Below are positions 1 through 57,669 of a stretch of 57,669 bases of DNA, piece by piece. Origin of the DNA: a virus; IMG/VR virus record IMGVR_UViG_3300030109_001534, positions 11,821 to 69,489 of that record. One strand, 5' to 3'. The position numbers and the translations under genes were made by a program. The notes below the pieces were generated by a model. It made no database searches. It saw only the letters and a list, made by a program, of their open reading frames with translations, and was not told the DNA's origin. Numbering within the stretch: the stretch's first letter is position 1; every line of letters starts with the position of its first letter.

Positions 1-1044
1 AACATTTACAAATACAGATTAGAACTTGCAATAGCTAGAAGTAAAGATATTATTGCACAGTTTGATATTAACATGATACCTAAAAAATGGGACATGGATA
101 AATTTATGTACTACGTAGAAGGTACAGGTATTGCTTGGGTAGATTACAATAAAGAAGGTATACAATTAAATCCTCAGCATCAATCTGTATTAGACATGTC
201 TATAAAAACAATTAACCAGTATATTACACTGCTAGAATCTATACTAGTAGAGTGGGAAAAAATATCTGGAGTAAGTAGACAAAGACAAGGTGAGATTGGA
301 GCATACGAAGGTAAAGCATCTTCACAACAAGCTATATTACAATCATCACATATTACAGAAGATTTATTTAGAAAGTTTGAAAGAATGGAGCAAAGAGATT
401 TTCAAGCTCTATTAGATTATTCTAAAGAAGCATGGTTAACCGGTAAGAGAGGTATGTTTGTATTACCTGATGGTACAACTGACTTTTTAGATATAAATAG
501 TTTAGAATATATGGAAGCTAACTTTGGTATATTTGTTTCTGATGCAGGTAAAGATCAAGAGAAACTGCAAAATATTAAAGGATTAACACAAGCTATGATG
601 CAAAACGGTGCTAAGCCAGGAGATATAGCTGAGATGTTAGATTCTGATAGCTTTACACAAATTAAGAAAAATCTTAAACTTGCAGACAAAGCAAATGCTG
701 AATTAGAACAAGCACAGCAACAAGCTCAACAAGAAATGCAACAACAACAGTTGGCAGCACAAGAAATGCAATTAGAAATTGATATGCTTGAAAATGAAAA
801 AGACAGACAAAAAGATATTGAGATTGCATTAATAGCTGCAGAAGCTAAAGATCAATCAGGAGCTAATGCTTTAAATTTAGAAAAGATGGTACAAGACTTT
901 GAACTAAAAAAGAGAGAGCTAGATTTAAAAGAGCAAGCATTACAATTAAAAATGCAAGGAGATATGGATTCTAATGCTGTAAAAAGAGAGGATATACAAA
1001 CTAAAAAAGAAATAGCAAAACAGAATGCTAACAAATCAAGATAG
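1..1044 (+). CDS. Portal protein, C-terminal part (5' end outside the window)
   Basis: The reading frame is open from base 1 (NIYKYRLELAIARSKDIIAQ...) and runs into the visible Met at 73, so the true start lies upstream. The segment IPKKWDMDKFMYYVEGTGIA followed by helix-rich sequence with a GVSRQRQGEI stretch resembles the crAss-like portal, the dodecameric ring at the capsid vertex through which DNA is packed and ejected. Residues from about 210 of the visible part are a Gln/Glu/Lys-rich coiled coil (QQQAQQEMQQQQ), as expected for the portal barrel. It overlaps the next gene by 20 bases and lies upstream of the scaffold and capsid genes, the usual head-gene order. The family call rests on motif memory and context, not on a search. 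Confidence 0.8.
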   Translation, partial: NIYKYRLELAIARSKDIIAQFDINMIPKKWDMDKFMYYVEGTGIAWVDYNKEGIQLNPQHQSVLDMSIKTINQYITLLESILVEWEKISGVSRQRQGEIGAYEGKASSQQAILQSSHITEDLFRKFERMEQRDFQALLDYSKEAWLTGKRGMFVLPDGTTDFLDINSLEYMEANFGIFVSDAGKDQEKLQNIKGLTQAMMQNGAKPGDIAEMLDSDSFTQIKKNLKLADKANAELEQAQQQAQQEMQQQQLAAQEMQLEIDMLENEKDRQKDIEIALIAAEAKDQSGANALNLEKMVQDFELKKRELDLKEQALQLKMQGDMDSNAVKREDIQTKKEIAKQNANKSR

Positions 1045-2908
1045 GCGAAGAATTTTAAATCAAGTAAGATCTTCTGAATCTCAGGATATAATTGCAGCAC
1101 TTAGAGGTCAAGTTTCTCCTGCACCTGAACAATCTGCCATGTCTACACCTGAACCTGTAAGTATACCACAATCACCTCAACCTATAGATGTAGATTTCCC
1201 AGAATCACCATCATTACCATCTAATTTAGTAGATAGTACTACATCTGAACCTACACAACTAGCTAAAGAAGGAGGAGTAAAATCTAGAAATGGTAGTACT
1301 TATGTAATAAATAAGAAGGCAGTTATTACTGATCCTGTTAGAAATACTGAATACTTTTCAAAAACTCCAATGTATGAAGGACAACCGCATTCAACTCACT
1401 TAATGGCTGATGATGATAAGTTAACTGCTTGGGCAACTATATTTCAAGATAAACAAGGTAACTGGTTTGAAGGTGGACGTAAAGAAGCAGAGAAAAGAGG
1501 TGAAATATACAAGTTTGATACTAAAGAAGAAATGATTGATTTTGCTAGGAAAGGAAATTGGAAAAATGAAATAAACACTAAAAAACAAACTGGAGGACTT
1601 ATTGATTTTATAACTGATCCTATTAGAAAACGTATAGCAGAAAATTTAGAGCCATATAGTTATGAAAAACCTTTAAAAAGATTAGCTGATGCAGTAATAT
1701 TTAATAAAAAAGATCCTGAAAGATTAGATGCTGATGAAGCTAGATATGGTCCTATGTGGTGGGCTGATAGAACTGATGACTTTGCATCTACTACTGAAAG
1801 AATGGATCTTTTAAATATGACAATGGGTCAACCTCAAAAATATAATAGTATTGCAAAGGCTATATATAAACCAACTAAAGCAAAAGATCCAGATGCAGAA
1901 TATTATAGATCAATAGTAACAGAAAATAAAATTAAACAATTAATAAAAGATGATAATTTAGTTCCAGGCTATGGATATGCAGGTGGAGTATTAGGAGAAT
2001 TTAAAATACAAGAAGGTGAAGATAAAAAAGGTAAATACTATTCTTATTATGACAAATGGGATTTAAATCCTCTTGATCATAGTATTGGAAGTCCAAAACT
2101 TAATGAACTAGTAGATAAAGTAACTAAAGCTGTAGGAATAACACCACCAGAAATATATGGTAGAGTATATTTAAATGATTTAGAAGAAGAACAAACAGTT
2201 GGAGCCAAAGTAAATGAAGAAAGAAAAGAACAGTATAGATTAAATATAAAAAGACTAGAAAAAGAGTTCTTACAGCAGTATGGATATAAAGCTCCTAAAG
2301 GTTATTTTTCTACAAACCCAGATTATGATGAAAAACAAGACGGTGGTCTTAGAAACCATATGATGGAGTATATGAACTTTAGTGGTAGAGATACTAATAA
2401 TGTAAATCTTGTAATGAATGCTATAGCTGAACATGAATCTAAAAATAAATTTGACGAAATACAGGTATCACAAAAAGATGACGGTACATTATTTGATGGT
2501 CCTGGAAGAGGCTTGTTTCAATTTGAAATAGGTCCTAAAAAAGGAGCTAATACAGCTTTAAATAGAACAGCTAATTTTTTAAAAAATAATACAGATAAAA
2601 CTATAAAAGATTTTACTAATATATATGACAAATATATTTCTAGTAACTCTCAAGACTTTTCTACATTTAGTAAAGAAGATCAAGAGGGTATATTTATAGG
2701 AGATAAAATATTTGGAGGTCCTGAAAGACGAAATGAGTTTAACAAAGTAGTTAAAAGAGATACCCCTCCAACACAAGAAGAAGTTTTTATGTATTGGCTT
2801 AACAATCATAAAGGAAAAGTTAATGGTAAGTCTATAAAAAGTCTTACTAAAGAAGAAATAGCTACTGAAAGAAAAAAATGGAATGAAAGAACAAAGAACA
2901 TTTTTTAA
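1025..2908 (+). CDS. Virion protein with C-terminal lytic transglycosylase-like (lysozyme-fold) domain
   Basis: A 627-residue protein that starts inside the end of the portal gene, which suggests translational coupling. Residues 1-85 are Pro/Ser-rich and probably disordered. Residues about 85-180 hold a segment (STHLMADDD...FQDKQGNWFEGG...FDTKEEMIDFA) that I associate with crAss-like phage proteins. The C-terminal part has the lysozyme/SLT pattern: AIAEHESKNKF with candidate catalytic Glu471 followed by Ser, then GRGLFQFE (GLFQF at 496-500), like the ES...GLMQI signature of lytic transglycosylases. Likely role: local peptidoglycan cleavage during DNA entry, as a virion component. The link to the lysozyme fold is motif-based; activity is inferred. 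Confidence 0.6.
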   Translation: MLTNQDRRRILNQVRSSESQDIIAALRGQVSPAPEQSAMSTPEPVSIPQSPQPIDVDFPESPSLPSNLVDSTTSEPTQLAKEGGVKSRNGSTYVINKKAVITDPVRNTEYFSKTPMYEGQPHSTHLMADDDKLTAWATIFQDKQGNWFEGGRKEAEKRGEIYKFDTKEEMIDFARKGNWKNEINTKKQTGGLIDFITDPIRKRIAENLEPYSYEKPLKRLADAVIFNKKDPERLDADEARYGPMWWADRTDDFASTTERMDLLNMTMGQPQKYNSIAKAIYKPTKAKDPDAEYYRSIVTENKIKQLIKDDNLVPGYGYAGGVLGEFKIQEGEDKKGKYYSYYDKWDLNPLDHSIGSPKLNELVDKVTKAVGITPPEIYGRVYLNDLEEEQTVGAKVNEERKEQYRLNIKRLEKEFLQQYGYKAPKGYFSTNPDYDEKQDGGLRNHMMEYMNFSGRDTNNVNLVMNAIAEHESKNKFDEIQVSQKDDGTLFDGPGRGLFQFEIGPKKGANTALNRTANFLKNNTDKTIKDFTNIYDKYISSNSQDFSTFSKEDQEGIFIGDKIFGGPERRNEFNKVVKRDTPPTQEEVFMYWLNNHKGKVNGKSIKSLTKEEIATERKKWNERTKNIF

Positions 2909-3001
2909 GAAGTGTTATATAATAAAGATAAAATCAAAAATATAAAAAAGTAAAAACCAATTAAATTAAATACTAAATTTGTAAATTAAAACAATATATA
3001 T
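2909..3001 (+). other. AT-rich intergenic leader upstream of the scaffold-like gene
   Basis: This 93-base gap is almost pure A/T and contains no gene and no GC-rich hairpin. TAAATTTG at 2974-2981 matches the Bacteroidota -7 element TAnnTTTG and would start transcription close to the gene at 3002, but I see no TTTG element at the expected -33 distance. It is therefore only a weak promoter candidate. The A/T leader also fits the non-Shine-Dalgarno initiation seen at other genes here. Confidence 0.25.
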
Positions 3002-4102
3002 ATGGACCCAAATGAAAAAATACAATTAGACGATATTACCTTTGATGATGTTATTGGGGGTGATGGAGTTGACACAGTTGCTGAGGTAGAACCTATCGAA
3101 GAAGTAGCTGAACAAAAAGAAGAAGTAAAAGAAGAACCACAAGCTGAACTTGAAGATATTGATGATGAAGAAGAGGAGCTTGAGGAAGAGACAGAGGACG
3201 AAGATGAGGAGGAAGAAGTAGAAGAAGAAGAAGAGTCTGACGACGAAGAAGTTGAATCTACTGAAGATTCTACAGTTGTATCAGAAATATTAGATAGCTT
3301 AGGTTATGAAGGTGAATATGATGATACAGCAGAAGGATTAACAGCGATGACTAAAGATATAGCTTCTCAAATGGCAGACGAAAGAATTGATGAAGTTCTT
3401 GAGAAATTTCCGTTAGTTAAAAAACATATGGAGTATGTATTAGCTGGAGGAGAATCTCAAAAATTTATGAAAGCTTTTGATCCTACTTTAGATTATAATC
3501 AAATGGATATTGCAGAAGATGACGCAAGAAGTCAAAAAGCAATTCTTACAGATTACTTTAATCAAAAAGGACACGATGGAGACTTTATCAAAGAAATGCT
3601 AGAAGATTATGAAGATTCTGGTAAATTATTTAAAAAAGCAGAAGCAGCAAAACAAGCTTTAGGTAAAGTACAAACACAGGAAAAAGAGCAATTAGTAGAA
3701 CGACAAAGAGCAGAACTACAACAGCAACAAGAAAAGCAGATGGAGTTTTGGAATGGAGTTCAAGAGACAATTAAAGAATCAAAAGAGTTTGCAGGATTGC
3801 AAGTTCCAGAAAGAGAAAAAACAAAATTCTTTAACTATCTCTCGAAGCCGGTAACTAAAGAAGGTTACACACAGCGTGATGTAGATCACTCTGAAGCTGA
3901 AATGGATGTAAAATTAGCTATAGATTATTTAATGTATAAAGGATTTAATCTAGAGAATATTATAAACAAGAAAGCAAAGACAACGGCTACGAAAACATTG
4001 AGACAAAAAATAGCTAAAAATGAGGAGACTGTAAAAAGTGCTCGTAAAAGATCAACACGAAAGAAAAGTTTTGATTTAGATAATTTAGATCTCAATATTT
4101 AA
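3002..4102 (+). CDS. Acidic scaffold-like head assembly protein
   Basis: 366 residues, placed directly before the major capsid gene. Residues about 20-90 are dominated by Glu and Asp (runs such as EEEELEEETEDEDEEEEVEEE). The middle part is helical (YFNQKGHDGDFIKEMLEDYED), residues about 215-255 form a Gln/Glu/Lys coiled coil, and the C-terminal 40 residues are basic (KSARKRSTRKKSFD). An acidic N-terminus with a basic C-terminal helix next to the capsid gene is the usual layout of phage scaffolding proteins, whose basic tail binds the capsid protein. I recognise no specific family, so the function comes from position and composition. It could also be a minor head protein. Confidence 0.55.
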   Translation: MDPNEKIQLDDITFDDVIGGDGVDTVAEVEPIEEVAEQKEEVKEEPQAELEDIDDEEEELEEETEDEDEEEEVEEEEESDDEEVESTEDSTVVSEILDSLGYEGEYDDTAEGLTAMTKDIASQMADERIDEVLEKFPLVKKHMEYVLAGGESQKFMKAFDPTLDYNQMDIAEDDARSQKAILTDYFNQKGHDGDFIKEMLEDYEDSGKLFKKAEAAKQALGKVQTQEKEQLVERQRAELQQQQEKQMEFWNGVQETIKESKEFAGLQVPEREKTKFFNYLSKPVTKEGYTQRDVDHSEAEMDVKLAIDYLMYKGFNLENIINKKAKTTATKTLRQKIAKNEETVKSARKRSTRKKSFDLDNLDLNI

Positions 4103-4132
4103 AGATATACCTTAACAGGGAAATAGGTACCC

Positions 4133-4146
4133 TATAAAATTTTATA
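4133..4146 (+). repeat. Perfect 14-base palindrome in the capsid gene leader
   Basis: TATAAAATTTTATA is a perfect inverted repeat that ends six bases before the capsid start codon at 4152. A short AGGG...CCCT pair (4117-4133 region) precedes it. It could be a leader hairpin or simply A/T-rich coincidence. Nothing in the sequence shows a protein-binding role. Confidence 0.3.
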
Positions 4147-4151
4147 ATAAA

Positions 4152-4895
4152 ATGGCAGTAAATGGAACAAATATAAGCGTTCAAAAGACGTTTTACAATG
4201 ATTCGCAAATGACTGATATGAACAGTCTAGCAAATGCATTGTTGACTAAGCCTACTGAACTGTCTCCAATTATTACTCATTTAGCAGGAAAAGACGATAA
4301 AAGATTCCCTCTATCTTTCTTAACAGAAGGAGTTGGTAACACTAAGTCTATTGACCGATTAGAGTATGAGTATCGTGTGGCAACACATAGATTAAGAACG
4401 AGACCAGTGGCAACAGCAAATGCAAACGCAAACTTAGGTTTGGGTGGATCTTCTTTCGAATTAGAATTTCCTGACAAACACTTCGTATTCCCATATGTGT
4501 TAGTATCTCAATCAGGAGCACAAGCACGTATAATGAAAGCACCTGAGCAAGTAGCTGGGGGATCTTCATACAAGTATACACTACAGTTAGTTAACCCTGT
4601 AGCTTCAGCAACTTTACCTGCAGCCGATGCAGTAGCGGGAGCACTTTGGGCTCAAATGTATGCACCTGTAGGAGTTGATTTCTCTAGAGGTAATGCTTCT
4701 AACTGGGAAACTCCAGGTAAAGTAAGAAACAAACTAACTACAGTTAGAAAATCTTACCAACTAAAGGAGGATCTACTACTAAGCTTTGGATGGACTACGA
4801 AGAGTACTTACACATGCTTGACTTTAAAGAAGAGTGTGAATTGTACTACTGGTACGGTCAAAAAACATACGATGCAAACGGACATACTTTCATGA
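4152..4895 (+). CDS. Major capsid protein, N-terminal part (frameshifted)
   Basis: The first ~203 codons (MAVNGTNISVQKTFYNDSQM... to ...KVRNKLTTVRKSYQ, ending at 4760) match the N-terminal half of a crAss-like HK97-fold major capsid protein. After codon 4758-4760 the frame yields a Leu/Thr/Lys-rich tail (LKEDLLLSFGWTTK...) unlike capsid protein, ending at 4895. The protein sense continues in the -1 frame from 4760 (TKGGSTTKLWMDYEEYLH). Restoring one base, for example one extra A in CAAC near 4758-4761, would join both halves into a protein of about 466 residues, a normal size for the family. The start ATG has the A-rich leader ATAATAAA. Most likely a single-base assembly or sequencing error, less likely a real mutation. 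Confidence 0.85.
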   Translation: MAVNGTNISVQKTFYNDSQMTDMNSLANALLTKPTELSPIITHLAGKDDKRFPLSFLTEGVGNTKSIDRLEYEYRVATHRLRTRPVATANANANLGLGGSSFELEFPDKHFVFPYVLVSQSGAQARIMKAPEQVAGGSSYKYTLQLVNPVASATLPAADAVAGALWAQMYAPVGVDFSRGNASNWETPGKVRNKLTTVRKSYQLKEDLLLSFGWTTKSTYTCLTLKKSVNCTTGTVKKHTMQTDILS

Positions 4896-5551
4896 AAGAT
4901 GAAAATGGACAACCTGTAATCGTAGGTCCTGGTCTTTTAGAGCAAATCGTCAACACTGACACTTACTCTACAATGACTGAGACAAAACTTAAGAATATCA
5001 TCGGAGACTTATTCTACGGAATGACTGATGCTTCTGTTAAACAAGTAACTTTATATACTGGAACAGGAGGAGCAAGAGAATTTGATGAAGCTCTTAAAAG
5101 CCACTTTTCAAATAATACTTTTAAAGTGGGAGGAGAAAACAGATTTATCACAGGTTCAGGACGTAACCTAGGATTAACTGGATACTTCACTACCTATGAG
5201 CATGTAGATGGACACACGATCAATGTGGTAAAATTACCAATCTTTGATCATGGTGCCGTGGCGCAAGCTCGTGCAAAACACCCTACAACAGGATACTCTT
5301 TAGAGTCTTACAGAATGGTATTTGTTGATCAATCAAATTATGATGGTCAAAATAACCTTCAAATGATTTCTAAGAAAGGTCGTGAGGCAATGAGATGGTG
5401 TGTAGCTGGATCTGTAGTCCCTAGAGGATTCTCAGGATCTGATGCTAGAGCATCTGACATTGACGGGGCGTCTGTGCACATGTTAAAGACAGCAGGTATT
5501 GTGTTAAGAAGATTTGACACATCTATTGATATTACGTGCACAGCATCGTAA
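4790..5551 (+). CDS. Major capsid protein, C-terminal part (frameshifted)
   Basis: Residues such as CELYYWYGQKTYDANG, VGPGLLEQI and LKNIIGDLFYGMTD continue the capsid fold started at 4152. The coordinate 4790 is only the first in-frame ATG. The coding sense of this frame begins at about 4760, after an in-frame TAG at 4745-4747. No independent start is likely: the nearest Shine-Dalgarno-like string (AAAGGAGG at 4763-4770) is about 20 bases before the ATG and encodes the conserved KGG of the joined protein. The product forms the icosahedral shell in many copies. The gene is followed by 146 non-coding bases with two hairpins. Confidence 0.85.
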   Translation: MDYEEYLHMLDFKEECELYYWYGQKTYDANGHTFMKDENGQPVIVGPGLLEQIVNTDTYSTMTETKLKNIIGDLFYGMTDASVKQVTLYTGTGGAREFDEALKSHFSNNTFKVGGENRFITGSGRNLGLTGYFTTYEHVDGHTINVVKLPIFDHGAVAQARAKHPTTGYSLESYRMVFVDQSNYDGQNNLQMISKKGREAMRWCVAGSVVPRGFSGSDARASDIDGASVHMLKTAGIVLRRFDTSIDITCTAS

Positions 5552-5597
5552 CATAGGCATTAATTTGCGTCTATATATTGGTTTTTGATTAAGGTTG

Positions 5598-5669
5598 TGG
5601 GGATTAATTTCCCCATGACTTTAGTCTTTAATCTAACTCAGTTAGGAGAGTTATTCTTTATATCCTAAC
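5598..5669 (+). terminator. Two hairpins in the 146-base gap after the capsid gene (possible weak terminator)
   Basis: The gap 5552-5697 holds no gene. TGGGGA (5598-5603) pairs with TCCCCA (5610-5615) around a six-base TTAATT loop. It stands out in A/T-rich DNA, although the run after it (TGACTTTAGTCTTT) is only partly T-rich. A second stem, GTTAGGA (5641-5647) with TCCTAAC (5663-5669), follows. AAGGTT (5591) and AACCTT (5675) could close both. This may be partial termination or mRNA processing after a highly expressed gene. Confidence 0.45.
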
Positions 5670-5697
5670 AACTTAACCTTAAAAAAAGAACTGAATT

Positions 5698-6510
5698 ATG
5701 AGTAAAAAAATAACAATTAGACAAAAGGAAATATTAAACCATTTGCCTAAAGCGGTAAGAGCTGAGGCCGTATCCAAACTCAGTAGTGTTTATGTAAATA
5801 GACAACCTTTAAAACCTTTTACCCCTGAAGAAGAAAAGAAATACATGCAAGGTATTTTAGATGTTAATCCTGATCACGTTGATTGGCCTAAATATTCTAA
5901 ACAATACTGGGCAGAAATGACAATTCCTGTAGGATTTACTGGGGTAGAACTAGAAATAGGTACGGATGATAATGATATGCCTCTACAAATAGTAGACTAT
6001 ATTAAATATAGATTTGCATTAAAACATCCTCATGTAGCTATGACTAAAAATGAAATGGATGCTGATTTTAACAAAAGATTTTATATTCAAGATTTAACAA
6101 GAGAAGATAAATCTAGAAACAATGAAATACAAATAAAGAAAGATGCAGATAAAGAATTTATTAAATTATCTTCTAGTCCTAAAAACATGAAGAGAGTTTT
6201 AAGACTTTTATCTAATGTTAATCCTGATAGAATGACAGCAGATCAAATAGAAAATTCTTTATATGAAATTAAAAATTCAAATCCAAAGAAGTTTGTAAGA
6301 ATTACTACAGATAAAAATTTAGAACTAAAAGCTGAGATTGAAGAAATGGTAACAGCTGGAGTTCTTAGAAAAATAGGAAACCAGATAATTTATATTGATG
6401 AAGTACTTGGCGAAAACATGGATAATGCAGTCGTCTACTTAAAAGATAAAAAGAACTCTGGAACACTAACAATAATGAGAGCTAAACTCAAAGAATTAGC
6501 ATTAGTATAA
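5698..6510 (+). CDS. Conserved crAss-like virion protein following the capsid gene (connector/ring type)
   Basis: A 270-residue soluble protein with no signal peptide or membrane segment. N-terminus MSKKITIRQKEILNHLPKAV, then PLKPFTPEEEKKYMQGILDVNPDHVDWPKYSKQYWAEMTIPV, a helical basic middle, and a C-terminal part VTAGVLRKIGNQIIYIDEVLGENMDNAVVYL. It resembles the conserved gene that follows the capsid gene in crAss-like phages. I believe it belongs to the head-tail connector/ring group, but I cannot assign a specific ring position. The next gene starts one base after its stop codon, so the two are probably co-translated. Confidence 0.5.
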   Translation: MSKKITIRQKEILNHLPKAVRAEAVSKLSSVYVNRQPLKPFTPEEEKKYMQGILDVNPDHVDWPKYSKQYWAEMTIPVGFTGVELEIGTDDNDMPLQIVDYIKYRFALKHPHVAMTKNEMDADFNKRFYIQDLTREDKSRNNEIQIKKDADKEFIKLSSSPKNMKRVLRLLSNVNPDRMTADQIENSLYEIKNSNPKKFVRITTDKNLELKAEIEEMVTAGVLRKIGNQIIYIDEVLGENMDNAVVYLKDKKNSGTLTIMRAKLKELALV

Positions 6511-6511
6511 T

Positions 6512-7639
6512 ATGAATGTACAAGAAATGCATTTAGCAATACAGCAAGGAGTGGATAAAATAAATTCACTCCAAGCTGATTTGCTTTTATCACAAGAAAT
6601 AGACATAGAATTAAATAAATCTATGATGAGATTTATTAATACTAAATATGGTAGGAATAATAAATATAGAAAAGGATTTGAAGAGTCACAAAAACGTATT
6701 GATGATTTAAGATCATTAGTAAGAGAATATGAAGCACCTACACTTTTTAAAGAGGAACTAGGAGCTAAATTTAGTATTGATACTTTTACTTTACCTCCTG
6801 ATTATCTATACTTAGTTAATACATTAGCTAGAGTACATAGAAATGACGCTTGTACTAAAATAGATTATTTTTTAAATGAGCCTATACCTTTATTATTTTT
6901 TACTATTTCATTAGATACATTTGTTTGTAATAATAACTCTTCAATTGCAGATTCAATTATAATGTATGAAGATGCAAGCGATTTAACACAAGGATCAGCT
7001 ATTGTATGGCAAAATAATAATAGTTATCAATTTCCACAGGATATAAATTCTGTTAGAGGAGATATACTAGATAACCCAGGAACAGGATTTACAATATACT
7101 GGGAACAGTTTGGAGAACTAAACTATCAAGGACAATTTATTGTAGTACCAGATCCAAATGTATTTCCTTGGTTAGAATGGGATGCCTCAGTAGGTACAGT
7201 AACAACTATAGTTAATGTAGAATCTGGAGGAACGCATTTACAAAGTAGAGATCCTTATTATTCAGCAGCTAATTTAAAAGAAAAAAGAGTATTAACTGAA
7301 GAGCCTGTAGAAGTTACAGTAAGCAGTAAATTTGTTCAACAAGATGACATATTTACATTACTAACAGACCCTTTTAATACAACCAAACACACAGGACCAA
7401 TATACACAATACGTGGAAACACTATAGATGTATACACGAGTGATATATTTATAATAGACGCTTTGAAAATAACTTATATAAGAAAACCCTCTAAGATTTC
7501 ATTATCTTTGGGGATTAGTTGTGAATTACCCGAACACTGTCATCAAGAGATAGTGGACATGACTGTGAGCAGCATACTTGAAGGGATCTCTGATCCAAGG
7601 TATCAAACTCACCAAATAGAGGTAAATAAAAATGAATAA
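6512..7639 (+). CDS. Conserved crAss-like structural protein, head-tail connector/ring candidate
   Basis: 375 residues. The N-terminal helix MNVQEMHLAIQQGVDKINSL with DLLLSQEIDIELNKSMMRFI and the KGFEESQKRIDDLRSLVREY segment is a pattern I associate with a conserved crAss-like virion gene next to the capsid gene. The remainder is beta-rich and acidic, including a middle segment (WEQFGELNYQGQFIVVPDP) and a Cys/His pair (CELPEHCH) near the C-terminus. Position directly after its partner at 5698 and before the accessory island suggests a role at the capsid-tail junction. The exact ring identity is not decidable from sequence alone. Confidence 0.5.
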   Translation: MNVQEMHLAIQQGVDKINSLQADLLLSQEIDIELNKSMMRFINTKYGRNNKYRKGFEESQKRIDDLRSLVREYEAPTLFKEELGAKFSIDTFTLPPDYLYLVNTLARVHRNDACTKIDYFLNEPIPLLFFTISLDTFVCNNNSSIADSIIMYEDASDLTQGSAIVWQNNNSYQFPQDINSVRGDILDNPGTGFTIYWEQFGELNYQGQFIVVPDPNVFPWLEWDASVGTVTTIVNVESGGTHLQSRDPYYSAANLKEKRVLTEEPVEVTVSSKFVQQDDIFTLLTDPFNTTKHTGPIYTIRGNTIDVYTSDIFIIDALKITYIRKPSKISLSLGISCELPEHCHQEIVDMTVSSILEGISDPRYQTHQIEVNKNE

Positions 7640-7659
7640 ATAATTTAAAAAATAAAAAA

Positions 7660-8598
7660 ATGGCAAGACATTTAATTATTGGAGACGGTACGGCATTTGG
7701 TGTAACCAACGGGTTAGTAGATGACGGTGCAGTTTCTGTACAAAAATTAAGCGCATCTGGACCCACTGAGTTAGTTATTGGTGAGACTATTGTAGATGCT
7801 CCACAAATAAGAATAGTTGCAGGAGGACCTGACGGTTTAAATGTTGCAACTCCTTGGTTTTATGGTAAAGATGTAGTTGATTTTAGTGGTAAAGCATTTT
7901 CTGATGCAACAGCACAAACTTCTACTATTTTACCAGTTACTACTAACGCAGCAACAGCAAAAGAAATTGAAGTTAAATTTGTAAGATCAAGCGGTCCTAG
8001 AACATCAGAGTCTTTTAAGTTTAGCGTAACAATTGCTGCAAGTGCAAACGTTACAAACTCTGGAACTGCAATTCACGATGCTTTTGAAGCTTTAGATAAT
8101 ATACCAGACTGGTTAAATCCTTTAGCAGGAGATAACGGTTCAGGTACTGTTACTTTTTCAGGAGCAAAAAGAGGTGATACAGCTCAAAGTGGAAACACTT
8201 GGGACTATGAGCCTGTAGTATTTAAAGTTCTAGTTTCAATTAATCCAGAAACTACTCAGACTTACACAGTTACAAATCATGTAGTTGATGCAGACCCTGG
8301 GTACGGTGATGGATTCGCAGTAAGAGAATATGAAAAAAATCAACAAGGAACATCTCATGGATTCTATTTCAGAGGACACTTACCACAGCAACCTACTTTT
8401 ATGTCAGCAACAGGTACGGATTATGACATGTACAACATTGTAGCAACTAAAGATGGATCTTCAAATTCTCAAATTCACGGAGTTGATAATTTAATAGAAA
8501 TATCTATTGCTTTAAAAGAAGGCGATGCTGATAGTGCAGTTGTTGAGGCAAAATTAAACGGTTATTTTGCAGGAGTATTTCCAGCATTATCACTATAA
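7660..8598 (+). CDS. Putative virion structural protein (beta-rich)
   Basis: 312 residues starting MARHLIIGDGTAFGVTNGLV with an A-rich leader. It is rich in Gly, Thr, Ser and Val, with the alternating pattern of beta-sheet surface proteins, and has no Cys, signal peptide or membrane segment. The C-terminal part (LIEISIALKEGDADSAVVEA) looks like a packing strand or subunit contact. It is the first gene of the accessory island and sits beside another small beta-rich protein at 8628, which suggests head decoration, tail tube or fibre base. No family is recognised with certainty. Confidence 0.45.
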   Translation: MARHLIIGDGTAFGVTNGLVDDGAVSVQKLSASGPTELVIGETIVDAPQIRIVAGGPDGLNVATPWFYGKDVVDFSGKAFSDATAQTSTILPVTTNAATAKEIEVKFVRSSGPRTSESFKFSVTIAASANVTNSGTAIHDAFEALDNIPDWLNPLAGDNGSGTVTFSGAKRGDTAQSGNTWDYEPVVFKVLVSINPETTQTYTVTNHVVDADPGYGDGFAVREYEKNQQGTSHGFYFRGHLPQQPTFMSATGTDYDMYNIVATKDGSSNSQIHGVDNLIEISIALKEGDADSAVVEAKLNGYFAGVFPALSL

Positions 8599-8627
8599 TT
8601 ATTAACTTTTAAAAAAAATAGAATAAA

Positions 8628-9005
8628 ATGGCAAATCCAAAATTAACAACAGCACACGCTAGATACGACTTTTCAGTTGACGGTGGTGCTGCAAGTACAA
8701 TTGTACCGTCTAATTCAGCAATCATTCCTGATAACGCAGTTATCGTTAGATGTTATTCTGTAGTTACTACAGCAATGACTAGTGGTGGTTCTGCTACTCT
8801 TGCACTTTCTGCAGGAGGAGTAACATTAAAAGCTGCAACAGCTTTTGATAATGGAGCTTTTGATGATGAGGACGTAACAGAACACTCTGTTACAGACAAA
8901 ACTACAAGTGGAACAGGTATACAATTTACAATTGCAACAGCAGCTTTAACTGCTGGTGTAGTTGATGTATATGTTGAATACTACTTACTAGCAGAGTCTG
9001 CATAA
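8628..9005 (+). CDS. Small beta-rich virion protein, possible capsid decoration
   Basis: 125 residues (MANPKLTTAHARYDFSVDGG...), rich in Ala, Thr, Ser and Val with no Cys, Trp or signal peptide. Proteins of this look (IIPDNAVIVRCYSVVTTAMT, GGSATLALSAGGVTL, ending VDVYVEYYLL) occur as abundant structural proteins in many marine phages, as far as I recall. Size and composition fit a decoration protein. It has the A-rich leader AATAGAATAAA and is followed at once by a strong terminator hairpin (9028-9062), which fits a highly expressed gene at the end of a transcript. The role is inferred. Confidence 0.5.
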   Translation: MANPKLTTAHARYDFSVDGGAASTIVPSNSAIIPDNAVIVRCYSVVTTAMTSGGSATLALSAGGVTLKAATAFDNGAFDDEDVTEHSVTDKTTSGTGIQFTIATAALTAGVVDVYVEYYLLAESA

Positions 9006-9027
9006 GCAGATTCTTTAATATAAGACT

Positions 9028-9062
9028 TATAGGGGGCATTAGTCCCCCTATATATCTTTTTC
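9028..9062 (+). terminator. Rho-independent terminator
   Basis: TATAGGGGG (9028-9036) pairs perfectly with CCCCCTATA (9044-9052) around the loop CATTAGT, and TATCTTTTTCT follows. A nine-base stem with five G-C pairs and a T run, in a 78-base gap with no gene, is a typical intrinsic terminator. It would separate the capsid and decoration transcript from the fibre genes downstream. Confidence 0.8.
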
Positions 9063-9083
9063 TAATTTTAAAACAAATAAACT

Positions 9084-9611
9084 ATGGCTTTAACAGTTTC
9101 AGGATCTCCTACATGTGAGCAGGTCAACATAATTGCAGATTATTATAGCGCTAGTACAAGCGCTACTTTGACATTTGGTGTGGTAAATGCATCAGGAGCA
9201 AATGTATTAAATATAACTTCTCCAAACTTTACAGTAACAGCATCAAGTGGAGCTATTAGTTATCCTTTATTAGTTTCTGATTTATCTATAACTAATGGAA
9301 TTGTTACTGTAATCTCCTATATTGATGGAGCAGAGCAAGACAGAAAATCTGTATTACTACCATGTGATATTGATTGCTGTTTAGCAAAATTAACCAATGA
9401 ACTTATAGACTGTGCTTGTGATTGTGCAAAATGTTCTTCAACTTTAGCAAAAGCTCAAAAAATTATGTTATTACTAAAGTCTTCTGAATATTCACTAAAA
9501 CAAGGAAATACTGTAGGCACAACATTACAAACAGGATATATACAAGACGCACATAATAAATATACTAAAGCAAGAGAGGTTTGTGACAATAGTTGCGGAT
9601 GCGATTGCTAA
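9084..9611 (+). CDS. Virion-associated protein with Cys-rich C-terminal region
   Basis: 175 residues. The N-terminal ~95 residues are a beta-rich, Ig-like or fibre-like segment (PTCEQVNIIADYYSASTSATLTFG). The rest carries a dense Cys pattern: LPCDIDCCLAKLT, DCACDCAKC, then CDNSCGCDC at the extreme C-terminus. This could bind a metal ion or form disulfides. The helical middle AKAQKIMLLLKSSEYSLKQG suggests a packing helix. It lies between the terminator and the giant fibre gene at 9623, which is also Cys-rich, so the two may form one tail appendage. No family can be named. Confidence 0.45.
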   Translation: MALTVSGSPTCEQVNIIADYYSASTSATLTFGVVNASGANVLNITSPNFTVTASSGAISYPLLVSDLSITNGIVTVISYIDGAEQDRKSVLLPCDIDCCLAKLTNELIDCACDCAKCSSTLAKAQKIMLLLKSSEYSLKQGNTVGTTLQTGYIQDAHNKYTKAREVCDNSCGCDC

Positions 9612-9622
9612 ACAAATAAAAT

Positions 9623-12600
9623 ATGTTTAAATTTCCAATATTTTACTATCCAGACGGAGATCAAGGAGGTGGTCAAGAAGAAAATGAAGAATACGGCGAA
9701 GAAAGAGAAAGTCAAGAACAAGAGCAAGACCAACAAGACTCTTCAGACTCAGGCGGTGGTTCTACTACTACTACTGGTACTGCTGTAAATTATGATACAG
9801 ATACAGAGATACAAAGTGATACTCCAGACACTAGAGGAAAAGAAATAACAGGGGAAGGAGAAAAATATTTAAAAGTAAAAGAATATGTAGGGACAAAGTC
9901 TCAGCATCAGAGAAATATGATCTTTGGTGCACCTCCACCAACAGGATTACCTAAACACATACAAATAGTTGCAGGTCCACATGCACCAGGCGGTAGCTTA
10001 ATAGGTCCTAAATTAAGGATTACGGTTAATAAAACTGTAACTATGCAAGATCCACTTACTGGAGTAATTTCTGTGGATCCAGCTTTTGATTCTGTTCAGT
10101 CTATTCAAGATATAACACCAAACAATTCAGGTGCTCCTTACTTTACAAACACCGGACAAGGTCCTGATATTATAGATATGTATGGGTTAGGAGTTCAATC
10201 TTTTCTATCATATCAAACAGGACAAGAGCAATACATAACTTCAAACACTGCTACAGATCAACTTTATATAGAATATGAAAATGACCATGTAGGAGGAGGT
10301 AGTTGTACTACTTTACCTTATTGTCCTTTTCAAAGAAAAATACAAGTAACATGGTCAAGCGGTGATACTAGAGTTTTTGAAATTATTTTACCAGGATGGT
10401 CACACGCAAATCTTGGTAATGGTAGTCCTAGTCATACTACATTTACTAATTCTGTAAGAACAGATGGATGTGAAGGAGACGGGACTACAGCACATGTACA
10501 CACTTCACATTCACAAAATAATATAGGATATACTGGTAATCAGCACAATGATTACATGTATTTAGGATTTTTTAAAACAGTAAATGGTAATAATGTAGGA
10601 TTGCCTAATACTTTTGAGTATAATCTTAGTTGGAATACTACTAAGTATTATGATTTTGATTTTGACTCTAATGGTAGTACTTTTAATTTTGGTGTCTTAG
10701 GTAATCAAGAAAATGATTTTGCAGGAGAACAATATTATAAAGGTATTGTAGCTAATATTGATTCAACACAAAATGTTGCTACTACTGGTAATGAAACTGC
10801 AGACATATGGTTTCCTAATAATATAGTTGGTAATTCTTATGACTATGCAGCAAGTCAGTTATTAAGTCAAGCACAAATAACTGGATTTGGTTTACCTCCT
10901 GCTTTTGATGGTGCAGGTGTTGGACTTAGATTTATGGATGTACATGTATATTCAGAAAAGACTCCAGACTGTACAGCAGTTCCACCAAGTCCAATAACAT
11001 TTACTGTTTGTGATGATAGTAGCGCTTCAGATTATTATTTACTTACAGGAGTAGATTGTAGTAGTAATGATTTAACAGCTTTTGGAACTCCAGCAGTTAA
11101 TTATTTAACAGGAGGTGGTGCAACATTTATATCACAAACACATCCAAATAATTGTTGTACAGATTGTAATGGTTTACAATTAAGTGTAACAAAAGTTGAT
11201 CCAACAATACAAGGAGGTGATGACGGTATAATAGAAGTTACAGTTTTAGATGGAGGTTTTTCAGGAGCAACAGCAATTCCAGGACAACCTTACACTAATG
11301 GAGGAGTAGGAACAGCTACTGGAAATGAAACAGGTAATGGTAGATATGCATGGACAATAAGAGCAAACAGTTTAACAAAAATAGGAGGATTAGGAAGTAC
11401 AGGAACAGCTAATGTAGTAGGGTACGGATATGCAACTCATCCATTAGGAGGTCAAGATTATGTTAATACATTTACACTTGGATTTCAAGAAGATTTAGCA
11501 CAAGATGCAGTTACTACACCACAAAATGCAGCTTTTGCTAGTTTAGGTGTACTAAGCGTTACAATGGGTAGTACAACAACTAATGTAATACCTGCAAGTA
11601 CTGTAAATGGTACAGTAAGTACAGGTTTAATTGCAGGATGTTATCAAATATATGTAAGAGATGAATCTCAAAACGGTGCAGGCTCTACAGTACCTTGTTT
11701 CAAAACAATGGAGGTTTGTTTAGATGATGGTGTAGGTATTGCAGGATGTACAGATAATAATGCAGGTACTAATTTTGGAGCAGCATTAAATTATCAATCT
11801 AATGCAGTAGTAGATGATGGCTCTTGTTTATATTGTAATGCAACTACTGGAGCTTTAATAGATTCATCTGGTAATCTTGCAAATGGAAATGGAGATATAG
11901 CAGCAGGTCAAATAAATTCTATTACAACAACTCCTACAATAAGAACAAATTCAGCTGATGGTATTATTAATATAGGTAATCTTCCAGCAACTACACAATT
12001 TCAACCTTTTATAAATGATGTTGTAGATGCTAATGGAATGTTTAATGGAGAATATACTATACAGTTTTATAATACTACTAGTAAAGTTTTTTGGGATGCA
12101 GCACAAAGCAGTTCAACAGCTAATGATTTAACAAACTTTAGCACAGTAGGTAATTTAATAAACAATGGACAAGGACAATGGCAAGGTAGTTTTACTACAA
12201 CTAATGTAGGTGCAAATTTAAATTATGGTTATTATGCTGTAAAAATAGCAATTAATGATCCAGATGCTGCAGTAGAAGTAGAAGATTGTTTTCAAGTATT
12301 TTATTTTGTAATACCTATAAATGTATGTGTAGACTCAAGTGGTCAATTTGCAACAGCTATTACAAATACAAACTCACCTCCAGGCACATTAATAATACAA
12401 CAGGCGGAAGATATTTTATGGTATTCTAACCCATCAATGTGTTCAATATTAAACAACTTTTGTTGTAATCCACCTCTATTAACAAACCCATCAGGAGTAT
12501 GTGATGTTAATGAATTATTAGCAGAATTTTATTGTGATCCTGTACCATCGTTATTAAGTTTTGAGTTACAACATCAAGATCCTACTAGTAACGCTTTTGT

Positions 12601-14305
12601 TACAATAAATACAAATACTTATACACCTACTAATAGTGCTAGTTATAACTATACTTATACTCAAGGATCATCTATAACTGCTAACACTTTTACAGATGAT
12701 GGTTTTTATAGAGTAATACTAACAAGCTCATACCCTAACTCTGCAGACTGTATACAAACAAGTTCTGTTGTACAAATTACATCTGCTATATTTGGATGTA
12801 TGGATGCAACTGCACTAAATTACGATCCAACAGCTACATGTCCTGACACTTGTGTTTATTGTGTTTATGGATGTACTGATGATACAATGTCTAACTATAA
12901 TCCTCTTGCTACTTGTGATGATGGTTCATGTATTCCATTTGTGTACGGATGTACAGATCCTTTAGCTTTAAATTATTATGCAGGAGCAAATATTGATGAC
13001 GGTTCATGTCAATACGGAGTATTAGGATGCACAGATCCAACAGCTTATAATTACAATAAAAATTGTGCAGGTGTAACAGTAACTGCAACAGTAGATGATG
13101 GATGTTGTTTTTATCCATGTAGTCCAGCTAATCAAGGGCCTCCATCTACTTTTACAACAACGGATGCTACAGGAGGATGTCCAGCAGCTAATAATGATGG
13201 ATCATTTACTATCACTGTGTTAATTATGAATACTGGAGCAATGGCAGGGCAAAGTAAAACAGTACAGTTTTTTGATAACTCTGGTAATTTACTTTACACA
13301 GATCCTACTACATATACTAATGCAAATAGTCCTAATCATCAATTTACTTCTACACTTTCTAATGTAGGTCCTGGAGTTTATTTAGCAGTTGTAACTGATA
13401 ACTTTGGATGTGTAGAAAATATATATGGAACTGTAGGTAGTACTACAGCAAACTGTGGGTGTACAGATCCAAATGCATCTAACTACGACCCAACAGCAAC
13501 TACAGACGACGGATCATGTTTATATCCAGGATGTATAGATCCTAATGCTTTAAACTATGATCCTAACGCATCAATAGACGATGGCTCGTGTGTATATCAA
13601 ACAGTAGTAAACCCTTGTATTCCTGGAAATACTAATTCATTAATTAGTTTATTACAAGCATGTATAGCTAAGAATGGTTTTACGTATTATAACAAATTAG
13701 TTACAGGACAAGCAGATGATTGTTCTATAATGAATGCTTGGAAAGTTATTTTAATAGAATATCTAGTAAGTAAAAGAGGAACAAAGTGTATATACAATTG
13801 TGCAGATTCTGCAACTCCAAATGTATCTACAATTGGAACATGTGCTTCATTATGGACAACAGGAGGACCAGTAACAGGGCTTAATGATCAAGCGCATGCA
13901 GGATCTAGTATAGCAACAGGTGAAGGAACTACAATAACAGATCCTAGTTTATATTTTGTAGCATCAAATACTTTATATTTAGGAGATGTTATAAAAATGC
14001 CTAGTGGTCTTATCTATCAAGTAGTTCCACCAACAACTAGTATTAGTGGTGCAGGACACAATCCTGAAACAGCTCAAGGAGCAAAATCTGGTGCTTGGCA
14101 ACAATGTGTACCAGGTCTACAAGTAACTTCGTTTCCAGACAGTGTAAATTATTTAGATAATTTTAATACATTTGTAGCTAAGTTCTGTGTAGACTGTAAT
14201 ATAGTAGATGAAAATGTGATTAGAAACGTAAAATCAACACCACCATCTAAAAGAGGTAGAAGTGGAAGATTAAGTATAGATGGTATTAACGGTTTAGAAA
14301 TATAA
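9623..14305 (+). CDS. Giant fibre/adhesin-like virion protein with GC[TM]D-DDGSC repeats
   Basis: 1560 residues without a signal peptide, so probably a virion component. Residues 1-75 are acidic, Gln/Ser-rich and low-complexity. The middle is a series of beta-rich Ig-like or lectin-like segments. Repeats of the form GC.D..A.NYDP.A..DDGSC, which resemble thrombospondin type 3-like Ca-binding repeats, occur at about residue 708, as a cluster at 1057-1165, and as two copies at 1277-1325. The C-terminal ~230 residues form another domain (NPCIPGNTNSLISLLQACIA...). The same repeat type builds the secreted protein at 18430. Likely role: long adhesive appendage used in host recognition. The specific ligand is unknown. 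Confidence 0.55.
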   Translation: MFKFPIFYYPDGDQGGGQEENEEYGEERESQEQEQDQQDSSDSGGGSTTTTGTAVNYDTDTEIQSDTPDTRGKEITGEGEKYLKVKEYVGTKSQHQRNMIFGAPPPTGLPKHIQIVAGPHAPGGSLIGPKLRITVNKTVTMQDPLTGVISVDPAFDSVQSIQDITPNNSGAPYFTNTGQGPDIIDMYGLGVQSFLSYQTGQEQYITSNTATDQLYIEYENDHVGGGSCTTLPYCPFQRKIQVTWSSGDTRVFEIILPGWSHANLGNGSPSHTTFTNSVRTDGCEGDGTTAHVHTSHSQNNIGYTGNQHNDYMYLGFFKTVNGNNVGLPNTFEYNLSWNTTKYYDFDFDSNGSTFNFGVLGNQENDFAGEQYYKGIVANIDSTQNVATTGNETADIWFPNNIVGNSYDYAASQLLSQAQITGFGLPPAFDGAGVGLRFMDVHVYSEKTPDCTAVPPSPITFTVCDDSSASDYYLLTGVDCSSNDLTAFGTPAVNYLTGGGATFISQTHPNNCCTDCNGLQLSVTKVDPTIQGGDDGIIEVTVLDGGFSGATAIPGQPYTNGGVGTATGNETGNGRYAWTIRANSLTKIGGLGSTGTANVVGYGYATHPLGGQDYVNTFTLGFQEDLAQDAVTTPQNAAFASLGVLSVTMGSTTTNVIPASTVNGTVSTGLIAGCYQIYVRDESQNGAGSTVPCFKTMEVCLDDGVGIAGCTDNNAGTNFGAALNYQSNAVVDDGSCLYCNATTGALIDSSGNLANGNGDIAAGQINSITTTPTIRTNSADGIINIGNLPATTQFQPFINDVVDANGMFNGEYTIQFYNTTSKVFWDAAQSSSTANDLTNFSTVGNLINNGQGQWQGSFTTTNVGANLNYGYYAVKIAINDPDAAVEVEDCFQVFYFVIPINVCVDSSGQFATAITNTNSPPGTLIIQQAEDILWYSNPSMCSILNNFCCNPPLLTNPSGVCDVNELLAEFYCDPVPSLLSFELQHQDPTSNAFVTINTNTYTPTNSASYNYTYTQGSSITANTFTDDGFYRVILTSSYPNSADCIQTSSVVQITSAIFGCMDATALNYDPTATCPDTCVYCVYGCTDDTMSNYNPLATCDDGSCIPFVYGCTDPLALNYYAGANIDDGSCQYGVLGCTDPTAYNYNKNCAGVTVTATVDDGCCFYPCSPANQGPPSTFTTTDATGGCPAANNDGSFTITVLIMNTGAMAGQSKTVQFFDNSGNLLYTDPTTYTNANSPNHQFTSTLSNVGPGVYLAVVTDNFGCVENIYGTVGSTTANCGCTDPNASNYDPTATTDDGSCLYPGCIDPNALNYDPNASIDDGSCVYQTVVNPCIPGNTNSLISLLQACIAKNGFTYYNKLVTGQADDCSIMNAWKVILIEYLVSKRGTKCIYNCADSATPNVSTIGTCASLWTTGGPVTGLNDQAHAGSSIATGEGTTITDPSLYFVASNTLYLGDVIKMPSGLIYQVVPPTTSISGAGHNPETAQGAKSGAWQQCVPGLQVTSFPDSVNYLDNFNTFVAKFCVDCNIVDENVIRNVKSTPPSKRGRSGRLSIDGINGLEI

Positions 14306-14314
14306 AAAAATAAT

Positions 14315-15760
14315 ATGGCAAAAATAACAGACTTAGGAACTCTAGCAAAAACTTCAGTAGCAAGTACAGATTTTTTACTTGTAACAAGTAGTGCTACAGG
14401 ACAATCTAAAAAATTAACAGTAGAAAGCCTATTTCCAGCTGTATCTACAGCAGGGAGTAGCAGTGAAACATTATATAATAGTGCAACACTAACAAATAAA
14501 AATCAAATAGCTTTTAAAGGTATAAAGAGTGGTGATACAGGTTTACTAACTGTAGGAACAACTTCTAGTAATCTTGTATTAACAGTATTAGAAGCTGGTA
14601 TTGATCTTAGTTTATGTAACAATGCTACATCTGGATTTATAACTGGTGTAGATTTTTCCGGAACAGTTACAGGAGAATGTGGAGTAACAAACGGAGGTAC
14701 TGGTTTATCTACAGTAGCAAAAGGATCTGTACTATATGCAAGTAACACAGATACAATAGCTGCATCAACTGCAATGTCTACAAATGGACAATTACTTATT
14801 GGTAATGCAACTAATGGTTATCCATCAGTAGCAACACTTACTGCAGGAACAGGTGTAACAATAACTAATGCTGCAGGAGCAATTACAATTGCAGCTTCAA
14901 TAGCTAATGCAGAATCAAACATAGATATGCGTAATGCAGCAAATAGTACTACATACAACATAGATTTAGTTGGAGGTACAGCATTTATATCTGGAGATGG
15001 ATCTGCAGAAGGTTTAACAGTAGACAATGACGGTAAAGTATTTATAGGACAATCAACTCCTACAGCAGCTTTTGCTGATAGTTTAAATATAAAAGGAGGA
15101 ATTAGATTTACTAATACAGATGCTCCTACAATAAAACCAACAGCTACTACATCGAGTACAGCTGGACAAGCAGTAACAATTGAAGGTGGTAGTAGTGCAG
15201 GAGCGGCAGCTGGTGCTTTAAATTTAAAAGGAGGTACGGCATCAGGAAACGGAGCAGGTGGAAATGTAGTAATTTGTGCAGGTAGAGATACTTCTGGTTC
15301 TTCTGATGGTAATGTACAACTAAAAACTTACACAGGAGGTACAGAAACTGCAGGATTAACTGTTGCAGCAGAAGGACAAAATGTAACAGTTGATACAGGT
15401 AATTTAGTTATTACTCAAGCAGCTAAAGGTCTTGTACATACAGGCACAGGAACAGTTACACAAGCTTCAAATCACACAACAGGAGTTACAATTAATGCAA
15501 CTTCTGGTAGAATAACATTAGCGGCATCAGCTTTAGCTGCAGCAACTAATGCAGAATTTACTGTAACGAATAGTACAGTAACTGCTAACTCAATTATTTT
15601 AATAACAGTGCAAGATGAGAATACAACTGATAATGCACAGTTAACTGCGTGTACGCACACAATAGCGAGTGGTAGTTTTAAAATATCGTTACATAATCCA
15701 GCGGCTACTGGAGCAACATCAGCCACAGCAAGTAAAATTCACTTTTTAGTGATTAATTAA
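14315..15760 (+). CDS. Fibre-like virion protein
   Basis: 481 residues, almost entirely Ala/Gly/Ser/Thr/Val/Asn-rich. It starts MAKITDLGTLAKTSVASTDF, a typical phage-fibre start that presents DLxxxxxxxxxDFLLV. The middle has GTAFISGDGSAEGLTVDNDGKVFIG and repeated GGSSAGAAAGALNLKGGTAS elements, as in beta-helical fibre shafts. The C-terminal ~110 residues (ASNHTTGVTINATSGRITLA...SKIHFLVIN) look like a compact tip domain. It follows the giant adhesin with only nine bases between them. Tail fibre or head fibre is the best reading; receptor specificity is unknown. Confidence 0.55.
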   Translation: MAKITDLGTLAKTSVASTDFLLVTSSATGQSKKLTVESLFPAVSTAGSSSETLYNSATLTNKNQIAFKGIKSGDTGLLTVGTTSSNLVLTVLEAGIDLSLCNNATSGFITGVDFSGTVTGECGVTNGGTGLSTVAKGSVLYASNTDTIAASTAMSTNGQLLIGNATNGYPSVATLTAGTGVTITNAAGAITIAASIANAESNIDMRNAANSTTYNIDLVGGTAFISGDGSAEGLTVDNDGKVFIGQSTPTAAFADSLNIKGGIRFTNTDAPTIKPTATTSSTAGQAVTIEGGSSAGAAAGALNLKGGTASGNGAGGNVVICAGRDTSGSSDGNVQLKTYTGGTETAGLTVAAEGQNVTVDTGNLVITQAAKGLVHTGTGTVTQASNHTTGVTINATSGRITLAASALAAATNAEFTVTNSTVTANSIILITVQDENTTDNAQLTACTHTIASGSFKISLHNPAATGATSATASKIHFLVIN

Positions 15761-15785
15761 TTTATTAACCAAATTCATATAGACA

Positions 15786-16196
15786 ATGAAAAAAATTAAA
15801 GCAAAAAATGGTGAGTGGGTAAATTTATCAAACCACCTACCAACATTAACAAAAGTAGAAGGTAAACAATTTGCAACAGCAGTTGCAAATAACATTTTAA
15901 TACTAAGAAATTCTCTATCACATTTAGAGGGTATTTTAGTAGCTACTCCGGAGTTTGCAGAGTTAGCTGCAAAAATGAAACCTTACGAAAATAAAACGGA
16001 TAAAAAATCTTTAGCAGCAGTTAAAAAACTGCAAAAAGATTATAAAGAAGTATTAGAAGCTAGACAAGCTCAAATTGACGAAGTTAATACAATATTAGCA
16101 GAAGAAGTTGAGATAGAAGTAGCACCTATTACTGAAGATATTTATCCTGATAATATAACAGCTGAACAAATAATAGGCTTACAAATACTTAGATAA
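15786..16196 (+). CDS. Small helical protein of unknown function
   Basis: 136 residues (MKKIKAKNGEWVNLSNHLPT...). Residues about 30-100 are helical with heptad-like character (LAAVKKLQKDYKEVLEARQAQIDEVNTIL). The C-terminus is acidic with IGLQILR. There is no signal peptide, membrane segment or known motif. It lies after a fibre gene and one base before the outer-membrane-protein gene at 16198, so it could be a fibre assembly helper. That role is a guess from position. Confidence 0.45.
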   Translation: MKKIKAKNGEWVNLSNHLPTLTKVEGKQFATAVANNILILRNSLSHLEGILVATPEFAELAAKMKPYENKTDKKSLAAVKKLQKDYKEVLEARQAQIDEVNTILAEEVEIEVAPITEDIYPDNITAEQIIGLQILR

Positions 16197-16197
16197 A

Positions 16198-17256
16198 TTG
16201 AAGAAAAAATTACTTACATTTATATTAATAGTTATTATAACTTCTTGTGTAGCACCAAAGAAGTGTTGTGGACAATTAGATCTTAAAAAAGCATTTAAGT
16301 TCTCAACTTTCTATGCATCTGTAAACGGAGGTACATCTTTATCAAATGAAGATGTATTCTCTGTTAATACAGGAATATTACAACAAGATGTTATTACTAC
16401 ACCTTATGATTATAATCTATCTTTAGGAGTTAGAAAAATAGCTAGGTTTGGTTACGAGAATAGAGCAAATACGTTTTATGATGGTACAGAAACTAGTTGG
16501 TCAGACGGTGCTAATGTAGGTAAAGTATCTGGTTTAGAATTTTTATTTGAAGCTAATTATAAAAGACAGCAAGGTGTAGACTACTTAGATCAGCACCACT
16601 TTATTAGATTTGTAGCAGATAATTATATTTTAAAAGGAGAATATTTAGAAGATGGTTTTGCAGATATTAAATACTTTGAGACATCTCAGAGATATAGATA
16701 TAAAGCAGATAATAAACTATCTTTTAATGTTGGACTTGTACAAAGATTATCAGAGCCTTATGGATATGATCCTTTAGCAGATTGGATGTTAGATAATGGT
16801 AATTTACATTACACTTATTTAGCAATACAAGAAGGATATGCAATAGATGTATTTAATAGTGAATATAGAGATCCTCAAGGTAATATTGTTGCAACAAGTA
16901 AAGAAGTTTGGGAGGAAGTAGTAATCCCAAATGTATTATATGATTATTCAGAAAGAAAAAGAAACGAGCTAGAAAATACTATACAACACTCTGTAGTATT
17001 AGGATTTGATTTTTATTATTATAAGAAAAACTTTTGGACTCACAGTTGGGCTAACTTAATGCCATATCATTTAGATAACGGTATATATTCTTACGAGAAA
17101 TATAACGACGGACAATGGTTAGACTATTCTGGAGGTTTAATATTTGGATATAAATACAATAAAAATCTTGGTACATTTATAGAAGGTAAATACAATAAGT
17201 ATTGGAACAGAGAATGGTATGATTTTAAATTTGGAATTAATTATATAATATTTTAA
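16198..17256 (+). CDS. Phage-encoded exported barrel-like outer-membrane protein (possible lipoprotein)
   Basis: 352 residues from a TTG start at 16198. This start is chosen because it preserves the export signal KKKLLTFILIVIITSC; no nearby ATG does. ITSC at 14-17 fits a lipobox with Cys17, although CCGQ a few residues later could instead be a signal peptidase I site of the -GQ type common in this host group. The mature part has alternating aromatic/polar strands (YDYNLSLGVRKIARFGYENR, WLDYSGGLIFGYKYNKNLGT) and ends in ...WYDFKFGINYIIF, a C-terminal Phe as in outer-membrane barrels. I recall similar proteins in uncultured marine phages, but have not checked. Probable role: modifying the infected cell's surface. 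Confidence 0.55.
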   Translation: MKKKLLTFILIVIITSCVAPKKCCGQLDLKKAFKFSTFYASVNGGTSLSNEDVFSVNTGILQQDVITTPYDYNLSLGVRKIARFGYENRANTFYDGTETSWSDGANVGKVSGLEFLFEANYKRQQGVDYLDQHHFIRFVADNYILKGEYLEDGFADIKYFETSQRYRYKADNKLSFNVGLVQRLSEPYGYDPLADWMLDNGNLHYTYLAIQEGYAIDVFNSEYRDPQGNIVATSKEVWEEVVIPNVLYDYSERKRNELENTIQHSVVLGFDFYYYKKNFWTHSWANLMPYHLDNGIYSYEKYNDGQWLDYSGGLIFGYKYNKNLGTFIEGKYNKYWNREWYDFKFGINYIIF

Positions 17257-17609
17257 TGTACACATACGTAATAACACTAGATAGAGTTGTAGATGGAGAT
17301 ACTATAGATGCGATGATTGATCTAGGGTTTGATGTGCACGTTAAAAAAAGAATTAGATTTATGGGTATTAATACTCCTGAATCTAGAACTAGAGATTTAG
17401 AAGAAAAGAAAAGAGGTCTAGCTGCTAAAGCTAGAGTTGAGGAACTGTTAAATAAATGTTCTTGCATTACTTTAAAATCTCATGGCTCAGGTAAATTTGG
17501 TAGATGTTTGGGAGAACTTTTTATTGAATTAGAAAATGAAGCCGTAAACTTAAATCAATTATTAATTTCTGAAGGACATGCAACAGAGTACTTCGGAGGA
17601 AAACGTTAA
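17256..17609 (+). CDS. Staphylococcal-type nuclease (SNase/thermonuclease domain)
   Basis: 117 residues, a compact SNase domain with no signal peptide, so cytoplasmic unless exported another way. Motifs in order: VVDGDT (Asp15 matches the Ca-binding Asp), RIRFMGINTPE (Arg34, Thr40 and Glu42; the second metal Asp of the staphylococcal enzyme is Asn39 here, a variant seen in other family members), and GKFGRCLGEL (Arg83). These cover the catalytic Arg-Glu-Arg set, so the enzyme is probably an active Ca-dependent DNA/RNA hydrolase. Its ATG overlaps the stop of the upstream gene (TAATG). Possible roles: host DNA breakdown or nucleotide scavenging. Confidence 0.85.
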   Translation: MYTYVITLDRVVDGDTIDAMIDLGFDVHVKKRIRFMGINTPESRTRDLEEKKRGLAAKARVEELLNKCSCITLKSHGSGKFGRCLGELFIELENEAVNLNQLLISEGHATEYFGGKR

Positions 17610-17612
17610 AAT

Positions 17613-17792
17613 ATGAATTGGATAAATAGCTGGAATGCTGGAAACAAAAAAGAAAAATATGAAATAAATTTTAGATTAGGTACACTAACTATTCTTGAAA
17701 TTGCATTTTGTCCTTGTGAAATGTGTGAAAACAACGAAGCAAGCTGTGCAAAATTTAGATTTATGGTATTTAATCTTGGATTTGAAATATAG
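17613..17792 (+). CDS. Small Cys-containing protein, function unknown
   Basis: A 59-codon gene between the nuclease and the gene at 17800. It reads MNWINSWNAGNKKEKYEINF and then a segment with CPCEMCENNEASC, whose four Cys suggest a small metal-binding knuckle, and ends FMVFNLGFEI. The gene begins three bases after the nuclease stop and ends in TAG, and no other reading frame of this stretch looks coding. No family recognised. Confidence 0.5.
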   Translation: MNWINSWNAGNKKEKYEINFRLGTLTILEIAFCPCEMCENNEASCAKFRFMVFNLGFEI

Positions 17793-17799
17793 TTGAATT

Positions 17800-18081
17800 A
17801 TGGCAAAAGAACTAAGCGAAGATACAGCAGTACAACTAAGTCTAAAAACATTAGGAGGGGTAGCCTTCTTGATAGCTACCTTAGTTGGTATGTGGTTTAC
17901 ATTGCAAGCAGATATAAACGAAGCAAAGGAACTACCGGTTCCTCCACCACCTGATGTAACTAGAATGGAATTTGATATGAAAGATCAAATGATTCGTAAT
18001 ACAATTATAACTACACAGAAAGATGTAGAAGAAATAAAAACTACTCTTGAAAAAATAGAAGACAAACTATATAACAGATGA
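17800..18081 (+). CDS. Membrane-anchored coiled-coil protein
   Basis: 93 residues: a short soluble start MAKELSEDTAVQLSLKTLGG, one hydrophobic segment (about residues 19-35, GVAFLIATLVGMWFTL), a Pro-rich hinge PVPPPPDVTR, and a C-terminal heptad coiled coil (VEEIKTTLEKIEDKLYNR). This shape is frequent among small phage lysis or envelope accessory proteins in marine phages. Its stop overlaps the next start (ATGA), so it is probably translated with the exported thioredoxin-like protein. A holin or spanin-like role is possible, but there is no specific motif for either. Confidence 0.5.
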   Translation: MAKELSEDTAVQLSLKTLGGVAFLIATLVGMWFTLQADINEAKELPVPPPPDVTRMEFDMKDQMIRNTIITTQKDVEEIKTTLEKIEDKLYNR

Positions 18082-18428
18082 AAAAAATAGACATGTCAAA
18101 GGTTATTTATGTTTTAATGATGATAATAGTATTTACTATATCACAAGCTTTTGGTCAAATAGTAGTAACAGAATTTAATGCTGAGTGGAATGCTGCTAAC
18201 AAAGTTGAATGGGTAGATAAATTATCTGATTGTGATATAGCAAAAGTTGATATTACAAAAGAAGTAGACTTACAGCAAAAACACAAAGTAGTTATAGTAC
18301 CTACTATAATTATATTTAAAGACGGAGAAGAAATAAAAAGATACCAAGCAGATCTTAGTTTTAAGATGCTTGCAACAAGAAAAGAGATACAAAACTTTAT
18401 TAATGACCAAATAATGTCAGATTTTTAA
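18078..18428 (+). CDS. Exported thioredoxin-like protein lacking the CxxC active site
   Basis: 116 residues. The signal peptide MKKIDMSKVIYVLMMIIVFTISQAFG is followed by Q (cut before Gln, typical of this host group). The mature part has a thioredoxin-like pattern: strand VVTEFNAEW, where family members carry FWAxWCxxC but here NAEWNAANK without Cys, then CDIAKVDITKEV, and VPTIIIFKDGEEIKRY with the cis-Pro loop. Only one Cys is present, so it cannot catalyse disulfide exchange. It more likely acts as a binding or chaperone module. It sits directly before the secreted disulfide-rich repeat protein at 18430. Confidence 0.65.
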   Translation: MKKIDMSKVIYVLMMIIVFTISQAFGQIVVTEFNAEWNAANKVEWVDKLSDCDIAKVDITKEVDLQQKHKVVIVPTIIIFKDGEEIKRYQADLSFKMLATRKEIQNFINDQIMSDF

Positions 18429-18429
18429 A

Positions 18430-21400
18430 ATGAAAAAATTATTATTAATATTATTATTATTACCTTTTATAGGGTTAGGACAAAATACTTGGGTAAACTA
18501 CCAAGTACAATATGATTTTTATGCACCAGCAGAATCACACTTTTTTATGGTATCTGATGCTAATGGTGATACAGCTATGTTTCATCAACCAACTACTCCT
18601 TATGAGTTTTTAGATACTACAATATTTATAAACTCTGGTAGTTACACAGTATCATTAATTGATAGTTTTGGTGATGGATGGATTTCTAATCAACCAGCAT
18701 TTTTTAGAATGCGTAATTTATGTCAAGGATTAATAATAAACTGGGATCCAGTATTAGGTTCTTTTTATTTAAGAGACACTACTGTAAACATATTGCCTTG
18801 CGCACCACCAGTATATGGGTGTATGGACTCAAACGCTTTAAATTATGACCCGTTAGCTACAATAGATGACGGTAGTTGTACATATCCACCTTGTAATGGT
18901 ATTATAAACGATACAGCTTGGCAGATGTGTTGGGGGTCACAAGCAGCTATATCATGGGAATGGGAAACTCCTAATAATACTAACTGCGCTGTAATAGAGT
19001 TACATTATGGATCTGCAAATGGTTACAATATAACAATACCTGGTTTTTGGCCTAGTGGTGGTTGGAGTAACTTTGCTATAGGTGCAGGACCTGGACAAAT
19101 GCCACCTAATTGGAATGAAGAACATTATATGGTATTAGAGTTTGTTGATGGGACTTTATCAGACACAATGTTTTTTACACCTTATGCTTGTATACCAGGT
19201 TGTACAGATCCAACACAACAATCTTATAATCCTTGGGCTACAATAGATGATGGCTCATGTGCAGGTACTACATGTGATACTGCAACAGAGTATCAAATTA
19301 CAATGGAGCTTACACTTGACAACTGGCCAAATGAAACTTCATGGATAATGAATAGTGGTGGTATAATAGATCAAGCACCACAAGGTACTTATAACTTTAA
19401 TGATATAGGACAAACCTTTACTTACACTTTTTGTGTAGATCAAAATATAGGCTTTGAATTAATATTAAGTGATAGCTATGGTGATGGACTTGCTGGTTCT
19501 ACATCTGGAGGATCATTAGATGGTAATGTAGTTATATATGATTGTAATGGTGATACTATATGGAGTTTACCTGATCCTAACTTTGGTAACGTAACTTATT
19601 CAGGACCACAAAATGGTGTGCCTTGTAATACAACACCAGATATATATGGGTGTACAGATGATGATTATGTAGAATATGTTGATAGCGCAAACGTAGACGA
19701 TGGTAGTTGTTTAACATTACACACTTACGGTTGTACTGATTCTGCAGCATTTAACTATAATCCAAACGCTACAATTATGGACTTAGTGCCTGATTGTAAT
19801 TACACGTTAATATTAGAAGATGACGCAGGTGATGGTTGGGGTAACTCATACTTAGGAGTATCACAAGGACAAATGTTATGGAACTTTACAATGGGACCTG
19901 GTGCTTATGCTGATACATTTAATTTAATATTAGACTCAGATCAGCCTGTAACAATATATTACTTTGAAATAGGTGGACCACAAACACCACCTGAAGAAGT
20001 ACAATTCCAAACATGGCATAACTCTTTTAAACTTATAAATGCTAATGGTATTGTATTATTAGAAGAAGGCACTAATCCTTTTGCTAATAATGGTCAAGGT
20101 GCTTTACAAGAATTTGATAGTCCTTTCTGGCATACTTATTCTGCAGTACCTTATTGTGGTAATTACTGTATACCTACTATATTAGGTTGTATGGACAGTA
20201 CAGCTTTTAACTATGCAGATTCTGCTAACACAGATGACGGATCTTGTATACCTGTAATATTAGGATGTACTAATCCACTTGCATTTAACTACGACGCATT
20301 TGCAAATGTAGATGATAGTAGCTGTGTCACTACAATTGTAGGTTGTATGGATTCATTAGCATTTAATTACAATCCTTTTGCAAACGTTAATGATCCAGCA
20401 TCATGTGTACCTGTTATATATGGTTGTATGGATGACACTATGTTTAACTACAACCCAGCAGCAAATACACCTGACACATGTATACCAGTAGTATTTGGAT
20501 GTACAGATGCATTAGCATTTAACTATGATAGTTTAGCTAACACTAATAATAACTCTTGTATACCATTTATATATGGTTGTACAAATCCTGCGGCATTAAA
20601 TTATGATCCGCTAGCAAATACTGATGATTCAACATGTATAGGTGTAGTATATGGGTGTACTGATCCTACAATGTGGAATTATAATCAATTAGCTAATACA
20701 GACAATGGATCCTGTATTCCTTTTATCTATGGATGTACAGACTCAACTATGTTTAACTATGATCCTTTGGCTAATACAGATAACAATACTTGCATACCTT
20801 TTATATACGGATGCACTAACCCTATAGCTTTAAACTTTGATCAGAATGCTAATACAGATGATTTTAGTTGCATACTTCCTATATACGGTTGTATGGATAG
20901 CACTGCATTTAATTATGATCCTTTAGCTAATGTAGATAATGGTAGTTGTGTACCAGTAATCTTAGGATGTACAAACCCAATAGCATTAAATTATGACCCT
21001 AATGCTAACACTGACGATTTTAGTTGTATATTACCAATCTACGGATGTACAGACAGCACAATGTTTAATTACGATCCGTTAGCAAATGTAGACAATGGCA
21101 CATGTATACCATACATATATGGATGTACTAATCCAGTAGCACTTAATTATGACCCAAATGCAAACACAGATGACTTCTCTTGTATATTACCTATATACGG
21201 TTGTACAGATAGTACTATGTTTAATTATAACCCACTAGCAAATGTTGATAACGGAAGTTGTATTCCTTTTATATACGGTTGTACTAATCCTAATAGTATC
21301 AACTATGATCCAATGGCTAATACTGAGGATTTTAGCTGCATTCCTTTTATTTATGGGTGCACTGATTCTACAGCTCTTAATTATGACTCATTGGCTAACA

Positions 21401-21798
21401 CAGATAATGGCTCATGTATTACAGCGATTGAAGGATGCATGGATGCAAATGCTTTTAACTATGATGCGTTTGCTAATGTAAATGATTCTGCATCTTGTTT
21501 ATACGATGCACAATGTATTACAGGTCCAGGTAATCCTTACTGGTTAAACGATCCTTGTTATGCTTGGGTAATAGATGTAGATGAATATTGTTGTAATAAT
21601 GCATGGGACAATATATGTCAATTAACATACGATCATTGTAATGATAATTGGTCAGGACCTCTACCTAAAAGAACAGACGCAAAATTAATAGGAGTTACAG
21701 ATTTATTAGGTAAGCCTGTAAATAAAATTAAAAATCAGCTTTTATTATATATGTATGATGATGGAAGCGTAAACAGAAAAATAATAATTAAAAAATAA
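18430..21798 (+). CDS. Secreted repeat protein with type IX secretion C-terminal sorting domain
   Basis: 1122 residues. Signal peptide MKKLLLILLLLPFIGLG, then Q. The first half has GDGW segments (SLIDSFGDGW, SDSYGDGL, EDDAGDGWG) typical of secreted Bacteroidota proteins. 21 repeats of GC[TM][DN]..A.NY...AN.DDGSC follow, the last 17 back to back at residues about 586-1023 with a 26-residue period and two Cys each. Then comes a Cys-rich domain (DEYCCNNAWDNICQ). Residues about 1084-1122 (LIGVTDLLGKPVNKIKNQ, then LLLYMYDDGSVNRKIIIKK) match the type A T9SS sorting signal that directs export across the outer membrane and surface attachment. A phage gene using the host T9SS suggests display on the infected cell. 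The target is unknown. Confidence 0.7.
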   Translation: MKKLLLILLLLPFIGLGQNTWVNYQVQYDFYAPAESHFFMVSDANGDTAMFHQPTTPYEFLDTTIFINSGSYTVSLIDSFGDGWISNQPAFFRMRNLCQGLIINWDPVLGSFYLRDTTVNILPCAPPVYGCMDSNALNYDPLATIDDGSCTYPPCNGIINDTAWQMCWGSQAAISWEWETPNNTNCAVIELHYGSANGYNITIPGFWPSGGWSNFAIGAGPGQMPPNWNEEHYMVLEFVDGTLSDTMFFTPYACIPGCTDPTQQSYNPWATIDDGSCAGTTCDTATEYQITMELTLDNWPNETSWIMNSGGIIDQAPQGTYNFNDIGQTFTYTFCVDQNIGFELILSDSYGDGLAGSTSGGSLDGNVVIYDCNGDTIWSLPDPNFGNVTYSGPQNGVPCNTTPDIYGCTDDDYVEYVDSANVDDGSCLTLHTYGCTDSAAFNYNPNATIMDLVPDCNYTLILEDDAGDGWGNSYLGVSQGQMLWNFTMGPGAYADTFNLILDSDQPVTIYYFEIGGPQTPPEEVQFQTWHNSFKLINANGIVLLEEGTNPFANNGQGALQEFDSPFWHTYSAVPYCGNYCIPTILGCMDSTAFNYADSANTDDGSCIPVILGCTNPLAFNYDAFANVDDSSCVTTIVGCMDSLAFNYNPFANVNDPASCVPVIYGCMDDTMFNYNPAANTPDTCIPVVFGCTDALAFNYDSLANTNNNSCIPFIYGCTNPAALNYDPLANTDDSTCIGVVYGCTDPTMWNYNQLANTDNGSCIPFIYGCTDSTMFNYDPLANTDNNTCIPFIYGCTNPIALNFDQNANTDDFSCILPIYGCMDSTAFNYDPLANVDNGSCVPVILGCTNPIALNYDPNANTDDFSCILPIYGCTDSTMFNYDPLANVDNGTCIPYIYGCTNPVALNYDPNANTDDFSCILPIYGCTDSTMFNYNPLANVDNGSCIPFIYGCTNPNSINYDPMANTEDFSCIPFIYGCTDSTALNYDSLANTDNGSCITAIEGCMDANAFNYDAFANVNDSASCLYDAQCITGPGNPYWLNDPCYAWVIDVDEYCCNNAWDNICQLTYDHCNDNWSGPLPKRTDAKLIGVTDLLGKPVNKIKNQLLLYMYDDGSVNRKIIIKK
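20185..21498 (+). repeat. Array of 17 tandem 26-residue (about 78-base) coding repeats
   Basis: Within the gene at 18430, 17 contiguous units of GC.[DN]..A.NYDP.ANTDDGSC plus a four-residue linker such as IPFI or ILPI. From 20731 to 21417 the units alternate between a GCTD-STMFNYDPLANVDNGSC-type and a GCTN-PIALNYDPNANTDDFSC-type, giving a higher-order period of about 156 bases. Codons differ between units although residues are conserved. Confidence 0.85.
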
Positions 21799-21807
21799 AT
21801 AAAAATT

Positions 21808-22173
21808 ATGGCAACATTAATATCAAAATTAACTTTATCTAGTTCAAATGCTACAAGCGATACGCTAAATGTTACTGTTACAGATACTTTAAATGTAGGA
21901 GAGCCTTCAGTTAGTTTATCTAGAATATCATTAGTAGGTGATGCTTCAGCAACTTCAATACTTTCAGCAAGTAATTCAACTACTACTTATGTATATGTAA
22001 AAAATACTGATGCTACAAATCATATAAAACTATATACAGGAGCAGATGAATTATTTGGAATAATTTGGCCAGGACAATTTTCTTTCTTTGCAATAATAGA
22101 CGGTGAAGGATTAAAGTGTCAAGCAAATACTGGAAACTGTATTATTGAATACGGATATTGGACTAAAGCATAG
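21808..22173 (+). CDS. Small beta-rich structural protein
   Basis: 121 residues, Ser/Thr/Val-rich, starting MATLISKLTLSSSNATSDTL. The middle holds SRISLVGDASATSILSAS and TYVYVKNTDATNHIKLYTGA, and the C-terminal half has aromatic strands (IIWPGQFSFFAII) and two Cys (KCQANTGNC), ending EYGYWTKA. No signal peptide. It looks like a compact beta-sandwich, probably a minor fibre or tail component, but no family can be named. It lies between the secreted protein and the DUF5675-like gene. Confidence 0.45.
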   Translation: MATLISKLTLSSSNATSDTLNVTVTDTLNVGEPSVSLSRISLVGDASATSILSASNSTTTYVYVKNTDATNHIKLYTGADELFGIIWPGQFSFFAIIDGEGLKCQANTGNCIIEYGYWTKA

Positions 22174-22175
22174 AT

Positions 22176-22637
22176 ATGAAACTACAAGTATTAAGGTTTA
22201 GCAGTGAATCAGATTCAACTAATGGCTTATTACTAGATGTTACAGATGGTGTAAATTTTCTTGCATATACTTTAGAAGATGAATATAGAAAACACAAGAG
22301 AAGTAAAGAAACAAGAATACCTGCTGGAACATATGAAATAAAATTAAGAAATGAAGGGGGATTCCACCAAAGGTATAGTAAGAAATATTCTAGTATCCAT
22401 AGGGGTATGCTGCATATTATTGATGTACCTGGTTTTGAGTACATTCTCATTCATGTTGGCAATTCTGATGAGCATACTGCAGGCTGTTTACTTGTGGGTG
22501 ATAGTCAAGAAAATAACCAAATAAATAAAAATGGTTTTATAGGAAGCTCGGGTAATGCTTACAAAAGAATATACCCTTTAATAGCAAAAGCAATAGAAAA
22601 AGAAAAAGTAACAATACAATATATAGACTTAGATTAA
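22176..22637 (+). CDS. DUF5675-like protein (L,D-transpeptidase-like fold), possible cell-wall enzyme
   Basis: 153 residues with the DUF5675 pattern. FLAYTLEDEYR is near the N-terminus, then ETRIPAGTYEIKLRNEGG, the stretch GMLHIIDVPGFEYILIHVGN, and HTAGCLLVGDS. The His...Thr-x-Gly-Cys arrangement resembles the catalytic centre of L,D-transpeptidase folds. No signal peptide. DUF5675 proteins are common in phage lysis or tail regions, and a cell-wall-related role is a reasonable inference, but activity is not established for the family as far as I know. Its neighbours are structural and fibre genes. Confidence 0.7.
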   Translation: MKLQVLRFSSESDSTNGLLLDVTDGVNFLAYTLEDEYRKHKRSKETRIPAGTYEIKLRNEGGFHQRYSKKYSSIHRGMLHIIDVPGFEYILIHVGNSDEHTAGCLLVGDSQENNQINKNGFIGSSGNAYKRIYPLIAKAIEKEKVTIQYIDLD

Positions 22638-22638
22638 A

Positions 22639-22884
22639 ATGGCAAAGTGGATTAAACAACAGAAGTTAACAAACAACATTTATACAGCGGATGCAAACTT
22701 TGTACACTCACAAGGTGTGCCTGCTGCACAATGGGTTATTACTCACAACTTAGGTAAAAAAACCTCAGTAACAGTTGTTGACTCTGCAGACCAAGTCGTA
22801 ATAGGTCAAATTACTTATAATAGTGTTAACCAGGTTACATTAGACTTTCAAGGTTCTTTCTCAGGGAAAGCATACTTTAATTAA
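22639..22884 (+). CDS. Small fibre-tip-like protein
   Basis: 81 residues. After a short N-terminus (MAKWIKQQKLTNNIYTADAN) it shows the pattern W-V-I-THNLGK-SVTVVDS...VVIGQITY...VTLDFQGSFSGKAYFN, common at the C-terminal end of phage tail fibres. Here it stands alone, so it may form a tip, cap or trimerisation unit for the fibre at 22916, whose own last ~70 residues show a related pattern (ITIQHDLGTRDVIVQCYD). Function inferred from pattern and position. Confidence 0.55.
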   Translation: MAKWIKQQKLTNNIYTADANFVHSQGVPAAQWVITHNLGKKTSVTVVDSADQVVIGQITYNSVNQVTLDFQGSFSGKAYFN

Positions 22885-22915
22885 AAAATAATAATAAACA
22901 TAAAAAAATAAAAAA

Positions 22916-25741
22916 ATGGCAGAAGTAAAATTTATAGCGGATATTAACCTAAATAATAATCAGCTTACAAACGTTAAACTTCAAAATTTAACATCCGATC
23001 CTTCTGGTTTAGCTGGTGAAGGACAAATATATTATCATAGCAATGATAATTTAATAAAGTTTCACACAGGTTCAGACAACTGGGTATCTCTCTCATCAGC
23101 TTCTGGTGATATAACAGGTGTTACAGCCGGTAACGGTTTAACTGGTGGTGGTACTTCAGGTGGAGTTAGTTTAGCTGTAGGTGCTGGTGACGGTATAACA
23201 GTTAACTCAGGTGACGTAGCTGTAACAGCTGCACAAACAACTATAACATCCGTATTAAACGCTAGTTTAGTTATTGGTAGAGATGCTGATAATGACATTG
23301 ATTTTGGAACTGATAACAACATAATTTTTAGAGCAGGTGCTGCAGATCAAATAGTTTTAAAAGACGGAGTGTTAGAGCCTGTAACTGATGATGATGTTGA
23401 CTTAGGTTCAAGCTCAAAACAATTTAAAAACGGTTATTTTGATGGAACATTAGAAGCTGATGTTTTATCTATTAATGGCACCGCCGTAACAAGTACAGCT
23501 GCAGAGCTCAATATTCTAGACGGAGTAACGGCTACTGCTTCAGAACTGAATATTATGGACGGCGTGACTTCAACTACTGCAGAATTAAATATTCTTGATG
23601 GTGTAACATCAACTGCAGCAGAGTTAAATATATTAGACGGTGTAACTAGTACGGCAGCAGAATTAAACATACTTGATGGCGTAACGTCTACTACTGCTGA
23701 ATTAAATGTGTTAGATGGTATAACAGCAGTTGTAGGTGAATTAAACGCTTTAGACTTAGGAAGTACCGCTGTTGGTACTGCAATCGCAAGTAAAGCAGTA
23801 ATATTAGATTCAAGCAAAGATTACACAGGAATAAGAAATCTTACAATAGCTGGCTTATTAACTGGTAGTGGTAGAATTATAGTTGATGATACAACTGATG
23901 CTACAAGTACAACAGACGGATCTTTACAAACAGATGGTGGTTTATCTGTAGCAAAAGACGCTGTAATTGGTGATGACTTAATCATGTTATCTGATTCAGC
24001 TCAAATAGCTTTTGGTGCTAACAAAGAAGTATTATTAAAACATGAGCATAATTCAGGTTTAGTATTACAACACTCAGCAACAGCTGACGGTGCTGGAACA
24101 ACACTTACATTACAATCGGCAGAAGCTGCTTTAACGGCTAATGAAGAAATTGCTGCAATACAGTTTGATCCATCAGATTCAGATGGTACTGACGGTACAG
24201 CTATATCTGCTAGAATTGCTGCAATTGCTGAAGGAACTTTTTCTGCAAGTAACAACGCTACAAGACTTGAGTTTCAATTAGGTGAATCTGAAGCTGCTAG
24301 TACAGACACAGTTAAAATGACTTTATCATCTGCAGGTTTACTTACTATTACTGATGATCTTGTTATTAAAAATGGTGGTACAATTGGAGCTGCAAATGAT
24401 ACTGATTTACTTACAATGGGTAATGGTATATTAACTGTTGCTGGTGAAGTATCTATGACAACTCTAGATATTGGTGGTACTAATGTATCAGCAACTGCTG
24501 CGGAACTAAACATATTAGATGGTGTAACTGCAACAGCTAGTGAATTAAATATTATGGATGGCGTTACATCCACAACAGCTGAGTTAAACATCCTGGATGG
24601 TGTTACCGCAACGGCAGCTGAGCTAAATGTGCTTGACGGTATTACTGCTGTAGTTGGTGAACTTAACGCTCTTGATATTGGTAGTACAGCTGTAGGAACA
24701 GCAGTAGCAAGTAAGGCTGTTATACTAGACTCTAATAAAGATTATACAGGTATAAGAAACCTTACGATTACTGGTAACTTATCGGTAACTGGTACTACTA
24801 CTACGGTTAATACAGTAACAATGAATGCGGAAAATGCTATAGTATTTGAAGGTGCTACTGCTGATTCACACGAAACTACTTTAACCATTGTAGATCCAAC
24901 TGCAGATCACACATATAAATTACCTGATCTTGGCAGCACTAATGACGAAGGATATATTGCTGCTTTTGCTGCAGACCCTGGCACAAGTCCACTTATAACA
25001 TCTACACCTACAGAACTTAACTTGTTAGACGGAGTTACATCTACAACGGCTGAATTAAATATTTTAGATGGAGTAACTTCTACTGCGGCTGAACTTAATA
25101 TACTAGATGGTGTTACTTCAACAACTGCGGAACTTAATATACTTGACGGGGTTACTGCAACTGCATCTGAGTTGAATATAATGGATGGAGTGACTGCTAC
25201 TACAGCAGAGCTTAACATTATGGATGGTGTAACAGCTACCGCTGCAGAAATTAATTTAATAGACGGTGGTACTTCAAGAGGTACTACAGCTGTATCTAAC
25301 GGTGACGGTTTCTTACATAATGATGGTGGTACAATGCGTATGACTAACGTTAGTAAACTAGCTGATTTAATGGCTGGTACTAACATATCTGCTTCAAATT
25401 CTGTATTATCTGTAGCTAATGCTGCTGCTGATACTAAAGGTGTTGTTGAGCTTGCTACAACTGCAGAAGCTTTAGCTGGTTCTGATACATCAAGAGCTGT
25501 TACACCTGCTGGTTTAGCAGCTAGAAGTTTTAAAGCTACAATTGGTGATGGTAGTGATTTAGATATAACTATTCAACATGATTTAGGAACAAGAGATGTT
25601 ATTGTACAATGTTATGACGCAAGTTCTTATGAAACTGTTTATGCACAAGTAGTTAGAACAGATGCAAACAATGTTACAATTGACACTAATACAGCTATTG
25701 CATCTAATGATGTTATAGTATTAATAACTAAAGTAGATTAA
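22916..25741 (+). CDS. Tail fibre with ELNILDGV repeats
   Basis: 941 residues. The N-terminus reads MAEVKFIADINLNNNQLTNV, then GQIYYHSNDNLIKFHTGSDNW. Three blocks of the 13-residue unit T.TAAELNILDGV follow (7, 5 and 7 copies; 23492-23755, 24491-24680, 25001-25270), with beta-rich shaft segments between (GRDADNDIDFGTDNNIIFRA and others). Two copies of a 41-codon module (23726-23848 and 24647-24769) encode nearly the same residues. The last ~70 residues look like a tip domain. This repeat family is known from many phage tail fibres. It probably forms trimers used for host contact. Confidence 0.8.
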   Translation: MAEVKFIADINLNNNQLTNVKLQNLTSDPSGLAGEGQIYYHSNDNLIKFHTGSDNWVSLSSASGDITGVTAGNGLTGGGTSGGVSLAVGAGDGITVNSGDVAVTAAQTTITSVLNASLVIGRDADNDIDFGTDNNIIFRAGAADQIVLKDGVLEPVTDDDVDLGSSSKQFKNGYFDGTLEADVLSINGTAVTSTAAELNILDGVTATASELNIMDGVTSTTAELNILDGVTSTAAELNILDGVTSTAAELNILDGVTSTTAELNVLDGITAVVGELNALDLGSTAVGTAIASKAVILDSSKDYTGIRNLTIAGLLTGSGRIIVDDTTDATSTTDGSLQTDGGLSVAKDAVIGDDLIMLSDSAQIAFGANKEVLLKHEHNSGLVLQHSATADGAGTTLTLQSAEAALTANEEIAAIQFDPSDSDGTDGTAISARIAAIAEGTFSASNNATRLEFQLGESEAASTDTVKMTLSSAGLLTITDDLVIKNGGTIGAANDTDLLTMGNGILTVAGEVSMTTLDIGGTNVSATAAELNILDGVTATASELNIMDGVTSTTAELNILDGVTATAAELNVLDGITAVVGELNALDIGSTAVGTAVASKAVILDSNKDYTGIRNLTITGNLSVTGTTTTVNTVTMNAENAIVFEGATADSHETTLTIVDPTADHTYKLPDLGSTNDEGYIAAFAADPGTSPLITSTPTELNLLDGVTSTTAELNILDGVTSTAAELNILDGVTSTTAELNILDGVTATASELNIMDGVTATTAELNIMDGVTATAAEINLIDGGTSRGTTAVSNGDGFLHNDGGTMRMTNVSKLADLMAGTNISASNSVLSVANAAADTKGVVELATTAEALAGSDTSRAVTPAGLAARSFKATIGDGSDLDITIQHDLGTRDVIVQCYDASSYETVYAQVVRTDANNVTIDTNTAIASNDVIVLITKVD
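23492..25270 (+). repeat. Three blocks of ELN[IL][LM]DGV coding repeats (19 units) in the fibre gene
   Basis: The 13-codon unit is conserved in residues but not in codons (for example GCAGAGCTCAATATT versus TCAGAACTGAATATT versus GCAGAATTAAACATA). Blocks lie at 23492-23755, 24491-24680 and 25001-25270. They are coding, have no unique spacers, and are not a CRISPR. Confidence 0.9.
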
Positions 25742-25758
25742 TAACTAAATAGTATTAA

Positions 25759-27078
25759 ATGGGGGGAACTCATAAAATATTTGCAGATATTGATGTTGAC
25801 GGTGAGGTACAAGGTACTTCGCTAGACATTAACGGTAATGGTGATATATCTGGTGTTTTAACACAAGGTGATCATATTGAAATAGCTTCTGCTAAAAGAA
25901 TAAGATGGGGAGCTGGAGACGCTATGATTGCAGAAGGTATATCTGAAAATTATGCTTTAGAGTTTTCAACATATAACGGTAGTTCTATGACAGAAGCTTT
26001 AAGGTTGAGTGGTGATAACTCTGCAACTTTTACAGGTAATATAGCTGTAGGCGGTACAGTACTTGGTACATCTGCTAAGTTTGGTAGAGACGCAGACAAT
26101 CTTATAGATTTTGCAACTACAGATAATCAAATAAGATTTAGAGTTAACGGAGGTGACGAAGCTAATATGACTAACGCTTTTTTCTATCCTCACTCTAACG
26201 ATGGTATGGCACTTGGTCAAGCGGCTACCGCATGGTCTGACCTTTTCTTAGCATCAGGCGGTGTTATTGGGTTTAATAATGGTGATATGCTTATTACGCA
26301 CTCTAGTAATAAATTAAGTATTAGTGGAGGAACTACATCTATTAACGCTCTTGAACTTGGCCAAACTGATCACGTAATAGAAGATGGTTCTAATATTTTA
26401 GATGAAAACGATAATACAATGATGAGTTTTGCTAGTGGTGTAGCTAATATTACTGGTAACGCGGCTACAGCCACAGCTTTAACATCTGGTAATAAATCTA
26501 TTAGTGGTGACTTAACTGTTAGTGGTAAAGTAACTACTACTGAAATAGAAGGTAGTAGTATACTATTAGATTCTGCTGGAGATATTGAATTAAACTGTGA
26601 TGGAGCAGATGTAATTTTAAAAGATGCTACTACTGAATTTGGTAGATTTAAAAACGACAGTACTGATTTTGTAATAAAATCTGCTGTTAGTAACAAGGAC
26701 ATGATATTTAAAGGAGTTGATGGTGGTTCAGCTATAACAGCTCTTACTTTAGATATGTCTGAAGCTGGTAAAGCAACATTTAATAATGACGTTGTAGCTT
26801 TCTCTGATAGAAAATTAAAAGACAATATAGAAACTTTAGATGGTAAAAAAGTTTTAGATATGAGAGGTGTTAGTTTTACTAGAAAAGATACAGGATTAGC
26901 TAGTTCTGGAGTTATAGCCCAAGAAATACAAGAGGTAGCTCCTGAGCTTGTTAACGAAACAAACGGTACATTAGGAGTATCGTATGGTAATTTAGTTGGT
27001 TATTTAATTGAAGCTATTAAAGATCAACAAAAACAAATTGATGAATTAAAAGAAATGTGCAATGGCTGTTCCAAGTAG
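25759..27078 (+). CDS. Fibre with C-terminal S74 intramolecular chaperone domain
   Basis: 439 residues. The N-terminal ~340 residues are fibre shaft, including KFGRDADNLIDFATTDNQIR, which shares a module with the fibre at 22916. The last ~91 residues, from Ser349 (SDRKLKDNIETLDGKKVLDM ... SSGVIAQEIQEVAPELV ... YGNLVGYLIEAIKDQQKQID), are a peptidase S74 domain. It assists trimer folding and then cuts itself off just before the Ser of the SDRKLK motif, using the Ser-Lys dyad (the family model). It overlaps the next gene by 17 bases. A receptor-binding or shaft component of the tail appendage. Confidence 0.85.
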   Translation: MGGTHKIFADIDVDGEVQGTSLDINGNGDISGVLTQGDHIEIASAKRIRWGAGDAMIAEGISENYALEFSTYNGSSMTEALRLSGDNSATFTGNIAVGGTVLGTSAKFGRDADNLIDFATTDNQIRFRVNGGDEANMTNAFFYPHSNDGMALGQAATAWSDLFLASGGVIGFNNGDMLITHSSNKLSISGGTTSINALELGQTDHVIEDGSNILDENDNTMMSFASGVANITGNAATATALTSGNKSISGDLTVSGKVTTTEIEGSSILLDSAGDIELNCDGADVILKDATTEFGRFKNDSTDFVIKSAVSNKDMIFKGVDGGSAITALTLDMSEAGKATFNNDVVAFSDRKLKDNIETLDGKKVLDMRGVSFTRKDTGLASSGVIAQEIQEVAPELVNETNGTLGVSYGNLVGYLIEAIKDQQKQIDELKEMCNGCSK

Positions 27079-27985
27079 TGGTGCTTTAAGTTTAGCTGGT
27101 ATTAGAGCTGAGTTAGCTACTAATACTTACGACGCTACTGCTACAACACAGTCTAGTTTAAAAGGATGTTCTGAAGGAAGTGTAGCAACTATTAATACAG
27201 CTAACAGTGCTAGTAATAGACCTGACGGTAGTACACCACATTCAATGGCTGAATTTTATTCTTACGATCACGATCTTAGTTCTTTTACTGATGATATAAG
27301 TTTTGATTTTGATGGAGCTAATGACTATTTACACTTCCAATCAGGTAATTTTGGAACTGATTTAGAAGCTACAGGATCTGTTAGTATGTGGGTTAAGCTA
27401 GATTCAATGTCTGCTAATGGATTTTTGTGGCAAATAAAAGCAGAAGAAGGTACTGATAATCAAATTATATTATTATGGAATAATGCTGCAGGTGTAATAA
27501 GAGGTAACGTTAAGTTTGGTGGAACTACAAATGTAGTTGATTCTGGTAGTGGTTTAGAAAATGATGGTAATTGGCATCATGTTGCAATGACATGGAACTC
27601 TGGCTCTAAAACAGCTAGTCAAAACTATGTTAGATTATATATAGATGGATCAGAAACAGATAACGATGCTATAGGTAACACTTGGTCAGATGAAAGTGGT
27701 CACGCTGGTTTTATTATTGGTAGAAACGATATACAAAGTAATGCCTATTTTAATGGACATATGAACGATATAGCTTTCTTTAGTGATGTATTAACTTCTT
27801 CTGAAGTTTCAACTATATATAATTCAGGATCACCAAAAGACGAAGAGGCACACTCTGGTTTAATAGCTTATTATACTATGGAAAATTATAGTGATAATGA
27901 TACCACATTAGCTGATGACTCTGGTAATAGCAAAACACTAACAATAAACAATAGTACAAATATAGACAGTACAGACACACCGTAA
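27062..27985 (+). CDS. LamG-domain lectin-like fibre protein
   Basis: 307 residues. The start MAVPSSGALSLAGIRAELAT is a typical marine-phage fibre start. Residues about 75-270 form a LamG/concanavalin-like domain: FDFDGANDYLHFQSGNFGTD, SVSMWVKLDS, GNWHHVAMTWNSGS, VRLYIDGSETDND, FNGHMNDIAFFSDVLTSSEV. Such domains bind carbohydrate and would suit a receptor-binding protein for surface polysaccharide. It overlaps the end of the S74 fibre, so the two are likely co-expressed parts of one fibre. The sugar target is not predictable. Confidence 0.75.
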   Translation: MAVPSSGALSLAGIRAELATNTYDATATTQSSLKGCSEGSVATINTANSASNRPDGSTPHSMAEFYSYDHDLSSFTDDISFDFDGANDYLHFQSGNFGTDLEATGSVSMWVKLDSMSANGFLWQIKAEEGTDNQIILLWNNAAGVIRGNVKFGGTTNVVDSGSGLENDGNWHHVAMTWNSGSKTASQNYVRLYIDGSETDNDAIGNTWSDESGHAGFIIGRNDIQSNAYFNGHMNDIAFFSDVLTSSEVSTIYNSGSPKDEEAHSGLIAYYTMENYSDNDTTLADDSGNSKTLTINNSTNIDSTDTP

Positions 27986-27986
27986 T

Positions 27987-28229
27987 ATGGCAAGAAAATA
28001 CGTAATACTAGAAAGTGATGAGTTAAGCAGTGTAGATTTTTCTGATGTACAAGAAACATCTGCAGATACATTAAGGTGGAATAATAACAAGACAAGGACT
28101 TTTGTAAAGTATGAAGGATATAAACCATTGTGTTTATACGGTAAACTTACTTATAGCTACAATCAAATGTTAACACTGTTAAATGATGTAGATGGTGAGT
28201 GGTATATAGAAGATACAACATCAGAATGA
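27987..28229 (+). CDS. Small conserved-looking protein, function unknown
   Basis: 80 residues (MARKYVILESDELSSVDFSD...). Aromatic strands GYKPLCLYGKLTYSYNQML and the C-terminal DVDGEWYIEDTTSE suggest a small mixed alpha/beta fold. It begins one base after the lectin stop and its TGA overlaps the next ATG, so it sits inside the fibre operon. Possibly a fibre assembly factor, based on position only. Confidence 0.45.
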   Translation: MARKYVILESDELSSVDFSDVQETSADTLRWNNNKTRTFVKYEGYKPLCLYGKLTYSYNQMLTLLNDVDGEWYIEDTTSE

Positions 28230-28603
28230 AACTAAAAGAATATATACATAAAAATTTAACAGGTAATACCGCTCAAACTTTATTTAAGAATGATAAAAAT
28301 AAAGATATTTCTATAACAGGTATGACGTTATCTAATGTACATGCTACTGATACTGTTTATGTAGATTTATTTTTAAGAGAAAAATTATATATACGTCAAA
28401 ATCCTATAAAAAATTGGGACTTAAATACTAATACTTATAGAGATTATTACATAATGAAAAAAATAGAAATTACAAATGAAAATACTTTAATATTAGAACC
28501 AAGAGAAGTTGACTATGACTCAAGAAAGTATGACCTAATGGTACAACTATCTTCTGCAGATAGTAAAGTAGATTTAATGATGAACTTTAGAAAAGAATAC
28601 TAA
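28226..28603 (+). CDS. Small beta-rich protein of unknown function
   Basis: 125 residues from the ATG at 28226, chosen over an upstream in-frame GTG because it forms the usual ATGA overlap with the previous gene. It reads MKLKEYIHKNLTGNTAQTLF, then DISITGMTLSNVHATDTVYV and LILEPREVDYDSRKYDLMVQLS. This pattern of short strands is reminiscent of small fibre-head or virion proteins. No domain recognised. Its stop overlaps the next start (TAATG). Confidence 0.45.
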   Translation: MKLKEYIHKNLTGNTAQTLFKNDKNKDISITGMTLSNVHATDTVYVDLFLREKLYIRQNPIKNWDLNTNTYRDYYIMKKIEITNENTLILEPREVDYDSRKYDLMVQLSSADSKVDLMMNFRKEY

Positions 28604-28815
28604 TGGAAATATTTAAAGATAATAATAACTGGAATGAAAAATCAATAATAGGAGCTGTAGCATTTATAATAATGTGTATGGTTATGGTGTTAGATTTATT
28701 AACAGGATGGCTAGGCAGAGACTTAGCAATTAATGAGTTTGTGTATGACTCTTTTGTATTAGTAGTACTAGGATGTTTTGGTATAGCTGGACTAGAAAAA
28801 TTTGCTAAGAAATAA
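28603..28815 (+). CDS. Small two-helix membrane protein, holin-like
   Basis: 70 residues with two hydrophobic segments: about residues 17-36 (GAVAFIIMCMVMVLDLLTGW) and about 48-63 (FVLVVLGCFGIAGLEKF), ending in the basic AKK. Size and topology fit a small holin or holin partner. It is joined by TAATG overlaps to its neighbours, including the 3-TM-holin-like gene at 28815. Lysis role is inferred from shape and context. Confidence 0.5.
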   Translation: MEIFKDNNNWNEKSIIGAVAFIIMCMVMVLDLLTGWLGRDLAINEFVYDSFVLVVLGCFGIAGLEKFAKK

Positions 28816-29207
28816 TGGGAGTTCTAGGAAAAATATTTAGTGCAGGTGCTGGTAAACTAGTAGAGAATGTAGGAGGAGTATTAGATAATCTAACTACAAC
28901 CAAAGAAGAAAAACTAGAAGCACAAAGAAAAATAAAAGAAATAATAGCTAACTATGAGGTAGAGATGGAAAAGAATGTTACTGATAGATGGAATGCTGAT
29001 ATGAACAGTGACTCATGGTTAAGTAAGAATGTAAGACCTATGGTTTTAATATTTTTAGTAGTATGTACAGTATTACTTATATTTATTGACGCAGGTCATT
29101 TAAAATTTAATGTAAAAGAATCATATGTAGATCTTTTACAGATAGTTCTAATAACAGTGATTGGTGCCTACTTTGGTGGAAGGTCACTAGAAAAAAGAAA
29201 AAAATAA
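28815..29207 (+). CDS. Holin-like membrane protein (3TM gene-transfer-agent holin type)
   Basis: 130 residues. The N-terminus is amphipathic and helical (MGVLGKIFSAGAGKLVENVG), then a charged coiled coil to about residue 58. WNADMNSDSWLSKNVRPMVL leads into hydrophobic segments at about 75-92 (LIFLVVCTVLLIFIDAG) and 105-122 (LLQIVLITVIGAYFGGRSLE), and the tail is basic (KRKK). The WLSKNVRP-hydrophobic pattern and YFGGRS ending match the phage 3TM holin family. The product would make the inner-membrane pores that time host lysis. Possible partners for wall degradation are the proteins at 22176 and 1025. Confidence 0.7.
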   Translation: MGVLGKIFSAGAGKLVENVGGVLDNLTTTKEEKLEAQRKIKEIIANYEVEMEKNVTDRWNADMNSDSWLSKNVRPMVLIFLVVCTVLLIFIDAGHLKFNVKESYVDLLQIVLITVIGAYFGGRSLEKRKK

Positions 29208-29899
29208 TGACATTAAACGAAATAGCTTATAACTTGCTAAATTTAGTAAGGGGTGGTAGATCTAACCATGATGAGCACATATCTTTAGATCAAATTAAAT
29301 TTAACATTAAGCACTACAGAGCAATGTTTATTAGAAGAGACTATGAAAGAAATGGTTTTGTTAGTAGACATGTAGAACAAGATCTTGGTTGTATAAAACT
29401 ACAAAGAGTAGATGCAACTAAATGTTGTTCTTTACCCTCAGAGTGTATTGTGTCTAGAGGTGAGGATCTTATACCTAAGACTATTAGATATAATAGGCAA
29501 GAAGCTATTACATATGTAGGAGATGTTACAGGAACTGGGACCATACCTATGGTTGATTCTAGCGCAGTACAATGGTTACCTTTTGATAAGTATACAAATA
29601 AAAAATATAAAGCTTACATGATAGAAGATTATATGTATATTTATAATGCAGAAGGATTAGAGTACATTAACGTTAGAGGAGTATTTGAAGATCCAGAAGC
29701 TGTAGCTAAATTTGCAAACTGTGATCAAGGAAATAAATGTTATGATGACAGTACTACAGATTTTCCAATTCCTATGGATATGTTAAACACAATTAATAAA
29801 GGCATCTTAAGCGGTGAGTTATCATTATTAGCTAGCACTAAGAGTGATACTACAAATGATCGTATGCAGGATGTAGCACAAGTACAAACTAAAAATTAA
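29207..29899 (+). CDS. crAss-like tail ring protein
   Basis: 230 residues. The N-terminus MTLNEIAYNLLNLVRGGRSN, with SLDQIKFNIKHYRAMFIRRDYERNG, matches my memory of a conserved crAss-like ring/tail protein. The later sequence contains a Cys/Pro-rich loop (CCSLPSECIV), a beta-rich middle (YVGDVTGTGTIPMVDSSAVQ) and a C-terminal helix (MDMLNTINKGILSGELSLLA). It marks the return from the accessory island to the conserved tail module. Ring proteins stack below the portal and form the tail channel. The exact ring number is not claimed. Confidence 0.65.
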   Translation: MTLNEIAYNLLNLVRGGRSNHDEHISLDQIKFNIKHYRAMFIRRDYERNGFVSRHVEQDLGCIKLQRVDATKCCSLPSECIVSRGEDLIPKTIRYNRQEAITYVGDVTGTGTIPMVDSSAVQWLPFDKYTNKKYKAYMIEDYMYIYNAEGLEYINVRGVFEDPEAVAKFANCDQGNKCYDDSTTDFPIPMDMLNTINKGILSGELSLLASTKSDTTNDRMQDVAQVQTKN

Positions 29900-29912
29900 A
29901 TAATTAAATAAA

Positions 29913-30476
29913 ATGAGCAAAGGAACACATAAAACAAAAGACGGTAGAACAGCCAAAAAAGGTTTATACTACTATATGAATCGTGCTAAAAAAAGAGGCA
30001 CGTCAAAACCTGGTAAAGGTACAGTAACTGACGAAGCTTTAGCAAGATCTAAGAAGACTGCTAAAAAAGCAATGATGGGAGGTAAAAAAGAAATGATGTA
30101 TAAAGAAGGAGGTAAGTTTCCTGATATGAATAATGATGACAAAATTACTCAGGCAGATATATATCTAAGAAAAAAAGAAAAAGGTACTATAGCAAAGAAA
30201 GGAGGTGCTAAGAAAAAGAAAGCAATGATGTACAAGAAAGGAGGAATGAAGCAACAAGCTGCTATTGCAATCAAAATGAAAGAAGAAGGTAAAATGCCTA
30301 AAGATAAAATGGGTATGGGAGGTAAGAAGAAAATGATGAAAGATGGCGGTAAGAAAAAAATGTACGGAGGTATGATGAAAAAGAAAAAGATGATGGGAGG
30401 TAAGAAAAAGATGATGTACGAAACAGGAGGATTTCTTGAGCCAGGTATTCCAAATCTTGACGATTGTTGTAACTAG
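29913..30476 (+). CDS. Very basic Lys/Met/Gly-rich protein with an EF-hand-like loop
   Basis: 187 residues dominated by Lys, Met and Gly (MMGGKKEMMYKEGGKF, KKKMYGGMMKKKKMMGGKKK), N-terminus MSKGTHKTKDGRTAKKGLYY. Residues about 71-82 (DMNNDDKITQAD) match the DxNxDxxIxxxD Ca-binding loop of EF-hand or dockerin type. It ends YETGGFLEPGIPNLDDCCN. Such a charge pattern suggests DNA or nucleoprotein binding in the virion. The YxTGG element recurs in other virion genes here (30955, 37412, 38486). No firm family assignment. Confidence 0.5.
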   Translation: MSKGTHKTKDGRTAKKGLYYYMNRAKKRGTSKPGKGTVTDEALARSKKTAKKAMMGGKKEMMYKEGGKFPDMNNDDKITQADIYLRKKEKGTIAKKGGAKKKKAMMYKKGGMKQQAAIAIKMKEEGKMPKDKMGMGGKKKMMKDGGKKKMYGGMMKKKKMMGGKKKMMYETGGFLEPGIPNLDDCCN

Positions 30477-30952
30477 TGAGTTACACTCTTAAACATATTT
30501 ACAAAGACTATCAAGATTGTTATACCGATGATCTTGATAAGTCTTTACATACAAATATTATACAAGAGTTTAATATTATGATTATGGATTATATTCTAGA
30601 AGGAAAGGAATTTAATATGGGTAATAACCTTTCTACACTGTCTATTATAAGACGAGATAGAGATCCTAGATCACCAAGATTAGATTGGGGGGAAAGTAAC
30701 AAGTATAAAAAAGAACTCCTAGAAGAAGGTCAATTGTTATATAACTCGGAAACGGGTGAAGGAGTAAAGTGGCATATCTATCATACTGATGAATATTACT
30801 GCAAGTACTATTGGAGGAAAGGTAAGTGCAAGGTACCAAACAAATCAGTATATAGATTTGACACTACACGAGGAGTAAAAGGAAATAAAGAAAAGCTAAT
30901 ACGTTTATTAAAAGAAGACGATTTAGCATACTTAAAATTTAAAAAACATTAG
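30476..30952 (+). CDS. Conserved crAss-like tail-module protein, function unknown
   Basis: 158 residues starting at GTG 30476, which overlaps the previous TAG (TAGTG). Sequence of note: EFNIMIMDYILEGKEFNMGN, IIRRDRDPRSPRLDWGESNK, WHIYHTDEYYCKYYWRKGKC and a basic C-terminus (KGNKEKLIRLLKEDDLAYLK). I associate it with a small conserved gene in the ring block of crAss-like phages, perhaps a DNA-binding or assembly protein. No specific domain is recognised and the association is from memory. Confidence 0.5.
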   Translation: MSYTLKHIYKDYQDCYTDDLDKSLHTNIIQEFNIMIMDYILEGKEFNMGNNLSTLSIIRRDRDPRSPRLDWGESNKYKKELLEEGQLLYNSETGEGVKWHIYHTDEYYCKYYWRKGKCKVPNKSVYRFDTTRGVKGNKEKLIRLLKEDDLAYLKFKKH

Positions 30953-30954
30953 AT

Positions 30955-31272
30955 ATGGCAACACCATTATGGCAGAGAAAAGCAGGTAAGAGCCCTACAG
31001 GTGGTTTGACTCCAGCAGGTTCTAAGAGCGCTGGTGTAAAGAGACCTGTTACATCTAAGAATCCTAAAGGTAAAGCAAAGAAAAGAAAGAAGTCTTTTTG
31101 TGCTAGAATGAGAGGTATGCGTAAAAGACAAAAGCCTAGTAACAATACAGGTAAAGATAGATTAAGCTTATCACTAAAGAAGTGGAGATGTAGAGATGGA
31201 GGTGTTTGTGGACCTACAAGATATGACACAGGAGGATTTTTACAACCACCTATACAAGATATATTTGAATAA
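30955..31272 (+). CDS. Small basic DUF6321-like protein
   Basis: 105 residues, strongly basic, beginning MATPLWQRKAGKSPTGGLTP, then AGVKRPVTSKNPKGKAKKRK and KSFCARMRGMRKRQKPSNNT, a pattern (KKSFCARM.GM) that I recognise from marine phage proteins of the DUF6321 type. It ends with RYDTGGFLQPPIQDIFE, sharing the YxTGGF element with the protein at 29913. Likely a nucleic-acid-binding virion component, inferred from charge and neighbours. Exact role unknown. Confidence 0.6.
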   Translation: MATPLWQRKAGKSPTGGLTPAGSKSAGVKRPVTSKNPKGKAKKRKKSFCARMRGMRKRQKPSNNTGKDRLSLSLKKWRCRDGGVCGPTRYDTGGFLQPPIQDIFE

Positions 31273-31285
31273 ATAAAACAACAAC

Positions 31286-32170
31286 ATGGCAGTATATAAA
31301 ACAAAGTCTAGTAAGACAATCATAAGAAAAATCTTTAGGGATCTAAAGCCACAAGATGATAATTGGATTGATGATGCTATTGAATGGATAGGTGAAGCGT
31401 TAGAGCATATAGGTGCAGCTTCTCAACTATTACAAAAACAATGTGTATTAACTGTAGCAAATCATAAAGTATTACTGCCTACAGATTTATATTACATTAA
31501 TCAAGTAGCTATAAACAACTCAGTAGATCCAGTATCTTCTAAAGAGTTAGATACATTAATAGATAAAGTAAAAGAACTAAAAGATGAGATAGCCGATGCA
31601 CAAGCAAACGGTTTAGAATACTCAAGCACAACATCTGTATTAAATGAAATTAATTCTAGAATTGTTGTGTTAGAAAATATATATTTTAAAAATAGTAACA
31701 ACATGCAACCACTACAATATGGAGCAAGTAACTTCCATAGAAGTATGCATTGTGATGACTGTGTAAATGAAAATGTACACTATGAAGATACATATATAGT
31801 AGACAATGATTACATAAAAACATCATTTGAGAGTGGTAAGATATGTTTAAGTTACATGGCTTTTCCTACAGACGAAGACTGCTTTCCTTTAGTACCAGAC
31901 GATATAAGCTACTCTGAAGCATTATTCTGGTATATATACAAAAAGATTTTATTATCTAAACCAGACTTTAAAGACAACGGAATAAACTATGTAACTGCAG
32001 AACAACAGTGGAAGTACTACTGTACACAAGCTAGGAACGCTGCAAACTATCCTGATATTGATAGGTATGAGTCTTACATGAATCAGTGGGTAAGAATGAT
32101 ACCTAACATAAACAGACATGATGTAGGATTTGAACAATTAAATAACAGAGAGGATTTACATAGAAGCTAA
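31286..32170 (+). CDS. crAss-like ring/tail connector protein
   Basis: 294 residues. The N-terminus MAVYKTKSSKTIIRKIFRDL with QDDNWIDDAIEWIGEALEHIGAASQLLQ, then VLLPTDLYYINQVAI, looks like the crAss-like ring protein that sits next to the muzzle protein gene. The C-terminal part is helical with aromatic residues (EQQWKYYCTQARNAANYPDI, YESYMNQWVRMIPNINRHDV). Its TAA overlaps the muzzle ATG. Ring identity (family numbering) not claimed. Confidence 0.6.
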   Translation: MAVYKTKSSKTIIRKIFRDLKPQDDNWIDDAIEWIGEALEHIGAASQLLQKQCVLTVANHKVLLPTDLYYINQVAINNSVDPVSSKELDTLIDKVKELKDEIADAQANGLEYSSTTSVLNEINSRIVVLENIYFKNSNNMQPLQYGASNFHRSMHCDDCVNENVHYEDTYIVDNDYIKTSFESGKICLSYMAFPTDEDCFPLVPDDISYSEALFWYIYKKILLSKPDFKDNGINYVTAEQQWKYYCTQARNAANYPDIDRYESYMNQWVRMIPNINRHDVGFEQLNNREDLHRS

Positions 32171-35100
32171 TGGATAAACGATTTATAAAAGGATTATTTA
32201 AAGACACTGCGCATATTGACCAACCGGAAGGTACTTGGAGATATGCTAAGAATGCTATTATCAATAATAAGAAAGGATCTCTTTCTAATGAAGGAGGTAC
32301 AGAGCTTGCTGGACATTTAGGGAACAACCCTACAACAGGAGCACAGAATGATAAAGTTATTGGTAAAATAGAAGTTAATGATAATAAGGTAGTTCTTTTT
32401 GTAATCGATGTTGTTAATACTGTAAACCCTAGAAGTGAAATAGGTATATGGGAAGATAATACTTATACTATATTATATAATCCAGATGTAGTAGCTACAG
32501 GTATAGATTTAAATTTTAGAGAAACACATCCAATACAAGGTACATTTAAAATAGATTCTAAAGGAGATTTAGTCGTATACTTTACAGATGATTTAAATCC
32601 ACCTAGAGCATTTAATGTAGATAGACAAATACGTGAGAGTGCAGGTGTTGTAGAACATTTGTATGGATTTATACCTAACGATATAGAAATATTAAATTTA
32701 TTTCCACACGCAGGATCTGTACCGCATATAGAACTAGATGATCTTATCACACACCAAGCCTCTATTCTAGAAGGCGGAGGCTTACTAACAGCTGTATACT
32801 ACTTAGCATTAGGATATGTTGATGATGATTTTGTATCTACAAACTTTGTAACAGTATCAAATCCTATATCTATTGTAGACGAATTTGATTTTACTATACC
32901 AACAACTAAAAAAGATGGAGCTAAAGAAGGTAGTCAGACAACTAAAGCTATTAAATGGCTTGTAAGTAATTTAAACTCAGATTATAAATTTTTAAAAGCA
33001 GTTGTTATTAGAAAAATGGGAGATGCTACTGAGGCATTTAAACTTCCAGACTTAGATATTACAGCAAGTAGTACTAAGGAAGTAGTGTTTACTGGAATTG
33101 AAGGAACTAGCCCTGCATCGGTAGAAGATGTAATTATAGATACTATTTCTTATGCTACAGCTAAAACAGTACAACAATTAGATAATGTTCTTTATTTAGG
33201 TAATACAACAAGTGATGTAGATTTAGATTATCAAAAGTATGCTAACAATATTAAACTACGTTCTACAACTAAACGTATAGAAAATTTTGATGAAATGTAT
33301 GCTACAGTAGATAATTTAGAAACTGGGTTTTTAAACAAACCTGTAAATAAATTTAATGGAAATGTACAAACTGTAGACTCTACAAAATCATACAGATACG
33401 CTCCTAATATATTTAAGTATAAAGGATACATGAGAGATGAGGTATATGCTTTTTATATAGCATTTATCCTTAAAGATGGTAGCACATCATATGCATATCA
33501 TATTCCAGGAAGAGAAGTTATAGGTACAGAAAATTCAACAGCATTCAATGGAGCAGGCCCTTTATATGGAGATCTACAAGAAATAAATCCTGAGTATGCA
33601 AAAGAGTTTCATTTTATAGATAGCTCTTCAGCATTAGGAGCAAAAAAAATGAACTTTTGGCAAAACGCTACAGAAAAATATCCTAATACAGATGACTACC
33701 AAGTATGGGATGAAACAGGAAATACAGGTAATGACTTAAAAGGTAAGAACATTAGACATCATCATTTTCCTTCAAACAGAAACCCAAGTAGAACAACAAT
33801 TGTTGATACAAATTGTAGTGCAGCTCAATCAGAAGGTATAGCTTTTAATACAACTACTTACAATAATTTAGAACTAATATTTTATAACCGCAGTGAGACT
33901 GAATGGGAAGTTAAGGATGGCACTTGGGATTATACTCGTTTTTATACTGACTTAAATACACACCCAGACTCTGGTCTTTTATGGGATGGAACACATTTTA
34001 CAGCTACACAACCTATGGATGTAGAAGTTAGATGGTTTGTGCAATATCATCAAACCGGAGGATTTTGGAGTGGTGTAGGAGATGTAACTACGCAGTTAAG
34101 AAAAATAATAAACGGTACAGATGATTTAGTAAACGAAGATATAATTGAAGATATGGACTTTGAAATTACTGGCTGTAGTGGTTGTAGTGATTTAGCTGTT
34201 AATAGTCAATTAACTTCAACTGTTGGTAATAGTCCTTCTGATCAAGCAGGTTTAGATTATGATATAACTACAGGATCAGATTTAGAATATACAAATGCTA
34301 TACATTTAGAACCTGGAGATAAGTTATATCTTAGACATCAAAGAGACGAGTCTAATGATAAAGTATATCAAGCAAAAGAAAGTCAACAAAAAGTAGATAT
34401 AACTGATGATGATTGTCCAAATCATGAAACAATGATTCAATTTAGAATTACATCTAGTCAATTACAAATGGATCCTACATGGTTACATGATGCTAAAATA
34501 AGTCATGATGTAGATGTTTTAGGTTTTGAATTAAGTGATATTAAAATACCTGAAAGTATAAGAGAAAAAATACAAGGCTTTAGAGTTTATTATGCAAACA
34601 GAGATCATGCAGATAAAACAATATTAGGACAAGCTCCTATATTACCTATGAAAAAACTTGTATCTCAAATAGGTATATGTAAAGAAGCTAGTTCAGGGGG
34701 TAATGCAGATAGGATTTTAGAGACTTTACAAAACGCTCCTGAAGAATTTTGGTCAGCAGATCCTTCTACAGATACATATTATAATTATGCTAAGTATGAT
34801 TTGTTTGAAGAAAACAATACAGGAGTTAATCTTAGAACAGATGAGTATGGATATAAAGTATTTAACTTTCCAGCTTTTGATTTACTTAGAACAAATAAAA
34901 GTATCTCTTCAGCTACTCATATTAATATAGAGTATATAACTAGAAACTTAGTATTTAATGGGCCAACTATAGAGCAAGATAAAAAAATGATGTCTTTTGT
35001 AAAAGAAGATAATAATAGTACTCCGCCTCTTAAAACTGTTGATCAAGAATGGGGATATGATACTGAGTTTAATTGTTATCCTAAAGATGTAAACAGCTCA

Positions 35101-37410
35101 ATACATATAGGACATGTTTATGATAGACCTCATGCACCTACAATGCCTAGAATGATAGGACAAAAAGCAAAAACATATGTTCCAGGTGACACTATATTTG
35201 ATGCTAGAAGTTTAGGTTTTGGTGGTAAAATATTTAATGAGTTTGGTGAGTCTGGATTAGCTATTGGATTAAAAGACAAACATGAATTAAGTGCTTATAA
35301 AGCTAGAATGGAACCTCTTAATGATGCTGGTCATCCTAACTGGGTTGGTAATAATTTTGGTTATTTTAACTACACACACAATGCTACTCCAAGTATATTA
35401 GTCAATCCTGTAGATTCTAATGGTGATTGGGATAGTACTTTCTATGATGGTTCTAATAGAAGTAAATCATATATAGCTAACTTAAAAGCTTTTAAAACTG
35501 ATGTGTATAAATCTATTGATAGTCAAGACTTAGTATGGACAGGGTTTGAAGTACTAGGAGATGATTTAGATTATTTTACAATTGGTAATCAATTAGCTCA
35601 TTATGATACACAACAATTAGGTACAGTTAATGGTTTTGATCATGAGGGTATATTTGGAGGAGATACATACATATGTAGATATGGAATATCTAGTGCTATT
35701 ACACCTAATGATAGAAACAGAGAGTCTAATCCAGGCAGAGCTATACATTATCATATTGTAGAAAGTCAAGATAATATTAATTTTAGACACACACAAGATG
35801 ATGATAGTATTTACTTTCCAAGTACACCAGCTAAAAATGTTTTAAAAACAGTAGGAATAAAAGATATAGTTAGCACTGATAATCTAAGATATAATGACAA
35901 TTATTCTGAATTAAATGGTTTACGATCAGCTTTTCCTTTACCATTAACTGATACTATACAAACTAATTTTCCAACAAGAACACACAGAAGTGCTAAGGCA
36001 GATACTACTAGCTTAATAGATAACTATAGAATATTTTTAGCAAATCAATTTAAAGACCTGCCTAAGAACAGAGGAGATCTTTGGGTATTATCATCTTTTA
36101 ATAACCTATTATATTTCCATATGCAAGAAAGTTTATTTGCAGCTAAAGGTAAACAGTCTTTACAAATGAAAGATGGTAGTGAATCTTTTGTGGGTAGTGG
36201 AGATATATTCCAACAAGAGCCAGATGAATTAGTACAAACAGCTGGAGGATATGCAGGTACTAGCTCACAATGGGCAGCGCTAACAACACGTTATGGATAT
36301 TTCTTTATAGATAAAAATTCTCGTAAGGTCTTTTTAATGGGACAACAACTACAAGAGATAAGTGCTAATGGTATGGAAACATGGTTTAAAGATAATCTTA
36401 AGTTTGAATTAGAAGATTATGGTCTTACAACTGAGTATGATAATCCTATACTAGGATTAGGATTTAGTTCTATATGGGATCCTAAACAAAGAAGAATACT
36501 ATTAACTAAAAGAGAGTTTTCTCCTACAACTACATTTACAACTAATTATCCTTCTGCAATATCATATGATGATACAGAGGGTAAATATAAAAACACAACA
36601 ACTAACAGATTTATAGAATGGGATGATGCAACTTATTTTACACCTAGTGGTTGGACTATATCGTATACACCAGAAGCAAACACTTGGACTAGTTTCCATG
36701 ATTATATACCTTATATTTATTTTAATACTTCTACAGATTTTTATTCATTAACTGATAAATATCCTAGACCTGTATCTGCTTCTGTTAGCGGTACAGCATT
36801 TGGTAATGCAGGTATATGGAAACATAACTCAGAAACAAACAGAGGTATATTATATCAAGACGGAACAAGAAGTAATATAGATCACTATTTATTTGAGGTA
36901 GAGTTTATACATAATGAACTTAAAACTAGTGATACTTTAATTTCTAATTTAAGTTATACATTAGAAACATTTAATCAAAATAATATAAGTGTGTTAGAGC
37001 ATGGATTTACAGATTTCTTTATGTATAATACATTACAGATGTCAGGAACTACAGAGTTAGAATATATGATAAATACTAGAAGAGTTGGTAATAGCTGGAC
37101 TATTAATCAATTTAGAGATATGGCAGCACTATCTACTAATACAAATACATATTACATGTCATCAAATACTAACTTGTTAGGAGGGACTAACACAGGAACT
37201 GTAACAAGTTCTTCCACAGAAAACATGTTTAATGTTGATGGAATGAGTGAAACTATAAACGATGCTTTTATAGATTTAAATAAAACATGGGATAAACAAA
37301 AGAAGTTTACAGATAAGTGGGTAGGAATTAGACTAATATGTGACAATAAACAAAATAATTTATTAAATTTGTATTCTACGTCTGTAGGTGCAAGAAAGGT
37401 ACACAGATAA
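32170..37410 (+). CDS. Tail muzzle-like protein (crAss-like tail stabilisation protein)
   Basis: 1746 residues. The start MDKRFIKGLFKDTAHIDQPE, followed by GTWRYAKNAIINNKKGSLSN, carries the DQPEGTWRYAxNAI motif found at the start of the large crAss-like protein that forms the distal tail muzzle around the channel. The rest is beta-rich with many aromatic and Asn/Thr residues, as expected for a beta-propeller-like tail structure, and has no signal peptide. It is followed by the cargo genes and preceded by a ring gene, matching crAss-like order. Called from N-terminal pattern, length and order. Confidence 0.7.
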   Translation: MDKRFIKGLFKDTAHIDQPEGTWRYAKNAIINNKKGSLSNEGGTELAGHLGNNPTTGAQNDKVIGKIEVNDNKVVLFVIDVVNTVNPRSEIGIWEDNTYTILYNPDVVATGIDLNFRETHPIQGTFKIDSKGDLVVYFTDDLNPPRAFNVDRQIRESAGVVEHLYGFIPNDIEILNLFPHAGSVPHIELDDLITHQASILEGGGLLTAVYYLALGYVDDDFVSTNFVTVSNPISIVDEFDFTIPTTKKDGAKEGSQTTKAIKWLVSNLNSDYKFLKAVVIRKMGDATEAFKLPDLDITASSTKEVVFTGIEGTSPASVEDVIIDTISYATAKTVQQLDNVLYLGNTTSDVDLDYQKYANNIKLRSTTKRIENFDEMYATVDNLETGFLNKPVNKFNGNVQTVDSTKSYRYAPNIFKYKGYMRDEVYAFYIAFILKDGSTSYAYHIPGREVIGTENSTAFNGAGPLYGDLQEINPEYAKEFHFIDSSSALGAKKMNFWQNATEKYPNTDDYQVWDETGNTGNDLKGKNIRHHHFPSNRNPSRTTIVDTNCSAAQSEGIAFNTTTYNNLELIFYNRSETEWEVKDGTWDYTRFYTDLNTHPDSGLLWDGTHFTATQPMDVEVRWFVQYHQTGGFWSGVGDVTTQLRKIINGTDDLVNEDIIEDMDFEITGCSGCSDLAVNSQLTSTVGNSPSDQAGLDYDITTGSDLEYTNAIHLEPGDKLYLRHQRDESNDKVYQAKESQQKVDITDDDCPNHETMIQFRITSSQLQMDPTWLHDAKISHDVDVLGFELSDIKIPESIREKIQGFRVYYANRDHADKTILGQAPILPMKKLVSQIGICKEASSGGNADRILETLQNAPEEFWSADPSTDTYYNYAKYDLFEENNTGVNLRTDEYGYKVFNFPAFDLLRTNKSISSATHINIEYITRNLVFNGPTIEQDKKMMSFVKEDNNSTPPLKTVDQEWGYDTEFNCYPKDVNSSIHIGHVYDRPHAPTMPRMIGQKAKTYVPGDTIFDARSLGFGGKIFNEFGESGLAIGLKDKHELSAYKARMEPLNDAGHPNWVGNNFGYFNYTHNATPSILVNPVDSNGDWDSTFYDGSNRSKSYIANLKAFKTDVYKSIDSQDLVWTGFEVLGDDLDYFTIGNQLAHYDTQQLGTVNGFDHEGIFGGDTYICRYGISSAITPNDRNRESNPGRAIHYHIVESQDNINFRHTQDDDSIYFPSTPAKNVLKTVGIKDIVSTDNLRYNDNYSELNGLRSAFPLPLTDTIQTNFPTRTHRSAKADTTSLIDNYRIFLANQFKDLPKNRGDLWVLSSFNNLLYFHMQESLFAAKGKQSLQMKDGSESFVGSGDIFQQEPDELVQTAGGYAGTSSQWAALTTRYGYFFIDKNSRKVFLMGQQLQEISANGMETWFKDNLKFELEDYGLTTEYDNPILGLGFSSIWDPKQRRILLTKREFSPTTTFTTNYPSAISYDDTEGKYKNTTTNRFIEWDDATYFTPSGWTISYTPEANTWTSFHDYIPYIYFNTSTDFYSLTDKYPRPVSASVSGTAFGNAGIWKHNSETNRGILYQDGTRSNIDHYLFEVEFIHNELKTSDTLISNLSYTLETFNQNNISVLEHGFTDFFMYNTLQMSGTTELEYMINTRRVGNSWTINQFRDMAALSTNTNTYYMSSNTNLLGGTNTGTVTSSSTENMFNVDGMSETINDAFIDLNKTWDKQKKFTDKWVGIRLICDNKQNNLLNLYSTSVGARKVHR

Positions 37411-37411
37411 T

Positions 37412-38473
37412 ATGGCAAAAAAATCAAAGAAAAAGCTTCGTAAAAAAAGTAAATACGTAACAGGTGGGTCTATGTATAGTACTAATACTATACCTGCTGG
37501 TTATGGTCCTGGTAATACAACAAATATAGTAGCAGAAGAAAGTGATCCAAATGCAGTAAAGATAAAAGAAGAAGCTTTTGCCGCAGAACAAGAAAGATTA
37601 AATACTCTTGCTAATACTGCTTCAGAAAAAATTGCACAAGACCAAGAGATGGCAGCGCAAAACATAGAGATAGCAGCTGCTCAAAGTGAAGGACAAGCAG
37701 ACGCTGCAGTAGGCCTTGCAAGACAAGTAGGAGATAAATTTGTAAAACCACAAAATAGAACTAACCCTTTTACACCTGCAGTGCAAGCTTTTAAAGCAAC
37801 TAAAGCTGTAAACTTAGCAGCAAAAGCTCAACGAGGTGTTACAGCAGGAGTGCAAACAGCCAAACAAGCAGCACAAGGTGCTAAGGCGTTACAGCTAGCT
37901 AGCCAAACTTCTAAAATACCTGTTGGAGTAGCTGCACCACAAACTGTTAGCAGCTTAGCACAAGGAGCTAAAGGAGCAAGTGCAATAGGAGCAGGATTAA
38001 AAAACTTTGCTACATCTGGTGCAGGTATAGGAACGATAGCATCTTTAGCTGGTGCAGGAATTAGTAGAGCGGCAGATGATAAGGATGCTACTACAATGAC
38101 CTTTGGTGAAGGAACAGGTAAAGTATTGTCTGGTATTGGAACAGGATTAGGTACCGCAGCATTAGCTGGTATGGCTTTAGGTAGTGCAGTTCCATTAGTA
38201 GGTAATGTAGTAGGAGCTGCAGCAGGAGCAATATATGGATTAACAAAAGGGCTTATAGCAAGAAATAAAGCAAGGCGAGAAAAAGCAAAAGCAGACAGAG
38301 CAGAACAAAAGTTTGTAAAAGAAACAAATAAAGATGTAACAAGTAGATTTGGAGCTCAAGCATCAAATGTAAGAGCACAAAGACTAAGGAGTAAAACATT
38401 CTCTGGGTATAATCAAGGTGTTAACACAACAGTAAAGATGGGAGGTTTAAGACTAGGAATGCCGAGATATTAA
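37412..38473 (+). CDS. Cargo-type virion protein with glycine-zipper hydrophobic region
   Basis: 353 residues from ATG 37412, preferred to the GTG at 37388 because that would overlap the muzzle gene coding end. Basic N-terminus MAKKSKKKLRKKSKYVTGGS, Ala/Gln-rich helical middle, then glycine-zipper hydrophobic segments: GASAIGAGLKNFATSGAGIG and, at about residues 236-283, GKVLSGIGTGLGTAALAGMA followed by SAVPLVGNVVGAAAGAIYGL, with basic residues after. Such segments can insert into membranes. Proposed role: packed cargo that forms part of the DNA-entry channel. No exact family named. Confidence 0.55.
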   Translation: MAKKSKKKLRKKSKYVTGGSMYSTNTIPAGYGPGNTTNIVAEESDPNAVKIKEEAFAAEQERLNTLANTASEKIAQDQEMAAQNIEIAAAQSEGQADAAVGLARQVGDKFVKPQNRTNPFTPAVQAFKATKAVNLAAKAQRGVTAGVQTAKQAAQGAKALQLASQTSKIPVGVAAPQTVSSLAQGAKGASAIGAGLKNFATSGAGIGTIASLAGAGISRAADDKDATTMTFGEGTGKVLSGIGTGLGTAALAGMALGSAVPLVGNVVGAAAGAIYGLTKGLIARNKARREKAKADRAEQKFVKETNKDVTSRFGAQASNVRAQRLRSKTFSGYNQGVNTTVKMGGLRLGMPRY

Positions 38474-38485
38474 AAATATAATACA

Positions 38486-40459
38486 ATGAAAGAAACTATA
38501 CTAAAAAGATTAAAAAAATATAACATGGGGGGAATGCCAACTATGCCTGTTCAACCAATGCCAGAAATGCTTGAGAACATGACAGGTCCTACCGGTCCTG
38601 CGTATCCTACTCTAGAACCTGGAGTTATAGCAGGAAATGCACCTAATCCTATAAGTTCTTTAATGAATTTAGGAAAAACTATTTATAATAACAGACAAAC
38701 TATTTCAAATATTTTTACACCAAAAAAAGGAGTGGATACAAGTATATTCGCAGGTAAACTGCAAATGGGAGGAGTAGAACCATTACCAGGAGGTGTGGTA
38801 GCACCTATACCAGGAAGTGATGCTGTAGAGTTTATGGGTAATAAACATAATGAGTCAGGTATGGGATCAGATAGCGGTATTATGGTAGATCAGCAAACAG
38901 AAGTAGAGGATGGAGAAACTATGGACCAGGTTAGTATGAAACATGGTGGTAAACGTGATTATTTCTTTTCTTCTTATCTAAAGAAAGGAGGTAAGTCATA
39001 TGCTGATATGCATAAAAACATTTTAGCAATGGGCGGTAGTCAAGAAGATATAAATATGCTAGCTAGAATGCAAGAGAAAGCTGCAGGTAGAGATCCTAAT
39101 CAAGTAGCTAAACTAGGAGGTGTAGTACAGTATGATACAGGAGGTGTAAATATTAATTTAGATGCGATTATGGATCAGTATCCTACTTACAGTGAAGAGA
39201 TATATAATCCAAATATCTTAACAGAACAATTACCACAGTATCAAAATCAAATGGAGTTAAGAGAACAAAGGAGACCTCCTATAGCAGAACAAAGAAGAAG
39301 AATGTTTAGAAACTTACAAACTTTTATTGATAGAGGACAAACTCTTTCACCAGAACAACAAGGACAATATAATGAATTATCTAGTGATCCTTTTGTTACT
39401 TCTCCAGAGCTTGTAAAATTAGAGCCAATAACAATTGATGGATTACAACGTGATAATTATTTTCAAAGTTCAATAAAACCACCACCTCCACCAGTAACAA
39501 GCGTAGAGATGCCTGAAACAGAAATAACTTTACCTAAAATGTCTGAAGAAGAAATAGCTTTAGCAAACAGTGATGCAGACACATATGATTCATACTTAGC
39601 TAGAATAGAAATGTCAGGAGAACTTCCAAATGATAGAATAGGATTATTTAAAAGAGGTATACTAAGTGAAGAGCAGTTTAATAAAAGAAAAGAAAGAGAA
39701 CAAAACAGACTAGCTAGAAAATTAAATCCAGGTATGCCGCTTGAAGCTAAGATAGCAGCTGGAGTGCAATTGTTACCTGCTATAACTGCTGCATTTACAA
39801 AACCAGAAGAACTAACACAGTATGATTATGAGCCAGGTTTTACATCTCCTATAATGGCTGACAGAGTTAAAGGTCAAAAATTTGATGCTCCTACACAAGA
39901 TGCAGCTAGAGCGTCGTTAGCTCGTGCTTACCAAGGACAACAAGAAAACATTGATACAGCAGGATTAGGACCTGGAAGTCAAAGTAATAGACAAGCTTTA
40001 TTTGCTAAGAAGATAGAAGGTTTAGACAAGATAGGAGCAAGAGAAGCTGCGGATAAACTAAAAGCAGAGACAATGACTAAACAAAGTCAGTTTAAAGCAG
40101 ATGCAATGAATGCTGCAAATGAATTAAAAGCTGCAACTATAAATGCACAGATGATACAAAAAGAAGCAATGAGAAAACAAGCTGTGGATGCTGCTAATAC
40201 ACAAATGGCAAATCAAGCAGAAATTGATAAGATACAAAAAAGACTTAATATTGTTACTAATCTATCACAAAGTATTGCAGGAATAGGAGGAGATTTAATG
40301 GCATATAAATCACAGGAAAGACTAGCAAAAGCTATGGGATCTGATGGTATATACCAGAGAGATATAATGTCTAGATATTTAAAGAGTCAAAATCCTAACA
40401 TGAGTGATGATGAAATTAATAAACTTACTTTAGAAACACTAAAAAAACTAGCAAGCTAA
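38486..40459 (+). CDS. crAss-like cargo protein
   Basis: 657 residues. A Pro/Met/Gly-rich N-terminus precedes a conserved region about residues 90-220: GGVEPLPGGVVAPIPGSDAV, EFMGNKHNESGMGSDSGIM, KRDYFFSSYLKKGGKSYADM, NILAMGGSQEDINMLARMQE. QYDTGGV (tat at 39131) is in the same tag family as its neighbours. The C-terminal ~250 residues are a helical Ala/Gln/Lys-rich domain (AMNAANELKAATINAQMIQK). This matches a conserved virion gene found in the cargo region of crAss-like phages. Probably carried in the capsid and ejected or placed in the tail lumen. Function in the host unknown. Confidence 0.6.
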   Translation: MKETILKRLKKYNMGGMPTMPVQPMPEMLENMTGPTGPAYPTLEPGVIAGNAPNPISSLMNLGKTIYNNRQTISNIFTPKKGVDTSIFAGKLQMGGVEPLPGGVVAPIPGSDAVEFMGNKHNESGMGSDSGIMVDQQTEVEDGETMDQVSMKHGGKRDYFFSSYLKKGGKSYADMHKNILAMGGSQEDINMLARMQEKAAGRDPNQVAKLGGVVQYDTGGVNINLDAIMDQYPTYSEEIYNPNILTEQLPQYQNQMELREQRRPPIAEQRRRMFRNLQTFIDRGQTLSPEQQGQYNELSSDPFVTSPELVKLEPITIDGLQRDNYFQSSIKPPPPPVTSVEMPETEITLPKMSEEEIALANSDADTYDSYLARIEMSGELPNDRIGLFKRGILSEEQFNKRKEREQNRLARKLNPGMPLEAKIAAGVQLLPAITAAFTKPEELTQYDYEPGFTSPIMADRVKGQKFDAPTQDAARASLARAYQGQQENIDTAGLGPGSQSNRQALFAKKIEGLDKIGAREAADKLKAETMTKQSQFKADAMNAANELKAATINAQMIQKEAMRKQAVDAANTQMANQAEIDKIQKRLNIVTNLSQSIAGIGGDLMAYKSQERLAKAMGSDGIYQRDIMSRYLKSQNPNMSDDEINKLTLETLKKLAS

Positions 40460-43029
40460 TGGCAAAATATCAACTACCACAATATCAATCAGTATACAGA
40501 GACACAGGATCTGTGCAGGTTAATCAGTTAAAGAGACAAATGTTTTTAGAGAACATGAAAGCAGATGATGCATTGTCAACTTCTGTTATGAACATGGATG
40601 CTTTAGATAAAGACAAAGAACAAATGAATAGTCTTGCAGAAGTTTACAATAATAATATATCAGAGAGAGCAGCTAGAAAAGACTATGAAAACCTAGGAAT
40701 GACTATTCATACAGACGCTATGAACTTTATTAAAGACTATACTCCTATTAAAAAGAGTAAAGATTTATATACTGCATATGAAAAGATGTTATCAGAAAGA
40801 GTAGCTAAAGGTGATATAACTGATTCAATAAAACAAAGAAAGTTAGCGCAGTCTTTATCTAAATATAAAGGTATACAGAAAAGTGCAACAGGAGTTATTG
40901 ATGGAGACTCATATTTTAAAGGAGCAAATGTTACTGCATTTGTAGATGTTAATGCTGAGATTCAAAAAGCAATGAAAGATGTAATACCAAGAGAAAAAGG
41001 GATTAAAGGATTTGAATTAAGAGATGGTGATTTTGATGTATTCCTTTCTTCTAGAACTATGACTGGAGATCCAAAGGCAGATGGAGCTGTTTGGAAAATT
41101 AAGCAAGGAGAAAAAATAGTAGAGGTACCAGACTATGTAGTAGAGAGTGTAACTAAGGATATTTTACGTAGACAAGATGTAGCAGGTTTTATAAATCAAG
41201 AAGCAGATCTTAATACTTATATGTTTAGTCAAGAAGAAGCTACAGAAAAAATAAATGAATCTATTGTAAAAATAGATGAGATGATTGCTAAAATACCTAG
41301 TTTAGAAAAACTTACGGCTGACGAGAAAAAAGAAGCAATTAAATCTCAAAAAGAACTAAAAGAAAGTATTTTAGAAAAACAAAAGACTATGAATAGTGTA
41401 GATCTTTTAAAATCTATGACTCGTAATGATTTAAACAATCAGTATATGAAGTCTGCTACAAATAAGTATGTATATAGCAATGTATTTGTTGACAAAGATA
41501 TTTCAGTAATAGATAAAGAGGGAGTTGGATCATCACAAAATAATGATCAAGTAATTCTATCAGGAGAAGTTAGTGATTCTTTAACTGCTGAAGTATTAGG
41601 AGGTAAGACTTTAAAATCTAAGAGAGCATTCCAGCTTGAATCTCAAAACTATTTAGATGAAAGAACTAGTCAGTTTGGAACTGAATTTAATAATGATATG
41701 TTAAATGCTAATACAGAAGCAGATATAAATGCATTAGCTGCAAAGTATAATTTAGTTCCTCAAGATATATTAGCTCAATCTAAACAAGTTAAGAGACATC
41801 AAGATAATGTAGATTTAATGGAGATTCAACTAGAGGATGCAATAAAAAACGCAACAGGAGGTCAAAGTAAAGAAGAATATGACGCAGAAGTTAGTGATAC
41901 TTATGCTACTAAAACAAATCCAAGATATAAGCAAACAGAAAGATTCCCTACAGATGTTGATGGTAATATGTTGCTTAAGGCTTTACAACTTCCTATACAT
42001 ACAATAGGTATGGTGGCTGATTCAAATACTGGGGAAATAATAAATAGAGGTACTGACAATCAAGCTATTTTACCAGCTGATGCAACAGTTAAAGATGCAA
42101 TGGATTGGTTAAGAGATAATGTTTCAGAACAAGATAACATGTCAACTAGTCAAGGTATACTAAAAGGACATCCAATGCAAAAAACTTTAATGCAAGCTTT
42201 AGTTCAAGCAAATGGAATAGAACTAAAAGGTGAAACAACTGTAGCTATTCGTTATAAAAACAATGCTTTATCTGCATTAGCAGATGATAACGGTATGGTT
42301 TCTAGCGAGTATTTATCTTTAGGTGAAAGTTATTTGAGGTTACTTGAAATGTACAATAAAGACCAAAATAAAACTGAAAAGAAAATAGAAGAGCATTTAA
42401 ATACTCAACAAATTAAATTTGATAATACTATAGCTACAAGCTTTGGAGATAAGACTGAAGAAACTAGAAAAGAAATAAGAGAAACTATAGCTAAGGGTAT
42501 TCCTGGAGACTTTATAACTTATACTGATGGAAGTAATGAAGGTATAAAGTGGGATGATGCAATGAAAGCAGATTATGAAGGAAAAGACTTTGAAATAGTT
42601 CCAGAATTATCAGGATTATCAAACATATCTATGATGGATGGAACTCCTCTTATGGCTATAGCTGTTAAAAGTGAAGGTAAAATTAAAATGTACAATATAA
42701 ATGCTAAGCAGATTGGTATGCCTTCAGTAGATGAATATACTGCATCAACCGGTTATAAGGTACGAGCCGTATATGCTAGAGGTGAGTGGGCAAATGTAGA
42801 TGAATGGTCTCCTAAACTATTTAGCTACGAAGAACAAATTGATCCAGAAGACGCGTCAAAAGGTACACAAGAAGTTCAAGGTGTAATGTTTAAATACAAT
42901 AGTGATCCAGAATTTCCTGTACACATAAGACAAAAAGATGGCACATATAAACGTATGAGTGAAAAAGCAGGATTAGAATACATTGAAAAATTTGTAGAAG
43001 AGAAAGGAATACAAAACTATATATATTAA
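40459..43029 (+). CDS. Large virion cargo protein (856 residues)
   Basis: Begins MAKYQLPQYQSVYRDTGSVQ, then QLKRQMFLENMKADDALSTS. It is soluble and mostly helical in the first two thirds (IDEMIAKIPSLEKLTADEKK), with a more mixed C-terminal part (GVMFKYNSDPEFPVHIRQKD). No signal peptide, membrane segment or known motif. Its start overlaps the upstream stop (TAATG) and its end overlaps the next gene, so it belongs to the run of large cargo genes. An ejection or internal virion role is inferred from order alone. Confidence 0.55.
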   Translation: MAKYQLPQYQSVYRDTGSVQVNQLKRQMFLENMKADDALSTSVMNMDALDKDKEQMNSLAEVYNNNISERAARKDYENLGMTIHTDAMNFIKDYTPIKKSKDLYTAYEKMLSERVAKGDITDSIKQRKLAQSLSKYKGIQKSATGVIDGDSYFKGANVTAFVDVNAEIQKAMKDVIPREKGIKGFELRDGDFDVFLSSRTMTGDPKADGAVWKIKQGEKIVEVPDYVVESVTKDILRRQDVAGFINQEADLNTYMFSQEEATEKINESIVKIDEMIAKIPSLEKLTADEKKEAIKSQKELKESILEKQKTMNSVDLLKSMTRNDLNNQYMKSATNKYVYSNVFVDKDISVIDKEGVGSSQNNDQVILSGEVSDSLTAEVLGGKTLKSKRAFQLESQNYLDERTSQFGTEFNNDMLNANTEADINALAAKYNLVPQDILAQSKQVKRHQDNVDLMEIQLEDAIKNATGGQSKEEYDAEVSDTYATKTNPRYKQTERFPTDVDGNMLLKALQLPIHTIGMVADSNTGEIINRGTDNQAILPADATVKDAMDWLRDNVSEQDNMSTSQGILKGHPMQKTLMQALVQANGIELKGETTVAIRYKNNALSALADDNGMVSSEYLSLGESYLRLLEMYNKDQNKTEKKIEEHLNTQQIKFDNTIATSFGDKTEETRKEIRETIAKGIPGDFITYTDGSNEGIKWDDAMKADYEGKDFEIVPELSGLSNISMMDGTPLMAIAVKSEGKIKMYNINAKQIGMPSVDEYTASTGYKVRAVYARGEWANVDEWSPKLFSYEEQIDPEDASKGTQEVQGVMFKYNSDPEFPVHIRQKDGTYKRMSEKAGLEYIEKFVEEKGIQNYIY

Positions 43030-46000
43030 TGGGCATACCTATAACAATAAATAGCGGAACTAATTTACAAGAGCCTACATCTTCTAGTGGAGGTATAAAT
43101 TTATACTATGATCCAGACATAGCTAAAAAACCTTTAGACAGAATCTCTAGAATAGATCCGTATGATACTATAAACTTTACAAATATATACACAGATGATT
43201 TGTCTAAGTATGAGAAATACGATGTACCTACAACTAGATTTTTTAATTGGGATGATCAAAGAGCAAAAAATCAAAGCACAGGAGAAAAGTGGTTAAATGG
43301 TTTAAGTAAAGGATTAGTTACAACTGCAGGAGCTGTAGTAGAAAACACACTTGGTGTAATAGCAGGATTAGGTGAAATGGCATTTGGCTCTGGGTATTAC
43401 TATGATAATTTTATAGGGCAAAGTATAGACAAAGCTAATGATTGGATGCGTGATGCTATGCCTAATTATAGAACACAAGCAGAGATGGATATGACTACAG
43501 GTCAAAAACTAGGTACTGCTAACTTTTGGGCAGATACAGTATTAAATGGTGTAGGATATAGTATAGGGTCTATTGCTACTATGTGGTTAACAGGAGGCAC
43601 AGGGCTTATCATGAGAACTGCAGGGGCAGTAGGCAAAGCACAAAGAGCTAAAAATATATATGATGTATCAAAAGCTATTACAACTGGTACAAAACTAGCA
43701 GACAAAACTTTTAAAGCTAGTAGAGCGCAAGGATTACTTAATTCTGCTAACATGTTAGAAATGGGATTATATATGTCATTAGCAGAAGCTTCAGTAGAAG
43801 CAAGAGAAGCACAAAAATCAGCGTATGATGCATTAATAGAAAAAGAATTAGAAGACAGAAATCTAGAAAGAGAGTTTGAATTAGGAGATGAAGTACGTGC
43901 TGATATATTAAATGCTTCTTATGCTGCAGGTAATGCAGATTTCCTAGCACAATTACCAGTATTAGCTGGTACAAACCTATTTATGTTTGGTAAACAAGTA
44001 GCAGGATTTAACACTGCAAGAAAACTAAGACCAGACGTAGCTTTTGATAATGCTACTAAAAAAGTTGTAAATACAATAGGAGAAAGAGGTCTTTTTAGAA
44101 CAGGTTTGAGCAGATTAAAACCTTTTGCACAAGGATCTTTAACAGAAGCATTTCAAGAAGGATGGCAGTTTGCGTCTAAAACAGGAGCAATAGATTATCA
44201 TACAGATAAATATTTTAATGGAGGAGCTGCAGATATGAGTGAATCTATATTACATGGAATTAATGAAACGTTTGGAACACAAGAAGGTTTAGAGTCAATG
44301 CTAGTTGGAGCAATTGTAGGGGGAGGTGTTTCTGGAGTACAGAGCGCTATACAAAAACCATATGCACAAAGACAAAAGAATGCTAAGTATTTAACTGATT
44401 TACTAAATGGAGGGTTTTTAAGAAACGCTGCTAATAAAGGAATGACATCAAATGCTATGACACTTGCTTTAGTGCAAATGGAACAAGCAAGAGAAAGCGG
44501 TGATATAAAAGCTTTCAAAGATGCACAAAACAAACTTATAATGTACAATGCATTTGAAGCTTTACAAAATGGAGGCTTTGATGTATTTATGGAAAAGCTA
44601 GACGATGCTGCATCTTTAGAGGACTCAGAATTTGCAAAAGCTTTTGGGTATGATACTGAACAATCTATACAAAAACAAACAGGTAAATCAAAACAACAAA
44701 TAATAGATAATGCTAAAAAGAAGTATCAAAGTTTTAAAGAAACATATGATAGTATAAACGAAGCTTATCCGCCAGCAGATAGAAAAACCGGTCTTCCTAG
44801 AATGAGAATGACAGAAGAAGAAAGAAAAGCTGAAGAAGCTGTTTATCAAGGAAGAGAAGCACTACGTGCACAGCTTATACTAGGTATGGGTAGCATAAAG
44901 AATAGAAACAGTAGATTAAAAAGCATACATGATAATATGCAAGCTTTGTTAGATAGCACAGTTAATCTAAATAATGGAAGTGTTCTAAAAGATATTTTAG
45001 CTTTACCACAATTTGGTGGAGAAAATATTTTAGAGTATAGTGCTGCAGAAGAGCAAGAAAATACTCGAAAAAGACTAAATGAAGTACTACAAGTTCTTGT
45101 AAAAAATAATGTAGACCCTGTAAAGATAGCAGACTTTAAAAAGCAAGCTCAAGATTATTTATCATTGCTAAGAGAAAATCAAGAAACTGTTGAAGCTCAT
45201 ATAAAACTTAGCTCAGATACTTTTGCTCAAGAACAATTTAAAGATGAAGTAGCAAAGAATGTAGAAGCTGCAAAGAAAAAAGCAAAAGATTCTAAAGATA
45301 AAAAGAATGTTGAGGAAGCTAAAACTAGTGAAGATATAAAAAATAATGTAAAAGATGCTGAAGGAGAAACAAAAGCAGATGCAGAGCAAAAGTTCCAAGA
45401 TTTAAAACGTCAAGAAAAAGAAGCAGAAGATAAATACTTATCTAAAGATAAAGACTTACCTGCAAAAAATAGACTTAGATTACTTAAAGCAATAGACACA
45501 TCTAATCTTAGTGACACAGAAAGAGTGGGACTAGTCAACGCTATAGAAAAATTAGAAAAGTTAGAAAAACAACAAGCAGAAAAAGAAACACCTATAGGAG
45601 AAGATCCAGATGCTCAAACTATAGCTGACATATTAGAACAAGAAGAAACACAAGAAGAGGAAGAAGTGGATGCAGTACAGCAAGAACCTGAGCCTGCAAA
45701 AAGAGAAGTTGTAATTACAGATACTAGTCAACTAGAAATATTTGACGATGTTAGTGTGGAGAATGATAACAACGAAACTCCTGTGTTGGGGCTAGAATTA
45801 GCAGTAGATCCTACTATATGGGTAAGTGATAAGAAGGTAGGTGTAAATGAAAACGGTGTGCCTGATGGTTCTACAGGAGATACTGTAAATGGTAAGCCTA
45901 TAATTATTAGTCAAGAGCCTTTATTAGGAGAGACAGAAGGAACCGAGGTAGAGTTTGTAATAATAGAAAATGATTTCTTTGTAGAAAATCATAAAGGTAA

Positions 46001-47540
46001 ACCAACAGAAATTGAACAAACGCCTATTTATGTAAAGATAGGAGATACAATAGTAGGTAAACTACAAGCTAATAAGAGTGATGAGAGAAAGGCACTAGTA
46101 CAAAAAATAAGAGAGACTGAAGGACAAGTAGAGATTGAACGTATACAAAACGAGGAATTACGGGGAATGACAGATAGGTATAATAGTGAAACAGAAAGTA
46201 AAGGATCTCCTTTCTATGGAAAAGAAAAGGTTACTTACGAAGAAATGGAAAAATTATATGCAGATGTTCTTGATAGAATTAGAAAAAAAGCTAATGCTAA
46301 TAAAATACTTCGTAGTAAAGGTAGAAAGACAATAACAGCTCAAGAAGTAATAGATGATATAGTGCAAAACTATATTAATAATACTCCTTTACAATCTATG
46401 CCTATAGGAAATCCTGGATTATTCTTACTAAAAGAATATATTAGAGAACAAATTGACGGAACAGCATTATTAGGAAAAAAAGTAACTACAAAAATATCAA
46501 AAGTAGTTGCTAATAATTATAATAATGCTGTGCTTTCAGAAGCATCAAACACTAGTTACTTTTTTAATATAAAAGATGTAATAGGTAATGGTAAGACTGA
46601 GAATGTATTATTAGCATTTACTGCAGGTACTCCTGGAGAAACAGATGTTGTACAATGGGAAGTATCACCTGTTAGTGATGAAAAGAATCAATCAGATTTA
46701 CCTAAGATACAAAGAGAAGCGCAACGTGAACAAGCAGAAGGAAGAATAGATCAAGTAGCTGTAGTTGTAAGACCGGAGAATGTGCCTGGAGGAAAAGCAA
46801 GAATATATATAACAAGTACAGCTAACTTATCTGAAGACGCACAACAAAAAGTAATTGATTTAGTATTAGAAAAAAACTATGATGCAGCTAAAGAAATTGT
46901 AGCAGCTAGTCAACAAAGAAGAGGTAATGATAATCCTAGCTTTTTAGAGTTTAACACTTTTGAAAATGGCGATAAATACATAGTATACTACAGTCCTAAA
47001 CTTAGAAAGCTTATACGTATTAATGAAACAGAAATGACAAAAGCTCTAAGTAATCCTGAGAATAAAGCTTTCTTTGATATTGTTAGTATACAAGATGAGA
47101 TGTATACAAATAAAGGTAAAAGAAATACTACAGATTTAAAATTTAACTTAGGAGAAGATTTTAATTTGTTTTTAAGTAATAAAAAATATCATGTAGATAA
47201 ACAACTTGCTAATAGTACAGAAGAATACTTTAGTCCTGTAGATCCTCAAAGAAGATATGATAACTACCAAGAGTATTTATTTAGTCCTGCAGAGGTTGGA
47301 GACAGGGTAGAAGGTACGGGACATTATTCTATACTTAGTATTGACGCTGTTAAGATAGGTGAAAGTTTATTTAACAATCCTAAAGTTACATTTGAAAGAG
47401 GTAATGTAATAGGAGAAACAAAACAAGAAGTTGTAGATAAAACAGATTTAACATCTATGAAAAAACAAGTAGAAGTAAGTGCTGTAGACAAAGCTCCAAA
47501 AGGTTTTAAAGATAAATTTAACAAAAAGAATTGTAAATAA
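43029..47540 (+). CDS. Giant virion cargo protein (1503 residues) with glycine/alanine-rich hydrophobic region
   Basis: Start MGIPITINSGTNLQEPTSSS. Residues about 95-120 (KGLVTTAGAVVENTLGVIAG) and 170-200 (GVGYSIGSIATMWLTGGTGL) are hydrophobic and may insert in a membrane. A long Lys/Glu-rich coiled coil lies at about 735-810, and an acidic linker at about 860-890 (EQEETQEEEEVDAVQQEPEP). The C-terminal half is mixed alpha/beta with no motif I recognise. It sits directly before the RNA polymerase gene and overlaps it by one base. It is probably ejected together with the polymerase, perhaps as part of a membrane-crossing conduit. Function inferred. Confidence 0.55.
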   Translation: MGIPITINSGTNLQEPTSSSGGINLYYDPDIAKKPLDRISRIDPYDTINFTNIYTDDLSKYEKYDVPTTRFFNWDDQRAKNQSTGEKWLNGLSKGLVTTAGAVVENTLGVIAGLGEMAFGSGYYYDNFIGQSIDKANDWMRDAMPNYRTQAEMDMTTGQKLGTANFWADTVLNGVGYSIGSIATMWLTGGTGLIMRTAGAVGKAQRAKNIYDVSKAITTGTKLADKTFKASRAQGLLNSANMLEMGLYMSLAEASVEAREAQKSAYDALIEKELEDRNLEREFELGDEVRADILNASYAAGNADFLAQLPVLAGTNLFMFGKQVAGFNTARKLRPDVAFDNATKKVVNTIGERGLFRTGLSRLKPFAQGSLTEAFQEGWQFASKTGAIDYHTDKYFNGGAADMSESILHGINETFGTQEGLESMLVGAIVGGGVSGVQSAIQKPYAQRQKNAKYLTDLLNGGFLRNAANKGMTSNAMTLALVQMEQARESGDIKAFKDAQNKLIMYNAFEALQNGGFDVFMEKLDDAASLEDSEFAKAFGYDTEQSIQKQTGKSKQQIIDNAKKKYQSFKETYDSINEAYPPADRKTGLPRMRMTEEERKAEEAVYQGREALRAQLILGMGSIKNRNSRLKSIHDNMQALLDSTVNLNNGSVLKDILALPQFGGENILEYSAAEEQENTRKRLNEVLQVLVKNNVDPVKIADFKKQAQDYLSLLRENQETVEAHIKLSSDTFAQEQFKDEVAKNVEAAKKKAKDSKDKKNVEEAKTSEDIKNNVKDAEGETKADAEQKFQDLKRQEKEAEDKYLSKDKDLPAKNRLRLLKAIDTSNLSDTERVGLVNAIEKLEKLEKQQAEKETPIGEDPDAQTIADILEQEETQEEEEVDAVQQEPEPAKREVVITDTSQLEIFDDVSVENDNNETPVLGLELAVDPTIWVSDKKVGVNENGVPDGSTGDTVNGKPIIISQEPLLGETEGTEVEFVIIENDFFVENHKGKPTEIEQTPIYVKIGDTIVGKLQANKSDERKALVQKIRETEGQVEIERIQNEELRGMTDRYNSETESKGSPFYGKEKVTYEEMEKLYADVLDRIRKKANANKILRSKGRKTITAQEVIDDIVQNYINNTPLQSMPIGNPGLFLLKEYIREQIDGTALLGKKVTTKISKVVANNYNNAVLSEASNTSYFFNIKDVIGNGKTENVLLAFTAGTPGETDVVQWEVSPVSDEKNQSDLPKIQREAQREQAEGRIDQVAVVVRPENVPGGKARIYITSTANLSEDAQQKVIDLVLEKNYDAAKEIVAASQQRRGNDNPSFLEFNTFENGDKYIVYYSPKLRKLIRINETEMTKALSNPENKAFFDIVSIQDEMYTNKGKRNTTDLKFNLGEDFNLFLSNKKYHVDKQLANSTEEYFSPVDPQRRYDNYQEYLFSPAEVGDRVEGTGHYSILSIDAVKIGESLFNNPKVTFERGNVIGETKQEVVDKTDLTSMKKQVEVSAVDKAPKGFKDKFNKKNCK

Positions 47541-50500
47541 TGAGTTGTAGAATAGAAAATGGTAGAGCCATATTACCTAATGGTAAAGATTCAAAACTTT
47601 TAAAAGGCCTAAGAGATGCTGTAGGATCTAATACAGAAGCAGAAGCTCTATACGAAAGTATATACGGAGAAGAGTTTAAAAAATTCTATGGGTTTGATTT
47701 TGAAAAAGAAGGCATAACACAAGTAGAAAGATTTGCTAATAACCTAGATGAAAACAATGAGCCTAGACTGTTTGCTGGTATAGGTATATATGAGTTTATA
47801 AATAACAAATTAAAAAGTTTTCCTGTTGCTCTATCAGATAAACAACAAAACAAAATACTAGATTTAAATAGAACAGAGGCAGAAAATGCAGAGATACAAT
47901 CAGAACTTATAAATACTCTTATAGGATTTACAAACAACTTAAAAATAAAAGCAGGTGTTGATAATGCTGATATTATATTTAATACACTAAAAGATAAAAC
48001 TTTATTAGCAGCATTTAACAATACTATAGATATTGAAAAAGCTAAAGAGTTATTTAGAACTCTTAACATGGGTGAGAATGGTTATGATAACTTTGTAAAA
48101 AAGATAGAAGAAGAAAACATAAGTTTAGCACCTATGTTTGATGTGTTTATTAGTGCTTATGATCAATGGGAATCTACACAAGATGCGCTAGGTAATATAC
48201 AAACTATAGGCGTTAGAGATATACTAAAAGACAGCTTCTCTAGATATAACATGAGGCTAAGAGACGGCTATTCTTTACTAGAGGAGATAGATGATGAGTA
48301 TATAAGAATATATAATAACTCTAGGCTAGAAGACAATCCGCAAAATAAACTATCATCAAAAGCAAAAGCTATTATAAGTAACATTGTAGTAGGTGAAAAT
48401 AGTTTAGGGTATCCTGAGACATTACCTACAGATAGAGTCTATGCTATTATAGCAGAAGCAGCTGTAGGTCAACCAGACTTTGATGCAATGATTTCTAAAC
48501 TAGATTATTACTCAGAGTATAAACCTGAAGTAAAAGAGATTGTAAATAAATTACTAGCATTAAAGCCTGGAGAGAAAGCAGCTATCTTCTCTGCTTTTAA
48601 AAATACATATAAAAAGTTTTTACTATTTAAACAAGAAGCAACTGATGGTGGATTTAGAAATGTAATTATAAATTCTAATCAAAGCAATGTAGCTATAAAA
48701 ACTAGAAGAGACTTTAGAGATAATGCTGTACAATACACAATTGAGAATCCTAGAGCTGTGTATATATCAGATAAAGATAAAATATCTGTAAAACCTGAAA
48801 AAGTAAAACGTATTAGAAAAGCATGGGATATTGTAAAAAAAGCGCAAGGGCAAGCAGAATGGACTGATCAACAATTAGATGCTTTAGGTGTATATCTATG
48901 GGAACTAGGTATGAATTATGGTCCTACACTAGAAAGCACACAAGAAAACATAAAAAAGTACTATACAAAGGGTAATGAATCTAGAATAAAAGAAGGAGAT
49001 TTATTATCAAGGTTTGTATTTGAGCCTAATAAGAACTTTGAAAAACTAATACTAAGTTTAGAAAATAACCCTAGTGATAATTTTCATGACGCAGAAGGAA
49101 GTATAGTACAAAAGATTGCAGACATTGCTATACTATTTGATAGTAAGCCTTTTGGAACTTTTATTAGCGGTACAAATAAACAGTACTATCCTGTAAATTT
49201 ACCAACAGCACTAGATGAACTAACAGAACTATTTAATGACCCTAATCAAGTCTTTGAATTAAAACAGTTTGTAAAAAGCTTAGGAGAAGATCCGTTGTTT
49301 AACCCTGGACAAACTAAATACAAGTCTATATTGTTAAGAGCACTTACTAGTAGTAAAGGTAATGCAAGAGAAAACTTTATAGCATACATATTAGATTCTT
49401 ATAAATCTGCTACCCAAGATGCTGTAGATTACAATTCTCAAAACGATAAGACATCTCTAAAAGAAAGATTAATAGGTTATATAAACAGAGATAGTAAGTA
49501 CTCTTTATCTGCAATACATATTCAAGCAGATCGTAGACAAATGGGATTTGTGCAAGTGCCTAAAATGTCTGAACTGTCTTCTTTTGGTATTACATTAAGT
49601 AGACAAGAAATAATAGAAGGGTTAATAATACAAGACTTATCTAGAATAAATCAAGCAAGAAAACTTATAAGAAGTAAAGATGAGTCTAAGTTTATAGAAG
49701 GCTATCATTACAAGCCAGGGTCTAGTAAATATGCAATGGACGGATCAGTATTTACAATGACACAAATCTATGGACTTGAAGATACAGATTTAGGAGGAGA
49801 GTATATGTCTGATTTAGTAGAAGACTTTGTAGCAGGAGTACCAAATGATTTATTTACTAAACTATTAGGAGAAAAAGTATCACAAGTAGAACAAATGCTA
49901 GAAAAGTTTGAAGAAGAATTACAAACTGAGTTAGTACAGTTTGATATAAAATTAATTAAAGATGTAAGTTCTAATTTAGATACTGATGCTAAAAAATTAA
50001 AGTTTGTTAAAGACTTTGTTTTTAATGAATTTGTAAATAGAATAGAAGTTACAAAGCTATTACGTAGTGGATACTCTTTTGCAAAGGACTCTGCAGATTT
50101 TTACAAACGTATGGGACTTGTAAATACACCTGGAACTAAATTAGCTATACAAGGATTTGATCAAAACGATACGCAATATGGTATGATGCCACAGTATAAT
50201 GGATTAGTAATAAAAGATTTTGATTATTCCGATAAAGATAGATCAGACCAAGTTGTAAAAAATCTAATAGCTAACGGACTAGATCCAAAAATAGCTGGTT
50301 TATATTTAACTACAAACAAATCAGATGCACAATCTTTTATTAGTGTAGATATGTACCGCGGGATCATGCAAGGTATGGGTAACTGGACACAAGAAGATGA
50401 AAATGCATATAAAGTATATTTACAAGGAGGTGGTTATAATAGACCGGTTGTTCCTCTAAAGCCATATCATGAACAAACAAATGTAAAGAATGGACTTAGT

Positions 50501-53500
50501 ACTATGCATATGGATAAGAACTCCTATACTGTAGTTACACCAGAGCTAGCTGCAGACTTTCCGTATTTACAAAACATGCTTGATGCAATGCGTAATGACA
50601 ATATACATGTAGTGCACACAGAAAGCGCAACAAAAGGAGCTAGGTCTAATGTGCAAGACTTTCAAGCTACAGGTGTTCTTGATGTTAGTAATCCTACAGT
50701 ATATGATTCTACTAAACTTAGGTTTCCACAGATGATACCTGTAGATGAAAAAAATACTATAACATTTAATAGACAACTTAGAAAGAACATAACTACAAAT
50801 GTTATAAGAGACGGTCAGTATACTATTGATGGTAAAACAATGTCTGGCGCTGAGGTACAAAAACTACATGATGAATCTATAGCAGGAAATATAAAACAAG
50901 ACACAGAAAGAATAGAAAAAGAGTTAGGAATAACTAAAGTAAACAGAATAAAAAATAAAGAATCTGTAGAACATAAAGAAGCTAAGTTAGCGCATTTAAA
51001 AGCTCTTAGATCTAGAATAGAAAAAGAAATTGCTGAGAGAGACCTACCGCAAAACTATTTAGATGGATTAGATATTATACCTAATGGTCCATTTGATTAC
51101 AAATTTAGAGTACCACTAAGTTTCCCAAACTTTGCAGCTAGATTTGAAACAATTGTAGCAGGTATATTTAACAAAGAAATATATAAACAAAAACTAAAAG
51201 GACAAGAAGCGGTACAGATAGCAGAACTAGGAGGCCATAGTGTTAGTGGAGAGTTAAGAATGTATGATGGACAAAATGGAGGAGCAGAAGTTAGAATAAA
51301 AGCTAGTACTCTTGGATTTACAGCAGAAGAAATAGAAGGTAAAACCGCTGCAGACTTTGCAGGAGATCCTAGATTAGAGTTTATAGGTTATCGTATACCG
51401 CAACAAGGTAAGAGTTCTTCTATGGTGTTTAGAGTTGTTGACTTTTTACCTGAGTCTCATGAAAAAGCTATTATGGTTCCTGGGGCTCTAACAATACAAC
51501 AAGGTAGTGACTTTGATATAGATAAGTTAAATCTTATATTCAAAGAAGTAGGTGAACTTAATGAAAGGCAAAAAAGAAATAATAATATATATGAAGTATA
51601 TAAAGGAATTATACTAGATCCAAAACACTTGACAGAAGTTATGACCCCTGTTGCTAACGAAGAGTTAAAAGACTTAGCTAGAATTGTTGGTGATGTAGAT
51701 GCTAGTGTAAATTATAACAACCCGCTGACTGAACTTAAGATGGAAAATAGACAGAAGATGGGTATAGCTGGTAGAGGATTGCATTCTAATATTATTAAAG
51801 GTAGAAACACAGCAGAAAAACTAGGAATTTTATCAGTAAGATCTGACTTTGCTCCTGTTATAGAAGGAAATCCTATGATGTTTATACAAACAAATGATTT
51901 AAAAGGTAACTTTACAGACGCTAATATATCACAATACCTATCAGCTGCAGTAGATGCGGCAAAAGCTCCTATACAAATAGATATAAACGATAATAAATAC
52001 ACTATACCTGTAACCGGTCTTTTATTAAGTGTAGGTGTTCCAATAGAAACCGTGGTATACTTTTTATCACAGCCTAGTATTAAACAGTTAATAAAAGAAG
52101 CAGAGCTAAATGATGTAGGAGAAAATAAATTAGTAGAAAAAATTGATACAAAAGAAGGTGTAAAAAATATGACTCTTGCACAATTAAAAGAGGGATCTAT
52201 ACCACAAGAAGAGATACTAAGAAACTTTGCTATATTCCATAGAGCTGGTAAACAAATGCAAAGAGTATATAAGATAATTACTCCAGGTGATATAGATAAT
52301 GTAAATGAATTATCTGCTATAAATGCATGGATAGATGAAGAAACTTTCTTTTTATATAATCAAGACAGTGTAATACTAGGGGCTAAAGATTATATAACAC
52401 ATCAGCAAGGTAGTAATAAACCTTTAAATGCAATGGGCATCGCTTATAGAGGAGTACTAGATACTATAATAGATAATACTAATCAGTTAGGATTTTTACA
52501 GAACACTAATGCATTTAAACAAGCAAAAGAAAACTTAAAAACATCTTTAGGTATAAATATTCTTACTGCTGCACAACATAAATTTATCGATAGAGCATTA
52601 TATGGGGCGTTAATGACACAGCCTAATAGTCCTTTAATGATAAATATAGGAGATAATGTAGGATTACTATCTAGAAGAGTAATTAGTGCTTTATACAACC
52701 CTCAAAGCAAAGATAATATAGTAGTTAAAACTAGAGAGATAGCTCTTAAACATCCTAAATTAAATGACAATCCATTCTATAGACTATTAAGAGAAGATCC
52801 TAGTAACAAAGAAACCGGTATAGCTAGAATACAATTTGATACTGGTATAAATTTATCTGTAGCAGATAAGAATGATTTAAGTAATGCTTTGTTACGTATA
52901 ATAAAAGACCCAAACCCAGAGATAAGATCTTATGGTAAACTTTTAGTAGCAAATCAATTTTTAACTAGCGGATTCTTTCCTACATATGGTAGTTATATAG
53001 ACTTAATACCAACAGAAGTTCTTACAACAGACCTAATAAACCCAGGTAATGGAAGTCCTGTAGAGTTTTTTGAGCAAGAAATAACACAACTAGTTGCTCC
53101 TGATTACTTAGGTTTTAGTAACTTTACACACGAGTTTGTAAGAAACTATGGTACAAGAAGACCTGGCGGACAAAATTTATTAAGAGTTGTAAAAGTGCCT
53201 GTAAAAAATCTAGACTATGGGCAAATTACTTTTTCTGATTTTGACTCACAAGTATACGATGAACAAAATGGATATGTACAGTACTTTAAGTCTAGAGCAG
53301 GTACAATGTATGTGTACATAGGAGGATCTACTTACCAACAACTAGAAGCATTAGGTGTAGAAAATAAAGTTGCAGAAATAGGAACTTCTAATTTAGTAAC
53401 AGATAGTGTGTTTCAGCAAAATAGAAGCAAAGTTAAAACAACAGATAAACCTGTAGATGGATATATACAAATGACTCCAGATGTAATAAAAGAAGATAAC

Positions 53501-53533
53501 GAAAATGATGACCCAATAAAAGTTTGTAAATAA
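47540..53533 (+). CDS. crAss-like virion RNA polymerase (DFDID motif)
   Basis: 1997 residues. The catalytic motif DFDIDK is at 1324-1329 (Asp1324, Asp1326, Asp1328; DNA from 51509), preceded by GYRIPQQGKSSSMVFRVVDF and PGALTIQQGS. In the crAss-like single-chain RNA polymerases, such as gp66 of Cellulophaga phage phi14:2, the three aspartates hold the Mg ion in a double-psi beta-barrel core related to cellular and YonO-type polymerases. The enzyme is carried in the virion, enters the host with the DNA and transcribes early genes (family knowledge). Length is similar to the phi14:2 enzyme. It overlaps the previous gene by one base. Confidence 0.85.
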   Translation: MSCRIENGRAILPNGKDSKLLKGLRDAVGSNTEAEALYESIYGEEFKKFYGFDFEKEGITQVERFANNLDENNEPRLFAGIGIYEFINNKLKSFPVALSDKQQNKILDLNRTEAENAEIQSELINTLIGFTNNLKIKAGVDNADIIFNTLKDKTLLAAFNNTIDIEKAKELFRTLNMGENGYDNFVKKIEEENISLAPMFDVFISAYDQWESTQDALGNIQTIGVRDILKDSFSRYNMRLRDGYSLLEEIDDEYIRIYNNSRLEDNPQNKLSSKAKAIISNIVVGENSLGYPETLPTDRVYAIIAEAAVGQPDFDAMISKLDYYSEYKPEVKEIVNKLLALKPGEKAAIFSAFKNTYKKFLLFKQEATDGGFRNVIINSNQSNVAIKTRRDFRDNAVQYTIENPRAVYISDKDKISVKPEKVKRIRKAWDIVKKAQGQAEWTDQQLDALGVYLWELGMNYGPTLESTQENIKKYYTKGNESRIKEGDLLSRFVFEPNKNFEKLILSLENNPSDNFHDAEGSIVQKIADIAILFDSKPFGTFISGTNKQYYPVNLPTALDELTELFNDPNQVFELKQFVKSLGEDPLFNPGQTKYKSILLRALTSSKGNARENFIAYILDSYKSATQDAVDYNSQNDKTSLKERLIGYINRDSKYSLSAIHIQADRRQMGFVQVPKMSELSSFGITLSRQEIIEGLIIQDLSRINQARKLIRSKDESKFIEGYHYKPGSSKYAMDGSVFTMTQIYGLEDTDLGGEYMSDLVEDFVAGVPNDLFTKLLGEKVSQVEQMLEKFEEELQTELVQFDIKLIKDVSSNLDTDAKKLKFVKDFVFNEFVNRIEVTKLLRSGYSFAKDSADFYKRMGLVNTPGTKLAIQGFDQNDTQYGMMPQYNGLVIKDFDYSDKDRSDQVVKNLIANGLDPKIAGLYLTTNKSDAQSFISVDMYRGIMQGMGNWTQEDENAYKVYLQGGGYNRPVVPLKPYHEQTNVKNGLSTMHMDKNSYTVVTPELAADFPYLQNMLDAMRNDNIHVVHTESATKGARSNVQDFQATGVLDVSNPTVYDSTKLRFPQMIPVDEKNTITFNRQLRKNITTNVIRDGQYTIDGKTMSGAEVQKLHDESIAGNIKQDTERIEKELGITKVNRIKNKESVEHKEAKLAHLKALRSRIEKEIAERDLPQNYLDGLDIIPNGPFDYKFRVPLSFPNFAARFETIVAGIFNKEIYKQKLKGQEAVQIAELGGHSVSGELRMYDGQNGGAEVRIKASTLGFTAEEIEGKTAADFAGDPRLEFIGYRIPQQGKSSSMVFRVVDFLPESHEKAIMVPGALTIQQGSDFDIDKLNLIFKEVGELNERQKRNNNIYEVYKGIILDPKHLTEVMTPVANEELKDLARIVGDVDASVNYNNPLTELKMENRQKMGIAGRGLHSNIIKGRNTAEKLGILSVRSDFAPVIEGNPMMFIQTNDLKGNFTDANISQYLSAAVDAAKAPIQIDINDNKYTIPVTGLLLSVGVPIETVVYFLSQPSIKQLIKEAELNDVGENKLVEKIDTKEGVKNMTLAQLKEGSIPQEEILRNFAIFHRAGKQMQRVYKIITPGDIDNVNELSAINAWIDEETFFLYNQDSVILGAKDYITHQQGSNKPLNAMGIAYRGVLDTIIDNTNQLGFLQNTNAFKQAKENLKTSLGINILTAAQHKFIDRALYGALMTQPNSPLMINIGDNVGLLSRRVISALYNPQSKDNIVVKTREIALKHPKLNDNPFYRLLREDPSNKETGIARIQFDTGINLSVADKNDLSNALLRIIKDPNPEIRSYGKLLVANQFLTSGFFPTYGSYIDLIPTEVLTTDLINPGNGSPVEFFEQEITQLVAPDYLGFSNFTHEFVRNYGTRRPGGQNLLRVVKVPVKNLDYGQITFSDFDSQVYDEQNGYVQYFKSRAGTMYVYIGGSTYQQLEALGVENKVAEIGTSNLVTDSVFQQNRSKVKTTDKPVDGYIQMTPDVIKEDNENDDPIKVCK

Positions 53534-56500
53534 ATGGCGTGTAAATATTATGATAAAAAAACCGGATTAGTAAATGAGTTACTTACTGATCTATATGGTT
53601 ATATGGATACAGTACAAAACAAAAATGTAGACTCTGTATATAAAATATTAAAAAAACATCGTATAGCTACAAAACGTAATGACATTATGTATTTAACATT
53701 ACCTAATGTTAATTATAGCCTAAGAGAGTTTAAAAGAATAGAAAGAAAACATCCAGGACTTTTTTCTACAGAGTATATAAAAATGACTCCTAGAAGCATA
53801 TATTCTGAAGCTGCTCCCCTATACTCACTAACTATAAATAAAAATGCTTTAGAAAATATTAAACCTGAAGGTACAGCTAACGCAGATATTAGCACAACAG
53901 ACCCGGTTGACATAGATCAATATGTTAGATTTATTGCAGGTGCTGAAAGAAATACAAGAGATTATTATCTAGATGAAATAGCTAGAAGAGAAAATACTAG
54001 TAATAGTAAGTTTTCTGCTATGGAAAAAGAGGATATGGAGAATGTATATAGAGTTAGTAATGAACTTAAAAACTCTTTTGCAAAAGCTGGAGTAACTGTA
54101 GATGTTATATTTGATACTAGCATAGATAATATAGGACAGGTAGATCCTGCAGAGCTTGGTATGAATCCTACAATAAGGATAAATCCTCTAAAGGTTAGAA
54201 AAGATACAACATATCATGAGTTTGGGCATATATACATAGACTTATTAGGTGTAAATCATCCTATTGTTGCACAAGCTATAGCAGAACTAAGAGATACAGA
54301 TTTATACTATCAGGTAAAAGAAGCCTATCCAGAATTATATGGTGAGTTATTAGATAAAGAAGTACTAGCTACAGCAATTGGATTAGAAGGAGCAAAAATA
54401 GTTAGAAAAAATCCAAACAAATTACAAAGAATACTTAATAGATTGTTTAGAGCTATTGGCAAATTGTTTGGCATAACTCCAAATACTGCAGCAAGACTTG
54501 CAGAAGAAATGTTTGCAGGTAAATTAAGGAGAGATAGCATGATCAATCCTCTAAGCTCTTATATACAGGCAAGTAAAGAAGAAGTTAAATTAAAAGAACT
54601 TGTAGATGAAGCAAGAGTTAGAATAAACTCTGAGATATATGAGCTAAATCAATTGCCAGAAGACCAGGTAAGTCCAGAAGAAAAAACTACTTTATTAAGA
54701 TTAGAAAATAGTTTACAAAGAGTAAGAAAAGTAGAAGACTTATTTAAACTTGTAGATGCTATGGGTGGTGCATTAGCTAGAGCTAAAAGTAATTATAGAA
54801 ATATAATGGAACTACCAGAAGCAGAAAGAGGGACTACAGCTAACTTAAATAAAATGTGGGCTCTAAAAAAGACACTAGATGGATTAGAAATGTTTTCTAG
54901 TATTAAAAGCTTATTGTTAGCTACTAAAGATAAAGGTAAAATACAAGACTTAGATGCATTTGATAAATTAGAAGACAGAGTAAATGAAATTATAGATCAA
55001 GCTACAGTGCTAGAGAATGATTTTAAAGATGATATTATACCAGTATGGGCACAATCTGTAATAGGTTTATCTAATAAAAATTTACCAGCTGAAATACAAA
55101 AACTTATAGATAATATAGAGAAGAATAAAAGACTAGTAGGCCCTGATACAACAGACATTGCATGGGTACAACTTACTGAAAGATATAATAAAGGTCAGAT
55201 TACAAAAGAAGAGTTAACAGAAAAGAGACTTAAATTAAATGTAGAACAGTTAAAACAAAAGCAATTACTAAATTATGGTGATCTTGTAAAAGAACTAACA
55301 ACTGCACATAAAGATAAAAGTGGTTATTCTTTTTACTTTGACCCTATTGTTTATTCTAGTGATAGAGGTATACAACTATTAGTTAAAGCAGTACAACAAG
55401 CTAATTTAGAAAAGAATGACCTAACACTAGATCTTAAGTCTAAGCTAGCACCTGTCTATGATGAGTTTGCAGCTGGTCAAAGTGAATCTAATGTAGAAAA
55501 ATTAAATGATGACTTATTAGAAGAGGTAACTATAAACGGTGTAAAAAGATTAGCGCTTGTTAATCCAATTGACCAAGAGAGGTACTATGGTGATCTTAGA
55601 GATTATAAAAAACAACTAGACGAAAAGTATAGTAAACCTAAGCCAGCTGATTTTAATGATGACATGGAATTATATAAAATAGAATATGGTAAATGGATAG
55701 AAAGCAGTAAAGGTAGAAACTATCAAAGAGACATAGTTACATGGAATACTGACAATAGTACTCCTATAGAGGGATGGGAAAAAGAATTAAAAAGAGTAAG
55801 AGATGAATTAAAGGTACAGCAGTCAATACTTAAACAACTTAAAGCAAATGGTTTTGAAAATACAGACTCATATCTAAACGCACAAATAAATAGAGACCAG
55901 CTAAATAAATTTTTAAATAAAAATTATATAAACGGTAAACCTGCAGGTGATTGGGTGCAACCAGACCCTAAAGTATATACTAATGCTAAGTATACAGCTA
56001 TACAAAATGATCCTAGATTAAAAAAATACTATGATTTTGTATTACAAGAGTTTCAAACAGCACAAAGAATGATAGGTGTAAATCGTATGGATAAAAATAC
56101 ATGGGATAAATACTCATATTTAATGCCAACTTACAGAAAAGAAGACTATGACAGAGCAAAAGAAAATGGTACTTATAACACTATAAAGGATATGCTGCAA
56201 GACGGGTTTACTATACAAGAAACTAATCATGATTATTATACCTATAATCAAAACAACAAAGACATAGAAAAAAGAGTCCCTGTTTACGCTACCAACAGGG
56301 TTCCTGCTAGAGAAGTCTCAAAGGATATAGCTAGTAGTTTATATAGATTTAGACACATGGCACATAACTTTAAAACTAAAAGTGAAATATTAGGACAAGT
56401 TATGATATTTCAAGAAATATTAAAGAATGCAAAAACTTTAGAGACCAACTCAGCAGGTATACAGCTAATACAAAAAGCTGCAGAAAGTATGGGTATAAAT

Positions 56501-57669
56501 ATGCCTAAACTAAAAGAAGGTGAAACCTATAACTTTAGACATGTAAACGAATGGATAGACTCTGTAATGTTTGGGCAAACTAATTTACAAAAAGACTTTA
56601 CAGTATTTGGTAAAACATTTTCTGCTAATGAAGCAGTAGGGACAATAAATGCATTTACAGCAATGAGCACGTTATCGTTTAACTTACTACAAGGGGCTAA
56701 CCAGTCTATATTAGATAATATGATGATGCTACAAGAATCATTTGCTGGACAGTTTTTAAGTAAATCTGATATGGCATGGGCAAAAGGAAAGTACTGGGGA
56801 TCCGGTATGGCTATGACAGATATAGGTAGATTTGACCCAAAGAGTAAAATAGCAAAGGCAGTAGAGTATTTTGATGCGCTTACAGAATTTACAGATACAG
56901 AAGGAAATCAAATAGTAGGAGGTAAAAGAAGAAAAGCAGCAAGAACCGGTAATCTATTGTTTTTACAACAAGCAGCTGAACACGAACTATCCGCTACTAG
57001 AATGCTAGGACTAATGAAAAACCTTGAAGGCACACTAAAAGACAGTGATGGTAATGTAATACTAAATGAAGAGGGTAAACCAGCTAACTTATATGATTTA
57101 CTAATAGTAGATGAAAAAACCGGTAAGATGTCAATAGATCCTAGACTCGATGAGAAGCAGTCAGGATTTAATAGGTTAGATTTTATAACAAAATTACAAG
57201 GATTAAGTAGAAGGACTAACCAGATAAAAGGTAAGATGCATACTAATATGCTACAAAGAAGATGGTGGGGTAAACTGTTTATGTTATTCCGTAATTGGAT
57301 GCCGCCTGGAATTAGAAGAAGATATGGACACGGTGGTGGATCTACAGTGCATGTAGATGAAGAGTTAGGTGCTGTTACACAAGGTATGTATGTATCGTTT
57401 TGGAATTTTGTTGCAGAAAGTATATCAACTAAATCTTTTGCATATACTAATATGACTGAAATGGAACAACAAAATGTTAAAAGAACATCTGTAGAACTAG
57501 CATCTTTAATGGGAGCTATGGCATTAGTAGCAGCGTTATCTAATTTAGATGATGAAGAAGAGTCATGGGTAAGTAACTTTGCTTTATATCAAGCTAAACG
57601 ATACCAAACAGAGATCCTACAATGGACACCGCTAGTAGGTGGAAAAGAAGCATTTAGAATACTACAGTC
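53534..57669 (+). CDS. Giant cargo protein with zincin-like metalloprotease motif (3' end outside the window)
   Basis: Open from ATG 53534, directly after the polymerase stop codon, through the window end: at least 1378 residues. HEFGH at 228-232 (TTYHEFGHIYIDLLG) is a HExxH zinc site, with a candidate third ligand Glu276 in LLDKEVLATAIG, a gluzincin-like spacing. After it come a helical region and a long mixed region. Later segments include FRNWMPPGIRRRYGHGGGST and a hydrophobic ELASLMGAMALVAALSNLDD. No signal peptide. Conserved crAss-like phages have a giant protein with a zincin-like domain near the polymerase. It could process cargo proteins or cut host proteins. Protease activity is unproven. 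Confidence 0.7.
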   Translation, partial: MACKYYDKKTGLVNELLTDLYGYMDTVQNKNVDSVYKILKKHRIATKRNDIMYLTLPNVNYSLREFKRIERKHPGLFSTEYIKMTPRSIYSEAAPLYSLTINKNALENIKPEGTANADISTTDPVDIDQYVRFIAGAERNTRDYYLDEIARRENTSNSKFSAMEKEDMENVYRVSNELKNSFAKAGVTVDVIFDTSIDNIGQVDPAELGMNPTIRINPLKVRKDTTYHEFGHIYIDLLGVNHPIVAQAIAELRDTDLYYQVKEAYPELYGELLDKEVLATAIGLEGAKIVRKNPNKLQRILNRLFRAIGKLFGITPNTAARLAEEMFAGKLRRDSMINPLSSYIQASKEEVKLKELVDEARVRINSEIYELNQLPEDQVSPEEKTTLLRLENSLQRVRKVEDLFKLVDAMGGALARAKSNYRNIMELPEAERGTTANLNKMWALKKTLDGLEMFSSIKSLLLATKDKGKIQDLDAFDKLEDRVNEIIDQATVLENDFKDDIIPVWAQSVIGLSNKNLPAEIQKLIDNIEKNKRLVGPDTTDIAWVQLTERYNKGQITKEELTEKRLKLNVEQLKQKQLLNYGDLVKELTTAHKDKSGYSFYFDPIVYSSDRGIQLLVKAVQQANLEKNDLTLDLKSKLAPVYDEFAAGQSESNVEKLNDDLLEEVTINGVKRLALVNPIDQERYYGDLRDYKKQLDEKYSKPKPADFNDDMELYKIEYGKWIESSKGRNYQRDIVTWNTDNSTPIEGWEKELKRVRDELKVQQSILKQLKANGFENTDSYLNAQINRDQLNKFLNKNYINGKPAGDWVQPDPKVYTNAKYTAIQNDPRLKKYYDFVLQEFQTAQRMIGVNRMDKNTWDKYSYLMPTYRKEDYDRAKENGTYNTIKDMLQDGFTIQETNHDYYTYNQNNKDIEKRVPVYATNRVPAREVSKDIASSLYRFRHMAHNFKTKSEILGQVMIFQEILKNAKTLETNSAGIQLIQKAAESMGINMPKLKEGETYNFRHVNEWIDSVMFGQTNLQKDFTVFGKTFSANEAVGTINAFTAMSTLSFNLLQGANQSILDNMMMLQESFAGQFLSKSDMAWAKGKYWGSGMAMTDIGRFDPKSKIAKAVEYFDALTEFTDTEGNQIVGGKRRKAARTGNLLFLQQAAEHELSATRMLGLMKNLEGTLKDSDGNVILNEEGKPANLYDLLIVDEKTGKMSIDPRLDEKQSGFNRLDFITKLQGLSRRTNQIKGKMHTNMLQRRWWGKLFMLFRNWMPPGIRRRYGHGGGSTVHVDEELGAVTQGMYVSFWNFVAESISTKSFAYTNMTEMEQQNVKRTSVELASLMGAMALVAALSNLDDEEESWVSNFALYQAKRYQTEILQWTPLVGGKEAFRILQ

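Follow-up and report, generated by a model that had tools for sequence, protein, structure and literature searches.

The window, meaning the whole stretch of 57,669 nucleotides that was analysed, carries a gene for a predicted outer-membrane barrel protein. Downstream of it, in the same orientation and in tight packing, lie an SNase-like nuclease gene, a small ORF and the genes for a 93-residue membrane protein (TM93), a thioredoxin-fold protein (Trx) and a large Cys-rich protein, the cargo. The positions of these features are collected in Table 1. By its profile matches the window is a crAss-like virus (Crassvirales), with hits to Ring_1 (PF24228, 2.5e-57), Ring_2 (PF25702, 2.8e-40), the capsid protein (PF23898, 3.5e-21) and Ring_3/4 (PF25710, 7.2e-9).

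Table 1. The barrel gene and the genes following it, with positions in the window
Feature	Position	Strand	Basis
Outer-membrane beta-barrel protein gene (predicted)	16198..17256	+	352 aa, TTG start; two AlphaFold2 models, PDB matches
Signal peptide region, residues 1-25	16198..16272	+	lipobox-like ITSC (Cys17); signal peptidase I site CCG|Q26
Barrel domain (predicted), residues 37-349	16306..17244	+	DSSP of models
Long conserved insert between strands 7/8, residues 186-260, helix 235-257 (predicted)	16753..16977	+	models and conservation
SNase-like nuclease, optional cassette companion	17256..17609	+	phrog_452 1.4e-37, PF00565 1.5e-9
TM93, 93 aa, one transmembrane segment, coiled-coil-like C-terminal part	17800..18081	+	hydropathy, alignment, co-occurrence
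Trx, exported thioredoxin-fold protein without CxxC	18078..18428	+	PF00085 1.1e-7; signal peptide in sequence
Cargo, exported Cys-rich protein, 1122 aa, 60 Cys, 13 GCTD-type repeats	18430..21798	+	sequence
Short C-terminal cargo tail, putative T9SS-type sorting tail	21640..21795	+	tail common to relatives and Flavobacteriales

The barrel gene and the predicted fold of its product

The coordinates, strand, frame and TTG start given for the barrel gene in the original prediction were all correct when checked against the sequence. The TTG codon sits one base past the stop of the preceding gene. The identical TTG was found at the identical place in the four closest relatives, and ATG at the equivalent position in most others. 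The dN/dS of the gene against these four relatives was 0.075-0.176, and family members aligned end to end with 52-91% identity to the window protein. The gene therefore codes for a real protein under purifying selection.

The product had been described as exported, and an N-terminal signal peptide was indeed found in it and in its family. In the window protein and most near relatives the N-terminus reads ...ITSC-VAPKKCCG-Q, in which a lipobox-like motif is combined with a possible signal peptidase I site before Gln; among the relatives, either both sites are kept or a plain signal peptide ends in [AGS]Q. Gln at position +1 after signal peptidase I cleavage is the Q-rule of Bacteroidetes (PMC5837995), and the host should therefore belong to Bacteroidota. 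The signal element typical of the near-relative barrels, C-x-x-PK[KE]CC[GS]Q or a close form, was also observed on some cargo proteins (at the N-termini in loci L054, L062, L071 and L076), as if it had been swapped between neighbouring genes. The strand-rich, aromatic character of the protein was borne out. The C-terminal Phe was retained in most relatives and replaced by Arg or Leu in some, and the last strand was nearly invariant.

Two AlphaFold2 models of the protein were obtained, from an alignment of 42 sequences (pLDDT 72.3, pTM 0.66) and from 62 more diverse sequences (pLDDT 75.4, pTM 0.68). An N-terminal helix corresponding to the signal peptide was present in both, together with twelve long antiparallel strands; bulges broke the first two strands in the second model, and residues 82-109 were poorly predicted. 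The insert at residues 186-260 was well predicted and conserved, and we infer that it is extracellular if the N-terminus of the barrel is periplasmic. The top structural matches of the first model were the outer-membrane barrels CymA (Z 11.3) and OmpG (10.5), and those of the second were Tsx (Z 11.9), EstA (11.7) and KdgM (11.2-11.3), followed by the further outer-membrane barrels NanC (Z 11.0) and NalP (Z 10.9). The claim of a barrel thus stands, by prediction, because the best matches of both models are outer-membrane barrels, and the strand number was even (12) in both. It does not rest on the in/out alternation of the strands, which was only modestly above that of shuffled sequences (47/2000). 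AlphaFold had been named beforehand as the check on this reading and a non-barrel fold as its refutation; a 12-stranded barrel was returned twice, and no such other fold occurred. As modelled, the gene very probably encodes an outer-membrane barrel.

No Pfam or NCBIfam family matched the barrel at E<=1 in the profile search, the Lom/Ail-type Pfam family included, no PDB sequence matched at E<=5, and no PHROG was found below E 0.01, the best matches being at E 0.011 or worse. A search of the viral structure library gave a single close match, an unnamed 342-aa protein (BFVD A0A516LKJ4), which aligned structurally over its full length (E 8.6e-22, TM 0.65, 18% identity) and is probably a distant member of the barrel family. 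Annotated phage porins came next. The statement in the original prediction that phages rarely encode outer-membrane proteins was overstated, as several annotated porins or barrels are listed in this search and lambda has lom. Lambda Lom and the annotated phage porins resemble the present protein in being phage-encoded outer-membrane proteins; Lom is a short single protein, whereas 12 strands are predicted for the present barrel, whose gene sits in a fixed cassette.

Conservation of the four-gene cassette

In IMG/VR, 430 barrel loci were confirmed in a first scan and at least 567 in a second. As far as can be read from their sequences, hundreds of uncultured marine Bacteroidota viruses carry the four-gene cassette of barrel, TM93, Trx and tailed cargo. 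Counting loci in which the anchor gene is flanked by 5 kb or more in both directions, and with detection profiles built from the first barrel set, the four genes were all found in 33/34 and in 39/39 barrel-anchored loci (72/73). The same was true of 17/18 loci found through a Trx search, some contigs of which also belong to the second barrel set. In all three sets the cargo was always on the same strand. Beyond 6 kb, no tailed protein was found in about 620 kb. Only three gene orders were present in 108 complete loci, each a rotation of cargo-barrel-TM93-Trx, and barrels were 55-78% identical where the cargo bodies were 25-40% identical. It is very likely that the cassette forms one functional unit.

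The SNase-like nuclease was present in 26/86 loci at varying positions. No signal peptide was evident in it, either in the window (17256-17609) or in L083 (17914) and L066 (11749). Two barrel paralogues were observed in one locus (L048, 10001-11101 and 15735-16811), the second about 5.7 kb downstream. In a T4-like record (L206, 8291-10270), a divergent barrel of 417 aa was accompanied by TM93 and Trx, with no recognisable tailed cargo.

Among 36 barrel-carrying virus records, the crAss Ring_1 protein was detected in 13 and the T4-type capsid protein Gp23 in 5 others, and therefore at least two unrelated virion types have the gene. The T7-type portal was also used as a marker; it matched nowhere and was hence uninformative. 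When crAss-like and T4-like labels were placed on the barrel tree, the two types were mixed (4 changes each), which is still compatible with a single origin. Since the cassette occurs in both crAss-like and T4-like phages, it is not tied to one virion type.

No credible match to barrel, TM93 or Trx was found in 50,697 phage records. Of 296 genomes from the order to which the L083 bin belongs (titled Flavobacteriales), one matched the barrel, and this match was the bin's own contig, which carries phage-type genes; a host origin of the barrel was rejected on these genomes. Six barrel matches were found among genome contigs, all in metagenome-assembled bins, and some of these bins represent unlikely hosts (Nitrosopelagicus, Maricaulis), as would be expected of stray phage contigs. 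In the literature, no report of the barrel family or of the four-gene cassette was found. New here are the barrel family and the fact that it almost always comes paired with phage cargo of the type IX secretion system (T9SS); phage outer-membrane proteins and phage T9SS cargo were already known.

The cargo and its C-terminal tail

The cargo of the window begins with a signal peptide (MKKLLLILLLLPFIGLGQ...). The T9SS type A sorting domain TIGR04183, which has a curated cut-off of 23 bits, matched 6/8 sampled cargo ends at 31-57 bits. Of the other two, one was the tail of the window cargo, which matched neither TIGR04183 nor any other NCBIfam model; the remaining one likewise gave no match. In the record G000 only a sub-threshold match was found, inside another gene. 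In the 36 virus records, one TIGR04183 match above the cut-off was found in 24, and a different, short tail scored above 80 bits in 11 others; the two tails were never found at such strength in one record, and the L206 record had neither. A query of the phage records with the type A tail returned three weak matches only, in unannotated metagenomic records.

The short tail comprises about 40 residues (TDxLGR...NxLLxYxYxDGTVxxKxIxK), and the window cargo has this form. It was present in 70/196 Flavobacteriales genomes, nearly all of which measure 0.8-2 Mb. Many of these contain over 20 copies, and in a small-genome member the tail reached at least 34 places. Where checked, these Flavobacteriales tails were the C-termini of otherwise different proteins, and SprA, a protein of the T9SS translocon, was present in 10/12 tested genomes of this group. 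There is no Pfam or NCBIfam model for the pattern TDxLGR...YxDGTVxxKxI. From this distribution, the short tail may be an unmodelled T9SS-type sorting tail of small-genome Flavobacteriales, which would make these bacteria the likely hosts. Between the short tail and the type A domain the alignment was weak (P 0.0064; controls 0.09-0.66), and because of this weakness no kinship of the two tails is claimed.

Judged from these tails, the cargo is likely to leave the cell by T9SS. T9SS-sorted cargo of a phage has been described for Cryophage, with suggested roles in hijacking of host secretion, competition or superinfection (PMC7468147), and crAss-BACON phages encode proteins with a T9SS sorting domain that were likewise suggested to hijack host secretion (PMC6949934). 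These phage proteins differ from the present cargo in their domains, and neither a partner barrel nor a conserved cassette is described in the parts of the two papers that were consulted.

Proposed role of the barrel and alternatives

To our knowledge, T9SS is confined to Bacteroidota and their nearest kin. The outer membrane of an infected Bacteroidota cell probably receives the barrel, and the virus probably remodels the surface of its host during infection. In the mechanism that we propose, cargo, Trx and barrel would cross the inner membrane by means of the Sec signal peptides present in their sequences. The CxxC-less Trx may then hold the Cys-rich cargo in the periplasm, with TM93 tying the assembly to the inner membrane. 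The host T9SS translocon would export the cargo through its C-terminal tail, a step strongly implied by the tail itself, and the barrel may receive or anchor the cargo at the outer membrane, as PorP/SprF does for type B cargo. Such an anchor or shuttle is suggested by the pairing of the genes and by the conservation of the barrel beside a variable cargo. In these four steps taken together, the barrel would serve as the outer-membrane component of a cassette by which the phage displays its cargo via the host T9SS, a reading to which we give a probability of about 0.5. In a further and speculative step, the displayed cargo could mask or alter the surface, and superinfecting phages, or progeny meeting debris, would bind less.

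A precedent exists in the hosts, in which barrel genes often follow T9SS type B cargo genes and PorP/SprF collects and anchors the cargo (PMC12618676, PMC9143113). The pairs SprF-SprB and PorP-PG1035 are like the phage genes in that an outer-membrane barrel is encoded beside a large T9SS surface protein and a conserved barrel stands with a variable cargo. They are unlike them in that the adjoining phage cargo tails are type A or short and not type B, and in that the phage barrel is accompanied by TM93 and Trx and not by PorE. Membership of the PorP/SprF family (PF11751) was rejected, with no hmmscan match at E<=1 and an hhalign probability of 0.0 against 21 PorP/SprF proteins. PorV is likewise an outer-membrane barrel and serves type A tails, and the T9SS complex chain 8gl6_F was among the matches of the first model (Z 9.5). 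A single PorV protein of the host, however, serves all type A cargo, whereas the phage barrel has 12 predicted strands and no family match, and one cargo travels along with it.

Several observations weigh against the display model. Type A cargo is normally served by the host PorV and needs no private barrel (PMC12618676), which counts against an anchor or shuttle. Both tail types occur beside related barrels, and this speaks against tight recognition of the tail. The barrel has no sequence kinship to PorP/SprF, the tail of the window cargo is not recognised by TIGR04183, and the L206 record keeps barrel, TM93 and Trx without a tailed cargo. By analogy with the host systems, the odds that the barrel is an anchor or shuttle for the cargo are about even. 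That the purpose is the control of adsorption is speculative; it is plausible, though less likely than not.

The barrel might instead act by itself as a surface blocker, in superinfection exclusion or in shielding progeny from debris, with the T9SS cargo performing a separate function alongside; the blocking of further adsorption, like lysis, had been named as a plausible role in the original prediction. Such roles are established for single phage envelope proteins (outer-membrane proteins and lipoproteins), which counts in favour of this explanation together with the barrel fold, the long conserved insert predicted on one side and the cargo-less L206 record. It leaves unexplained why a tailed cargo and two further envelope proteins are almost always linked to the barrel, and a barrel conserved across hundreds of phages is unlike a protein fitted to variable receptors. 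In view of the linkage to a T9SS cargo and two envelope-protein genes, which the original prediction had overlooked, the likely function is that of a part of a surface-display cassette, and a barrel blocking alone is unlikely.

A role in lysis, in which barrel and TM93 would form a spanin-like pair of outer and inner membrane proteins disrupting the envelope at the end of infection, is improbable. TM93 does have one TM segment and a coiled-coil-like part, and an endolysin-type gene lies near some loci (an amidase in L083; the M15 peptidase family in 27/86 loci). Against spanin and holin families, however, TM93 gave weak matches only (E 0.026-0.095 in 1-2/9 members), and its portion beyond the TM segment is shorter than 60 residues, which is short for spanning the periplasm. 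The window also has a separate holin, and the T9SS cargo has no place in lysis. A general porin or uptake channel feeding phage production in the infected cell is still less probable: the substrate channels Tsx, KdgM and NanC are among the closest solved structures, but matches of this kind are to be expected for any 12-stranded barrel, no transporter family matched, and the linkage to T9SS cargo would be unexplained. That the barrel is a virion protein and not a protein of the host membrane is very improbable, since its position in the structural block of the window, between fibre-like and ring genes, is set against signal peptides throughout the family, the presence of the gene in phages with unrelated virions, and an L083 barrel beside nucleotide-metabolism and endolysin genes.

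Most of what is known about how phages control the surface of their hosts comes from enterobacterial and temperate phages. If display via T9SS is true, a widespread surface-control cassette working through this system would exist in uncultured marine phages, and hundreds of unnamed phage genes would gain a testable function. The predicted host group would be those small-genome Flavobacteriales that share the short tail, and the barrel, which is unrelated to SprF, would become a candidate for a T9SS anchor or shuttle. In its broadest form, put forward with slightly less than even confidence, the proposal is of a mobile four-gene trans-envelope surface-display system, shared by marine Bacteroidota phages and crossing virion types, in which a T9SS cargo, a barrel unrelated to PorP/SprF that serves it as a dedicated anchor or shuttle in the outer membrane, a periplasmic Trx chaperone and an inner-membrane tether would recoat the infected cell by way of the secretion machinery of the host.

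Two further features of the window were noted. The crAss capsid match lies in an ORF of 247 aa (4152-4895) and covers only profile positions 15-214 of 496; an overlapping ORF of 253 aa (4790-5551) follows, and the capsid gene is possibly frameshifted or interrupted (4152-5551). Repeats of the type GCTDxxAxNYDPxAxxDDGSC occur 13 times in the cargo and 4 times in an upstream protein (9623-14305), a large protein of the structural block without a signal peptide that matched the cargo by BLASTP at E 6e-39. It is conceivable from this resemblance that the cargo mimics the virion protein encoded there.
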